Assembly: GCF_000430585.1 (NCBI RefSeq)
Contig: NZ_AUMH01000022.1
Location: 1-49,000 of the forward strand
Length of the DNA: 49,000 bases
Direction: 5' to 3'
From: Alicyclobacillus herbarius DSM 13609
GTDB taxonomy: Bacteria > Bacillota > Bacilli > Alicyclobacillales > Alicyclobacillaceae
Below are positions 1 through 49,000 of this stretch, one piece after another (positions within the stretch are counted from its first letter, which is position 1; the number at the start of each line of letters is the position of its first letter). The translations under genes and the position numbers were made by a program. A model generated the notes under the pieces. That model was not told where the DNA came from. It searched no databases and saw nothing but the letters and a program-made list of their open reading frames with translations.

Positions 1-271
1 TGAAGGCGCGATCCAGGTGCCGTAATTCCTGTTGAAGCGCAACACTGGAAACTTCATTGAGCCATACCATGTCAGGTTGCCGTTTCAAGACTGTCAATTG
101 AGCCGACAGATCCTTGTAGTACAGACGTTTGCCTTCGTTGTAGTACGCATCTGTCTTGAGGCGTAAGCCCCAATTGTAGACAAAGCGAACACAACCAAAC
201 GTCTTGGCGAGGATTTCTTTCTGCTCTTCGGTCGGATAGAAACGGTATCGGTAGGCTCTCTTTTTCAACAT
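1..271 (-). CDS. tnpB: TnpB, IS200/IS605-type RNA-guided nuclease (5' end only)
   Basis: TnpB proteins are transposon-encoded nucleases guided by an RNA made from the right end of the element. Only the first 90 codons are here; the gene runs off the left edge. Seen: the N-terminus MLKKRAYRYRFYPTEEQKE, then FGCVRFVYNWGL, then a block rich in K, Y and L ending in MVWLNEVSSVALQQ, the usual opening of this family. The ATG at 271 is chosen because the family starts just before the basic RYRFYP stretch; the ribosome site before it is weak. The RuvC residues and zinc ribbon lie outside the window, so I cannot say whether the gene is intact. Its upstream flank (321-383) recurs at 39664-39728 beside a tnpB remnant. 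No tnpA is visible. Confidence 0.85.
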   Translation of the reverse strand, partial: MLKKRAYRYRFYPTEEQKEILAKTFGCVRFVYNWGLRLKTDAYYNEGKRLYYKDLSAQLTVLKRQPDMVWLNEVSSVALQQELRHLDRAF

Positions 272-320
272 ACTTACATTGTAGTACCATATACAGTGTA
301 AAAAACGAAACAACTTTCGC

Positions 321-383
321 CTAACGGCGAGCGCCTTATATTCCCAGAGCTAGCTCGGGGTCTTACGGCGCATATTGATAAAT
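321..383 (-). repeat. IS605-type left-end repeat, copy A
   Basis: This segment upstream of tnpB matches 39664-39728 at roughly 56 of 65 positions with one 2-base gap. Both copies hold a short palindrome (CCCAG...CTGGG type) and end, read on the tnpB strand, at TTTATC, where similarity stops. I read it as the transposon left end with its subterminal hairpin. The rest of the stretch between tnpB and 449 holds no gene. Confidence 0.65.
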
Positions 384-404
384 TCGTGAAGTGCGGACGG
401 GGAC

Positions 405-424
405 GGCGCGGCGATCGCCACGCC
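405..424. other. 20-bp near-perfect palindrome (GGCG-GGCGATCGCC-CGCC)
   Basis: Imperfect only at one symmetric pair of positions and followed on the + strand by TTTT. It sits just downstream of the DUF1146 gene (minus strand), so it may end that transcript or be a protein site. No gene on the + strand would need it. Confidence 0.35.
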
Positions 425-448
425 TTTTCGTGAGGGTCATCACCTAGG

Positions 449-718
449 CTATAAGAGGACGCGCAGCAACTGGAACGCCACGATATAGGCGACCGCGGCC
501 AAGGCGAGCAGAAAGCCGCCCAGGAGAGCGAGCAGAAAGCGCAGCACCCGAGTTTGGGTGCCGAGCGGATCGAACAAAAACTTGTCCCACTTCAGGGCAC
601 CCAACGCCCACCAGGTGGCCCAAGTGCCAAACAGGAAGGCAAGCACGAATAACAGTCCGTCCGCCGCCAACACGGCGCTATTCGACAGGGTTCCCGTACC
701 GGTCATTGTGGTCGGCAT
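449..718 (-). CDS. DUF1146 family small membrane protein (YwzB-like)
   Basis: 89 residues with two membrane spans (about 18-40 and 58-82) joined by a short basic loop holding WALGALKWDKFLFDPLGTQ, the stretch that marks DUF1146. Function is unknown; in Bacillus the gene (ywzB) lies downstream of the ATP synthase operon beside murAA. Here the nuo operon and an acid-sugar operon lie between it and atpC. The ATG at 718 is chosen because AGGAGG lies about ten bases upstream; a longer frame to 844 has no such site and reads into the promoter. A TG-G-TACAAT element at 749-757 fits an extended -10. Confidence 0.7.
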   Translation of the reverse strand: MPTTMTGTGTLSNSAVLAADGLLFVLAFLFGTWATWWALGALKWDKFLFDPLGTQTRVLRFLLALLGGFLLALAAVAYIVAFQLLRVLL

Positions 719-748
719 ATTGGGCCCTCCTTCACGAGATGTAGGGGT

Positions 749-757
749 ATTGTACCA
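749..757 (-). promoter_or_regulatory. Extended -10 promoter for the DUF1146 gene
   Basis: On the minus strand TG-G-TACAAT, about 30 bases before the start at 718. No good -35 is visible, as is common for extended -10 promoters. The stretch 758-877 shows no gene on either strand. Confidence 0.4.
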
Positions 758-877
758 TGCCGACAGGGAAGCGAGGGACGGGACAAACCTGCCCAAAACG
801 CCTGTGCCCGCCCCGGCGGCTTTTGCGCATAGGCTGGGCATCATGATTTTGAACGCCGGTTCATAAAGGTAGAAGCC

Positions 878-1006
878 TTAGTGGCCGGTGACCCATCTAC
901 AAGGGTGAACGATTATCAATAGCGAAAAATCATCAAGCTGGATACAAATAACCAGCACCCAGCAATTTCGATATGAACGAGATTCTCCCTTCCCGTTCTC
1001 TATCAT
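878..1006 (-). CDS. Possible 42-residue small protein after the MFS gene
   Basis: Read on the minus strand, GGAGG lies five bases before an ATG at 1006, followed by 42 codons to a TAA at 878. The peptide starts MIENGKGESRSYRNCW and has a short hydrophobic run (VLVICIQL, then FSLLIIV), but not a clear membrane span. I recognise no family. The Shine-Dalgarno and ATG lie in the loop of the 13-bp inverted repeat at 986-1033, and codons 3-7 lie in one arm. It could equally be a chance frame in the 3' untranslated region of the transporter gene. Codon use is AT-richer than the neighbours. Confidence 0.25.
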   Translation of the reverse strand: MIENGKGESRSYRNCWVLVICIQLDDFSLLIIVHPCRWVTGH

Positions 1007-1033
1007 CGTTTCCTCCAGCAGAACGGGAAGGGA
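986..1033 (-). terminator. 13-bp inverted repeat downstream of the MFS gene
   Basis: Perfect arms TCCCTTCCCGTTC (986-998) and its complement (1021-1033) with a 22-base loop, starting six bases past the transporter stop. It is the best candidate for the end of the acid-sugar operon. There is no U-tract in the minus direction, so it may be an RNA-stabilising hairpin instead. Confidence 0.45.
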
Positions 1034-1038
1034 AAAGT

Positions 1039-2322
1039 TCAGAACTGGGTCGGCTGTCCGCTGGCTGGTATAAAGCCCCTATTCGTCTCGGTTTCCGATT
1101 TCAAAAGCGAAGATATTAGAATGGCGATGACCAGAAAGGCCGCCAGCACATAGAAACCGACAAAACTGCTGTGCGTGACCTGCTTTAAGTAGCCAACTAG
1201 GTACGGACCAAGGAACCCACCTAGGTTCCCGATAGCGTTGATGATGCCCATGGCTGCCCCGACGACTTCGATGCGCAAGATGCGACTGGGGATGGCCCAG
1301 AACGGTCCGTAGGGGCCATAGACGCCGATGGCCGCAATGACGAGAAACACCATGCTGATCATGGGACCGTGCCCAAGCAACTGCCCGGCGACGAGCCCAA
1401 TCGTTCCGACGACCAGAGGCAAGGCGACGAACAACCGGCGTTTGCCCGTCTTGTCCGAGAGATATGAGGTCACAATCATCGACAGAAAAGCGAAGAAGAA
1501 GGGAACCGCAGAGAGCAGGCCGACCGTGCCAGATGAAGCAATGCCTTGAAAGGACTTAACGACGGACGGTTCCCAAAGCGAGAAGCCATAAAATCCGCTC
1601 ATCCAGAAGAAATACCCGGCTATCAACCACCAGACCGTCTTGTTCGTCAATGCGGCACGAAGCCCGGCGTCGTTTGGTTTAGTCTCGTTCTCCGCAGCCA
1701 AGACGCGAGTCGTCGCCGCTTTTTCCGATTCCGTCAGCCACCGGGCCGATTGCGGTTTGTCTGTGACCGTAAACCACCACACGAACGCCCAAATGATAGG
1801 CGGCGCCCCTTCAATGATAAAGATGTCCCGCCAATTGAGGAAAGTTAACAGCCACCCCGTCAATGGCGCCATGATTACGGCTGAAATGGGCAGACAGGTC
1901 ATCCAAAGCGCGTTCGCCCGCGCCCGCTCATCATTCGCAAACCACGAGGCGAGCAGGACCAACACCGCGGGCCAGACTCCACCCTCAAACACTCCCAGGA
2001 CAAACCGAGCTAGATACAATTGTGTGGGCGTTTTCACGAGACCCGTAGCCATGGCGGACAAACCCCAGAGAATCATCAGGATGAATACAACCTTTCGGGC
2101 ACTCCATCTGCTCGCTAGGTAGCCACCAGGGATTTGCAAGATCATATAGCCAACGAAGAAGATGCCGGAGGCAAAACCGGCGGCCGAACTGGTTATATGG
2201 AAAGAATCATCGATGTACGGCAGGATCATGGACACGTTGATCCGGTCCATGTACGCCATCATGTACATGACCACGGCAACCGGAATGATGTACCACCATC
2301 TCCGAACAGGCAGCGAATTCAT
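1039..2322 (-). CDS. MFS transporter, anion:cation symporter (ACS) type
   Basis: 427 residues with about 12 membrane spans. The first span is followed by YMDRINVSMILPYI, the signature of ACS-family carriers for sugar acids and aromatic acids (glucarate, galactonate, 4-hydroxyphenylacetate). A charged loop after the second half begins (LSDKTGKRR) matches the usual MFS loop motif. It is the last gene of an operon with a DUF1537 kinase and a PdxA2-type dehydrogenase, so the inferred substrate is a four-carbon acid sugar such as D-threonate or D-erythronate taken up with protons. The ATG at 2322 is set by GGAGG eight bases upstream; an earlier in-frame ATG at 2349 has no such site. Confidence 0.85.
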   Translation of the reverse strand: MNSLPVRRWWYIIPVAVVMYMMAYMDRINVSMILPYIDDSFHITSSAAGFASGIFFVGYMILQIPGGYLASRWSARKVVFILMILWGLSAMATGLVKTPTQLYLARFVLGVFEGGVWPAVLVLLASWFANDERARANALWMTCLPISAVIMAPLTGWLLTFLNWRDIFIIEGAPPIIWAFVWWFTVTDKPQSARWLTESEKAATTRVLAAENETKPNDAGLRAALTNKTVWWLIAGYFFWMSGFYGFSLWEPSVVKSFQGIASSGTVGLLSAVPFFFAFLSMIVTSYLSDKTGKRRLFVALPLVVGTIGLVAGQLLGHGPMISMVFLVIAAIGVYGPYGPFWAIPSRILRIEVVGAAMGIINAIGNLGGFLGPYLVGYLKQVTHSSFVGFYVLAAFLVIAILISSLLKSETETNRGFIPASGQPTQF

Positions 2323-2380
2323 GACAATCCTCCTCCGTTCCGCTCTCATGTTTCCGGTTTCATACGTGGTGTATAAAGAC

Positions 2381-2402
2381 CGCCGCCCGAGGAAGGGCGG
2401 CG
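2381..2402 (-). terminator. 8-bp GC hairpin between dehydrogenase and transporter genes
   Basis: CGCCGCCC-GAGGAA-GGGCGGCG in the 105-base gap inside the operon, followed on the minus strand by GTCTTTAT. It could act as a partial terminator or as an mRNA end-protecting hairpin that lowers transporter expression relative to the enzymes. Confidence 0.4.
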
Positions 2403-2427
2403 CATTGAAGTTACGCCCATGGGGACC

Positions 2428-3435
2428 CTACACCGGCTGATACTTCGGCGCGTAGCGAATGGCGGCGCGGATGGCTTCCACCATCGAGACGGCGGAGGCG
2501 ACGCCTTTACCAGCGATGTCGAAGGCCGTGCCGTGATCGACGCTGGTGCGAAGCGTCGGGAGCCCGAGCGTAATGGACACCGTCTTCTCAAAGTCCATCA
2601 CCTTGGCGGCGATATGCCCCTGGTCATGGTAGAGGGAGAGCACGGCGTCGTACTGACCCTGGCGCGCGAAGTGAAACACCGAATCGGCCGGCACGGGACC
2701 AACAACGTTCATCCCCTGGGCCAAAGCCCTTTCGATGGCCGGGCGGATGGACTCCACTTCCTCGCGGCCCAGGAGCCCGCCTTCGCCCGAGTGCGGGTTG
2801 AGCCCGGCCACGGCCAGCCGCGGCTTCTCCCCCGCGAGGGTCGTGAGCGCACGGTAGGCGCGGACAATTCCGGCGTGGACGAAGTCTGGATTGGCAATCT
2901 GGCGGCAGGCCTCAATCAACGGCACATGCCGCGTCAAGAAAAAGATGCGCACGTTCTCGATGAGGAACATGGTCATCTCGTTCTCTACGTGCTGCAAATC
3001 GGCGAACATTTCCGTGTGCCCGATGTAGGGCACCCCGGCGGCACGCAGCGCTTCCTTGTTGATGGGTGCCGTGACAATGGCGTCCACCTGACCGGCCTGC
3101 GCCAACTCGACGCTCCGCTTGACGTAGTCAAACGCGGCCTGGCCGCACTGCGCCTGAACCTGGCCGAGAGCGAGGCTGGCGACGTCAATGTTGTCCAAAT
3201 CCACAACATCGACCGTGCCCGCCGTATACAGCGCTTCGTTAGGCTGGGTCACCGCGTGAATGGAGACCGGGATCGACAGCCGCTGGCGGATGTCCTCCAA
3301 CACCGCGCGAGAGCCAATGACCAGCGGCCGGGCGCTCGCGTATAGCGCGGCGTCGGTCAAGGCCTTCAGCGTAATCTCTGGCCCAATGCCGGCGGCGTCT
3401 CCCATGGTGATGGCAATTACCGGACGTTCTAACAT
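2428..3435 (-). CDS. pdxA2: PdxA2-type 4-phospho-D-threonate/erythronate dehydrogenase
   Basis: 335 residues of the PdxA family. Members oxidise 4-phosphohydroxy-threonine (true PdxA) or, as PdxA2, the 4-phosphates of D-threonate and D-erythronate; the 3-keto product loses CO2 to give dihydroxyacetone phosphate. Seen: ITMGDAAGIGPEI near the start, PINKEALRAAGVPYIGHTE with a metal-ligand histidine, and near the end LYHDQGHIAAK and TSVDHGTAFDIAGKG, which carry the other metal-binding histidines. The neighbouring DUF1537 kinase, together with a sugar-acid carrier, argues for PdxA2 rather than pyridoxal phosphate synthesis. The ATG at 3435 follows GAGGAGGAG. A 96-base gap separates it from the kinase gene. 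Confidence 0.85.
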   Translation of the reverse strand: MLERPVIAITMGDAAGIGPEITLKALTDAALYASARPLVIGSRAVLEDIRQRLSIPVSIHAVTQPNEALYTAGTVDVVDLDNIDVASLALGQVQAQCGQAAFDYVKRSVELAQAGQVDAIVTAPINKEALRAAGVPYIGHTEMFADLQHVENEMTMFLIENVRIFFLTRHVPLIEACRQIANPDFVHAGIVRAYRALTTLAGEKPRLAVAGLNPHSGEGGLLGREEVESIRPAIERALAQGMNVVGPVPADSVFHFARQGQYDAVLSLYHDQGHIAAKVMDFEKTVSITLGLPTLRTSVDHGTAFDIAGKGVASAVSMVEAIRAAIRYAPKYQPV

Positions 3436-3531
3436 GCGTTCTCCTCCTCGTGATGGCAATCGAATGGATGTGGCGCCCGCTTATACGTGACACCCGCTGT
3501 ATGTGGCGCCTGCACGCCAACCCCAAGTTGG

Positions 3532-4755
3532 TCAGGCGCCAGACAGGAGCACCTGAACGCTGTCGTAGACGGCGCTTTCGGGCCCGACCGATCCGCCCTT
3601 GGTCACGACGCGCAGGTTGGCATAGGGGCCGGAGACGACGCGGCTGAGGATGCATAGCGGCCACACCTCGTGGATGGGTTCCAGCGCTTCCGCCCGCAGG
3701 CGGTGCAGCACCTCGTACGCGACCTCGCCGCCCGTCACGTAGAGTCCGTTCAGCGGCACGGTCTTCAGAACCGCTTCTGTGAGTTCCGCCAAGGCCTCTG
3801 AGACATCCACCGCCCGGCCGCCACTGCAGGCGACTCCGTCGGTGCGCACGCCGACAACCTGCTGCCTGGAGAACGCGTCGGCCACCTGGGCGGTGTAGGC
3901 CTGCAGGCTCTCCGCGCGCGTGTCCGCCTTGACGAGAGACATCGGATGAATGCGGATGAGTTCCCTCCCCAACCGAGTCTCCAGGTAATCGAGTTGGCGG
4001 CAAGTGGTGGGCATCGGACTCCCACAGACGAGAAAGACGCGGTTTTGCCCGGCCGCCAGGGCAGAGAAGTATTGGGCCGTGAACGGACCGGGATCGATGG
4101 GCAGAACGGGAACCGGCCAGGTAGCAAATGACCGGGCCAAGGTGGCGATGTCGTCATCCGTCTCCGCGTCGCAGATGACGAGCAGGCGTTCGCGCCCGAG
4201 GCTGCTATAGCGCCCTGCGACCGCGGAAAAGCCCTGCTCCACCTCGGCCGAGGTCAGAGACAGAACCGGCAAGCTGGTCTGCTGCCGCAGCAGCTCGACG
4301 AGGTTCGCTGATGTCACCGGGGTATGGATGTCGCGCGCGATTTCCGTCTCATCGACCGGAACCCCGTGCACGTATAAACGACCCCCGCGGACCGTCCGTC
4401 CCGATGCCGGGAAGGCGCACACCACCACTCCGACCGCCCGCTCGGGCAGGAGTTTCAGCATAGCCTCCGCCTCCGCCCCAATCGGGCCGCGAAACGTGCT
4501 GTCGATCCGCTTGGCAAACCGAGTATCGGTCCCCCATTCGGCAAGTACCCGCCGCATCAGGGCTTGCACGCGCTGGGCCGCTTCGGCAGGTGGCAGAAGC
4601 CGCGTGCCAGTGTTCCAGATGGTGGCGACGCCACGCCGTGGCGGGAGCACCTGGTCATGCCGCAGCAAGGTTTGGGCCTGCCAGCCGAGCTGTCGAAACA
4701 GCACCGCTTCCGCGTTGCAGCCGGTCAGGTCATCGCCGAATACGAGGATATTCAT
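3532..4755 (-). CDS. dtnK: DUF1537 four-carbon acid sugar kinase
   Basis: 407 residues. The family phosphorylates D-threonate, D-erythronate and related acids with ATP. N-terminal sugar-binding half opens MNILVFGDDLTGCNAEA with the paired aspartates; KRIDSTFRGPIGAEAEAM is the second family block. The C-terminal nucleotide-binding half has TGGEVAYEVLHRL and VVTKGGSVGPESAV. It is the first gene of the operon and makes the substrate for the PdxA2-type enzyme. Two ATGs lie six bases apart; the one at 4755 is taken because AGGAGG stands eight bases before it and only two before the other. Which stereoisomer is used cannot be told from sequence. Confidence 0.85.
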   Translation of the reverse strand: MNILVFGDDLTGCNAEAVLFRQLGWQAQTLLRHDQVLPPRRGVATIWNTGTRLLPPAEAAQRVQALMRRVLAEWGTDTRFAKRIDSTFRGPIGAEAEAMLKLLPERAVGVVVCAFPASGRTVRGGRLYVHGVPVDETEIARDIHTPVTSANLVELLRQQTSLPVLSLTSAEVEQGFSAVAGRYSSLGRERLLVICDAETDDDIATLARSFATWPVPVLPIDPGPFTAQYFSALAAGQNRVFLVCGSPMPTTCRQLDYLETRLGRELIRIHPMSLVKADTRAESLQAYTAQVADAFSRQQVVGVRTDGVACSGGRAVDVSEALAELTEAVLKTVPLNGLYVTGGEVAYEVLHRLRAEALEPIHEVWPLCILSRVVSGPYANLRVVTKGGSVGPESAVYDSVQVLLSGA

Positions 4756-4818
4756 GCCCATCTCCTCCTACGGGTGCTGTCAGTTTACGTGTTCTGGAAC
4801 GAGCCTTGACCCCCGCCT

Positions 4819-4866
4819 TACGTAACGTATGATAACAATATATAACACAATCGAACACAACATCAA
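4819..4866 (-). promoter_or_regulatory. Operon promoter with repressor-like repeats
   Basis: On the minus strand, TTGATG (4861-4866) and TATATT (4837-4842) are 18 bases apart and point at the kinase gene. The spacer holds two copies of AACACAA (plus-strand 4844-4850 and 4854-4860), ten bases apart, one helical turn. A small inverted repeat TACGT-A-ACGTA lies at 4819-4829. Direct repeats of this kind over a promoter suit a DeoR-type repressor. The site assignment is inference. Confidence 0.5.
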
Positions 4867-4960
4867 CATATTTTCGCGAGAAGTTAGTAGTCCAGTTCCT
4901 TTAGTGCCATCTCCTGATAGATTCCGTTGCTTTTTTAGGGAAGATGCGTTCGCTCCAGGC

Positions 4961-4966
4961 TATAAT
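4961..4966 (+). promoter_or_regulatory. -10 element for the deoR-type gene
   Basis: Perfect TATAAT 33 bases before the regulator start; the region 17-18 bases upstream has no good -35, so the promoter may need help or be weak. Confidence 0.4.
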
Positions 4967-4998
4967 GGACAGAGACACGAAACACGGGAGGAATCCGG

Positions 4999-5760
4999 AT
5001 GCTGGCTGCGCAGAGGCGCAAGGAGATCTATCACCTGTTGGCCAAGCACGGACAGGTGGAGTTGCAGCAGCTGGCGGCCCACTTTCAGGTCTCCATGATG
5101 ACCGTCCGGCGCGATTTGGAGCAGCTCGAGCAGGAAGGGAAGGCGCGCCGGGTCCACGGCGGGGCTATCCTCGCTGAACAGAAGTGGATGCCCGACAGCC
5201 TGGAGGTCAAGTCCACCGCCAACACGGAACAAAAACAGGCCATCGCCCGCAAGGTGATGAGCCTGCTCAAGCCCAACCGATCGATTTTCTTGGATGCGGG
5301 CAGTACGGCGTACGAAGTGGCGAAGGAACTAACGGCCTCCTTCGAGGAACCGCTGACCGTTTGCACCCCGGACTTGCAGATTGCGCAGCATCTTGCCCAG
5401 ACCCGCCGCTTCCAGGTTTACACCTGCGGCGGCCTCGTCGACCCCGCTACCGGGAGTTCGGGCGGATCGTTCGCGATTCAGATGATCCAGGCCCTGCACG
5501 CGGATGTGGCACTCATCGGCTGCGATGGACTGACCGTCAAAGACGGCGCCATGAGCGCGCGTACCGAGCAGGTTGCGGTCAAACAGGCAATGATGGCGCG
5601 CAGCCTGCAGGTGGCCTTACTGGCTGACAGTAGCAAGTTCGGCCGCGTCTCATTCGCCACCATCGCGCCGCTGCACGCCTTCGATTACGCGGTCGTGGAT
5701 GAGATCTTCGATGAGACCCTCGCCGAAGGCCTACGGAAGGCCGGCGTCGAACTGATCTGA
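4999..5760 (+). CDS. DeoR-family transcriptional regulator of the acid-sugar operon
   Basis: 253 residues, the usual length for the family. The N-terminal winged helix covers about residues 6-57 (RRKEIYHLLAKHGQVELQQL, then VSMMTVRRDLEQLEQEGKA) and ends in RVHGGA, typical of DeoR proteins. The C-terminal sensor domain shows FLDAGSTAYEVAKEL, TCGGLVDPATGS and LIGCDGL, a fold that binds phosphorylated sugars. Divergent from the kinase-dehydrogenase-transporter operon, 243 bases away, so it probably represses that operon until a phosphorylated intermediate appears. The ATG at 4999 follows GGGAGGAATCCGG. It converges on nuoN with only 17 bases between stops, so no separate terminator fits there. 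Confidence 0.85.
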   Translation: MLAAQRRKEIYHLLAKHGQVELQQLAAHFQVSMMTVRRDLEQLEQEGKARRVHGGAILAEQKWMPDSLEVKSTANTEQKQAIARKVMSLLKPNRSIFLDAGSTAYEVAKELTASFEEPLTVCTPDLQIAQHLAQTRRFQVYTCGGLVDPATGSSGGSFAIQMIQALHADVALIGCDGLTVKDGAMSARTEQVAVKQAMMARSLQVALLADSSKFGRVSFATIAPLHAFDYAVVDEIFDETLAEGLRKAGVELI

Positions 5761-5777
5761 GGAGCCGTCCTGCCTCG

Positions 5778-7244
5778 TCAAAACCACTGCACCCACTGCA
5801 GCGGGTGGAGCAAGGTGGCCGGAACGATGCCGAGTGCAAGCGTTCCGGCAATGCACAGCCCGAGCAGCAGGTTCATCACAGGGTGCGTCTGGATGACGGC
5901 CGCTTCGCCGCGGGTATCCAAGTCTTTACGGAACATCTGGCGCACCCACCCCAGGTAGTAGTAGAACGAAATGATGCTGGTCACAAACAGCAGGATGCCC
6001 AGCCAGACCGCCTGAAAGTGAATGGTCTCGACAAATATGTAGAACTTGCCCAAAAAGCCACCGGTCAGGGGCATGCCGGCGAGCGACAGCAGGAATACGG
6101 TCAGAGCCCCGGCCAGCCAGGGCGATTGCTGAAAGAGGCCCTGCAGCGCGTCGTCGGTGTGCGTTTTTCTCGCCCGGGCCACCACCGAGACTACGGCAAA
6201 GGCGCCAATGGTCATGAACGTATAAGCAAACAGGTAGAACACCAGGCTGTCGAAAAGCCCCGTCCAGTCGGTGTAGTTGGGACCGATGAGAGCCAAGGGA
6301 ATCAACGCGTAGCCGGCCTGCGCGATGCTGGAGAAAGCCAGCAGACGCTTCATGTTGCGCTGCGGCAAGGCGATGAGGTTGCCGACCAGCATCGTCACCG
6401 CCGCCAGGATGCCCGCCCAGTAAAAGACGTCGCTCGTGACCCCGTTGAAGATAAACAACAGCATGCGCAACAGCATCGCGAACGCGGCCGTTTTCGACAG
6501 AGTCGCCAAAAACGAACTGATGGGTGACGGCGCGCCGTCATACGCGTCCGGTGTCCACATGTGAAACGGAACCAGCGACAGCTTGAAGCCCATGCCACAG
6601 AGCATGAGGATGAAGCCCAAGAGGACGATGGCCGGGTATTGCTGGTACAGTTCGCTGCCGTGCTGGCCGAGCTCTACCAGGTTGGTGGTACCGGAAATTC
6701 CATAGATGAACGACATCCCGTACAGCAGCGCCGCGGACCCGACGGATCCCATAATGAGGTACTTGACGCCCCCCTCGACCGAGCGTACAGATTTCTTGCG
6801 CACGGCAATCAGGACGTAGCTGGCCACCGAGAGCAGCTCCAACCCCACGTAGAGGGTGATAAGGTCGAAGGCGGAGGCCATTGCCAAGGCGCCCGCGACG
6901 CCAAACAGAATCAGGTAAGTGTGCTCGGCGGCCAGCGGTTGCCGGGCGCTGTACGCATACGAGAAGAGCAGAATCAACGCGGCCGAGATCAGGATGAGCA
7001 GACTGAACACGCTGGCAAACCCGTCGACGAGCATGGTGTTTAGCGCTGCGGTCGGCTTCGCAGCGAAATGCTGTACAGCCGGCACCATCGCCACCAAAGT
7101 GCCGAGGAGGGATGGCCATACCAGCCACCGCCGATTGCCGTGCAGGAATATAAATTCGAGAATCATCACGACAAACGCGGTCACGGAGACGACCAAAAGC
7201 GGGCCCATCGTCAGCCAATAGGGTTGATGGAGTATGTCTGGCAT
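5778..7244 (-). CDS. nuoN: NADH-quinone oxidoreductase subunit N
   Basis: 488 residues, one of three antiporter-like proton-pumping subunits of complex I in the cytoplasmic membrane. Seen: about 14 membrane spans, the buried glutamate in LYVGLELLSVASYVL, and the conserved PFHMWTPDAYDGAPSP around the key lysine/histidine helix. Last gene of the nuo operon. It starts three bases after the nuoM stop, so the two are probably translationally coupled. Confidence 0.95.
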   Translation of the reverse strand: MPDILHQPYWLTMGPLLVVSVTAFVVMILEFIFLHGNRRWLVWPSLLGTLVAMVPAVQHFAAKPTAALNTMLVDGFASVFSLLILISAALILLFSYAYSARQPLAAEHTYLILFGVAGALAMASAFDLITLYVGLELLSVASYVLIAVRKKSVRSVEGGVKYLIMGSVGSAALLYGMSFIYGISGTTNLVELGQHGSELYQQYPAIVLLGFILMLCGMGFKLSLVPFHMWTPDAYDGAPSPISSFLATLSKTAAFAMLLRMLLFIFNGVTSDVFYWAGILAAVTMLVGNLIALPQRNMKRLLAFSSIAQAGYALIPLALIGPNYTDWTGLFDSLVFYLFAYTFMTIGAFAVVSVVARARKTHTDDALQGLFQQSPWLAGALTVFLLSLAGMPLTGGFLGKFYIFVETIHFQAVWLGILLFVTSIISFYYYLGWVRQMFRKDLDTRGEAAVIQTHPVMNLLLGLCIAGTLALGIVPATLLHPLQWVQWF

Positions 7245-7247
7245 GAG

Positions 7248-8798
7248 TTAACCCCCTATCCCAAGCAGCGTGCCAGCCGACAGGCCGAACAGGTTGCCGA
7301 TGATTTCTGGGTACACCCCGACGACGAGCACGAGCGCGGTCAGGACAATCAGCGGTAGGTATTCCACCGCCCGCGCGTCGACGGCCGCCGCCACAGGCAC
7401 CCGAGGGCCAAAGGTGGTTTTCTGAATCGCGTATAACAAGTAGGTCGCCGACAGAATGAGCCCCAAGAGCCCGACAAACGACAGGTACGGGTGGCCGCCG
7501 AAGGCGCCGATAAACGCCTGAATCTCGCTGATGAACCCGCTCGTCAGGGGCAGGCCGAGCGACCCCAGCGCAGCAAACAGGAGAAACCCCGACAAGGTGG
7601 GCATCGACTTGGACAGGCCGCCCAAGCGGTCCATTTGGGACGATCCGGTCCGCTCCTCGATAGCCCCGGCGAGATAAAACAGAAACGCGGTCAGGAGTCC
7701 CGAGGAGACCATCATGAACATCGCGCCCTGAAGCCCCGCCGAGTTCATGGCCGAAATCCCGAGCAGGACCAGCCCCATGTGGCTGATGCTGGAGAAGGCG
7801 GTGAGCCGCCGCCAGCCCCTCGCCGCCCAGGCGGCAAACGCCCCGTACAGGATGTTGATGACGCCAAACACGGCCAGGAGAAGGCTAAACCGGTGCACTT
7901 CATCGGGGAGCATGCCGACGCCAAAACGGAGCAGCACATAGGCGCCGGTCTTGGTCAGCATGCCGCCGATGAGCATGTTGGTGGCCGTGTCCGCCTGTTC
8001 GTGGGCCTTAGGCAGCCACGTGTGGAAGGGGACAAACGCCTCCTCAATGAACACCGCCAGCAACAGCACGAGGAACAACGCCGGCCGGATACCACCGTAC
8101 ACGGACGCGGCGTGGGCGACGTCGTGCTGCAGAGTGGCGATGGAAAACGTCAGCGTCCCCACCGAGCCTGGCAGCTTGGGGGTCGATCCGGCCGTCCCCC
8201 CGCTGTAGTACAACCCGGCCAGTCCGTATGCCAGCCCGATAAACACGACCAGGAGACCGACCGAGGCGAAGCCGCGGTAAATCAAGAACTTGTACGCCGC
8301 GTGCCGCCGGTCCGGGCCGCCAAACTGCAGAATGAGGAAAAACCCGGAAAACAAGGCGAGTTCCACGGCCACCAGGAAGGTGAATAAGTCCAGCGCCGTC
8401 AGCACGCCGAGAATGGCGGCGACCAGAAGGCCCTGCCAAAAGCGGTAGGCTTTCTCCTGTTCCGCTGGCCGCGGCACGCCGATAACCGCAAGCAGTGCGA
8501 TGACGGCTGTCAGGGTGAGCAAAGGCAGCGACAGACCATCCACGCCGAACGACAGCCCAATCGTCAGGTTGTGCCCCAGCCAGACATTCGGCAGGGTAAA
8601 CCAAGCCAGGGAGGCGACGTGTTGGAAGCCGTCCTGGCTAGATCCGTAACTGAGCCAGGCCACAATCGCCAAGACTAAGGAGACCAAGCACCCAAGGCCG
8701 GTGACCAGGCGGATTTCGGTGGGCCGGCGCGACGGCAGAACCAACGTCAAGAGCGCAGCCAGAAACGGCGCGCCTGGTAGCCACACAGAGAGCCCCAT
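7248..8798 (-). CDS. nuoM: NADH-quinone oxidoreductase subunit M
   Basis: 516 residues, the middle antiporter-like subunit. FLVAVELALFSGFFLI carries the pumping glutamate and FVPFHTWLPKAHEQADT the conserved broken-helix motif. Three bases separate the nuoL stop from its ATG; the ribosome site (GGGGTG) lies inside the end of nuoL. Confidence 0.95.
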   Translation of the reverse strand: MGLSVWLPGAPFLAALLTLVLPSRRPTEIRLVTGLGCLVSLVLAIVAWLSYGSSQDGFQHVASLAWFTLPNVWLGHNLTIGLSFGVDGLSLPLLTLTAVIALLAVIGVPRPAEQEKAYRFWQGLLVAAILGVLTALDLFTFLVAVELALFSGFFLILQFGGPDRRHAAYKFLIYRGFASVGLLVVFIGLAYGLAGLYYSGGTAGSTPKLPGSVGTLTFSIATLQHDVAHAASVYGGIRPALFLVLLLAVFIEEAFVPFHTWLPKAHEQADTATNMLIGGMLTKTGAYVLLRFGVGMLPDEVHRFSLLLAVFGVINILYGAFAAWAARGWRRLTAFSSISHMGLVLLGISAMNSAGLQGAMFMMVSSGLLTAFLFYLAGAIEERTGSSQMDRLGGLSKSMPTLSGFLLFAALGSLGLPLTSGFISEIQAFIGAFGGHPYLSFVGLLGLILSATYLLYAIQKTTFGPRVPVAAAVDARAVEYLPLIVLTALVLVVGVYPEIIGNLFGLSAGTLLGIGG

Positions 8799-8801
8799 CT
8801 C

Positions 8802-10721
8802 TTACAGCACCCCCCCGACACCGAGCACGGCCACAACAACCATGACCACCAGACCAAACACGGCAATCATGCCGTACGCCTGCACCTGGCCGGTTTGCGT
8901 GTACTTGAAGGCCAGGCCGAGGATAGAAACCAGCCGCGCCCCCACTTCAATCAGGCCGTCGATGAGATAGCGATCGACCGCGTTCACCATCCGGGCGACC
9001 ACCTTCCCGCCTGCGACCACGCTGTAGAAGTACACCTCGTCGAGATAGAACTTACGCAGGGAAACGCGGTACGGAATGGACAGCGACTCCGCGAGCCGAT
9101 TCGGCGCCTCCGTGGGCCGCCCATAGAGCAGGAACGCCAAGCCAATCCCGAGCAGCCCCACCACCACACTGAAGGCCATGAGGGGCAAGCTCTCGTGCGC
9201 GACGAGTTGCGGGGCGGCAGTGCCCGCGCCGGGCGAAAAGTCGTTACTGAGGTACCGCTCCAGGCCATGCCCGTTCCAGGGCGTGTTGACAAACCCGGCC
9301 AGGGTCGCGAGGACCGCCAGCACCACCAGCGGAATTGTCATCACCCAAGAACCTTCATGCGCCGCCTCCACCCTAGCCTCGTCCCGGGGCTGACCGGAGA
9401 AAGTCAGAAAGTAGACTCGAAAGATGTAAAACGCCGTGCAGAACGCGGCGACCAGCCCCATCCAGTACAGCGCGCTGTGTCCGCTCTGCCAGGCCGCGGT
9501 CAGAATGTCGTCTTTGGACCAAAAGCCGGAGAACGGAACGATGCCCGCTAAGGCCAGCGCACCCGCCAGGAAAGTCCAGCGGGTAATCGGCATCTTTTTG
9601 CCGAGCCCCCCCATTTGAAACAGGTCCTGCGTGTTGACGGCGTGGATGACCGAACCGGCCGCTAAGAACAACAAGGCTTTGAAAAACGCATGTGTAAACA
9701 GGTGACAAACGCCCAAGGCATAGGCGCCGACACCGAGCCCCATCATCATGTAACCGAGCTGCGAGACTGTGGAGTAGGCAATCACCCGCTTGATATCCCG
9801 CTGTGTCAGCGCGATAAGGGCCGCCAAGAGCGCGGTGATGCCGCCTATCCAGGCCACCACGGTCATGGCCACGGGGCTTTCCAAAAACAGCGGATATATC
9901 CGCGCCACCAGGTACACACCGGCGGCCACCATTGTCGCGGCGTGAATCAGTGCAGACACCGGGGTCGGGCCCTCCATCGCGTCCGGCAGCCACACGTGCA
10001 AAGGAAACTGAGCCGATTTGCCGACCGCGCCGAAGAAGATGAGCAGCGCCGCCACAGTGATAAGCCCGTGACTCCCCAGCCAGGGCAGGCGCATCGTGTG
10101 CGCGGCCGCCGCCTGGAATACCGTCGTAAAATCGAACGATCCGCCCGTCCCCAAGAACAACAGGATGATTCCCGCGAACAAGCCGGTATCGCCAATGCGG
10201 GTGACGATGAACGACTTTTTCGCAGCCAAGGCCGCTTCCGGCTTAAAGAACCAGAACCCGACCAACAGGTACGAACAGAGCCCCACCATTTCCCAGAATA
10301 TGTACAATTGCAAGAGATTCGGCGAGACGACGAGCGCCAGCATCGAGAAGATAAAGAGGTTGAGGTATTGATAGAACACCGCAAACCGCTCGTCTCCGTG
10401 CATATAGCCCTTGGAGAACAACAACACCAGCAGGCTGACCACGCTGACCACCACCAGCATCAGGGCATTGAGGTGGGTCAAGGACACCCCCACATCAATC
10501 GTGACAGAGCCGACCCGGAGCCAATGGAACAGCCACGTCTGGTTGCCCATCGTCCCGACTGGCATTTGGAAGAACACGAGCAGACTCAGGAGGCACGAGA
10601 CCCCGGTCAGCGCCACCGACACCGCGCACGCCACCGCTTCCGGCACGCGCCGGCCCGACAAGAGAAGAAACACGTACCCTGCCAAGGGCAGGATGGGAAT
10701 CAGCCATACGAATTCTGTCAT
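8802..10721 (-). CDS. nuoL: NADH-quinone oxidoreductase subunit L
   Basis: 639 residues, the distal antiporter-like subunit with its C-terminal lateral helix. Hallmarks: YIFWEMVGLCSYLLVGFW with the buried glutamate, and DAMEGPTPVSALIHAATM. The ATG at 10721 has GGGAGGAAGGTG upstream. The 234 bases before it, between nuoK and nuoL, are filled by a fold-back repeat (10760-10948), unlike every other junction in this operon. Confidence 0.95.
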   Translation of the reverse strand: MTEFVWLIPILPLAGYVFLLLSGRRVPEAVACAVSVALTGVSCLLSLLVFFQMPVGTMGNQTWLFHWLRVGSVTIDVGVSLTHLNALMLVVVSVVSLLVLLFSKGYMHGDERFAVFYQYLNLFIFSMLALVVSPNLLQLYIFWEMVGLCSYLLVGFWFFKPEAALAAKKSFIVTRIGDTGLFAGIILLFLGTGGSFDFTTVFQAAAAHTMRLPWLGSHGLITVAALLIFFGAVGKSAQFPLHVWLPDAMEGPTPVSALIHAATMVAAGVYLVARIYPLFLESPVAMTVVAWIGGITALLAALIALTQRDIKRVIAYSTVSQLGYMMMGLGVGAYALGVCHLFTHAFFKALLFLAAGSVIHAVNTQDLFQMGGLGKKMPITRWTFLAGALALAGIVPFSGFWSKDDILTAAWQSGHSALYWMGLVAAFCTAFYIFRVYFLTFSGQPRDEARVEAAHEGSWVMTIPLVVLAVLATLAGFVNTPWNGHGLERYLSNDFSPGAGTAAPQLVAHESLPLMAFSVVVGLLGIGLAFLLYGRPTEAPNRLAESLSIPYRVSLRKFYLDEVYFYSVVAGGKVVARMVNAVDRYLIDGLIEVGARLVSILGLAFKYTQTGQVQAYGMIAVFGLVVMVVVAVLGVGGVL

Positions 10722-10759
10722 ACGTTCACCTTCCTCCCGGCCCGGCCTTCAAATTGCGC

Positions 10760-10948
10760 GTCCGAAAAGGGGTCAGGTAAGACCCAAGCAGTGCGAGGAA
10801 GCTAGCCCAAATGCGAGTCGAGCGTACGTCTTTCGGTACGTGAGGGGGCCTGGTCCCCAGTGGGGACCGTTTAGGCCGGGCGATAGCCCCGGAGCATTTT
10901 GGGCGCTGACGAAGCAATGCGATGGGGAGTTCTGGCCCCATTTCGGAC
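10760..10948. mobile_element. MITE-like fold-back element between nuoK and nuoL
   Basis: About 189 bases bounded by terminal inverted repeats GTCCGAAAAGGGGTCAG (10760-10776) and the complement of GTCCGAAATGGGGCCAG (10932-10948), 15 of 17 matching. The arms continue to match imperfectly inward (GCAGTGC against GCATTGC, CCCAAATGC against CCCAAAATGC), and the centre is a perfect hairpin, GGTCCCC-AGT-GGGGACC (10852-10868), enclosed by GGCCT/AGGCC. It has no reading frame of note. The outer edge lies eight bases from the nuoK stop. I see no target duplication. I infer a non-autonomous element moved by a transposase elsewhere; it could also be an RNA structure that tunes nuoLMN. Confidence 0.6.
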
Positions 10949-10955
10949 AACCGCT

Positions 10956-11282
10956 CTAGTACTTTTCCGTGTTCAGGTCTTTGACCTCCGTACTCCTCCG
11001 CGTGCGGAAGGCCGCCACAACCAGCGCCAGCCCAACCGCGATTTCCGCCGCCGCGACGGTGATGGTAAACAGGGCAAACACCTGCCCGTCCAGGTTCGGC
11101 GCGGCGCCCAGGCGGGAGAACGTGACCAGGTTGATGTTGACCGCGTTGAGCATCAACTCCAGCGAGATGAGCACCATAATCAGGTTCCGCTTGGTCAACG
11201 CCCCGTACAGACCGATGCAGAAGAGGATGGCGGCCAAACCGAGCAATGATCCAGTCGGGACCGAAACCACCGGTGTATCCAC
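10956..11282 (-). CDS. nuoK: NADH-quinone oxidoreductase subunit K
   Basis: 108 residues with three membrane spans and the two conserved membrane glutamates of NuoK, at about E42 ([12 protein letters not shown]) and E80 ([14 protein letters not shown]), which link the quinone site to the pumps. The start is GTG at 11282, directly after the nuoJ stop region, with AAGGAGG upstream inside nuoJ. Confidence 0.93.
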
Positions 11283-11801
11283 TCACTCGTCCTCCTTTCG
11301 CGCCTGCGCCAGCACGACCGCCCCAACCAGCGCCACCACCAACAGCAGAGACACCAGTTCAAACGCAATGGTGTAATGAGCAAACAGCTCCTGACCGAGC
11401 GCGGCCGGATTCGAATGCCCGTGGTTGACATCGGTCGAGGAGGGCTGCGGCCACACCTGACTGCGGATAATCCACAATAAGGACGCGGCGAGCAGCACGC
11501 AAAAAACCGCGCTCGCCCCGTGGCGGAGCGTCCAGCAAAATGGCGGTTCCATCTCCTCGTGGTTCGTCAGCATAATGGCAAACATCATCAGGATGGTGAT
11601 GGCGCCAGCGTAAATAAGCACCTGGGCAATCCCGACAAACGGAGCCCCGAGCAAGATGTAGACCGCGGCACAGCCGATGAACACCGCCCCAACGGCCAGG
11701 GCCATGTAGATGACTTTTCGCATCGTCAGGAAGGAGATGGCAGCGCTGAGAATCGCCAAGGCGATGAGAAAAAACGCAATCAGTGATGGGTGAATCGTCA
11801 T
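11283..11801 (-). CDS. nuoJ: NADH-quinone oxidoreductase subunit J
   Basis: 172 residues, five membrane spans. FVGIAQVLIYAGAITILM is the third-span block that changes shape during coupling. Its ATG overlaps the nuoI stop in an ATGA junction, so translation is coupled. Confidence 0.93.
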   Translation of the reverse strand: MTIHPSLIAFFLIALAILSAAISFLTMRKVIYMALAVGAVFIGCAAVYILLGAPFVGIAQVLIYAGAITILMMFAIMLTNHEEMEPPFCWTLRHGASAVFCVLLAASLLWIIRSQVWPQPSSTDVNHGHSNPAALGQELFAHYTIAFELVSLLLVVALVGAVVLAQARKEDE

Positions 11802-12238
11802 TCGCCTTCACCCACCTGTGCCTCCACCCGCTCTGGATGGTTTTGCTCGTAGCGCTGTTGGTTGGCGTAGAGCCAGTTCATATCCAGGTAGAAGTCGTCC
11901 CGGGTCTCCGACGCCAACTCAAAGGTATCCGACATCAGAATCGCCTCGGTAGGGCAGACCTCTGTACACAAGTCGCACAGGATGCAGGTGTCAAAGTTAA
12001 TATCGAACGTATCAATCCGCATTTTTTTGTTGTGGTCTCGGTCGCCCCCAAGGGAAATGCAATCGGTCGGACAGATGCGGGCGCACTGGTTGCAGTTGAT
12101 GCACAGTTCCGGGATGAACCGGTGCACGCCGCGGAACCGCTCCGGCCACTCGGGGCGAACATCCGGATACTGCACGGTGACCTTTTTCTTCGGCAGTTGA
12201 CGCAGGGTGACGCTCATTCCTTTGAGAAATCCCAACAT
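11798..12238 (-). CDS. nuoI: NADH-quinone oxidoreductase subunit I (two 4Fe-4S clusters)
   Basis: 146 residues. Two ferredoxin-type motifs are intact: C46, C49, C52, C56 (CINCNQCARICP) and C85, C88, C91, C95 (CILCDLCTEVCP), the N6a/N6b clusters that pass electrons to NuoB. As no NuoE, F or G is encoded here, NuoI would be the entry point for electrons from an unknown donor. An 80-base gap with no gene separates it from nuoH. ATG at 12238 after GGGGTGAAAG. Confidence 0.95.
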   Translation of the reverse strand: MLGFLKGMSVTLRQLPKKKVTVQYPDVRPEWPERFRGVHRFIPELCINCNQCARICPTDCISLGGDRDHNKKMRIDTFDINFDTCILCDLCTEVCPTEAILMSDTFELASETRDDFYLDMNWLYANQQRYEQNHPERVEAQVGEGE

Positions 12239-12318
12239 GTTCTTTCACCCCGTTTTGATCCATCAGCCAGGACCGGGTTATGGTCAAAGCCCCAGCGTTA
12301 AAATCGGTCGAGCACTTC

Positions 12319-13308
12319 TTACAGCGCCTTCACAACGGCCGTCAAGACCAGGTTCAACAACGCAACCGGAAGGAGAATCTTCCAACTGAACGACATGAGT
12401 TGGTCGACGCGCAGGCGCGGCAAGGTGGCGCGCAGCCAAAACTGAAAGAAAATGAAGGCCGCGACCTTAATCGCAAACCACAACCACCCCGGCAACCACG
12501 GACCCAACCAGCCGCCAAGGAACAAGGTCGCCGCCAGCCCAGCCATGGCGAACATGTACAGGTATTCGGTCAGCATGAAAAACGCAAAGCGGAAGCCCGT
12601 GTACTCGACATGGTAGCCGGCGATAAGCTCCGATTCCGCCTCCGGCAGGTCGAACGGGGTACGGTTCAGTTCGGCCGTGGCCGCCACCAGGAAAACTAAA
12701 AAGCCCAAAATCTGCGGAATCACAAACCACCACCGCTCCTGCGCGGCGACAATGTCGTTCAAATTGAGCGATCCGGCCATCAATACGACGCCGACCAGCG
12801 ACAATCCGAGCGGGATCTCGTAACTGAGCATCTGCGCCGCGCTGCGCATCCCGCCAATCAAGGCATACTTGTTGTTGGACGCCCATCCGCCGAGCATCAC
12901 GCCGTGAATCGTGATCGCCGACAGGGCCAGGTAGTACAGGGCCCCGATGCTTAAATTGGCGGTGAAGACGTGCGTGCGCGAGAATGGTATTACCGCCAGA
13001 ACCATGAACGAGGGGATGAACGCGATGACCGGCGCCAACAGGAACAATGGCCTATCGGCCTTTTCCGGCACCACGTCCTCTTTAATCAGCAGCTTGAGGA
13101 TATCGGCAAACGACTGGAACAGGCCGAACGGCCCAACCCGGTTGGGGCCAATACGAAGCTGCATCCAACCGAGGACCTTGCGTTCAAAGTAGATTTCGTA
13201 CGTGACGACGCCGAGTCCAATGAGGAGGACGACCACCGTCCCGATGACCATTCCGACAAAGGACAGGCCAGTGAGACCTGCGTTATGCCACGCCCACAGC
13301 CAGGACAT
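12319..13308 (-). CDS. nuoH: NADH-quinone oxidoreductase subunit H
   Basis: 329 residues, eight membrane spans, forms the quinone channel with NuoB and NuoD. RIGPNRVGPFGLFQSFAD early and PFDLPEAESELIAGYHVEY in the middle are the family's acidic loops. The ATG abuts the nuoD stop; its ribosome site (GGGGAGGTGG) is inside nuoD. Confidence 0.95.
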   Translation of the reverse strand: MSWLWAWHNAGLTGLSFVGMVIGTVVVLLIGLGVVTYEIYFERKVLGWMQLRIGPNRVGPFGLFQSFADILKLLIKEDVVPEKADRPLFLLAPVIAFIPSFMVLAVIPFSRTHVFTANLSIGALYYLALSAITIHGVMLGGWASNNKYALIGGMRSAAQMLSYEIPLGLSLVGVVLMAGSLNLNDIVAAQERWWFVIPQILGFLVFLVAATAELNRTPFDLPEAESELIAGYHVEYTGFRFAFFMLTEYLYMFAMAGLAATLFLGGWLGPWLPGWLWFAIKVAAFIFFQFWLRATLPRLRVDQLMSFSWKILLPVALLNLVLTAVVKAL

Positions 13309-14433
13309 TCAGGCATCCACCTCCCCTAGGACGATGTCCACGGCACCGAGAATGGCAATCAGGTTGGCCAGGTTTTGGCCCTTGAGCAGCTTTGGCAGCA
13401 ACTGCAGATTGACGAACGAGGGTTTGCGGATCTTCAACCGGTACGGCTTGTCTTTGCCGTCGCTGACGATGTAAAACCCGAGTTCGCCGCGCGCCCCCTC
13501 AATGCCGGAATAATACTCCCCTGCCGGCAGGCGGACGAGGCGAGGCACCTTGCCCAAGACCGGCCCAGAGTCCGGGATTTGCTCCAGAGCCTGCTCCACG
13601 ATTTTCAGTGACTCTCGCATCTCCAACAGGTGCAAGTAATAGCGGTCAAAGCAGTCTCCCTGCCTGCCGAGGGGCACCTCAAAGTCGAATCGGTCATAGA
13701 TGCTGTACGGTTTCTTCCGCCGCAGATCCCAATCAAATCCGGTGCTGCGCAGGTTGATGCCGCTCATCCCGTAGGCCAGGGCCGTCTCTGCGTCGAAAAC
13801 CCCGACGCCGCGCGTGCGGTTGAGGAAGATTTCATTGCCGGTAATCAGGTCATCGTACATTTGAATCTTTTCACGCATGAACGGCACGAACGCCCGTACC
13901 TTGTCCAGCCAGCCCGGCGGGGCGTCGTATTTAACGCCGCCGATGCGCATGAAGTTGTACGTCAGACGCGCCCCGCTGATCTCGTTGAACAGCTGGACAA
14001 TCCGCTCGCGCTCCTGGAACACGTACAAAAACGGGCTCATAGCACCCAAGTCGAGCAGGTACGTGCCGATGAACAACAGGTGGGACGCGATGCGCTGCAT
14101 CTCCATCAGGATGACGCGCAAGTACTCGGCCCGTTCCGGGATCTCGAGGCCGAGCGCCTCCTCGACCGTGTGGCAGAATGCGTAGTTGTTCAGCATCGCT
14201 GCCAGGTAGTCCAGCCTGTCGGTATACGGAATGATTTGCATGTACTGCAGGTCTTCGGCCAACTTCTCCGTGCCCCGGTGCAGATAGCCGATGACCGGAT
14301 CAGCGTCGAGAATGGTCTCGCCGCTGATTTTCACGACCAGCCGGAACACGCCGTGTGTGCTGGGGTGCTGCGGCCCAACGTTGAGGAGCATCTCTTCCGT
14401 ACGCACTTGGTTGGCTTCGTCCAGCAGCGCCAT
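13309..14433 (-). CDS. nuoD: NADH-quinone oxidoreductase subunit D
   Basis: 374 residues, the 49-kDa quinone-site subunit related to the large subunit of NiFe hydrogenases. NVGPQHPSTHGVFRL holds the histidine that lines the quinone pocket; RTRGVGVF and the DIVLGEVDA end are also typical. Separate from NuoC (fused in some bacteria). The ATG at 14433 has GGGAGG seven bases upstream; an in-frame ATG at 14472 lies inside nuoC and lacks one. Confidence 0.95.
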   Translation of the reverse strand: MALLDEANQVRTEEMLLNVGPQHPSTHGVFRLVVKISGETILDADPVIGYLHRGTEKLAEDLQYMQIIPYTDRLDYLAAMLNNYAFCHTVEEALGLEIPERAEYLRVILMEMQRIASHLLFIGTYLLDLGAMSPFLYVFQERERIVQLFNEISGARLTYNFMRIGGVKYDAPPGWLDKVRAFVPFMREKIQMYDDLITGNEIFLNRTRGVGVFDAETALAYGMSGINLRSTGFDWDLRRKKPYSIYDRFDFEVPLGRQGDCFDRYYLHLLEMRESLKIVEQALEQIPDSGPVLGKVPRLVRLPAGEYYSGIEGARGELGFYIVSDGKDKPYRLKIRKPSFVNLQLLPKLLKGQNLANLIAILGAVDIVLGEVDA

Positions 14434-14455
14434 CGTCCCGCCTCCCACCTCATGT

Positions 14456-15205
14456 TCACGGCCGCTGTCCATCGACCAGCGGCCGCTCGCTATTTACCCA
14501 GACATCGAAATCCTTGCGCAGCGGATGGCCGACAAAGTCGTCGTCCAGCATAATCCGGCGCAAATCGGGGTGCCCGCGAAACTCCACCCCGAGCAGGTCG
14601 TAAATCTCTCGCTCCTCCCAGTTCACGCCCGGATGCGCCGAGACCAAAGAGGGTACCCAAGCCTCTTCGCGCGGAGTCTGCGTCTTGAGGCAGACGAAGT
14701 GCCCCCGTTCGGTGGACTGTACAAACAGCACCACCTCAATTCGGTCCGCATAGTCGGTTCCAGCCATGCACTCCACATAGTTCAGACGCCAGTCCGGGTG
14801 TGTGCGCAGGTAGTCGACCACCTGCAGCCACTGCTCGCGGGCAATCTTAAGCATCGGCTTGTGGTGCGCGGCACCACTGTCCAGGACGGCCTCGGGACCA
14901 AACTGCTCGACGACCGCCTGGCGCAGGCTGTCCGCCGTCGCCTTGGCTTGCTCCACACGCGGGTCCGGCGGCGCTTCTTTCTTCGCGGCAGCCGCCTTTG
15001 CCGCCGGCTTGGCCGCAGCCGCCTTCGCGACCGGTTTTCCGGCAGGCGGCTGGGCAGCAGCGGCTGGTTTTCCGGCGGACGGCTGCGCCGAAGTACTCGG
15101 CTTCGGCTTGGGCCCATCCGCCCCCTCGGCCTTCAGGTCCGCGCTCTCGGCGGTGCGCTCTTTGTCGGCGGCTGGGGAGTCTGGTGTCCGCGATTCGTCG
15201 CTCAC
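14456..15205 (-). CDS. nuoC: NADH-quinone oxidoreductase subunit C with long Ala/Lys/Pro N-tail
   Basis: 249 residues. The C-terminal 150 or so are the 30-kDa subunit, ending in [20 protein letters not shown] and a DLRRIM block. The first 80 residues are low-complexity, rich in Ala, Lys and Pro with repeated AGKPA / AAAAKPAAK units, and should be disordered. The start is GTG at 15205, overlapping the nuoB stop by two bases, with GAGGAGG eleven bases upstream. A frame open further upstream overlaps nuoB and is not used. The tail is not needed for the conserved fold; what it binds is unknown. Confidence 0.9.
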
Positions 15206-15747
15206 GCCTGTTCCACCCTCCTCGTCCGTGCCTCGCGGCGGATCTTGTGCTGCAGCAGGTTCAACCCGTAGATGAGAGCAGGCGGCGAAGGCGGGCACCC
15301 GGGGATGTAGATGTCTACGGGGACCACCTGGTCAACCCCTTTCACGACCGAGTAGCTGCGTACGTACGGGCCGCCCGCGGTGGCGCAAACCCCCATGGCC
15401 ACAACCCACTTCGGCTCCGCCATCTGTTCATACAGGCGGCGCAGTAGAGGCGCCATCTTTTTCGTCACCGTACCGGCCACAATCATCACATCCGACTGAC
15501 GCGGCGAGGCACGAAAGAAGATACCAAACCGATCCATGTCATAGTGAGAGGCGCTGGCGCCCATCATCTCAATCGCACAACAGGCCAAGCCGAAGGTCAG
15601 CGGCCATAGGCTGTTGCTGCGGGCCCAGGCCTTGAGCTGCTCCAGCGGCTGCAGGAGTACACCAGCCCGCCGCAGCTCCTGATTTTCCTCCGGGGTCAGT
15701 CCTTCGTACTCGAGGACCGGCAGGCGGTTGGCTGGGTTCAGTTCCAT
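15202..15747 (-). CDS. nuoB: NADH-quinone oxidoreductase subunit B (cluster N2)
   Basis: 181 residues. The four N2 cysteines are present at C56, C57 ([10 protein letters not shown]), C121 ([10 protein letters not shown]) and C151 ([13 protein letters not shown]). N2 hands electrons to quinone. The gene overlaps the end of nuoA by ten bases. Confidence 0.95.
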
Positions 15748-16106
15748 TCAAGCACCTTCTTCCTCCACGCGTACGCCAGGCCCAGGATGAGAATGACGAT
15801 GAACAACAGCATCTCAATCAGCCCAAACACACCCAACTGGTGGTAACTGATCGCCCATGGATACAGAAACAAAGTTTCCACGTCAAACACGACAAACAGG
15901 AGAGCGAATAGGTAATAGCGAGCGTTGTAGCGGACGTGGGAGTCACCAAACGGTTTGACACCGCTTTCATACGTCTCCAATTTCCCGCGCGAAGGGCGGT
16001 TGGGCCGCAGCAAGGGACCGATGACCCAGATGGTCGCAATCGGTAACAGCACGGCAAAGACGATGAACAGGACGACGAACAAATACTCACTGAAGTACTG
16101 TGGCAT
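15738..16106 (-). CDS. nuoA: NADH-quinone oxidoreductase subunit A
   Basis: 122 residues with three membrane spans; [20 protein letters not shown] and the [15 protein letters not shown] block identify NuoA. First gene of an operon in the order A-B-C-D-H-I-J-K-L-M-N. The ATG at 16106 follows GGAAGATGGTGG; a longer frame to 16172 has no ribosome site. A strong promoter stands at 16234-16262, leaving a leader of about 120 bases. Confidence 0.93.
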
Positions 16107-16233
16107 CCACCATCTTCCCTTCTCCGCCGAGGGTCTAACCCGGAGGGCCGTCTCCGGCGTGAGCCAACGCATGGAAAACGTGTGACTCGGTGGGATAATT
16201 CCGACTCCATCAAATACCGATATAGACGTAAAT

Positions 16234-16262
16234 ATTATAACAGACGTGGTTGAGGGTGTAAA
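16234..16262 (-). promoter_or_regulatory. Sigma-A promoter of the nuo operon
   Basis: On the minus strand TTTACA (16257-16262), exactly 17 bases, then TATAAT (16234-16239). The -35 box abuts the terminator hairpin of the upstream transporter gene and shares its U-tract bases. Confidence 0.75.
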
Positions 16263-16282
16263 ACGCCCGCACTGGCGGGCGT
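16263..16282 (-). terminator. Intrinsic terminator after the DHA2 transporter gene
   Basis: ACGCCCGC-ACTG-GCGGGCGT, an 8-bp stem with a 4-base loop, followed on the minus strand by TTTACA. It ends the 16350-17966 transcript. The tail is part of the nuo -35 box. Confidence 0.75.
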
Positions 16283-16349
16283 GTTTCCATCCTCGTGAAG
16301 TGTTCTCGCTTGGCGATCTCGGTTGACTCGTGAGGAGATGTGAGGAACG

Positions 16350-17966
16350 TTACGAGACGCGCGCAGGTAGGTCGCGTATCTGATGGCTCTGGGCCGGCAT
16401 TCCTTTTTGTACGAGACGCCGCCCGCGGCCGCTCATCGCCAGAGCCAACGAACCCGCCAAGAGGATGAAGCCGAGCACACATAGGAGCAGAAACAGGTCC
16501 CGGTCCGCGTTGGCCAGCGAAGTCGCCTTCGCGCTGCTGGCCAGCATTTGCGTGACGACGTTCTGTGCGTCGGTGCTGGACATCCCTTGCCCCATCAGCC
16601 TCTGTACCTGACCCGTCAACCCGGCCGTCTCCATCGGATTCGCCAGACTGAATTGGGCGCGCAACTGTTCGTAATGAACGGCCGACTGACGCGTCAGGAA
16701 CCAGGCAAACACCGGCGCCGCTGCCGCCCCCAGTACGTTGCGCATGAAGTGCAGAGAAACGGATCGCCAGCGTGCCTGATGAATATCCCCGGACAGTGCG
16801 GTCGACAGGGCGCCGGACACAAGGACCACGCCGATGCACGATCCCGCCAGTCCCATCTGCAGATACAGGCTGGGCCAGTCGGCGTCGACGGACATCTGCC
16901 GCCACAACGCGGCCACGCCGAGTACCGTTAGGGATGCCAGCACCCCCAGCCAGCCTGGGCCGATGAGGTCATGCAGCCAGACACAAAGAAGCGCCGCAAT
17001 CACGCAACCGATAAAGAAGCTCAAGTAGAACACGGTCATCTGGTGCGGTACAGCCCCACGAACACTGCGCAGGAAGCTGGTACTGCCAATCAGGATTGCG
17101 ACCAGGGCGACATGGCTCGCCGCCGCCATCAACACCCCAAGCCACTGGCGCGGCGTGGCCAACGCGCGAAAGTGAACCAGTGGCCCCTCCACGCGCAGTT
17201 CATTCCAGACAAACAGAGCCAGAAAGACGGCAGCCAACACAAGCCATGGCCAGACGTTCCAGTCACCGATGCCGAGCTTCTGCAGGTGCGCCAGCGGCCA
17301 GATGAGGCTTGCAATGGCCAGAACCAGGCAGACCAAGCCCCGAATGTCGAACGGATGATGCCCGTGGTGCGCCTCGGAATGAGGCAACACACGACTGCCC
17401 ACCAGAAGGGCAAGCAACCCCGGCACCCCGCAGATCAGGTAAAACAAGCGCCACGCGTCCGCCCCAAGCGACATCGCGCCAAACACGGCCCCGAGCGACG
17501 TGGAGCCAAACAACCCGCCGATGGCCAAAAGCAAGAACCAGTTGCGGACGTGGTTGGGGAAGGAGACAAGGCTCACCGGCAGGATGGTCAGAAACAAAGC
17601 CCCGGCGGTCAGGCCCTGCAGTCCTCGTCCGAGCACCAGCACCCAAAGCTCGCTCGAACAGCCGCTGATGAGGGCGCCAAGGACAAACACTGCGACCAGC
17701 GCAAGATAGCTCCGCCGCAGTCCCAGATAGCGAGACAACACCGGCCCCATCGGAACACACAAGGCAAACAGCATATTTGAGACCAAGGACGGAACCGTCA
17801 TCGCGTACGTTCCCGCCGTCACCGTGTTTTCAAGCAGGCCTTGGTTGAGAATATACGACACGTTGAGCACGTACTGCGGACAGATGGTCAGCAACGTTAA
17901 GAAAGAAATCACTACGTAATGCGGTAAGAGCGGTTTGGCCGAACCCGCGTGCGCAGTCTGACTCAC
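16350..17966 (-). CDS. MFS transporter, DHA2 (EmrB/QacA) type
   Basis: 538 residues with about 14 membrane spans, the DHA2 drug:proton antiporter layout. VPMGPVLSRYLGLRRSYL is the loop motif after span 2, and VLGRGLQGLTAGALFLTILP matches the motif-B arginine and glycines of span 4. A soluble stretch near the C-terminus (about 445-500) lies before the last span, as in EmrB. Substrate unknown. The start is taken at GTG 17966 with GGAGGGAAGGA upstream; the frame is open 37 codons further, into the promoter of the divergent lysR gene. The LysR regulator probably controls it. Confidence 0.8.
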   Translation of the reverse strand: MSQTAHAGSAKPLLPHYVVISFLTLLTICPQYVLNVSYILNQGLLENTVTAGTYAMTVPSLVSNMLFALCVPMGPVLSRYLGLRRSYLALVAVFVLGALISGCSSELWVLVLGRGLQGLTAGALFLTILPVSLVSFPNHVRNWFLLLAIGGLFGSTSLGAVFGAMSLGADAWRLFYLICGVPGLLALLVGSRVLPHSEAHHGHHPFDIRGLVCLVLAIASLIWPLAHLQKLGIGDWNVWPWLVLAAVFLALFVWNELRVEGPLVHFRALATPRQWLGVLMAAASHVALVAILIGSTSFLRSVRGAVPHQMTVFYLSFFIGCVIAALLCVWLHDLIGPGWLGVLASLTVLGVAALWRQMSVDADWPSLYLQMGLAGSCIGVVLVSGALSTALSGDIHQARWRSVSLHFMRNVLGAAAAPVFAWFLTRQSAVHYEQLRAQFSLANPMETAGLTGQVQRLMGQGMSSTDAQNVVTQMLASSAKATSLANADRDLFLLLCVLGFILLAGSLALAMSGRGRRLVQKGMPAQSHQIRDLPARVS

Positions 17967-18082
17967 AAATCCTTCCCTCCATAAGACAGTGTGCAATCTC
18001 CCGTGACAGAAAAGCGTGCCTGGCTGGCGAGTACGCCAACGAGGCACGAACAAAACTATTTTAGACAAACGAAACAATGCTG

Positions 18083-18088
18083 TATAAT
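18083..18088 (+). promoter_or_regulatory. -10 element for the lysR-type gene
   Basis: TATAAT 78 bases before the chosen start, in the 199-base divergent gap with the DHA2 gene. The -35 region (TTAGAC, 16 bases upstream) is poor. The gap is AT-rich compared with the flanks and should hold the LysR operator, but I cannot fix its exact bases. Confidence 0.4.
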
Positions 18089-18165
18089 ACCTGTTTTGAA
18101 ATCAATCCATAACGCAGATGTTATAACTATGCGTGTCGGAACAGCTCTATAAGAAGGTGATGGAG

Positions 18166-19056
18166 TTGGATTTGTTGCAGTTGCGTTACTTTCGGACCGC
18201 GGCCAAGCGCCAACACCTGACCCAGGCTGCGCGCGAACTGCGAGTCGCACAGCCCTCCTTGAGCCGGTCCATTGCTCGACTGGAGCAGGAACTCGGGGTG
18301 AGCCTGTTCGACCGTGAAGGGAGAGGCCTGCGATTGAACGAGTCTGGACGGGCGTTTTTGCGCCGGGTGGAGAAGTTGTTTGCTGAATTGGAGGATGGGA
18401 TACGTGAGGCGCAGGATCTCGCACGGGCCGGTCAGGCGGTTATTCGGCTGGCCGTCTCGGTACCGCGGATCTTACCCGACTTACTGGCCCCGTTTCGCGC
18501 CCTCCACCCTGACGTGCGATTTCGCCAGTCAATGCTGCCGACCTCTCGGTTGGAGCAGGCGCTTACGCTGGGTGAGGTCGACCTCGTGTTTTCCACCGTT
18601 CCGCCGAAGGCGCCCGACATCGTCTGGACCCCGTTGTTGGAGGAACCGATTTACCTCGTCGTCCCGGCCTCCCATAGGCTGGCGGATCGGCAAGCGGTGC
18701 GCTTGGTGGAAGCGGCCGACGAAGGGTTCGTCAGCCTGCACGAGGGCTACGGTTTTCGCCAACTGACCGACGACTTTTGCCGGCAGGCGGGCTTTGAGCC
18801 CAACATCGCGTTTGAGGGAGACCAGCTGGACGTGATGGCGGCGCTCGTGACGCAAGGCTTGGGTGTGGCGTTCGTCCCAGCCCTTACGTGGCGGCAAACC
18901 CGGCAATCCGGCGTACGCCGGTTGCGCATTGTCGATCCCGACTGTAAGCGGACGATTGGCTTGGCATGGTCAAAAACGCGTTATAGGAGCCGGGCTGCCG
19001 AGCGCTTCGGGCAGTTTGTCATCGATTACTTTGCGCAAATGCAAACGGACCTCTGA
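18166..19056 (+). CDS. LysR-family transcriptional regulator
   Basis: 296 residues. The winged helix-turn-helix covers about residues 1-60 (MDLLQLRYFRTAAKRQHLTQ, then VAQPSLSRSIARLEQELG and LFDREGRGLRLNESG). The rest is the periplasmic-binding-like effector domain with LAPFRALHPDVRF and the typical GLGVAFVPAL near the end. I chose TTG at 18166, because AGAAGGTG stands six bases before it and MDLLQLRYF is the usual family opening; an ATG at 18160 lies only two bases from that site. It is divergent from a DHA2 exporter and probably activates it in response to an unknown small molecule. Confidence 0.85.
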   Translation: MDLLQLRYFRTAAKRQHLTQAARELRVAQPSLSRSIARLEQELGVSLFDREGRGLRLNESGRAFLRRVEKLFAELEDGIREAQDLARAGQAVIRLAVSVPRILPDLLAPFRALHPDVRFRQSMLPTSRLEQALTLGEVDLVFSTVPPKAPDIVWTPLLEEPIYLVVPASHRLADRQAVRLVEAADEGFVSLHEGYGFRQLTDDFCRQAGFEPNIAFEGDQLDVMAALVTQGLGVAFVPALTWRQTRQSGVRRLRIVDPDCKRTIGLAWSKTRYRSRAAERFGQFVIDYFAQMQTDL

Positions 19057-19078
19057 AGGGGTCTCAAAAGAAAAGAGA

Positions 19079-19100
19079 CACCACCCGGAAAAGGGTGGTG
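19079..19100 (-). terminator. Terminator of the ATP synthase operon
   Basis: CACCACCC-GGAAAA-GGGTGGTG, an 8-bp stem, followed on the minus strand by TCTCTTTTCTTTTG. Placed 90 bases past atpC and 22 bases past the convergent lysR stop, so it may slow transcripts from both sides. Confidence 0.65.
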
Positions 19101-19188
19101 CCATGGAACATACGACTCGCGTATCGGGCTTTTTTGCCCCGTGGCTGACCGTGAACGCGTCAAACCGGGCCGACAGCCTGGCGCGCTG

Positions 19189-19626
19189 TCAGGCCTCGCT
19201 GCGGCCCAACAGGTGGCCGGCCTGGGCAGATTTCTCCGCCGTCTCCAGCCGCAGCGAAGCCCGCCGCAAAGCGGCCTCAGCATCTGCCCGTTCCTCTGCG
19301 GTCGCGGCTCTGGCCAGACGCTCTTCGGCCTCTTCCTTCGCCCGCTGTGCCCGGTCCACGTCGATGTATCCGCCCACCTCCGCCGCATCCGCCAAAAGCG
19401 TGATGCGATTCGGCAGGACCTCGAGAAAGCCGCCCGTGACGTGGATGAAATCCTCGCCAGTCGGGAGCTTCACCTTGACAATCCCAGGCTTCACGGTGGT
19501 CGCCAACGGTGCGTGACGCGGCAGGATACCCAATTCCCCGTCGCCGCCTCGCAGCGAGACCATGCTGACCTCCTGCGACAGAAGCTGCCGCTCTGGCGTG
19601 ACCAGCTCAAACAAGACCGTACTCAC
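19189..19626 (-). CDS. atpC: ATP synthase epsilon subunit
   Basis: 145 residues of the F1 central stalk. N-terminal beta-sandwich (VTPERQLLSQEVSMVSLRGG, GELGILPRHAPLATTVKPG) then two helices with alternating Glu, Arg and Ala. The start is GTG at 19626 with AAGGAGG seven bases upstream; an open stretch to 19683 before it has no ribosome site. Last gene of the atp operon. Confidence 0.93.
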   Translation of the reverse strand: MSTVLFELVTPERQLLSQEVSMVSLRGGDGELGILPRHAPLATTVKPGIVKVKLPTGEDFIHVTGGFLEVLPNRITLLADAAEVGGYIDVDRAQRAKEEAEERLARAATAEERADAEAALRRASLRLETAEKSAQAGHLLGRSEA

Positions 19627-19731
19627 AGCGCCACCTCCTTGACGATGGAGTCTACTCCTACACGGTTCCTGCCTCGCATGCACAAGCAGCTATGTTCGGT
19701 TTGCTCAAGCAACCGGGTTCCGCTTGACTGC

Positions 19732-22016
<2,285 letters not shown>

Positions 22017-22103
22017 CGGTTATCACCACCTTGCCTGCCGACCGCCTTGCGGCGGTCCTGCATTCCCGGAGCGCGACGGGCCTTCACCCGCCGCACCGCC
22101 GGA

Positions 22104-24213
<2,110 letters not shown>

Positions 24214-24220
<7 letters not shown>

Positions 24221-24699
24221 ACCAGCTCACCCAGGCGCTTTTCGGCCTCTTTGAGCATCTTCTGGTGTACCTCAGGCGTCACCCGTTCACGCAACAACCG
24301 GGCGGTCAGCTCGACCGTCAGGCCGGCCACCTGATTCAGTACGCTATCCAACGCCTCCTGGCGTTCCCTGTCAATCAGCTTGCGGTTCTCCTCCAAGAGG
24401 CGCGCCGCCTCTGCTTCGGCGGCGGCGACAATCTGCCGCGCCTGCTCCTCTGCCCGAGCCCGCGCCGCGTCCACCATCTGCTTCGACTCTTGCCGAGCCC
24501 GCTCGACAAGTTCACGGTGTTCCGCCAGCAGCCGCTCGGCCTGCGCCCGGCCCTCTTCCGCTTCGCGAATCTGTCGCTCAATGTACTGACGGCGCTGTTC
24601 CATCATATTGCTGAGCGGCTTGAAGCCAAAGCGGATGACGATGGCGAGCATGATGAGAAACGCCAGCAGCGTGACTATCATCGTGCCGAGTTCAAACAC
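24214..24699 (-). CDS. atpF: ATP synthase b subunit
   Basis: 161 residues: one N-terminal membrane span, then FGFKPLSNMMEQRRQYI and a long charged coiled coil rich in Glu, Ala and Arg that forms the peripheral stalk. Start choice: GTG at 24699 has AAGGGGTGA six bases before it, while another GTG at 24708 overlaps that site and is less likely. Confidence 0.92.
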
Positions 24700-24757
24700 C
24701 TGCGTCACCCCTTCCCGAATTCTCCCATCGACACCCTCAAACCGTCACACAACAGGC

Positions 24758-25021
<264 letters not shown>

Positions 25022-25074
25022 TTACACATGTGCATTTGCTGATAATGTGGATTTCGTATATGCCACTTCTCAGG

Positions 25075-25114
25075 CAGCTCGTTCAACGATCCGCCAGCTC
25101 GTTCAACGATCCGC
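25075..25114. repeat. Short tandem direct repeat between atpB and atpE
   Basis: CAGCTCGTTCAACGATCCGC occurs twice back to back with single-base joining differences, in the 144-base gap between atpB and atpE. Probably replication slippage; possible effect on spacing between the a and c cistrons. Confidence 0.6.
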
Positions 25115-25150
25115 CCGCGGACACCGAATTTATCCGCGCCCGTGACCGGG

Positions 25151-25933
25151 TCAGGCTGTCGCCTCATGGTCGCCATCACCGTGCGCCTTGTTCCCGATGT
25201 ACAACGTCATCAGGATGGTAAACACATAGGCCTGGATGGTGCTGACAAACGCACTGTAGAATACCCAAACCACCAACAGCGGCAAACTCCATGGAATGAA
25301 CCCGAAAATCATTGGCGCCCCCGCCAACACGCCAATCAACGCTTCGCCAGCGAAAATGTTACCGTACAGACGCATGCCGTGCGTCAGAGGATTCGTGATC
25401 TCCTCCAGGATGGCCATCGGATTCTTATAGTGTTTGAGCCACTGCAAGGGATGGCGCAGACCAATGGCGTGGCTGATGACCCAGACCATGATGGCCAGCC
25501 CCAACGCCATGCTCATGTTCGCCGTCGGCGAGTTGAACAGCTCAATGGCAAACTCCTTGCCGCTCTGGTGAGCCTTGGCGATGTCCTCCGCAGTGATGCC
25601 CAGCCACGGAATCGGGTGGCCAATTTTCAAGTCGAGGACGAAGATCAACCCAAGCCAGTTGGCGATGAACAAAAACACGAGCATCATAAAGGCGAGCGGC
25701 AGAACCCACTGCACGATCCGCTCGTTCGGCATCGTCTCTCGCGCCATATTGGTTACGAATTCGGCCGTCCACTCCACGACGTTCTGCATCCCTCGCGGGC
25801 TGCGCATGTCCATTCTGCGCACGCCGAGGCGGACAAACACCAACACCAACAGGCCCGCGAGGATGGTCATCGCGACGGTAGTCAGGTTGGTCGCCCAGAT
25901 GGTCCCCTTAAACAGGGTAGGGAACGGCGTCAC
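25151..25933 (-). CDS. atpB: ATP synthase a subunit
   Basis: 260 residues with about six membrane spans. The essential arginine is R188 in NPLTHGMRLYGNIFAGE; WLPL-type helices and SAFVSTIQAYVFTILMTLY near the end match the family. Forms the proton half-channels. GTG start at 25933 with AGGTGAAAG upstream. Confidence 0.95.
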   Translation of the reverse strand: MTPFPTLFKGTIWATNLTTVAMTILAGLLVLVFVRLGVRRMDMRSPRGMQNVVEWTAEFVTNMARETMPNERIVQWVLPLAFMMLVFLFIANWLGLIFVLDLKIGHPIPWLGITAEDIAKAHQSGKEFAIELFNSPTANMSMALGLAIMVWVISHAIGLRHPLQWLKHYKNPMAILEEITNPLTHGMRLYGNIFAGEALIGVLAGAPMIFGFIPWSLPLLVVWVFYSAFVSTIQAYVFTILMTLYIGNKAHGDGDHEATA

Positions 25934-25944
25934 TCTGCTTTCAC

Positions 25945-26346
25945 CTACTTTTCCCTTGGAGATTTGCCACGGTTCCTGGCGTATCCATAAAGTCCCACAA
26001 AAATAAGGACGAAACCGAGTAAATAGCCAATCAGCGCGGTATACGGATTGACGTTCGGCAGTTTGACGGCCGCGACGATGACCGCCGCCAACACCGCCAG
26101 GCGCGTAAACATGCCCAGCATCCCCGAGGCAAACAATGCCTTGCCCTCAATTCCGCCGTGCCTGTGGCCATAGCGGATCATGCTGTAGACTGCGTATGCA
26201 CCACCCGCCTCACCGAGCAGGAGACCGTTCATGATGGGACGCCACGGAACGGCAACCGCCCAAACCACCGCGGTCAACAGGAAGCCTGCGGTACCCGTCA
26301 AGGCTATAAGGCGTATCCGTGCATCCAGTTGCTGCATGTCGTTCAT
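25945..26346 (-). CDS. atpI: ATP synthase subunit I (AtpI)
   Basis: 133 residues, four membrane spans. A small, poorly conserved assembly protein of the F0 c-ring, found as the first or second gene of atp operons. Family placement rests on size, topology (LLLGEAGGAYAVYSMIRYGH, GYLLGFVLIFVGLYGYAR) and position right before atpB. The ATG overlaps the atpZ stop and has GGGAG seven bases upstream. Confidence 0.8.
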   Translation of the reverse strand: MNDMQQLDARIRLIALTGTAGFLLTAVVWAVAVPWRPIMNGLLLGEAGGAYAVYSMIRYGHRHGGIEGKALFASGMLGMFTRLAVLAAVIVAAVKLPNVNPYTALIGYLLGFVLIFVGLYGYARNRGKSPREK

Positions 26347-26591
26347 AACTTATCTCCCAGGACTTGTTTGGCGAGGAACGCGAGCCCGGACGCGCCGACG
26401 AACACTCCAAAAAGCACACCGACGGCTGTCACCCATGCGTGGTGCCAATGGACAGCGAGACGCTGACCTAAGTAGCCAAAGACAACGATACAGACCGCCA
26501 ACTGCAAGGTTGCCCCCGAAAAGAATGCAAACGTTTTCCAGGGACTAGCCTGCTTATGCTTTCCGTCATTGTCCGCTACGGCCGTCACCAC
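26343..26591 (-). CDS. atpZ: AtpZ/AtpI-like small F0-associated protein
   Basis: 82 residues, two membrane spans (about 20-42 and 50-72) after a polar start. It resembles the AtpZ / F0F1-ATPase subunit family thought to help F0 assembly or Mg2+ handling. First gene of the atp operon, overlapping atpI. Start uncertain: two GTG codons (26591 and 26588) follow only a weak GGGTG. Confidence 0.7.
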   Translation of the reverse strand: MVTAVADNDGKHKQASPWKTFAFFSGATLQLAVCIVVFGYLGQRLAVHWHHAWVTAVGVLFGVFVGASGLAFLAKQVLGDKL

Positions 26592-26681
26592 CCATCGACT
26601 CTGGTGGGGTCATATAAATTGGACTGCGGCGTGCTGTTCTCTGTGCATTGGCCTCGCCGCGATTAGCCGGAACCCTCGCTA

Positions 26682-26711
26682 ATACTATCGAACAATGCTC
26701 AGTTGTGTCAA
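26682..26711 (-). promoter_or_regulatory. Sigma-A promoter of the atp operon
   Basis: On the minus strand a perfect TTGACA (26706-26711), 18 bases, then TAGTAT (26682-26687), about 90 bases before atpZ. The rest of the 316-base gap (26592-26907) holds an AT-rich stretch and the hairpin at 26876-26899, but no gene. Confidence 0.65.
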
Positions 26712-26875
26712 CGCAGAAACCCCGATATAGCGGCGAAAACGGGGAATACCAGCGGTTTGTTCATAATTCTGCCGTTTTCCTTGGGTTTCGGCTCACCCAG
26801 TTCATTTTCCGCCCTAATATTTTAGTTTAGGAAATTTGTTGCAAACGCTCTCTTTTGATCGTTGCCCAAGGTCAG

Positions 26876-26899
26876 GCGGCAGTTGCCAGCCACTGCCGC
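26876..26899 (-). terminator. Hairpin after wecB
   Basis: GCGGCAGT-8 bases-ACTGCCGC, starting nine bases past the wecB stop. A stable stem but no U-tract, so termination may need Rho or be partial, allowing some read-through into atp. Confidence 0.45.
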
Positions 26900-26907
26900 G
26901 CCCAAGC

Positions 26908-28086
26908 TCATCCGGCGCCTCCGTAGACAAACGGCTGCGGCCGCGGCGCCCCGGTGAACCAGTGGAGAATCGCCGCCACAATCCGCCGCGAGGCCTCCCC
27001 ATCACCGTACGGGTTTTTCCGTCCAGCCATGTCCGCATAGGCAGCCGCGTCGCTAAGCAACTGCGCCGCCTCCCGGACAATCTGCGCTCGTTCGGTACCG
27101 ACCAGACGCAACGTCCCGGCGGCAATCCCTTCGGGCCGCTCTGTGGTGTCACGCATGACCAACACCGGCACGCCGAGACTCGGCGCCTCTTCCTGAATGC
27201 CGCCGGAGTCGGTGAGAATGAGTGTCGCACGGGCCATGAAGTTGTGGTTATCGATGACCCCGAGCGGATCGAGCAGGTGAATGCGCGGGTGAGAACCGAG
27301 AATGGAAAACACAGTCTCGCGCACGCGCGGATTCAAGTGCACCGGGTAAATCAGGTGGACATCCGCAAACCGCTCGACAATCTCAAGAGCAGCGGCGCAA
27401 ATCTGCTCCAGCGGCGCCCCCAAGTTCTCCCGCCGGTGCGACGTCATGTAGACAATACGGGCATCCGACGGCAGAGCATCCAGCACCGGGTGGCGATACG
27501 TTTTGCGGACGGTGGTCCGCATGGCGTCCACAGCCGTGTTCCCGGTGACGAAGACCGACTCCATCGGTTTTCCCTCCCGCCACAGGTTCTCGGCTGACCA
27601 CTGAGTAGGAGCAAAGTAGAGGTCAGCCAAGACGTCCGCCAGCTGCCGGTTCATCTCCTCAGGGTAAGGGCTGTATTTGTCGTACGTACGCAGTCCTGCC
27701 TCCACGTGCCCGACCGCCGCACGCTGGTAGAACGCGGCCAAAGCCGCGGCAAAGGTGGTGGTGGTATCCCCGTGCACCAGGACAATGTCCGGCCGCCGCT
27801 TGGCTATCACCTCCTCTAGGCCAGCCAAAGCCTTGCGGGTAATCGTGCCCAAGGTCTGATTCGGTTCCATGATGTCCAGGTCATCATCGGGGGTGACCTG
27901 AAAAACTTCGAGCACCTGATCGAGCATCTCCCGGTGCTGAGCGGTCACACACACGTACGACTGCACCCCTGGGTGCTGCCTCAACTCTGTCACCAAGGGC
28001 GCCATCTTAACGGCTTCAGGCCGCGTACCGAAGACCGTCAGGACGCGTACCGGGCGGCCGCTGATCAGAGGCCTTCGCGTATCCAT
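26908..28086 (-). CDS. wecB: UDP-N-acetylglucosamine 2-epimerase (non-hydrolysing)
   Basis: 392 residues. Interconverts UDP-GlcNAc and UDP-ManNAc for wall teichoic acid and surface glycans (mnaA in Bacillus). Seen: VLTVFGTRPEAVKMAPLV near the start, VHGDTTTTFAAALAAF, GHVEAGLRTYDKYSPYPEEM, and the C-terminal LTDSGGIQEEAPSLGVPVLV. The ATG overlaps the upp stop by one base (TGATG). The upp-mnaA-atp order is the same in B. subtilis. Confidence 0.95.
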   Translation of the reverse strand: MDTRRPLISGRPVRVLTVFGTRPEAVKMAPLVTELRQHPGVQSYVCVTAQHREMLDQVLEVFQVTPDDDLDIMEPNQTLGTITRKALAGLEEVIAKRRPDIVLVHGDTTTTFAAALAAFYQRAAVGHVEAGLRTYDKYSPYPEEMNRQLADVLADLYFAPTQWSAENLWREGKPMESVFVTGNTAVDAMRTTVRKTYRHPVLDALPSDARIVYMTSHRRENLGAPLEQICAAALEIVERFADVHLIYPVHLNPRVRETVFSILGSHPRIHLLDPLGVIDNHNFMARATLILTDSGGIQEEAPSLGVPVLVMRDTTERPEGIAAGTLRLVGTERAQIVREAAQLLSDAAAYADMAGRKNPYGDGEASRRIVAAILHWFTGAPRPQPFVYGGAG

Positions 28087-28715
28087 CAGCGCGTCCCGAA
28101 CAACCGGTCGCCGGCGTCGCCGAGCCCAGGCACAATGTATCCATGGTCGTTCAAGCCTTCGTCGACCGCGGCTACATAGATGTCGACGTCGGCATGCGCC
28201 TCCTGCACCCGGGCGATACCCTCAGGTGCGGCGACCAGGCACATCAGTTTGACAGAGGTCGCCCCGCGCGCCTTGACCGCTGTAATCGCCGCCACAGCCG
28301 ATCCGCCCGTGGCCAGCATCGGATCGACCACAATCACGTCGCGCTCCTCCAAGTGCGCCGGCAGCTTGCAGTAGTACTCCACCGGCTTTAGCGACTCAGG
28401 GTCGCGATACAACCCGACGTGGCCGACCTTGGCGTTGGGAATCATGTTCAGGATGCCGTCCACCATCCCCAGCCCCGCTCGCAGAACGGGCACCAGCGCC
28501 AACGTCTTGCCGGCGATGACGCGGCTCTTTGCCGTCGCCACCGGCGTTTCTACCGTCGTTTCGGCCAGCGGCAGGTCGCGCGTAATCTCGTACGCCATGA
28601 ACATGGCCACTTCCTGGACTAAAGCCCGAAACTCTTTCGTGCCGGTTTCACGGCTGCGAATGTACGTTAATTTGTGCTGGATCAACGGGTGATCCAGTAC
28701 GTGAACCTGTCCCAA
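28086..28715 (-). CDS. upp: Uracil phosphoribosyltransferase
   Basis: 209 residues, the exact usual length when the TTG at 28715 is used. Salvages uracil to UMP with PRPP. PRPP loop [14 protein letters not shown] at 128-140; uracil site [15 protein letters not shown] at 190-204. GAGGAG lies nine bases before the TTG and the protein then begins [20 protein letters not shown]; a GTG six bases upstream is too near the site. Longer frames reach 28907 but run through the promoter. Confidence 0.95.
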
Positions 28716-28794
28716 GAACACACGCTCCTCTTTTTTCAACACACCCGGCAGGAACCGGCGGCCGCCATAGCGAAGATGGCAGCTTGATGAGCAC

Positions 28795-28803
28795 ATTATA
28801 ACA
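28795..28803 (-). promoter_or_regulatory. Extended -10 promoter of upp-wecB
   Basis: TG-T-TATAAT on the minus strand, 80 bases before upp. No attenuator with a U-tract is visible in the leader. Confidence 0.6.
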
Positions 28804-28885
28804 AACCAGACCTCACAGTATGGTAATTCTAGCCCCCATTGCGGGCAGACTGTAGGCAACGAGTGGTCCAGCAGGAGGGATGTGT

Positions 28886-30403
28886 GTGCGAGGGAAAGTG
28901 CGTGCATGGCTTTCGCGGTGGCTGGAACCTGAACTGTTTCAGCCGTTTTTATTGGGTGTCTTTCTGTCCCTCACCTTATCCGAGTTCGTCCGCGGGGCAC
29001 TCGTCTACTCGGTCCTGCCCACCTATGGCAGCACGGTGCTTGGCTTTGCGGTAGAATGGGTGACCTTGGCGCTGTCTGTCCACTACTTCGTCGACAACAT
29101 CCTGCGCTCTCCGGTCGGCTGGCTGATTGACCGACTGGGGCCACGGCCGGTCCTGTTGGCCGGATTTGCCCTGGCCGCCTGCGCCATGTACGGCATGATG
29201 CAAGCCCGCAGCATCCAAATGCTGCTCCTGTCGGCCGCCGTGTTTGGTATCGGCGTGACCCCGGTGTGGCCGTCTGCGGTGGCGGCCATCGGCCTGGCCA
29301 GCCCGGAGCAAAAGCGCGGTACGTTCATGAGTTACATGTATATGTTCTGGTTGGCCGGAGCGGGGTTGGGGCCGGTGCTTATCAACTTCGTTGTGGCGCG
29401 CAGCTACCGCCCGGCCTTTTGGGTGATGGTCTTGGCCGAATGCGCCGCCCTGGCGCTGATCTGGGCGATGGTACGCCGGCGCCCGCAAGCCTTCAGCAGG
29501 TATGACCCGGCGCTATACGGGAAGTCCCACGCAGATGAGGGGCATCATACCCCGACCCCGTCGCTGTCTGTGGCCTATCTGCGCGACCTGTGGCGCAACG
29601 TTCGCGACGTCGCCTTTTTGTTTCCCGGCATGTTTGCGCAGATGTTTGCCGTCTCGACGCTGGTGCCCATTCTCTCGCTGTACGCCCGCGTCGTGCTTCA
29701 CCTGAGCGCTGGCATGTACAGCGGCCTGCTTGTCTTCGGGGGCGCCTTCGCCGTCCTGCTCATGGTCCCCGGCGGGCGCATGGTGGATAGGCTGGGCTCG
29801 CGCTGGTTTTTGGTCGGCGCGTTTGCCATCTGCGCCGCGTGTTTGTTGATTTATCCGACGTACCATCGCATCGGATCGACCTTTGTCATGGTCGCTGTGG
29901 TGGGCATCTGCTACGCCTTCATCCTGCCGGCGTGGAATTCGGTGCTCGACCATTCCATCGATCCGGACAAGAAAGCGACGGTTTGGGGCGTGTTCATGAC
30001 GATTGAGGGCATGGGATCCGCCTTGGGGCCGTATGTTGGCGGACTGTTGTGGGATGGTTTCGGGCCGAGCGCCCCGTTTTGGTTCTGCGGCGCCGTTATC
30101 GCCCTGATGGCCGGGTTGTACGCCATCCTGCCGATTGAGAAGGCCGCGCACAACCGCCGCATGCGCCAGGCACGGCGTGCCGACTTCGCAGCCAATCCAG
30201 CCAGCTCGTCCCTTGGCGCCGCCTGTTCTGTCCCCGGCACGGCGAGGACTTCCACGAGCACGGCCTGTTCCGTCTCCACCCTGGCAAGCCACGACTCCGG
30301 CGTGGCCCGTTCGGGCGCCAGCAGGAAGCGGACAGTGGAAGCGAAGGCGCGGGCGGGCGAGTCGCGCTCCCTGTCCGCGCGTCGGGACGGGCACGTCCGA
30401 TAG
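28886..30403 (+). CDS. MFS transporter with a long low-complexity C-tail
   Basis: 505 residues with about 12 membrane spans. [20 protein letters not shown] is the cytoplasmic loop after span 2, and [15 protein letters not shown] repeats it in the second half. After the last span (ends near residue 420) comes a tail of about 85 residues rich in Ala, Ser, Thr and Arg with no recognisable fold; it may be disordered or the result of lost stop signals. Substrate unknown. The start is GTG at 28886, seven bases after AGGAGG; an ATG at 28880 is only one base from it. The gene runs opposite to the whole ywlG-upp block and occupies the place of glyA in Bacillus. Confidence 0.8.
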
Positions 30404-30559
30404 TCCTCGGCTTGCCGGCCGCGTTTTCCTACGGCACCGGCCCCACGTTTTCAAGGAAATTTTGAGGTTCTGGCAGTATTGTAATCCACGAGGGATGCAT
30501 TTCCCGGTGTGCTGCCGGAACCCAACCCCACGGAGCACACCCGCTTCAACCCCCATATC

Positions 30560-30585
30560 CCCTGCCGCCGGCAGGGATTTTTTTT
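30560..30585 (+). terminator. Strong intrinsic terminator after the MFS gene
   Basis: CCCTGCC-GCC-GGCAGGG followed by ATTTTTTTT, read on the + strand, 157 bases past the stop. The rest of 30404-30708 holds no gene that I can support. Confidence 0.85.
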
Positions 30586-30708
30586 GCTGTGCGACGGGCC
30601 CCAGTGCTGCGGGACCTGCCTCCCCGCCAGCGCTTGGCCAACGCTTCTCGCTCGAGACGATGGCCGGATTGGCCCATCCAGGCACATGCAGCAGTCGCCT
30701 AGGCGAAT

Positions 30709-31326
30709 CTAGCCGCCCAGTCGCCGTCGCGCTTCCGTCGGGTCATAGACAGCCCGGGCGCCGCCAATTAAGGGTGGACGGGTGCGGGCCATTGTCACGT
30801 GCGCACGACCGACCAGAGGCCGACGCGGCCGCACGGGCACCACCACCGGCTTTAAGTGCATGCCGATGAACGTGTCGCCAATGTCGATGCCGGCGTCCGC
30901 CGCCACCGCCTCGACGAGACAGGCATCCGCCATCTCAGCGAATGCCACAGCGGCCGCAGCGCCGCCAGCCCCCGGCACCGGAATCGCCATCACTTCGCGA
31001 TATCCCCGCTGTATGGCCGTCTCCCGTGTCACCACGAGCGCCCGGTTGAGGTGTTCACAGCACTGAAAGGCGACCGCGCAACCAACGGCGGCGGTCTTGG
31101 CCAGCACGGTCTCCACCAATACCCGACCCACATCCAACGACGTGGCCGTACCGATGCGCTGACCGGCCACCTCGCTCGTGGAGGCGCCGACCACCAAGAG
31201 CTTTCCCGGCCCCAGGTCGGCGGCCGCAAACAAATCCTCCAGACACGCCGCCAACTCCGCGCCTATGGTTTCAGGGTCCAGCGGCGGGAGCCCGGAGTCT
31301 GTGTATCCTATCCGATTCTCCGTCAC
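30709..31326 (-). CDS. ywlG: YwlG-like protein (UPF0340/DUF436)
   Basis: 205 residues. Function unknown; conserved in Firmicutes beside rpiB. Seen: KLLVVGASTSEVAGQRIGTA, then CAVAFQCCEHLNRALVVTRE with a Cys-Cys-Glu-His cluster that could bind metal, and DIGDTFIGMHLKPVVVPVR near the end, all typical of this family. Start uncertain: GTG at 31326 lies six bases after GAGGTG; an ATG at 31332 touches that site. The site lies just upstream of the start, past the rpiB stop region, so the two genes overlap or nearly so. Confidence 0.8.
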   Translation of the reverse strand: MTENRIGYTDSGLPPLDPETIGAELAACLEDLFAAADLGPGKLLVVGASTSEVAGQRIGTATSLDVGRVLVETVLAKTAAVGCAVAFQCCEHLNRALVVTRETAIQRGYREVMAIPVPGAGGAAAAVAFAEMADACLVEAVAADAGIDIGDTFIGMHLKPVVVPVRPRRPLVGRAHVTMARTRPPLIGGARAVYDPTEARRRLGG

Positions 31327-31351
31327 CGCCATCACCTCATCCAAATTTGCT

Positions 31352-31804
31352 TCAGCACATTCCGTGCGTGCGTTCAATTTCGTTCATCTTGTCCACACGC
31401 CGCGCATGCCGTCCGCCTTCAAACTCGGTCGTCAAGAAGATGCGCAGAATCTCTGCCGCCAAGCCCGGCCCGACAACCCGCTCGCCCATTGTCAGCACGT
31501 TGGCGTTATTGTGTCGGCGCGCCATCTCTGCGGAGAACGTGTCGTGTGCCGTGACGGCGCGAATCCCATCCACCTTGTTGGCGCTGATGCACATGCCAAG
31601 GCCTGTCCCGCAGACCAAGACTCCACGCTCATATTCTCCTCGTGCCACGCCGGTAGCCACTTTCAACGCGTAATCCGGGTAGTCCACCGACTGCTCGTCC
31701 ACCGTGCCGAGGTCGTCGTAAGCAATCCCCATCTCGTCCAACACCGGCAGCAGCTCTTTCTTCAACCGAAACCCGGCATGGTCACTCGCAATCGCAATTT
31801 TCAT
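31352..31804 (-). CDS. rpiB: Ribose 5-phosphate isomerase B
   Basis: 150 residues, usual length. Interconverts ribose 5-phosphate and ribulose 5-phosphate. Seen: IASDHAGFRLKKEL with H9, the catalytic C65 in GVLVCGTGLGMCISAN, and H98 in ARRHNNANVL. ATG at 31804 after GAGGAG, inside the end of ywlE, so the two overlap and are coupled. Confidence 0.95.
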   Translation of the reverse strand: MKIAIASDHAGFRLKKELLPVLDEMGIAYDDLGTVDEQSVDYPDYALKVATGVARGEYERGVLVCGTGLGMCISANKVDGIRAVTAHDTFSAEMARRHNNANVLTMGERVVGPGLAAEILRIFLTTEFEGGRHARRVDKMNEIERTHGMC

Positions 31805-32288
31805 CGAACTTCTCCTCGCTGTCAGCGCCCGTGGTCTTTTCACCCGGCGCCAATTTTTCCACCAACACCTGCAAATAGCGTTCAATCTCATCCGCGCAGC
31901 GGTCGTAGACCGTTTCATCGCCGCCGAACGGATCGGCAATCTCAAGCTCAGGCCAGCCGGCAAACTGGGGCAGTGCGTGAACTTTGCCACAGGCATGCGG
32001 ATGGCGCCGACATAGCTCCTCGGCGTGCTGACGGGTCATGGTCAAGATTAGGTCAGCCTCTTTGACCAGCCGCTCGTCGACCGGCTGCGCTTGGTGCGTC
32101 GTATCCGTGATGCCGCGGCGGCGGAGAACACGGGCCGCTTGTTCATTCATGGGCGATCCGGCCAGCGCATACAACCCGGCCGACTCCACGACCCAATCCA
32201 GTCCTCTCTGCTCCACCACCTGCCGCAATAGGTGCGCGGCCATGGGGCTGCGACACGTATTGCCCGTGCAGACAAAAACGATGTGCAC
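31782..32288 (-). CDS. ywlE: Low-molecular-weight phosphatase, YwlE-type (protein arginine phosphatase)
   Basis: 168 residues. The P-loop CTGNTCRS has catalytic C7 and R13, with general acid D119 in EIADPFGGDETVY. T11, in place of the Ile/Val of tyrosine phosphatases, is the residue that sets phosphoarginine preference in YwlE. It would reverse McsB-type arginine phosphorylation in protein quality control and stress. The start is GTG at 32288 after GGGGGAGA; a longer frame upstream covers the promoter at 32332. Confidence 0.88.
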   Translation of the reverse strand: MHIVFVCTGNTCRSPMAAHLLRQVVEQRGLDWVVESAGLYALAGSPMNEQAARVLRRRGITDTTHQAQPVDERLVKEADLILTMTRQHAEELCRRHPHACGKVHALPQFAGWPELEIADPFGGDETVYDRCADEIERYLQVLVEKLAPGEKTTGADSEEKFDENCDCE

Positions 32289-32331
32289 GGCCGTCTCCCC
32301 CTTCCTGGCAAGCGAGAAACCACCTGTCTTC

Positions 32332-32361
32332 AGTATACTGTCTGCATTTTCCCGCAGGCAA
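32332..32361 (-). promoter_or_regulatory. Promoter of ywlE-rpiB-ywlG
   Basis: TTGCCT (32356-32361), 18 bases, TATACT (32332-32337) on the minus strand, 44 bases before ywlE. The gap to mntP shows no hairpin with a U-tract. Confidence 0.55.
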
Positions 32362-32422
32362 TCCGCGCCGATGCCAGGTTTATTCCCAACGGCAAGCTCA
32401 ACTCGACAAACCCACCGAAAGG

Positions 32423-32986
32423 TCAATCGACGAAAAAGTGCAGGCCAAACCCGATGAGAATCGCCGCTCCGAGCAGCTGTCCATAGACACCCACCCAACG
32501 GCTGGCGCGTTTGCCAATCAAAAGCCCCAAACCGCACATCAAAGCCCCAAACACCCCGAAACTAAGCGCCGCCGTGACGCCAAAGGCCGTGGTGCGGAGG
32601 CCGAGACTGAAGCCGACCGATAGCGCATCCAAGGACACCGTAGCGGCGAACACGGTGATGGCGGTCAGGGAAGTCCCGAGCAAGGGTGCCGCATGCGGTT
32701 TGAACAGAGTCGTGTAGACCATGTGCAGCCCCAGGCCAATCAAGACGAGCGCGGCAAACCACTGGGCCACTTCCCCCATCAGGCCCTGCAGGACCATCCC
32801 GGCCAAGAGTCCAAAGACCGTAAACATGACATGATAAATGCCGATGGAGAGCATCAGTTGGATAGCCGTATCGCGCTTTAAGCCTTGCAGCCCGAGCCCT
32901 ATTGCGAGCGAAAACGCGTCCATCCCAAGCGCCAGCGACATGACGAGGATTTCCAACAGGTCATGGAAGTGATCTGCCAACGCCAT
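32423..32986 (-). CDS. mntP: Manganese efflux pump MntP
   Basis: 187 residues, six membrane spans in two repeats. The paired motifs LALGMDAFSLAIGLG (D23) and TVSLDALSVGFSLG (D120) carry the two membrane aspartates of the family. Exports Mn2+. The ATG at 32986 is close to AAGAGGGGG; a TTG six bases downstream (32980) has better spacing. Same neighbour (ywlE) as in Bacillus. No yybP-ykoY riboswitch core was found in the leader. Confidence 0.88.
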   Translation of the reverse strand: MALADHFHDLLEILVMSLALGMDAFSLAIGLGLQGLKRDTAIQLMLSIGIYHVMFTVFGLLAGMVLQGLMGEVAQWFAALVLIGLGLHMVYTTLFKPHAAPLLGTSLTAITVFAATVSLDALSVGFSLGLRTTAFGVTAALSFGVFGALMCGLGLLIGKRASRWVGVYGQLLGAAILIGFGLHFFVD

Positions 32987-33156
32987 CCCCCTCTTCAACG
33001 CCCTAAAAATGTATGCGCCTGTCCAGCCGGACATGATAAGGGCGAATCTGAAAAATGGCGTTTTGACGCAGCTTTGCCCCACCCGTAGAATGAAGTGATG
33101 ATATCTTGAAACGGTTGTCCAGCGCGGGCTGGGCCCAGGCCAGAGGGGGATTCTGC

Positions 33157-34776
33157 ATGCGGCTTTGGCCTCAGAAACATCAGAAACAACTCTATAGAAC
33201 GGATGGGGATAAACACCACCCCCGCCGCAGACGGGTGGCTGCGGCTTGTCGCGCAGTTTTGGCTGTTGCGGCCGGAGTGGGCGTGTGGACTTCCCTGGCC
33301 GCGGACACGGTGCCCGTCCCGCAAACGGCAGCCGCCAAGGCGAAAACCCTGGTTGCCCTGGGAGACTCCATCACGTACGGCTGGCAACTCCCCGGCAGTG
33401 CGAACGGACACCCGTCGCCGTATGCGTACCCTTACCTTGTTGCCCGACAACTCGACTATCAAGTGAAGGACTTCGCGGTACCCGGCGCAACCTCCGGTGA
33501 CCTGCTGCGGCAGCTGCAGCAGCCAAAAGTCAAGGCGGCATTACGGCAGGCGAATACGGTCGTCATCGACATCGGGAGCAACGACCTCTTGCAGAGCGCA
33601 ACCGCCCTGTTGAACCGAACCCTGGCGGGAAAGGCCAACGTGGGTCAAAGCGATGTGGCCCAGTTCCAGCAGGCCTTGACCACGTACGCGAACAACCTGC
33701 CGCAGATTGTGGCCCGAATCCAGGCACAAACCGACGCGCCGATTGTGCTTTTCGATCTGTACAATCCGTTCCCGGACAACACCATCCTGCATAACATCGC
33801 GGAGCCGCTGCTCGCCGCCGCCAATCAGACCGTCCTGAACACGGCGGCAGAGGCGCACACCCTGGTCGCCAGTGCCTATCAGCCGTTCAATCACCACCAA
33901 GATAAGTACGTGCGGCTAAAGCAAGATGATGTACATCCGACTGTGGCCGGGCAGCGTGTACTGGCACAATCCGTCCTGGAGTCGTTGGACAATCCACTCT
34001 GGCATGAACCGATGTACTACGCTCTCGCTCCTCACGGGGCCGTGGTGCGGGCGCAGGCGATGGATACCGCCAACGGCATCTCTTGGCTACACGGAGACCA
34101 AGCGGATTTGGTGATAGGTCGTGTCGGGGAATGGTTGGAAGTGGTGACTCCGGAGGGTCAGTCCGGTTACGTCGAAGGAAAATCGGTGCGGCTGCTGCTT
34201 CGGCCATGGAACAACGATTCGTTTGCCTCGTTTCGAGCTTCAGTGACGCCGATCAAGCTGAGGGTTGAACGGCCGCATCAGGCGACGCAGACTATCCACG
34301 GCTTCGCCTGGTCGGGCTGGATCTACGCGCCGCTGTCCGACCTGGCGCACGCCGCAGGGGAAACCTGGACGTGGGACGAGACGGGCCGCGAAGCGCGTGT
34401 CAGCACGCCGGCCGTGGCAGCTTGGGATATCCTCGATGGCACCTCGCAAGAGCTGACTCGAGGAGTGGCCTCGGGGTCCACGCTTCCCAGCGAACCGTCT
34501 ACCAATCTGACCGTTCGCGCCAAGCCGCGCCTAGTCTTGCCCGCGGCCTCCGCGTACACCGCGAAGCCGCAGTCGATCTCGATGAAAACGCGCGGGATTC
34601 TAGTCAAGATTGACGGCGAAGATACGAATCTGCGCGCTCAGCCCCTCGTTGTGGGCGGGCAAATCTACGTGCCGGCGCCCGCGTTCTGGCAGGCGCTCGG
34701 CCTGCCCGTGACGGGCGATGCCACGCCGCCGACGAGACAGGAGACCGTACCGGACTTCATTCGCCGGTTCCCGTGA
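33157..34776 (+). CDS. Membrane-anchored GDSL/SGNH hydrolase with SH3-like and stalk domains
   Basis: 539 residues. A basic N-terminus (RRRR at 23-26) and a hydrophobic span (about 27-48) form a signal anchor. SGNH esterase domain: catalytic S71 (GDSITYG), G111-region block II, N142 (GSND), and D257/H260 (DDVHP). Then an SH3-like stretch (about 294-346, ending GQSGYVEGKSVRL) and a region (about 360-435) resembling copper-amine-oxidase N-terminal stalk repeats (GWIYAPLSDLAHAAGETWTW), with another such piece at the end (GGQIYVPAPAFWQALGL). It probably acts at the cell wall on acyl or acetyl groups; substrate unknown. ATG at 33157 after GAGGGGG. Confidence 0.8.
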   Translation: MRLWPQKHQKQLYRTDGDKHHPRRRRVAAACRAVLAVAAGVGVWTSLAADTVPVPQTAAAKAKTLVALGDSITYGWQLPGSANGHPSPYAYPYLVARQLDYQVKDFAVPGATSGDLLRQLQQPKVKAALRQANTVVIDIGSNDLLQSATALLNRTLAGKANVGQSDVAQFQQALTTYANNLPQIVARIQAQTDAPIVLFDLYNPFPDNTILHNIAEPLLAAANQTVLNTAAEAHTLVASAYQPFNHHQDKYVRLKQDDVHPTVAGQRVLAQSVLESLDNPLWHEPMYYALAPHGAVVRAQAMDTANGISWLHGDQADLVIGRVGEWLEVVTPEGQSGYVEGKSVRLLLRPWNNDSFASFRASVTPIKLRVERPHQATQTIHGFAWSGWIYAPLSDLAHAAGETWTWDETGREARVSTPAVAAWDILDGTSQELTRGVASGSTLPSEPSTNLTVRAKPRLVLPAASAYTAKPQSISMKTRGILVKIDGEDTNLRAQPLVVGGQIYVPAPAFWQALGLPVTGDATPPTRQETVPDFIRRFP

Positions 34777-34784
34777 TGCATCGG

Positions 34785-34846
34785 GCGTCGTTCAAACTTA
34801 CCGCAAGGAACGACGCAAAGAGGTACGTGCAAAGGATGGCCTTTGC
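34785..34846. terminator. Two tandem hairpins between converging genes
   Basis: A 9-bp perfect stem GCGTCGTTC / GAACGACGC (34785-34816) and a 7-bp stem GCAAAGG-ATGG-CCTTTGC (34829-34846) lie between the hydrolase and the sua5 gene. Neither has a long U-tract; they likely end or protect both transcripts. Confidence 0.45.
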
Positions 34847-34919
34847 GTGGTATAAAACTTGAGCCGACAAACCCGCGTCCTTTCACCCGATCAACCAGAT
34901 CCCCGGACTGGCCTGGGGC

Positions 34920-35975
34920 TTAAACGCTGTAGACGCGGCCCGCGGACGCCTTCTGTAGCCGGTTCATGACCGCCGCCCCGACCCCGTCCGGGGCCACTCC
35001 CTGGACCAAGATGTAGTCGACGTGGGAGCGGTCAAACTCGCGCAGCAGGCGGTACAGATGCTGAGCCAAAGCCGCGTCGTAAGGCTCCCCAGGGGCCGGC
35101 GCCCACGACTTGCAGCGCCCAGCGAATGGACGCTCAGAGATTACGGCTAGGCTTTTGCCCGGGTGGGCATCAATAAACTCCATCATCGCCACCAAAACCC
35201 GGGCCCCGTCTCCCCACCAAACATGAACCTCTGCATCGGGGGCGTAGTGGCGGTACTTCATCCCCGGCGACGGCACATTGCCCGCATCGGTAGCCTCCCC
35301 GGTCAGTTGCGGCGCCAGCTCCACCGGAATGGAAAGAGCCTCTTGCAGCTGTTCGCGCGTGATCCCGCCTGGGCGATAGATCACCGCCTTGTCGTCGCCG
35401 ATGCGTGCGACCGTGGACTCAATCCCCACCTTGCAGGCGCCGCCATCAATGACACCGTCAATCTCGGCGCCCAAATCTTCTATCACATCGGAAGCCAAGG
35501 TCGGTGAGGGCCGACCCGATTTATTGGCGCTGGGCGCGGCCACCGGACACCCAGCACGGCGAATCAGCTCCCGCGCCAGGTCATGGTTTGGCATGCGCAC
35601 GCCCACCGTATCGGTGCCAGGGTGCACCGCCGCCGCAATCCGGTCGGACACGGGCAGAATCAGGGTCAACGGCCCCGGCCAGAACACTTCCATTGCCCGC
35701 CGCGCCGGCGCGGGGAGTTCATCTGGGTTCGCGACGACGTCCGGAAGTTGCGCCAGGTCCGCGATGTGGACAATCAGGGGGTTATCAGCCGGGCGTTCTT
35801 TGACCAGAAAAATTCGCTGTACCGCTTCCTCTCGCTCCGCGTTAGCCCCCAGGCCGTAGACCGTTTCTGTCGGAAAAGCGATAAGACCGCCGTTATTCAA
35901 AAGCGTGGCCGCCTGGGCTAATCCCTCCCATTCCGCGTCCGACGCGTCCGGATTGACCTGCCAAACCTTGGCCAT
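34920..35975 (-). CDS. ywlC: L-threonylcarbamoyladenylate synthase (Sua5/YwlC)
   Basis: 351 residues. Makes threonylcarbamoyl-AMP from Thr, bicarbonate and ATP, the first step of the t6A37 tRNA modification. The N-terminal YrdC domain shows PTETVYGLGANA, VKERPADNPLIVHI and SANKSGRPSPT. The C-terminal Sua5 domain follows the linker PGMKYRHYAPDAEV. ATG at 35975 after GAGGAGG. Confidence 0.93.
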   Translation of the reverse strand: MAKVWQVNPDASDAEWEGLAQAATLLNNGGLIAFPTETVYGLGANAEREEAVQRIFLVKERPADNPLIVHIADLAQLPDVVANPDELPAPARRAMEVFWPGPLTLILPVSDRIAAAVHPGTDTVGVRMPNHDLARELIRRAGCPVAAPSANKSGRPSPTLASDVIEDLGAEIDGVIDGGACKVGIESTVARIGDDKAVIYRPGGITREQLQEALSIPVELAPQLTGEATDAGNVPSPGMKYRHYAPDAEVHVWWGDGARVLVAMMEFIDAHPGKSLAVISERPFAGRCKSWAPAPGEPYDAALAQHLYRLLREFDRSHVDYILVQGVAPDGVGAAVMNRLQKASAGRVYSV

Positions 35976-35987
35976 GATGATGCCTCC

Positions 35988-36686
35988 TCAACTTGACTGC
36001 GAAAACCAGTGATGAACGGTCCGCCAAAGCTCTTCCCCGTAATCCACCGAGGCCAGTCGTATGGCAACCTGCGTCTTGCCGCCCGCTGCATTCGGGACGT
36101 CAATCGTCTCCAGCGGCGGCAGATCTGGAAACCCCCCCGTATTCGGCACCGCATCCCCGTCCGCGATATCGACGAAACAAAGGGGCGGAAACAACACGCA
36201 CCACCAGTTTGCACCCGCTCCGCGGCCGATGGTGATGCGCAGGGCTTCGTAGTCGCCCGCCGGGTAGACTTGGTTTCCATAAACCTTCGTGGGGAAGGGG
36301 ACACGTCCAATGTCTGCCTTCACATCGTATCGAAATCCGTGCGCTTCGACAACGTGATCCGCCAGCGTCCGCACCTCAGGCAGGTGCTGGCGGAGAATCG
36401 CCTCGGCCTGCTGCGGTGTCTTGGCCTGCGCCAACCACTGGGCGACCTGGACCACCACCGCATCGCGCACTTCCCGCTTTAAGGCTTGATCCGCCGCGCT
36501 ATCGCTATTGGCCAGGATGCGCAAACGCAGCGCCTGTTTGGGAATCGGCTTCGCGTGCGGCGCCGCCAGGGCAATCTCAGTCAGCTGCCCGCTCCCGGAT
36601 TCCGTGCGAGAGTTGGATAACGACCTACCGAGACAAACCACCGCTGCGACGACACCCAAAAACATGAGCCAACGTTTTCCTCGCAT
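35988..36686 (-). CDS. spoIIR: Stage II sporulation protein R
   Basis: 232 residues. Made in the forespore under sigma-F and exported; it triggers SpoIIGA to process pro-sigma-E in the mother cell. Seen: an N-terminal membrane/signal segment (about 5-25) and the family core RLRILANSDSAADQALKREV and FPTKVYGNQVYPAGDYEALR. The ATG at 36686 follows GGGGGATGGTGG; a longer frame to 36848 runs through a sigma-F-type promoter. It marks the organism as a spore former. Confidence 0.92.
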   Translation of the reverse strand: MRGKRWLMFLGVVAAVVCLGRSLSNSRTESGSGQLTEIALAAPHAKPIPKQALRLRILANSDSAADQALKREVRDAVVVQVAQWLAQAKTPQQAEAILRQHLPEVRTLADHVVEAHGFRYDVKADIGRVPFPTKVYGNQVYPAGDYEALRITIGRGAGANWWCVLFPPLCFVDIADGDAVPNTGGFPDLPPLETIDVPNAAGGKTQVAIRLASVDYGEELWRTVHHWFSQSS

Positions 36687-36719
36687 CCACCATCCCCCGT
36701 TCCTATCATGTCTAGCACC

Positions 36720-36748
36720 AGTGTGGCCAGACCGTGATAGGTTTAAAC
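36720..36748 (-). promoter_or_regulatory. Sigma-F-type promoter of spoIIR
   Basis: On the minus strand GTTTA (36744-36748), 15 bases, then GGCCACACT (36720-36728), fitting the B. subtilis sigma-F pattern GywTA / GGnnAnAnT, about 33 bases before the start. spoIIR is sigma-F dependent in Bacillus. Confidence 0.6.
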
Positions 36749-36872
36749 GGGGGCATGGGACGACGGTCGCAAGCGGACGAGTCGAACCCATCGCATAGGG
36801 CCGATCCGTGCGTATCCTGACACTTCTACCGTATTCTGGAGGTCGCACGTATCTCGGCGCTTCATCTGTATC

Positions 36873-37763
36873 CTAGCGCTCCCCCATCACCACGCGCAAA
36901 ATCCCGCGCAAATCCGGGATCGCCTGAAACCGCCAGCCCCGCCACAAGGATGCGTGTACGTCCGTAAACAGGCGCATGACCGCGTGCGCCTGGTCATGGC
37001 CGACCTCCAAGAGGATGGCGGCTGGCCCCGGTTGAAACGCCAAAGCTGCGTTGCGCGCCAGCAGCCGGTAGAAATCCAGTCCATCCTCCCCTCCATCCAA
37101 GGCGAGGTGCGGCTCGTAATCGCGCACTTCAGCGTCCAGCTTCGCGACCTCGCGCGTCGGGATGTACGGCGGGTTGCTAACGATGAGGTTCCACTGCCCC
37201 GCCTGAAGCGGCAGAAACGCCGCAGCATCGCCCAGATGCCAGTATACCGTTGCGCCCAGCCGCCGCGCGTTGTCGCGAGCCCAGGCGAGCGCCGCTGGCG
37301 AGACATCCAGACCATGGACCTCCGCGATAGGGCACTCAAGCGCCAAGGTGACCGCGATGGCCCCGCTGCCGGTCCCAATGTCGAGGGCGCGCCCGTCCGG
37401 GTGTTCGTGCAGCCAACGGATGGCCTGTTCCACCAGCACTTCCGTCTCGGGTCTGGGGATTAAACATTCCGGCCCCACGCTAAAACTGCGGCCGTAAAAA
37501 TCAGCTTGGCCGAGGATGTGCTGCAGCGGTCGCCCCTTGCCCCGCTCAGCCACCCACTCCCGCAGCCGCGCCTCGTATGAGGGCGCGAGCGGATGAGCCA
37601 GGCGTATGAGCATCTGGGTTCGTGTCCAGCCTGTCGCAGCGAGCAGCAGTTGCTCCGCCTCGGCCCGTGCCACGGCAGCGGCTTCCCCGGTATCGACAAA
37701 GCGGCTCTGCGCGCCCCTGGACAAGCAAAAAGAGGCCCAGTTGAGGGCCTCCTGCACCGTCAT
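36873..37763 (-). CDS. prmC: Release factor glutamine methyltransferase
   Basis: 296 residues. Methylates the Gln of the GGQ motif in release factors. SAM site [20 protein letters not shown]; catalytic NPPYIP loop in [28 protein letters not shown] before it. The ATG overlaps the prfA stop (ATGA). Confidence 0.95.
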
Positions 37764-38830
37764 GCCTCAGCCGCCTCCAACATTTGCGTCCGCTCCGCAA
37801 CAATCAAGGCCTGAATGATTTCGTCCAAGTCGCCGTCCAGAACCGCCTCCAGGCGGTGCAGCGTCAGGCCGATCCGGTGGTCGGTCACCCGGCTCTGCGG
37901 GAAGTTGTACGTACGAATGCGTTCGCTTCGATCTCCCGTCCCCACCTGGCTGCGCCGGTTGGCGGCCAGCTCGGCCTGCTGCTCCTGCTGGTATTTCTCG
38001 TACAGCCGTGCGCGGAGGACACGCATCGCCTTGTCGCGGTTTTTCAACTGCGACTTCTCATCCTGGCACGAGACCACGATACCGGTCGGAATGTGGGTGA
38101 TGCGTACCGCCGACTGCGTGGTGTTGACGCTCTGGCCGCCCGGGCCGGTGGAACAGAACGTGTCAATGCGCAGGTCCTTCTCGTGAATCTCGACCTGAAT
38201 GTCTTCCACCTCGGGCAGCACCGCCACCGTAGCCGTCGAGGTGTGAATGCGCCCGCCGGACTCGGTCACCGGCACGCGCTGCACGCGGTGGGTGCCGCTT
38301 TCAAACTTCAGCTTACTGTAGGCGCCGCGTCCCTGAATCGACAGCGTGACTTCCTTCAGCCCGCCGATATCCGTGTAGTGCGCGTCAATAACCTCCGTCT
38401 TCCAGCCGGATCGCTCCGCGTAGCGAGTGTACATGCGCAGCAAATCACCGGCAAATAAGGCCGCCTCTTCGCCACCGGCCGCCGCGCGGATTTCGAGGAA
38501 GACGTTTTTGTCGTCGTTTGGGTCTTTCGGCAGCAACAGAATTTGCAGCTCCTGCTGCAGCCGTTCCAGCTCGGCCGTGTGCTGTTCAATCTCTTCGTTG
38601 ACAAACGTGCGCATTTCTTCATCCAGGCGCTCGTTGAGCATCTCCTTGGCCGCCTCCAGGTCTGCCTGGGCACGCTGATAGGCCTGGTACGTCTCGACCG
38701 TCTCGCGCAGATCCGCCTGCTCCTTCGCGTACTCACGCAGCTTCTCCGCGTCCTGAATCACGTCCGGATCGCACAAGAGGGTGCTCAACTGCTCGTACCG
38801 CCGGACCATCGCATCCAGTTTATCAAACAC
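37760..38830 (-). CDS. prfA: Peptide chain release factor 1
   Basis: 356 residues, usual length. GGQ loop in [20 protein letters not shown] and the stop-codon reading domain before it. GTG start at 38830 with AGGAGG nine bases upstream; an open frame to 38923 has no site. In B. subtilis tdk lies between rpmE and prfA; here it is absent. Confidence 0.95.
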
Positions 38831-38949
38831 GGCTTCACACCTCCTCTCCGTCGCGGCGGCCGCACGCACACCGCAAAGACACAGACGCCCGAAGAAGCTC
38901 AAGCTCTCCGGGCATGCCGACAAGGGAGCGGCGATACCGCTCCCAAAAA

Positions 38950-38968
38950 AGCCTGCAGGGCGCAGGCT
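38950..38968 (-). terminator. Intrinsic terminator of rpmE
   Basis: AGCCTGC-AGGGC-GCAGGCT with TTTTTT following on the minus strand; the stem overlaps the rpmE stop codon. It separates rpmE from prfA. Confidence 0.85.
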
Positions 38969-39182
38969 ATTGTTCTTCTTTTTTGTTCAGACCGTACTTG
39001 CGGTTGAAGCGCTCGACGCGTCCGCCCGTATCGACAAACTTCTGTTTGCCCGTGAAGAACGGATGGCAGTTCGAGCAGATTTCGACGCGCAGGTTCTCTT
39101 TGACGGAACCCGTCTCGAACGAGTTCCCGCACGCACAGGTCACCGTCGTGATATGATAATCCGGATGGATGCCTGTTTTCAT
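38967..39182 (-). CDS. rpmE: Ribosomal protein bL31 (zinc form)
   Basis: 71 residues. Zinc ligands C16, C18, C36, C39 intact (CACG and CSNC). Opens [19 protein letters not shown] at 39182 after AAAGAGGTGAG. Ends in its own terminator. Confidence 0.97.
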
Positions 39183-39221
39183 TCCGTGCTCACCTCTTTC
39201 GTTGCTGACACACTAATCGTC

Positions 39222-39250
39222 AGTATAACACACGGAGAGAAGTTTGTCAC
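39222..39250 (-). promoter_or_regulatory. Promoter of rpmE
   Basis: GTGACA (39245-39250), 17 bases, TATACT (39222-39227) on the minus strand, 40 bases before the ATG. The flank 39251-39390 shows no gene. Confidence 0.65.
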
Positions 39251-39390
39251 TACGTGCACATGCTCACGGGGGCGAGGGAGAACATAGTGAGAACCGCGAC
39301 ACAGACGTCTTCCTTACGTGTGGATGGGATCCCATACTCAAGCGAACACTGTACTTACGTCGATGGCTTCACCATCCTCTCTCCTTCCGT

Positions 39391-39426
39391 TTGACTTCCT
39401 CCCCACGCCGAAAGCCGGGGGATTCC
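39391..39426 (-). ncRNA. Right-end (omega) RNA hairpin of an IS605-type element
   Basis: On the minus strand this is the GGAATCCCCCGGC-TTTC-GGCGTGGGGAGG type hairpin followed by AAGTCAA, the standard 3' end of tnpB-bearing elements, from which the TnpB guide RNA is made. It starts six bases after the tnpB-remnant stop. The bases just beyond (39390 downward) would be the guide. The match is by pattern memory. Confidence 0.6.
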
Positions 39427-39431
39427 AACGC

Positions 39432-39663
39432 TCACGCGCTGGATTTCCTGCTTCCTTGAGGCTTGCCTTGACGCCTCGCAGACTGCTTGCGCCCTGGTCT
39501 TACAGCCTCTCCACAGGCTAACACCGCCAGCCCGGCGGCTAAGATGTTCTTTGCGGCATTCACGTCTCGGTCGTGATGCTCTCCACATTTCGGACACGTC
39601 CATTGCCGAATGTCGAGAGGCATTTTCGGCATGATGTGGCCGCATTGGGAACACCGTTTGCGT
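39432..39663 (-). pseudogene. tnpB: TnpB remnant: C-terminal zinc ribbon only
   Basis: About 77 codons in frame: RKRCSQCGH and then WTCPKCGEHHDRDVNAAKNI, the zinc-ribbon cysteines and the final RuvC aspartate block of TnpB, followed by a short tail and TGA. Everything upstream is missing: the left-end repeat (39664-39728) is joined directly to the zinc ribbon, so a deletion removed the start, helix-turn-helix and most of RuvC. It cannot make an active nuclease. Confidence 0.75.
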
Positions 39664-39728
39664 CTAACGGCGAGCGCCTTATATCCCCAGGGCTAAAGCT
39701 CTGGGTCTTACGGTGCATATGGATAAAT
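39664..39728 (-). repeat. IS605-type left-end repeat, copy B
   Basis: Matches 321-383 at roughly 56 of 65 positions. Includes the palindrome CCCAGGGCTAAAGCTCTGGG at 39688-39707. With the hairpin at 39391 it gives a deleted element with both ends kept, about 335 bases. Confidence 0.65.
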
Positions 39729-39788
39729 CTGACGTGGGGAATATAGCGAAGAGCCCGCCGGATCACGCAGAGCTCCCGTACACCACCC

Positions 39789-39814
39789 GCAGCCGGCTTG
39801 CAGATGCCGGCTGC
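39789..39814 (-). terminator. 9-bp hairpin after the flavin reductase-like gene
   Basis: GCAGCCGGC-8 bases-GCCGGCTGC, 25 bases past the stop at 39839. Stable but with no U-tract. Confidence 0.45.
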
Positions 39815-39838
39815 GAAATGCTGACACGAGAACACCTA

Positions 39839-40408
39839 TCAATTCGAGGTCTTCAAAACGTCGTGGTCCACCCAGCGTTCCCCGTTCAACTCGCTGATGA
39901 TGTTGATGGCCACGCGGGCGCCGTCGCCAGAGGTGATGATGGTGTGGACACTGGTACCAGCCACCGTACCGGCCGCCCAGATACCAGGCACGCTTGTGCG
40001 TCCGTCTGCGTCCACCACAATGACGGTTTTGATGCGCGGCTCCGTGGCAGGCTTGGTCTTAAGGCCCACCTGCTCGGCAAGGTCTGTCCACAACCCGGTT
40101 GCAAACAAGACGTGCTTCGCCTCAAACCGACTGTCCTCGGTGAGGAGGGCGAACCCTTCCGCCAACTTTTCAATTCCTGTCACTTTCGTCTCAACGATGG
40201 TGGCACCAAATCGTTGCGCCTGCTGCTTGCCCTGCTCCACCAGGTCAGGGCCAGTGATGCGGTCAATCCCGTAGTGATTCTCAATCCAGGCTCGTCGCGT
40301 AACGCTCTGATTGCTGTCCAACACGACCGTCTTCTTCCCCGCGCGGGCAGCAAAAATGGCGGCACTGGCACCCGCTGGCCCGGCGCCGATAATGGCGATA
40401 TCGTACAT
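39839..40408 (-). CDS. Minimal FAD-binding protein, thioredoxin-reductase-like
   Basis: 189 residues, much shorter than thioredoxin reductases (about 310). N-terminal dinucleotide fold MYDIAIIGAGPAGASAAIFA. The C-terminal VPGIWAAGTVAGTSVHTII resembles the second FAD motif, but the usual Asp of AAGD is Thr. The NADPH domain with its CxxC redox pair is missing altogether. It may be a flavoprotein that takes electrons from a partner, a binding protein, or a decayed reductase. ATG at 40408 with GAGAGGAGTGGGAGG upstream; an in-frame extension to 40525 has no site. The divergent neighbour is the repeat peptide gene. Confidence 0.7.
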   Translation of the reverse strand: MYDIAIIGAGPAGASAAIFAARAGKKTVVLDSNQSVTRRAWIENHYGIDRITGPDLVEQGKQQAQRFGATIVETKVTGIEKLAEGFALLTEDSRFEAKHVLFATGLWTDLAEQVGLKTKPATEPRIKTVIVVDADGRTSVPGIWAAGTVAGTSVHTIITSGDGARVAINIISELNGERWVDHDVLKTSN

Positions 40409-40552
40409 CCTCCCACTCCTCTCTGCTTGCCTGACCTCTATTTTGAAGAATCTGCACGGCGATTTCCACTCCTTCATGCAAAAGACGCAGGCGGACGTAA
40501 GCCATCCATTGGCCCCATTCGCCAAAATAATAGTTATTTATCCTTAATTTCA

Positions 40553-40582
40553 TTGATTTGGAATGGTTGCGCACGCTATGCT
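40553..40582 (+). promoter_or_regulatory. Possible promoter for the repeat-peptide gene
   Basis: TTGATT (40553-40558), 18 bases, TATGCT (40577-40582), about 45 bases before the ATG at 40627. Moderate match to sigma-A; no sigma-H pattern fitted. Confidence 0.35.
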
Positions 40583-40626
40583 GTTCCTGTGCTTGGCCAT
40601 ATACCTAGGGGAAGGGGTTGGATGTA

Positions 40627-40815
40627 ATGAAAAAGTGGCTTTCTATCGTACTGGGTGGCGTTGTCTGCTTCCTGTTCGGTGGTATCACCGCCTTTGCCAA
40701 TCCGCAACCCAACGGCGACCTGGAGTGGCCTGAGTGGCTGGCCACACACAGCCCGCAGCCAGCTGGAGACCTGGAATGGCCAGAGTGCCTGAATACCCCG
40801 TCGTCGCCACAATAA
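40627..40815 (+). CDS. Small secreted peptide precursor with two GDLEWPE repeats
   Basis: 62 residues. Residues 1-24 form a classic signal sequence: MKKW, a hydrophobic core (LSIVLGGVVCFLFGGI) and a TAFA cleavage-type end. The remaining 38 residues hold two copies of a 13-residue unit: PQPNGDLEWPEWL and PQPAGDLEWPECL, each followed by a Thr/Ser-rich spacer. Between the copies five of seven codon differences are synonymous, so the peptide sequence seems to be kept by selection. GAAGGGG lies nine bases before the ATG at 40627. I recognise no family. The layout (signal, then tandem short peptide) resembles exported pheromone precursors, but no receptor or protease gene is nearby. It might also be a surface or antimicrobial peptide. 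Confidence 0.65.
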   Translation: MKKWLSIVLGGVVCFLFGGITAFANPQPNGDLEWPEWLATHSPQPAGDLEWPECLNTPSSPQ

Positions 40816-41077
40816 GTCACCGCCATAAGCAGAGAGCATCCCTCATAATCGGGCCACACCAGGGAACCGGAATCCCCGGATCCCTGGGTATCCCGAATAC
40901 CTGCATCGCGCACGCGTTCTCTCGCCAACAAAACGTATAAGGCGCATCGGTAGGTGCATCACGCCACATCTGGATATCAAACCGGTCAAATCTGTCCAAG
41001 TACCAAAATCAAAAATCTCTTCGTCAGGTTGTCCACAGTGGGTCTTTTTGATGAGTCATGGAAAGGGGAAAGCCGTA
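40816..41077. other. Intergenic region between repeat peptide and rho
   Basis: 262 bases, no gene supported. Contains a 16-base near-palindrome GGATCCCTGGGTATCC at 40877-40892 and an AT-rich stretch before the rho stop. No clear U-tract terminator for either neighbour. Confidence 0.5.
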
Positions 41078-42331
41078 TCAGGCTTTTTTCTCCTTGCGCA
41101 GCTCTAAACTCGCGAGAAATTCCGCGTTCGTCTTGTAGTGCTTGAACTTGCGGATAAACAGTTCCGTGAAATCCTGGTTGTCACCCATCGACTTGCGGAT
41201 GGCCCAGACCTTTTCCAGCTCCTCCCGGCTCTGAAGCAGCTCTTCCCGGCGTGTCCCGGAACGGCGAATGTCGATAGCCGGAAAGACACGCTTCTCGGCC
41301 AAGCGGCGTTCCAAGTGCAGCTCCATGTTTCCGGTGCCCTTGAACTCTTCGTAAATCACGTCATCCATGCGCGATCCGGTTTCCACCAAGGCGGTTGCGA
41401 GGATAGTCAGGCTGCCGCCCTCCTCGACGTTACGCGCCGCGCCAAAAAACCGTTTCGGGCGGTGGAACGCGGCCGGATCGATACCACCAGAAAGGGTACG
41501 GCCACTGGGCGGTACGACCAGGTTGTACGCGCGAGCCAGACGCGTGATGCTGTCGAGCAGGATAACCACGTCCCGCTTATGTTCGACCAAACGTAGCGCC
41601 CGTTCCAACACCAATTCCGCGACCTTGATGTGGTTTTCCGGTACTTCGTCAAACGTGGACGCGATGACTTCCCCTTTGACCGACCGCTGCATATCGGTCA
41701 CTTCTTCAGGGCGTTCGTCAATGAGCAGAATCAAGAGCTCGCTTTCTGGATGGTTAATCGCAATGCTGTTGGCAATTTCCTTCAGTAAGACGGTCTTCCC
41801 GGCTTTCGGCGGCGCTACAATCAATCCACGCTGTCCAAATCCGATGGGCGTGAACAGATCAATGATGCGGGTAGCAATCCGTTCCGGCGTCGTCTCAAGG
41901 GTCATCCGTTTCTGAGGAAACAGTGGGGTGAGAGCGGGGAAGTGAAGTCGTTCGGCAGCCTGCTCGGGACTCACTTGATTCACGGCTTCGACGTGCAGGA
42001 GCCCGAAGTACCGTTCGTTTTCCTTCGGCGGTCTCACCTTGCCGGAGACCAAGTCTCCGGTTCTTAAATCAAAGCGGCGGATTTGCGATGCGGCTACGTA
42101 GATGTCTTCTGCGCTGGGCAGGTAGCCGACCGGTCTCAAGAATCCGTAGCCGTCAGGCATGATTTCCAGGATGCCTTCGGCAAACATGAGTCCGTCTTTT
42201 TCTGCTTGTGCTTTCAGAATGGCAAAGATGAGTTCGCGCTTTTTCATCGACCCGTAATACGGGATTTGGAACTCTCGCGCGAGTTGATAGAGTTCTGTTA
42301 ACTTCTTCGATTCGAGATCCCGTATGTCCAA
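41078..42331 (-). CDS. rho: Transcription termination factor Rho
   Basis: 417 residues. N-terminal helical domain, then the cold-shock-like RNA-binding domain ([20 protein letters not shown]), then the RecA-like ATPase with Walker A APPKAGKT at 173-180, [15 protein letters not shown] and the secondary RNA-site region [18 protein letters not shown]. Hexameric ATP-driven RNA translocase. The start is TTG at 42331 after GTGGGGG. The leader is over 120 bases long (see 42391-42469). Confidence 0.95.
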
Positions 42332-42390
42332 TAGGCGTCCCCCACATTCAGCGATCCGCTCGGACGTATGGCGTGCATGTTCTCAACCGG

Positions 42391-42469
42391 CCCCCGATGA
42401 AACGAATCCATCAGGGGCGCAAGATAAGGGCATACTACGCCACGCCGTCCTAGAGCCTTCTGCATTATA
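42391..42469 (-). promoter_or_regulatory. rho promoter (extended -10) and leader hairpin
   Basis: TG-A-TATAAT on the minus strand (TATAAT at 42464-42469 read in reverse) with no good -35, giving a leader of about 125 bases. The leader holds a 9-bp stem with one G-U pair (CCCCTGATG / CATCGGGGG, 42391-42417, 9-base loop). It may also be the end of glpX transcripts. The remaining 42418-42563 shows no gene. Confidence 0.45.
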
Positions 42470-42563
42470 TCATGTTTACCCGCACAATTGGATCCTATGC
42501 CGGGCGGTTCAGAAGATGCGGCGGCCCACCACCGTGGCTACGGACCACAGGGGACGGCTGTCC

Positions 42564-43544
42564 TCATACCGCACCGGCGGCATCGGTCTGGATGGGCTTG
42601 CGGCTCAAATCGTGGATAGCCTCGACAAACCGCACCGTCCCGGTCTTAGCCCGCATCACCAGTGAATGGGTACGCGCCCGCGCCTTGCCGAGAAAGCGCA
42701 CCCCGCGCAGCAACTCGCCGTCGGTCACGCCGGTGGCGGCAAAAATCGCGTCGTCCCCGCGGACGAGATCGTCCATGGTCAACACTTTATCCGCATGCGT
42801 GATGCCCATCGCGTGCATGCGAGCCAACTGGGCGTCATCCTCGGGCAATAGCCGAGCCTGCATTTCGCCACCTAGACACTTCAGAGCGCAAGCGGCCAAC
42901 ACGCCTTCCGGGGCGCCGCCAGATCCAAACAGGATATCGACCCCGGTGTCCGGGAACGCGGTGTTCAGGGCGGCCGCCACGTCGCCGTCGGGAATCAGCT
43001 TGATACGCGCCCCTGCCGCGCGGACCTCGTGAATCAGGGCTTCGTGCCGGGGACGGTCCAAAATCACCGCCACGACGTCACCGATATCTTTTCCCTGCGC
43101 CTTAGCCACAGCCCGCAGGTTGTCGGCGACCGGCGCGTCGAGGTCAATCTGCCCTTTAGCGCTCGGCCCCACCGCAATCTTTTGCATGTACATGTCCGGG
43201 GCATGAAGCAGAGTGCCGCGCGGGGCCACGGCCACCACCGCCATCGCGTTCCATAATCCCTTGGTCAAAATGTTCGTGCCTTCAAGCGGATCGACCGCGA
43301 CGTCCAGCTCCGGCGCCTGCGCACACCCCAGCTCCTCGCCGATGTACAACATGGGGGCCTCGTCCATTTCGCCTTCTCCGATGACAACCGTGCCATGCAT
43401 CTGTACGGTGTCGAACATGGCGCGCATCGCGGAGGTTGCTGCTCCGTCCGCCTCCATTTTCCGCCCGGTCCCCATCCAGCGAGCAGACGCCAATGCCGCC
43501 ATTTCCGTCACGCGGACAATTTCCAGCGCCAATTCGCGTTCCAT
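42564..43544 (-). CDS. glpX: Fructose-1,6-bisphosphatase class II
   Basis: 326 residues. Gluconeogenic phosphatase of the GlpX family. Metal and substrate residues in [34 protein letters not shown], and [39 protein letters not shown] later. ATG at 43544 with GGGAGACGG upstream; a longer frame into 43865 is the shadow of patA. Next to rho, as in B. subtilis (ywjI). Confidence 0.95.
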
Positions 43545-43731
43545 GCTATCCGTCTCCCATCTTCGGCTCCGTTCAGGGGGCTTTTTCAATCCAATCCGCC
43601 TATATAATACATCATATTTGTCGATATGTGATATACGATTGGCGGGTTCCTGGACGAGAGAGGAATTTGCGCGGCCCTGCCGTAATATACGGAGGAACAC
43701 AGAACTGCGTGTCCGGAAAGGGGTTGCCACA
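43545..43731. promoter_or_regulatory. Divergent promoter region glpX/patA
   Basis: AT-rich stretch at 43600-43650 with TATAAT (43603-43608, + strand) and an imperfect dyad ATCATAT-6 bases-ATATGTGAT at about 43611-43633. Could serve both genes and hold an operator. A separate GGAGG at 43691 is followed by GTG TCC ... TGA, an eight-codon frame whose TGA overlaps the TTG start of patA; this would couple translation. Confidence 0.4.
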
Positions 43732-44898
43732 TTGACGCTGAATAAATCGCTCATCAACCCGCGCGTGCGCGAACTGAAGATTTCCGGCATCCGTCGGTTT
43801 TTCGAACGAGTCCGCGAGTATCCGGACGCCATCTCACTGACCATCGGCCAACCGGATTTCCCCACGCCGAGTCATGTTGGAGAAGCCGCCAAGGCGGCCA
43901 TCGACGCTGGCCGGACCACGTATACGCCAAACGCCGGCATTCTCGATCTGAGGCAGGCGGCGTCCCGCTTTTTCGCCAGCCGCTATGGTCTCCAGTACGA
44001 CGCGGAGCGTGAGGTCCTGGTCACGGTTGGAGCCACGCAGGCCATCGATATTGCGCTGCGCACCATTTTGCAATCGGACAGCGAGGTCATCCTGCCCGGA
44101 CCCGTATATCCCGGATATGAGCCGCTGATACGGTTATGCGGGGCCGTCCCGGTCCACGTCGACACCCGCGACACCGACTTTAAGCTCCATCCCCAGCGGC
44201 TGGCAGAAGCCATCACCCCGCGCACCCGTTGCGTCATCCTGCCTTATCCAAGCAACCCGACGGGAGCCGTCCTCACTGAGGACGAGCTGGCGGCCATCGC
44301 CGAGGTGGTGCGGGGACGGGACCTGTTTGTACTCTCAGACGAGATCTACAGTGAACTGGTCTACGAAGGGGTGCACCATTCGATTGCCACCCTCCCGGGC
44401 ATGCGCGAGCAGACGATTGTCATCAATGGTCTGTCCAAATCACACGCTATGACCGGATGGCGCGTCGGCTTCCTTTTGGCCCCCGCCTTCCTCACCGAGG
44501 AGATGGTCAAGGTCCACCAGTACAACGTGTCCTGCGCCGCGAGTGTAAGTCAATACGCGGCCCTCGAGGCGCTGACAGCGGGCACGGATGACGCCCGTCC
44601 CATGCGCGAGGCTTACCGCCAGCGCTTGCAGTACGCGTACCAACGGCTGTATGACTTGGGCTTCGAAGTGTCCCGCCCCGGCGGTGCGTTCTACCTGTTT
44701 CCGTCCATCCGCCGGTTCGGGCTGAGTTCATTCGAGTTTGCGGAAAAGCTGCTGCAAGAGGCGCGCGTCGCCGTCGTGCCAGGCGACGCCTTTTCTGCCT
44801 ATGGGGAAGGGTACGTGCGGATTTCTTATGCTTGCGATCCGTCCGTCTTAGCGGCAGCATTTGACCGGATTGGGCGGTTTGTCGGGCAGACGCTGTAA
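43732..44898 (+). CDS. patA: PLP aminotransferase, PatA-type
   Basis: 388 residues, fold type I class I/II. PLP residues: N175 (PSNPTGAVL), D203 and Y206 ([10 protein letters not shown]), Schiff-base K236 ([17 protein letters not shown]). PatA in Bacillus is the N-acetyl-LL-diaminopimelate aminotransferase; the nearby dapL and dapH, acting before and after it in that branch, support this role. TTG start at 43732 with GGAAAGGGG upstream. Confidence 0.85.
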
Positions 44899-44938
44899 AG
44901 GGGGCGCTGTAAAGGGCTGTAAAGGGGCGCTGTGAGGG
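44891..44938 (+). repeat. Short tandem repeats over the patA stop
   Basis: Four imperfect copies of CGCTGTAAAGGGG / CTGTAAAGGG span 44891-44938, the first holding the TAA stop of patA. Replication slippage is the likely origin. The 143-base gap to dapL holds no gene. Confidence 0.6.
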
Positions 44939-45041
44939 TGGCCCGCCTTCATGGGCTGGACCCGCCTGACCGCGGAACACCCCGCCAGTGCGCAGGGCCA
45001 CTCACCGCAGCAGCCCTATTGTCATCGCCGCGGGCCCGTCC

Positions 45042-46169
45042 TCACGTATCGTGTTGTTCCGAGCGCCAGCGCAGGTACTCGCTGACCACCCGCACCCCCA
45101 CCTCGATGGCACCTTCGGACGGATCCATCTTGGCGTGATGCAGGCCGTGCGGGGAGTCGACGCCGAGCCAAAACAAAAAGCCAGGGATGTCGGCGAGGAA
45201 GTAGCCAAAATCCTCTCCTGTCATGGCTGGCCCGCACTCAATCACGTCGGCAACCTGGGCAGTGCGGGCCCAGTCGAGGAACTGGCGGGTCAGTGCCAGG
45301 TCGTTATCGACCTGGCGGTAGTTCGCTCCGTAGTCAATCTCCGCCCGGCAGCCAAACCCGACCTCCACACCGCGCACCAGCGCCTCGATGCGCGACTTGA
45401 CCGCCGTCATCACGTCCGCGGACAGGGTGCGAATGGTCCCCTCTAGGCGGGCGTGTTCCGCGATGATGTTCTGCTTTGTCCCGCCGTGAACACAGCCGAC
45501 CGTGACGACCGCGGCGGCGAGCGGATCGACATTGCGGGCGACGATGGTCTGCAGCTGGGTGACCAAGTGGCAGGCCGCGACCACCATGTCGTTGGCCTGA
45601 TGCGGGAAGGCGGCGTGCCCCCCCTTGCCGTAAAGGTCGATAAACAACTCCGAGGTGTTGGCAAACAAAATCCCTGGCCGCGTGGCAATCGTCCCCACCG
45701 GGTATTCGGGAGCCACGTGCAGGGCATAGATTTCATCCGGCCGCCAGGCCTGAAACTCGTGGCTGGCTAGCATCGGCCGGGCGCCACCGGGGCCTTCTTC
45801 GGCCGGCTGGAAGACAAACAGCACGTCGTCGGCCAGCGGTTGAGTGACCACCCGCTCCAGCACCCCGAGGGCGATGGCCATATGCATGTCGTGCCCGCAG
45901 GCGTGCATGTAGCCTTCGTGTTGCGAGCAAAACGGGTGGCCCGTCTCCTCCACCACCGGCAGGCCGTCGATGTCGGTCCGGTAGGCCAACGTACGACGGG
46001 GATTGTCTCCCCGCACGCGGACGAGAATCCCCGTCCGCCAGGTCTGAATTTGCAGCCGATCTTGAGGCAGCGAGCGGATGATTTCGAGCAACAGCGCCTG
46101 CGTCCGCCGCTCCTCAAACCCCGGCTCGGGAATCTGGTGCAGACGGCGCCGGATTTCTATCAAATCCAT
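45042..46169 (-). CDS. dapL: N-acetyldiaminopimelate deacetylase
   Basis: 375 residues, M20 metallopeptidase family. Metal site [11 protein letters not shown] (H89, C91-H93 region), [10 protein letters not shown] before it, and [10 protein letters not shown] after it. Removes the acetyl group from N-acetyl-LL-diaminopimelate to give LL-diaminopimelate for lysine and peptidoglycan. Follows dapH on the same strand, in the order of the Bacillus ykuQ-ykuR pair. ATG at 46169 after AAAGGGG; an ATG nine bases upstream is too near the site. Confidence 0.88.
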
Positions 46170-46207
46170 GCGGATCATCCCCTTTCCGGACACGCACGAA
46201 AAAGGCC

Positions 46208-46253
46208 GGGGTTACCGTCTTGGCGCGTCTCAGTGAGCGAGCCAAACGGCCCC
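46208..46253 (-). terminator. Hairpin with U-tract between dapH and dapL
   Basis: Stem CCGT-TTGGC against GCCAA-G-ACGG, flanked by GGGG/CCCC, then GGCCTTTTT on the minus strand. An intrinsic terminator or attenuator inside the pair, so dapL may be expressed below dapH. Confidence 0.55.
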
Positions 46254-46269
46254 CTGGCCGAGCGCCGAA

Positions 46270-46971
46270 TCAGAGCTGGCGCAGCTCCTGCTTTATCTCA
46301 ATTTTGGCGGGATCCGTATCGCCGATGTTCTTGATGATGCGCGCCGGAACCCCAGCCACTACGACCCCGGGCGGGACGTCCTCGGTGACGATGGCCCCGG
46401 CGGCCACGACCGATCCCTTACCGACCGTGACGCCTTCCAGGATGACGGCGTTCGCGCCAATGAGGACGTTGTCCTCGACCACCACCGGCTTGGCGGAGGG
46501 GGGTTCAATGACGCCCGCGATGACCGCCCCGGCGCCGATGTGGCAGTTAGCGCCAATCAGTCCCCGGCCACCGATGACGGCGTTCATGTCGACCATCGTG
46601 CCGGGGCCAATCACAGCGCCGATGTTGATGACCGCGCCCATCATGATGACCGCGTTGTCGCCGATTTCCACCTGATCTCGGATGATGGCGCCCGGCTCAA
46701 TGCGCGCCTTAATGCCTTTGAGGTCCAGCAGGGGGATGGCGGAGTTACGCCGATCCGCCTCAACCACGTAGTCTTCAATCCGACCCGCAGCCGCGCAGAG
46801 CACCGGCTCAATGTGCTTCCACTCCCCGAACACCACCCCGACCGAATCGGTCAGAAACGCGTGCGCGTCTGGGCCAAAGTCGAGACCGGCCAGGTTGCCT
46901 TTCAGGTAGACCTTGACCGGGGTCTTCTTTTCGCTGGTACGAATAAACTCAATCAGCTGATTCGCGTCCAT
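46270..46971 (-). CDS. dapH: Tetrahydrodipicolinate N-acetyltransferase
   Basis: 233 residues, left-handed beta-helix acyltransferase. Hexapeptide repeats from about residue 90 ([20 protein letters not shown], then [20 protein letters not shown]). Acetylates tetrahydrodipicolinate, first step of the acetylated diaminopimelate branch. ATG at 46971 after AGGAGG. Confidence 0.93.
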
Positions 46972-46998
46972 CGGTTCGACCTCCTATGTATGCGAAAA

Positions 46999-47027
46999 GC
47001 AGCGGCAAACCCTTGGCCTGCCGCTGC
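46999..47027 (-). terminator. Intrinsic terminator after tal
   Basis: GCAGCGGCA / TGCCGCTGC, a 9-bp stem with an 11-base loop and TTTT next on the minus strand. It ends the tal transcript, 126 bases past its stop and just before dapH. Confidence 0.7.
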
Positions 47028-47152
47028 CCACTCATTCTCGCCGGAACGTTCGTCGGCCGCTTGACCGCGGACGCACCGGGGCAGCTCACTGACGCCCTCG
47101 CCAAGATGACGCTTGGTCAGCTCCGCACGGTCGCGAGAAGTCCGCTGCCTGG

Positions 47153-47800
47153 TTACTTCTTGGCAACCTTGCTCCAGTCGGCCAGGAAGCGCTCAATGCC
47201 TTGATCGGTCAACGGGTGCTTAATCATCCGGTCAATCACCGCGTATGGGCAGGTGGCGATGTGCGCGCCAGCCTTCGCCGCCTCGGTGACGTGCATCGGG
47301 TGACGGATGCTGGCCGCGATGATTTCCGTTTCAATTCCGTGGATGTCGAAAATCGTGCTGATGTCCGAAATCAGTTCGACACCGTTGTAGCTGATGTCAT
47401 CCAAGCGGCCGATGAATGGGCTGACGAAGGTTGCGCCTGCCCGGGCCGCCAACAGCGCCTGATTCGCGCTGAAGACCAGGGTCACGTTGGTCTTGATGCC
47501 GCGCTGGGCCAAGCGGTGAACTGCCTTAAGCCCTTCGCCGGTCAGCGGCACCTTAATCACGATGTTGGGGTGAATATCCGCCAAAGGCAGAGCCTCTTCG
47601 ACCATACCGTCCGCGTCCAGGCTGACCACCTCGGCGCTGATGGGGCCGTCCACAATCTCGACAATCTCCTTCAGCACTTCGATAAAGTCGCGGCCCTCTT
47701 TGGCTACCAAGCTGGGATTGGTCGTAACGCCGCTGAGAATACCCATCTCAGCCGCGTTGCGAATTTCAGCGACGTTTGCGGTGTCGATAAAGATCTTCAT
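47153..47800 (-). CDS. tal: Transaldolase (fructose-6-phosphate aldolase-like)
   Basis: 215 residues, the short transaldolase class. Schiff-base K83 in [32 protein letters not shown] start and [18 protein letters not shown] further on match Bacillus Tal (ywjH). Pentose phosphate pathway. ATG at 47800 with GAGGTGA upstream. In B. subtilis tal lies upstream of murAB and glpX; here the diaminopimelate genes fill that gap. Confidence 0.95.
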
Positions 47801-47839
47801 GAATGATGTCACCTCACTCGAGAGTCCGCACCTATCATA

Positions 47840-48688
47840 TCACGCTGGCGCGGCTGGAGGAAGTTTCACTGGCTTATCGGGAAGACCAAGCATACGTCTG
47901 GCTTCGGCTGGACTCGCGATGTCCCGATCTAGCTCACGGGCAATGCGGACGATGCGTTCCACAAGCTGGGCGTTGCTGTCCGCCAGCTGTCCCCGGCGAT
48001 AATAGATATTGTCTTCAAACCCGACCCGGACATGCCCACCCATGGCCACGGCCAATACACCCATCGGTAACTGATGCCGGCCGATGCCCGCCACCGACCA
48101 GGTGGCGCCAGGCGGCAGCAAGTCGACCAAAAACCCTAAATTGCGCGGGCTGGCCGGGAGACCGCCCGGTACCCCGAGGACAAAGTCAAAGTGAAAGGGT
48201 GGCTGCACCAAGCCCGCGCGGGCGAGACGCCTTGCGTTTTCTACCATGCCCGCGTCAAAGATTTCAAACTCGGGCCGAACTCCGTAACGTTGCATCTCCT
48301 GGGCGATCCGCCGCATCACAGGGCCACTGTTCTCAAACACGGCGTCGCCAAAATTGACGGTGCCGCAGGTCAAGGTGGCCATCTCCGGGGCCAGCGCCAA
48401 GGGGGCAATGCGTTCCTCCACCGTCATGCCGACGGCGCCGCCGGTCGAAACCTGAATGATGATGTCGCACTTTGCCTGAATGGCCGCGATGGTCTCCCGA
48501 AAGCGTTCCCGATCTTGGGTCGGTCGGCCCTCGTCGGTGCGTACGTGCAGGTGGCAGATGCTTGCCCCCGCCTGCCAGCAGGCATACGCCGCCTCCGCGA
48601 TTTCCTGCGGGGTCAGGGGTAAGTAGGGTTGTTCCGCCCGCGTCACCTCTGCGCCCACCAACGCCGCCGTAATCATGAATTTGTTCAT
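47840..48688 (-). CDS. Beta-keto acid cleavage enzyme (BKACE, DUF849)
   Basis: 282 residues. The family condenses a beta-keto acid with acetyl-CoA and splits it to acetoacetate and a new CoA ester; the best known member is 3-keto-5-aminohexanoate cleavage enzyme of lysine fermentation. Seen: ITAALVGAEVTR, the zinc-ligand pair H46/H48 (ICHLHVRTDEGRPT), STGGAVGMTVEERIAPL, CGTVNFGDAVFEN and VGFEDNIYY. Substrate unknown. The ATG at 48688 is taken as the family start; an in-frame ATG at 48727 has AGGAGG seven bases upstream but would lie in the transposon-edge hairpin. Confidence 0.85.
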   Translation of the reverse strand: MNKFMITAALVGAEVTRAEQPYLPLTPQEIAEAAYACWQAGASICHLHVRTDEGRPTQDRERFRETIAAIQAKCDIIIQVSTGGAVGMTVEERIAPLALAPEMATLTCGTVNFGDAVFENSGPVMRRIAQEMQRYGVRPEFEIFDAGMVENARRLARAGLVQPPFHFDFVLGVPGGLPASPRNLGFLVDLLPPGATWSVAGIGRHQLPMGVLAVAMGGHVRVGFEDNIYYRRGQLADSNAQLVERIVRIARELDRDIASPAEARRMLGLPDKPVKLPPAAPA

Positions 48689-48734
48689 GAGCAGTCCTGT
48701 AACGAAGTAATTTGAGGTTTGCGGCATGAAAAAA

Positions 48735-48781
48735 CCTCCTGGTATCGTGGTAGTTGCCCAAACCAACCATCGACCAGGAGG
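48735..48781. promoter_or_regulatory. Hairpin covering the IS110 transposase ribosome site
   Basis: CCTCCTGGT (48735-48743) pairs with ACCAGGAGG (48773-48781), which is the transposase Shine-Dalgarno. On the minus strand the same stem is followed by TTTTTT, so it also looks like a terminator for the antisense direction. Confidence 0.6.
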
Positions 48782-48792
48782 GTGAAGCAACA

Positions 48793-49000
48793 ATGGCTAA
48801 GAATGTGAACGCCAAGATTCAGCGCATCACGGAGGGGACTCTCATCGTCGGTATCGATATCGCCAAACACACGCACGTCGCACGTTGCGTGGATTGGCGA
48901 GGCATCGAACTGGGCAAGCCCCTCGCCTTCGAGAATACCATCTCTGGATTCGAAGGTCTAGAGCAGTGGCTAGCGGCACTCAAACATTCTCTTGCCAAAG
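48793..49000 (+). CDS. IS110-family transposase (5' end only)
   Basis: The first 69 codons of a DEDD transposase/recombinase, running off the right edge. LIVGIDIAKHTHVARCVDW holds the first catalytic aspartate (D22). These enzymes are guided by a bridge RNA from the non-coding end of the element. AGGAGG stands 11 bases before the ATG, inside the hairpin at 48735-48781. Only about 60-90 bases lie between it and the BKACE gene, so the left end is short and the bridge RNA is probably encoded past the window. Confidence 0.85.
   Translation, partial: MAKNVNAKIQRITEGTLIVGIDIAKHTHVARCVDWRGIELGKPLAFENTISGFEGLEQWLAALKHSLAK

Follow-up and report, generated by a model that had tools for sequence, protein, structure and literature searches.

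The gene studied here lies between rpmE and rho on contig NZ_AUMH01000022.1 (C22) of Alicyclobacillus herbarius DSM 13609, whose genome (G000) comprises 3.31 Mb; the window is the whole stretch of 49,000 nucleotides that was analysed. Below, G numbers denote genomes and g numbers genera, f1 is the window's family (Alicyclobacillaceae), f2 the other family of the order, and f35 and f36 are families outside the order. The features of the locus are as follows, in window coordinates:

38970..39182, minus strand: rpmE (L31), left border of the conserved interval (NCBIfam L31; synteny)
40553..40582, plus strand: putative sigma-A-type promoter, TTGATT-N18-TATGCT (similar elements 5' of the orthologues, by eye)
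40608..40617, plus strand: ribosome-binding-site-like purine run GGGGAAGGGG, kept in both congeners (G021, G022)
40627..40815, plus strand: coding sequence of a predicted secreted pro-peptide, 62 aa, ATG start (in-frame orthologues in G021 and G022; dN/dS)
40627..40698, plus strand: signal sequence, residues 1–24, with predicted cleavage after AFA (sequence inspection; AFA invariant in a five-row alignment)
40702..40740, plus strand: unit 1, PQPNGDLEWPEWL (compared with unit 2 by codon changes)
40753..40791, plus strand: unit 2, PQPAGDLEWPECL (in the stretch of codons 42–57)
41081..42331, minus strand: rho, right border of the conserved interval (NCBIfam rho; synteny)

A sequence-only reading had singled out a 62-residue frame with a signal-like start and a ribosome-site-like run; the frame is indeed found at 40627–40815 on the plus strand, with both features in place. 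The translation reads MKKW...AFA followed by NPQPNGDLEWPEWLATHSPQPAGDLEWPECLNTPSSPQ, with AFA (residues 22–24) forming a signal-peptidase-type site. The same reading matched the peptide to no known sequence, and neither Pfam nor NCBIfam gives a significant match. At its threshold, a consensus scan of the window returned no promoter or terminator, the putative TTGATT-N18-TATGCT element included. Two other elements occupy the left part of the interval. A thioredoxin-reductase-like flavoprotein gene (39839–40525, minus strand) adjoins the peptide gene and is on the opposite strand in two congeners, a switch due to local inversion or re-insertion; between it and rpmE lies a remnant of the C-terminus of a TnpB-type RNA-guided endonuclease (39432–39632, minus strand).

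The 13-residue units are alike at all but 2 positions and, as had been pointed out, the differences between the copies are mostly silent (6 synonymous and 3 non-synonymous changes by NG86; dS 1.77, dN 0.11). When the 41 family genomes were searched with the window peptide, G021 and G022 gave strong matches (69% identity over all 62 residues) and G025 and G024 weaker ones; the remaining weak matches were not counted as homologues. A scan of named genomes yielded orthologue records from A. shizuokensis NBRC 103103, A. kakegawensis NBRC 103104 and a MAG, Alicyclobacillus sp., the orthologues of A. kakegawensis and A. shizuokensis being in frame with two units. Missing or frameshifted homologues had been named as the mark of a chance frame, and the search did not bear this out. 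Because G021 and G022 keep the 62 codons gap-free amid flanks with many gaps, and because dN is 0.23 and dS 1.81 between G000 and G021 over the coding sequence, the frame is not a chance one; in-frame orthologues, synteny and dN/dS together rule this out, and the proposal that the peptide is under selection stands.

By contrast, the GDLEWPE unit that had been thought conserved is not kept in relatives: the first copy reads GELKWPQGL or RDLGWPEKL in the congeners G021 and G022 and the second GDLEEPEWL, and the literal motif was rejected as the conserved element. It is the second copy that varies least, since between G021 and G022 the unit-1 stretch shows 9 non-synonymous changes and the unit-2 stretch (codons 42–57) 0. 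Across the order, only a looser Pro / aromatic-or-Leu / Pro pattern appears to recur, as judged by eye from the sequences. The suggestion that repeat number might vary between relatives proved apt: there are two units in g1, one in g5 (a second genus, whose 44-aa orthologues carry the single unit QYVEWPDWL and end in ADI) and one or two in f36.

The rpmE–rho interval was compared across the order. For f1, rpmE was found in 40 of the 41 genomes, and stretches from 39 of them plus the window were available, 36 of the 40 holding both rpmE and rho; for f2 (18 genomes, rpmE in 14), 13 stretches were fetched and 12 hold both genes. Of these 48 complete intervals, 28 (22 of 36 in f1, with one further doubtful case, and 6 of 12 in f2) contain a gene for a small secreted or membrane-tethered peptide, always antisense to both border genes; this tally was made, partly by eye, on the basis of a hydrophobic start, a ribosome site and the tail. 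The candidate of G035 (MKGWTWK...MGPDWQ) is doubtful and was left out of the counts, and G032, where an in-frame ...PEPPDWLD tail is seen by eye in the expected position but no signal sequence precedes it, was scored as lacking the peptide. Such counts depend on the filter, since the peptide of G028 was missed by the first one and found by eye, then by a looser one. A strict rule applied to both strands called a peptide in 18 of the 48 intervals on the peptide strand and in 1 of 48 on the other, the mean over 100 approximate dinucleotide shuffles being 0.85 and the maximum 5.

Tails are mostly SFxFLP-x-WPDE-like in g2 and read QVVEWPPWM in g13, DPEWPDWF in g9, LEQPDWL in g16 and EPVWLEPPDD in g7; those of f2 are PNFMTLPP-like and PNYLIMPP-like, and that of g3 (LELPGFHED) is poorly alike to the others. 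Between genera, the peptides are taken to be homologous from their shared position and orientation and from upstream regions that are partly alike, not from sequence scores. Note that the rpmE–rho gap of G031 (coded g9; L085) contains two small ORFs that are identical in every letter to those in the gap of G020 (g4; L075), so that G031 may be mis-binned or misplaced.

Within g2, the last 15 codons have a dN of 0–0.10 in nine pairs, which are not independent of one another, as against 0.07–0.52 for the linker, the linker and tail values being close (0.09 and 0.12) for G007/G008. The g2 peptide thus has a nearly frozen end and a mostly drifting linker, a pattern like that reported for the Phr3T and Phr105 pheromone propeptides (PMC11343458). 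The gene can also be lost: in G023, the upstream region and the first codons remain and the rest of the coding sequence is deleted relative to G024 and G025, and a promoter-like remnant is recognised by eye in G004. The peptide is dispensable in G023, which fits a signal gene or any other dispensable gene.

Outside the order, a class-wide draw comprised 141 genomes, and 40 rpmE stretches were fetched, 35 of which hold rho. In all four f36 genomes drawn, the rpmE–rho interval contains an HTH-TPR gene (ORF of 429–458 aa) and, about 250–310 bases after it on the same strand, a gene for a Trp-rich peptide of the secreted type. The units are WWNETGPNH and WWNEPGPNH in G154, WWNEPGPNH and WWNENGPNH in G164, WWSEHEPNH twice, identically, in G184, and a single WWNDHEPNE in G174. 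A candidate peptide is present in the interval of G144 (f35), without a regulator there, and no peptide was called in the other 35 rpmE stretches from outside the order. A search with a type A protein gave nine further HTH-TPR loci in f36 and f35, none of which has a convincing neighbouring peptide (the ORF at one of them, L257, is antisense to the regulator itself and was not counted); the three rpmE-locus copies in the set had one. Each of G154, G164, G174 and G184 contains 29–52 matches to the HTH-TPR query, a large set of putative peptide-sensing regulators.

A co-occurring TPR-type receptor had been suggested as something to look for. None stands beside the peptide in the window's family, and Rap was not found in it: at E 0.01, RapH_N (PF18801) matched none of the 41 family genomes, with a positive B. 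subtilis control, and a Rap–Phr system was rejected on this ground. RNPP_C receptors as partners likewise led nowhere, PF18768 having no match in G000 and matches in 2 of 41 genomes, one of them over the cut-off; this model may not cover all members, since B. subtilis was not among its positive controls. Elsewhere in G000, however, there are at least five HTH-TPR regulators, as recognised by a TPR_12 search and ORF reading at seven places (a further TPR_12 place, C2:77968, lies outside these seven). Besides the one at L131, called type B, they include the following, in locus coordinates:

L128 (G000:C10:50500-57500), 2874-4193, minus strand: type A regulator, between dacF and spoIIAA-spoIIAB-sigF, divergent from spoIIA
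L126, 2925-4283, minus strand: HTH-TPR regulator, adjacent small ORF at 4340-4456 (plus strand)
L129, 2535-3782, plus strand: HTH-TPR regulator, adjacent small ORF at 2314-2445 (minus strand)
L130, 845-2104, plus strand: HTH-TPR regulator, adjacent small ORF at 2140-2262 (plus strand)

The type A regulator is defined by its linkage to spoIIA. At this locus SpoIIAB and SigF score above their NCBIfam cut-offs, and SpoIIAA 1 bit under its own and above that of its superfamily; the product of the remaining neighbour matches D-Ala-D-Ala carboxypeptidases in NCBIfam, with scores under the cut-offs of the named models, and the gene is called dacF here from its position. Type A queries found a match in 47 of the 59 genomes of the order at E 1e-15, and type B queries in 41 of 59, cross-hits included. 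Gene order was checked in 41 of the 47 type A best matches, and the arrangement dacF (plus), regulator (minus), spoIIAA, spoIIAB and sigF (plus) recurs at all 30 of the f1 loci and, in f2, at 10 of 11 (the contig of the eleventh ends after the regulator); it is also found in G144. The neighbours deoB and comF seen in G000 were rejected as general context: none of 30 type A loci has deoB in its flanks, and a comF-like gene lies beside 9 of 30 type B loci. Because they are not general, the neutral names type A and type B were chosen.

The adjoining ORFs at L126, L129 and L130 encode secreted-looking products of 38–43 aa, those at L129 and L130 without a Pfam match, and these loci are possible regulator–peptide pairs. 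Weak small ORFs lie within 1500 bases at 6 of 60 regulator loci; none was seen to recur among relatives, and the regulators were therefore treated as solitary.

The f36 regulator links the peptide to type A in one direction of search. When the regulator of the f36 rpmE locus was used as query, 45 of the 49 genomes with a match had their top match at the type A locus (hand count), the exceptions being G001, G028, G035 and G050. The TPR part alone gives 62 bits for type A and 13 bits for type B in G000; across genomes, the scores are 20–85 bits for type A and up to 30 for type B, ranges that overlap. In the reverse search with the type A protein of G024, the best f36 match is another paralogue in 4 of 4 genomes, the rpmE-locus regulator coming second in three genomes and fourth in G174 among the 29–52 matches of each. 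One-to-one orthology is thus not favoured and, since f36 has many paralogues and the reverse search picks others, the pair seen in f36 and the peptide of Alicyclobacillus may be unrelated. The regulator tree does not settle the placement of the f36 regulator.

Co-occurrence was scored in 47 genomes, with states assigned by hand and G035 left out. Phylogeny ignored, the peptide is associated both with type A (27/1 versus 11/8, Fisher p 0.0016) and with type B (23/5 versus 6/13, Fisher p 0.0007); type A occurs without a detected peptide in eleven genomes, and the peptide without type A in one. An analysis that took phylogeny into account had only 6 independent pairs with support and gave no significant result for either regulator. 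Because co-occurrence is confounded by phylogeny, type B does no worse and the reverse search is unfavourable, the peptide is paired with type A only tentatively, as a hypothesis.

The AlphaFold models of the f36 regulator (pLDDT 90.3) and of type A from G000 (pLDDT 92.2) both show an HTH domain and a TPR superhelix. Initial fold searches returned mostly generic TPR proteins, with PlcR–PapR at ranks 33 and 47 in one and at rank 37 in another, where Rap of pLS20 held ranks 45–46; NprR surfaced in a second comparison. The f36 model aligns with apo NprR (5dbk) with a Z of 25.3 (rmsd 6.7, 346 residues aligned) and with Rap–CSF (4gyo) with a Z of 23.7. Eukaryotic LGN-type TPR proteins reach a Z of 27–29 and, since they outscore NprR, the fold alone does not show pheromone binding.

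With moderate confidence, we propose that the gene product is exported and processed to a short linear signalling peptide of the RRNPP/RRNPPA kind, which would be read by an unlinked HTH-TPR factor, type A being the leading candidate. From the gene, the selection on it, its synteny, the architecture and position of the regulators and the regulator–peptide pair of f36, we infer the following course from secretion and maturation to import, binding and output. The precursor would be exported by Sec, and signal peptidase and extracellular proteases would free one or two Trp-Pro core peptides; these would be re-imported and bind an HTH-TPR transcription factor in the cytoplasm, the gene of which lies at another place on the chromosome. 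Type A, solitary and divergent from the spoIIA operon (spoIIAA-spoIIAB-sigF), is the candidate put first, and its divergent position suggests that it may control the sigF operon. If it is the receptor, the peptide would be a density cue for sporulation. The extension of this scheme to the whole order, in which an orphan pheromone from the rpmE–rho interval, with a lineage-specific core and copy number, would be read by type A and set sigma-F operon transcription by cell density, is speculative, and we regard it as rather doubtful.

An alternative that we consider unlikely, if still to be reckoned with, is that the product is an extracytoplasmic or membrane-tethered structural or regulatory peptide, whose N-terminus anchors it and whose Trp/Pro/acidic tail binds an envelope partner, cell–cell signalling playing no part. 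Several f2 members and that of G040 indeed have a hydrophobic helix without a clear signal-peptidase (AxA) site, which, like the lack of an adjacent receptor and the order-wide recurrence of the tail pattern, agrees with tethering. A tethered peptide accounts less well for the varying number of units, including the two identical copies that G184 carries of its own unit variant, for the frozen C-terminus and mostly drifting linker of g2, and for the HTH-TPR gene directly upstream in f36.

It is less probable still that the peptide is a pheromone read by another HTH-TPR protein (type B, or those of L126, L129 and L130), type A having a different ligand. The slightly tighter co-occurrence of type B, phylogeny ignored, and the lack of a convincing peptide gene in its flanks speak for this assignment; however, type B is absent from the peptide-bearing G030 and from most f2 genomes and is less like the f36 regulator than type A, and each of the other three regulators has its own small ORF beside it, with a secreted-looking product. 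Finally, an antimicrobial or RiPP precursor, perhaps modified by a neighbouring radical-SAM enzyme, is very improbable: a radical-SAM gene does lie in the interval in g3, g5, g8, 2 of 3 g9, g11, g12 and 12 of 13 f2 stretches, and the core is Trp-rich, but many stretches have the enzyme and no peptide, and the enzyme was rejected as a partner, being absent from the fetched g1 and g2 stretches and having its best NCBIfam matches far below cut-off. Immunity or export genes were not noticed next to the peptide gene in the stretches read.

The resemblance in kind to exported pheromone precursors pointed out by the sequence-only reading is supported, as is the export-type start. Like RRNPP/RRNPPA propeptides, the product is a short precursor with a basic N-terminus and a hydrophobic export segment (from sequence and a hydropathy scan; the G028 peptide has no Lys or Arg) and is conserved over a short mature segment and less so in the rest, as judged from the g2 codon analysis. 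Unlike them, it has no receptor gene next to it, the HTH-TPR gene of the rpmE–rho interval being found only in f36 and not in the window. The f36 and type A proteins have the N-terminal HTH and TPR superhelix of PlcR/NprR-type regulators (HTH_3 and TPR_12 above cut-off); the RNPP_C domain of such regulators has no match in G000.

The excerpted text of PMC11343458 describes Phr precursors of Rap systems as short and Sec-type with one or two pseudo-repeated units, the units being conserved and the spacer drifting, as for the tandem units of the Phr3T and Phr105 propeptides; in these respects they are like the window peptide. However, the Phr core is of the RGHT type in that text and that of the window peptide Trp/Pro/acidic, the window's family lacks RapH_N (41 genomes) and an adjacent receptor, and the Phr N-terminal model TIGR04429 has no match in the window peptide and gives 12.3 bits, against a cut-off of 25, for the G024 orthologue. 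Multiple peptide copies are reported for AimR, NprR, PlcR and Rap propeptides, and repeats for the large propeptides of NprR systems, in passages of PMC9765709. By architecture, the f36 pair is like AloR–AloP of Paenibacillaceae, for which part of PMC7425212 describes an HTH-TPR receptor followed by a secreted precursor, with many paralogues per genome; there, AloR-like matches belong essentially to Paenibacillaceae, and the peptide of the window's family is unlinked. NprR–NprX is like f36 in the HTH and TPR superhelix of the regulator, by fold comparison (Z 25.3), and unlike the window's family, whose peptide is not adjacent to a receptor. RstA of Clostridioides difficile is, by its description in portions of PMC6414698, an RRNPP-type regulator that influences sporulation and has no adjacent peptide gene; its ligand is unknown, whereas the window's order has a candidate orphan peptide family.

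According to the sections of PMC9765709 consulted, most known receptors adjoin their peptide genes, PrgX being named as an exception, and portions of PMC6414698 mention unlinked and orphan RRNPP-type cases. Adjacent RRNPP pairs have been predicted before in Alicyclobacillaceae, since the excerpt of PMC10075063 mentions the family once, for gene clusters near predicted pairs. The literature search gave, among the matches listed, no description of the peptide family or of a spoIIA-linked TPR regulator. Since most receptors adjoin their peptides, with exceptions, and no such description was found, we call the peptide a new variant of the RRNPP type, a family of RRNPP-like precursors that are unlinked and conserved in position.

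That some RRNPP-type regulators have no known peptide is an open problem, raised for RstA in part of PMC6414698. Here, an orphan peptide family and solitary regulators occur in one order, both at fixed chromosomal positions, which makes the peptides directly synthesisable and testable. The findings suggest that searches made only beside receptors miss unlinked peptides. If the pairing is true, Alicyclobacillus, whose members are spore-formers that spoil fruit juice, would gain a peptide input into sporulation, in a family in which no Rap was found (41 genomes); and if the order-wide circuit is true, sporulation would be gated at the sigF operon and not via Rap–Spo0F.
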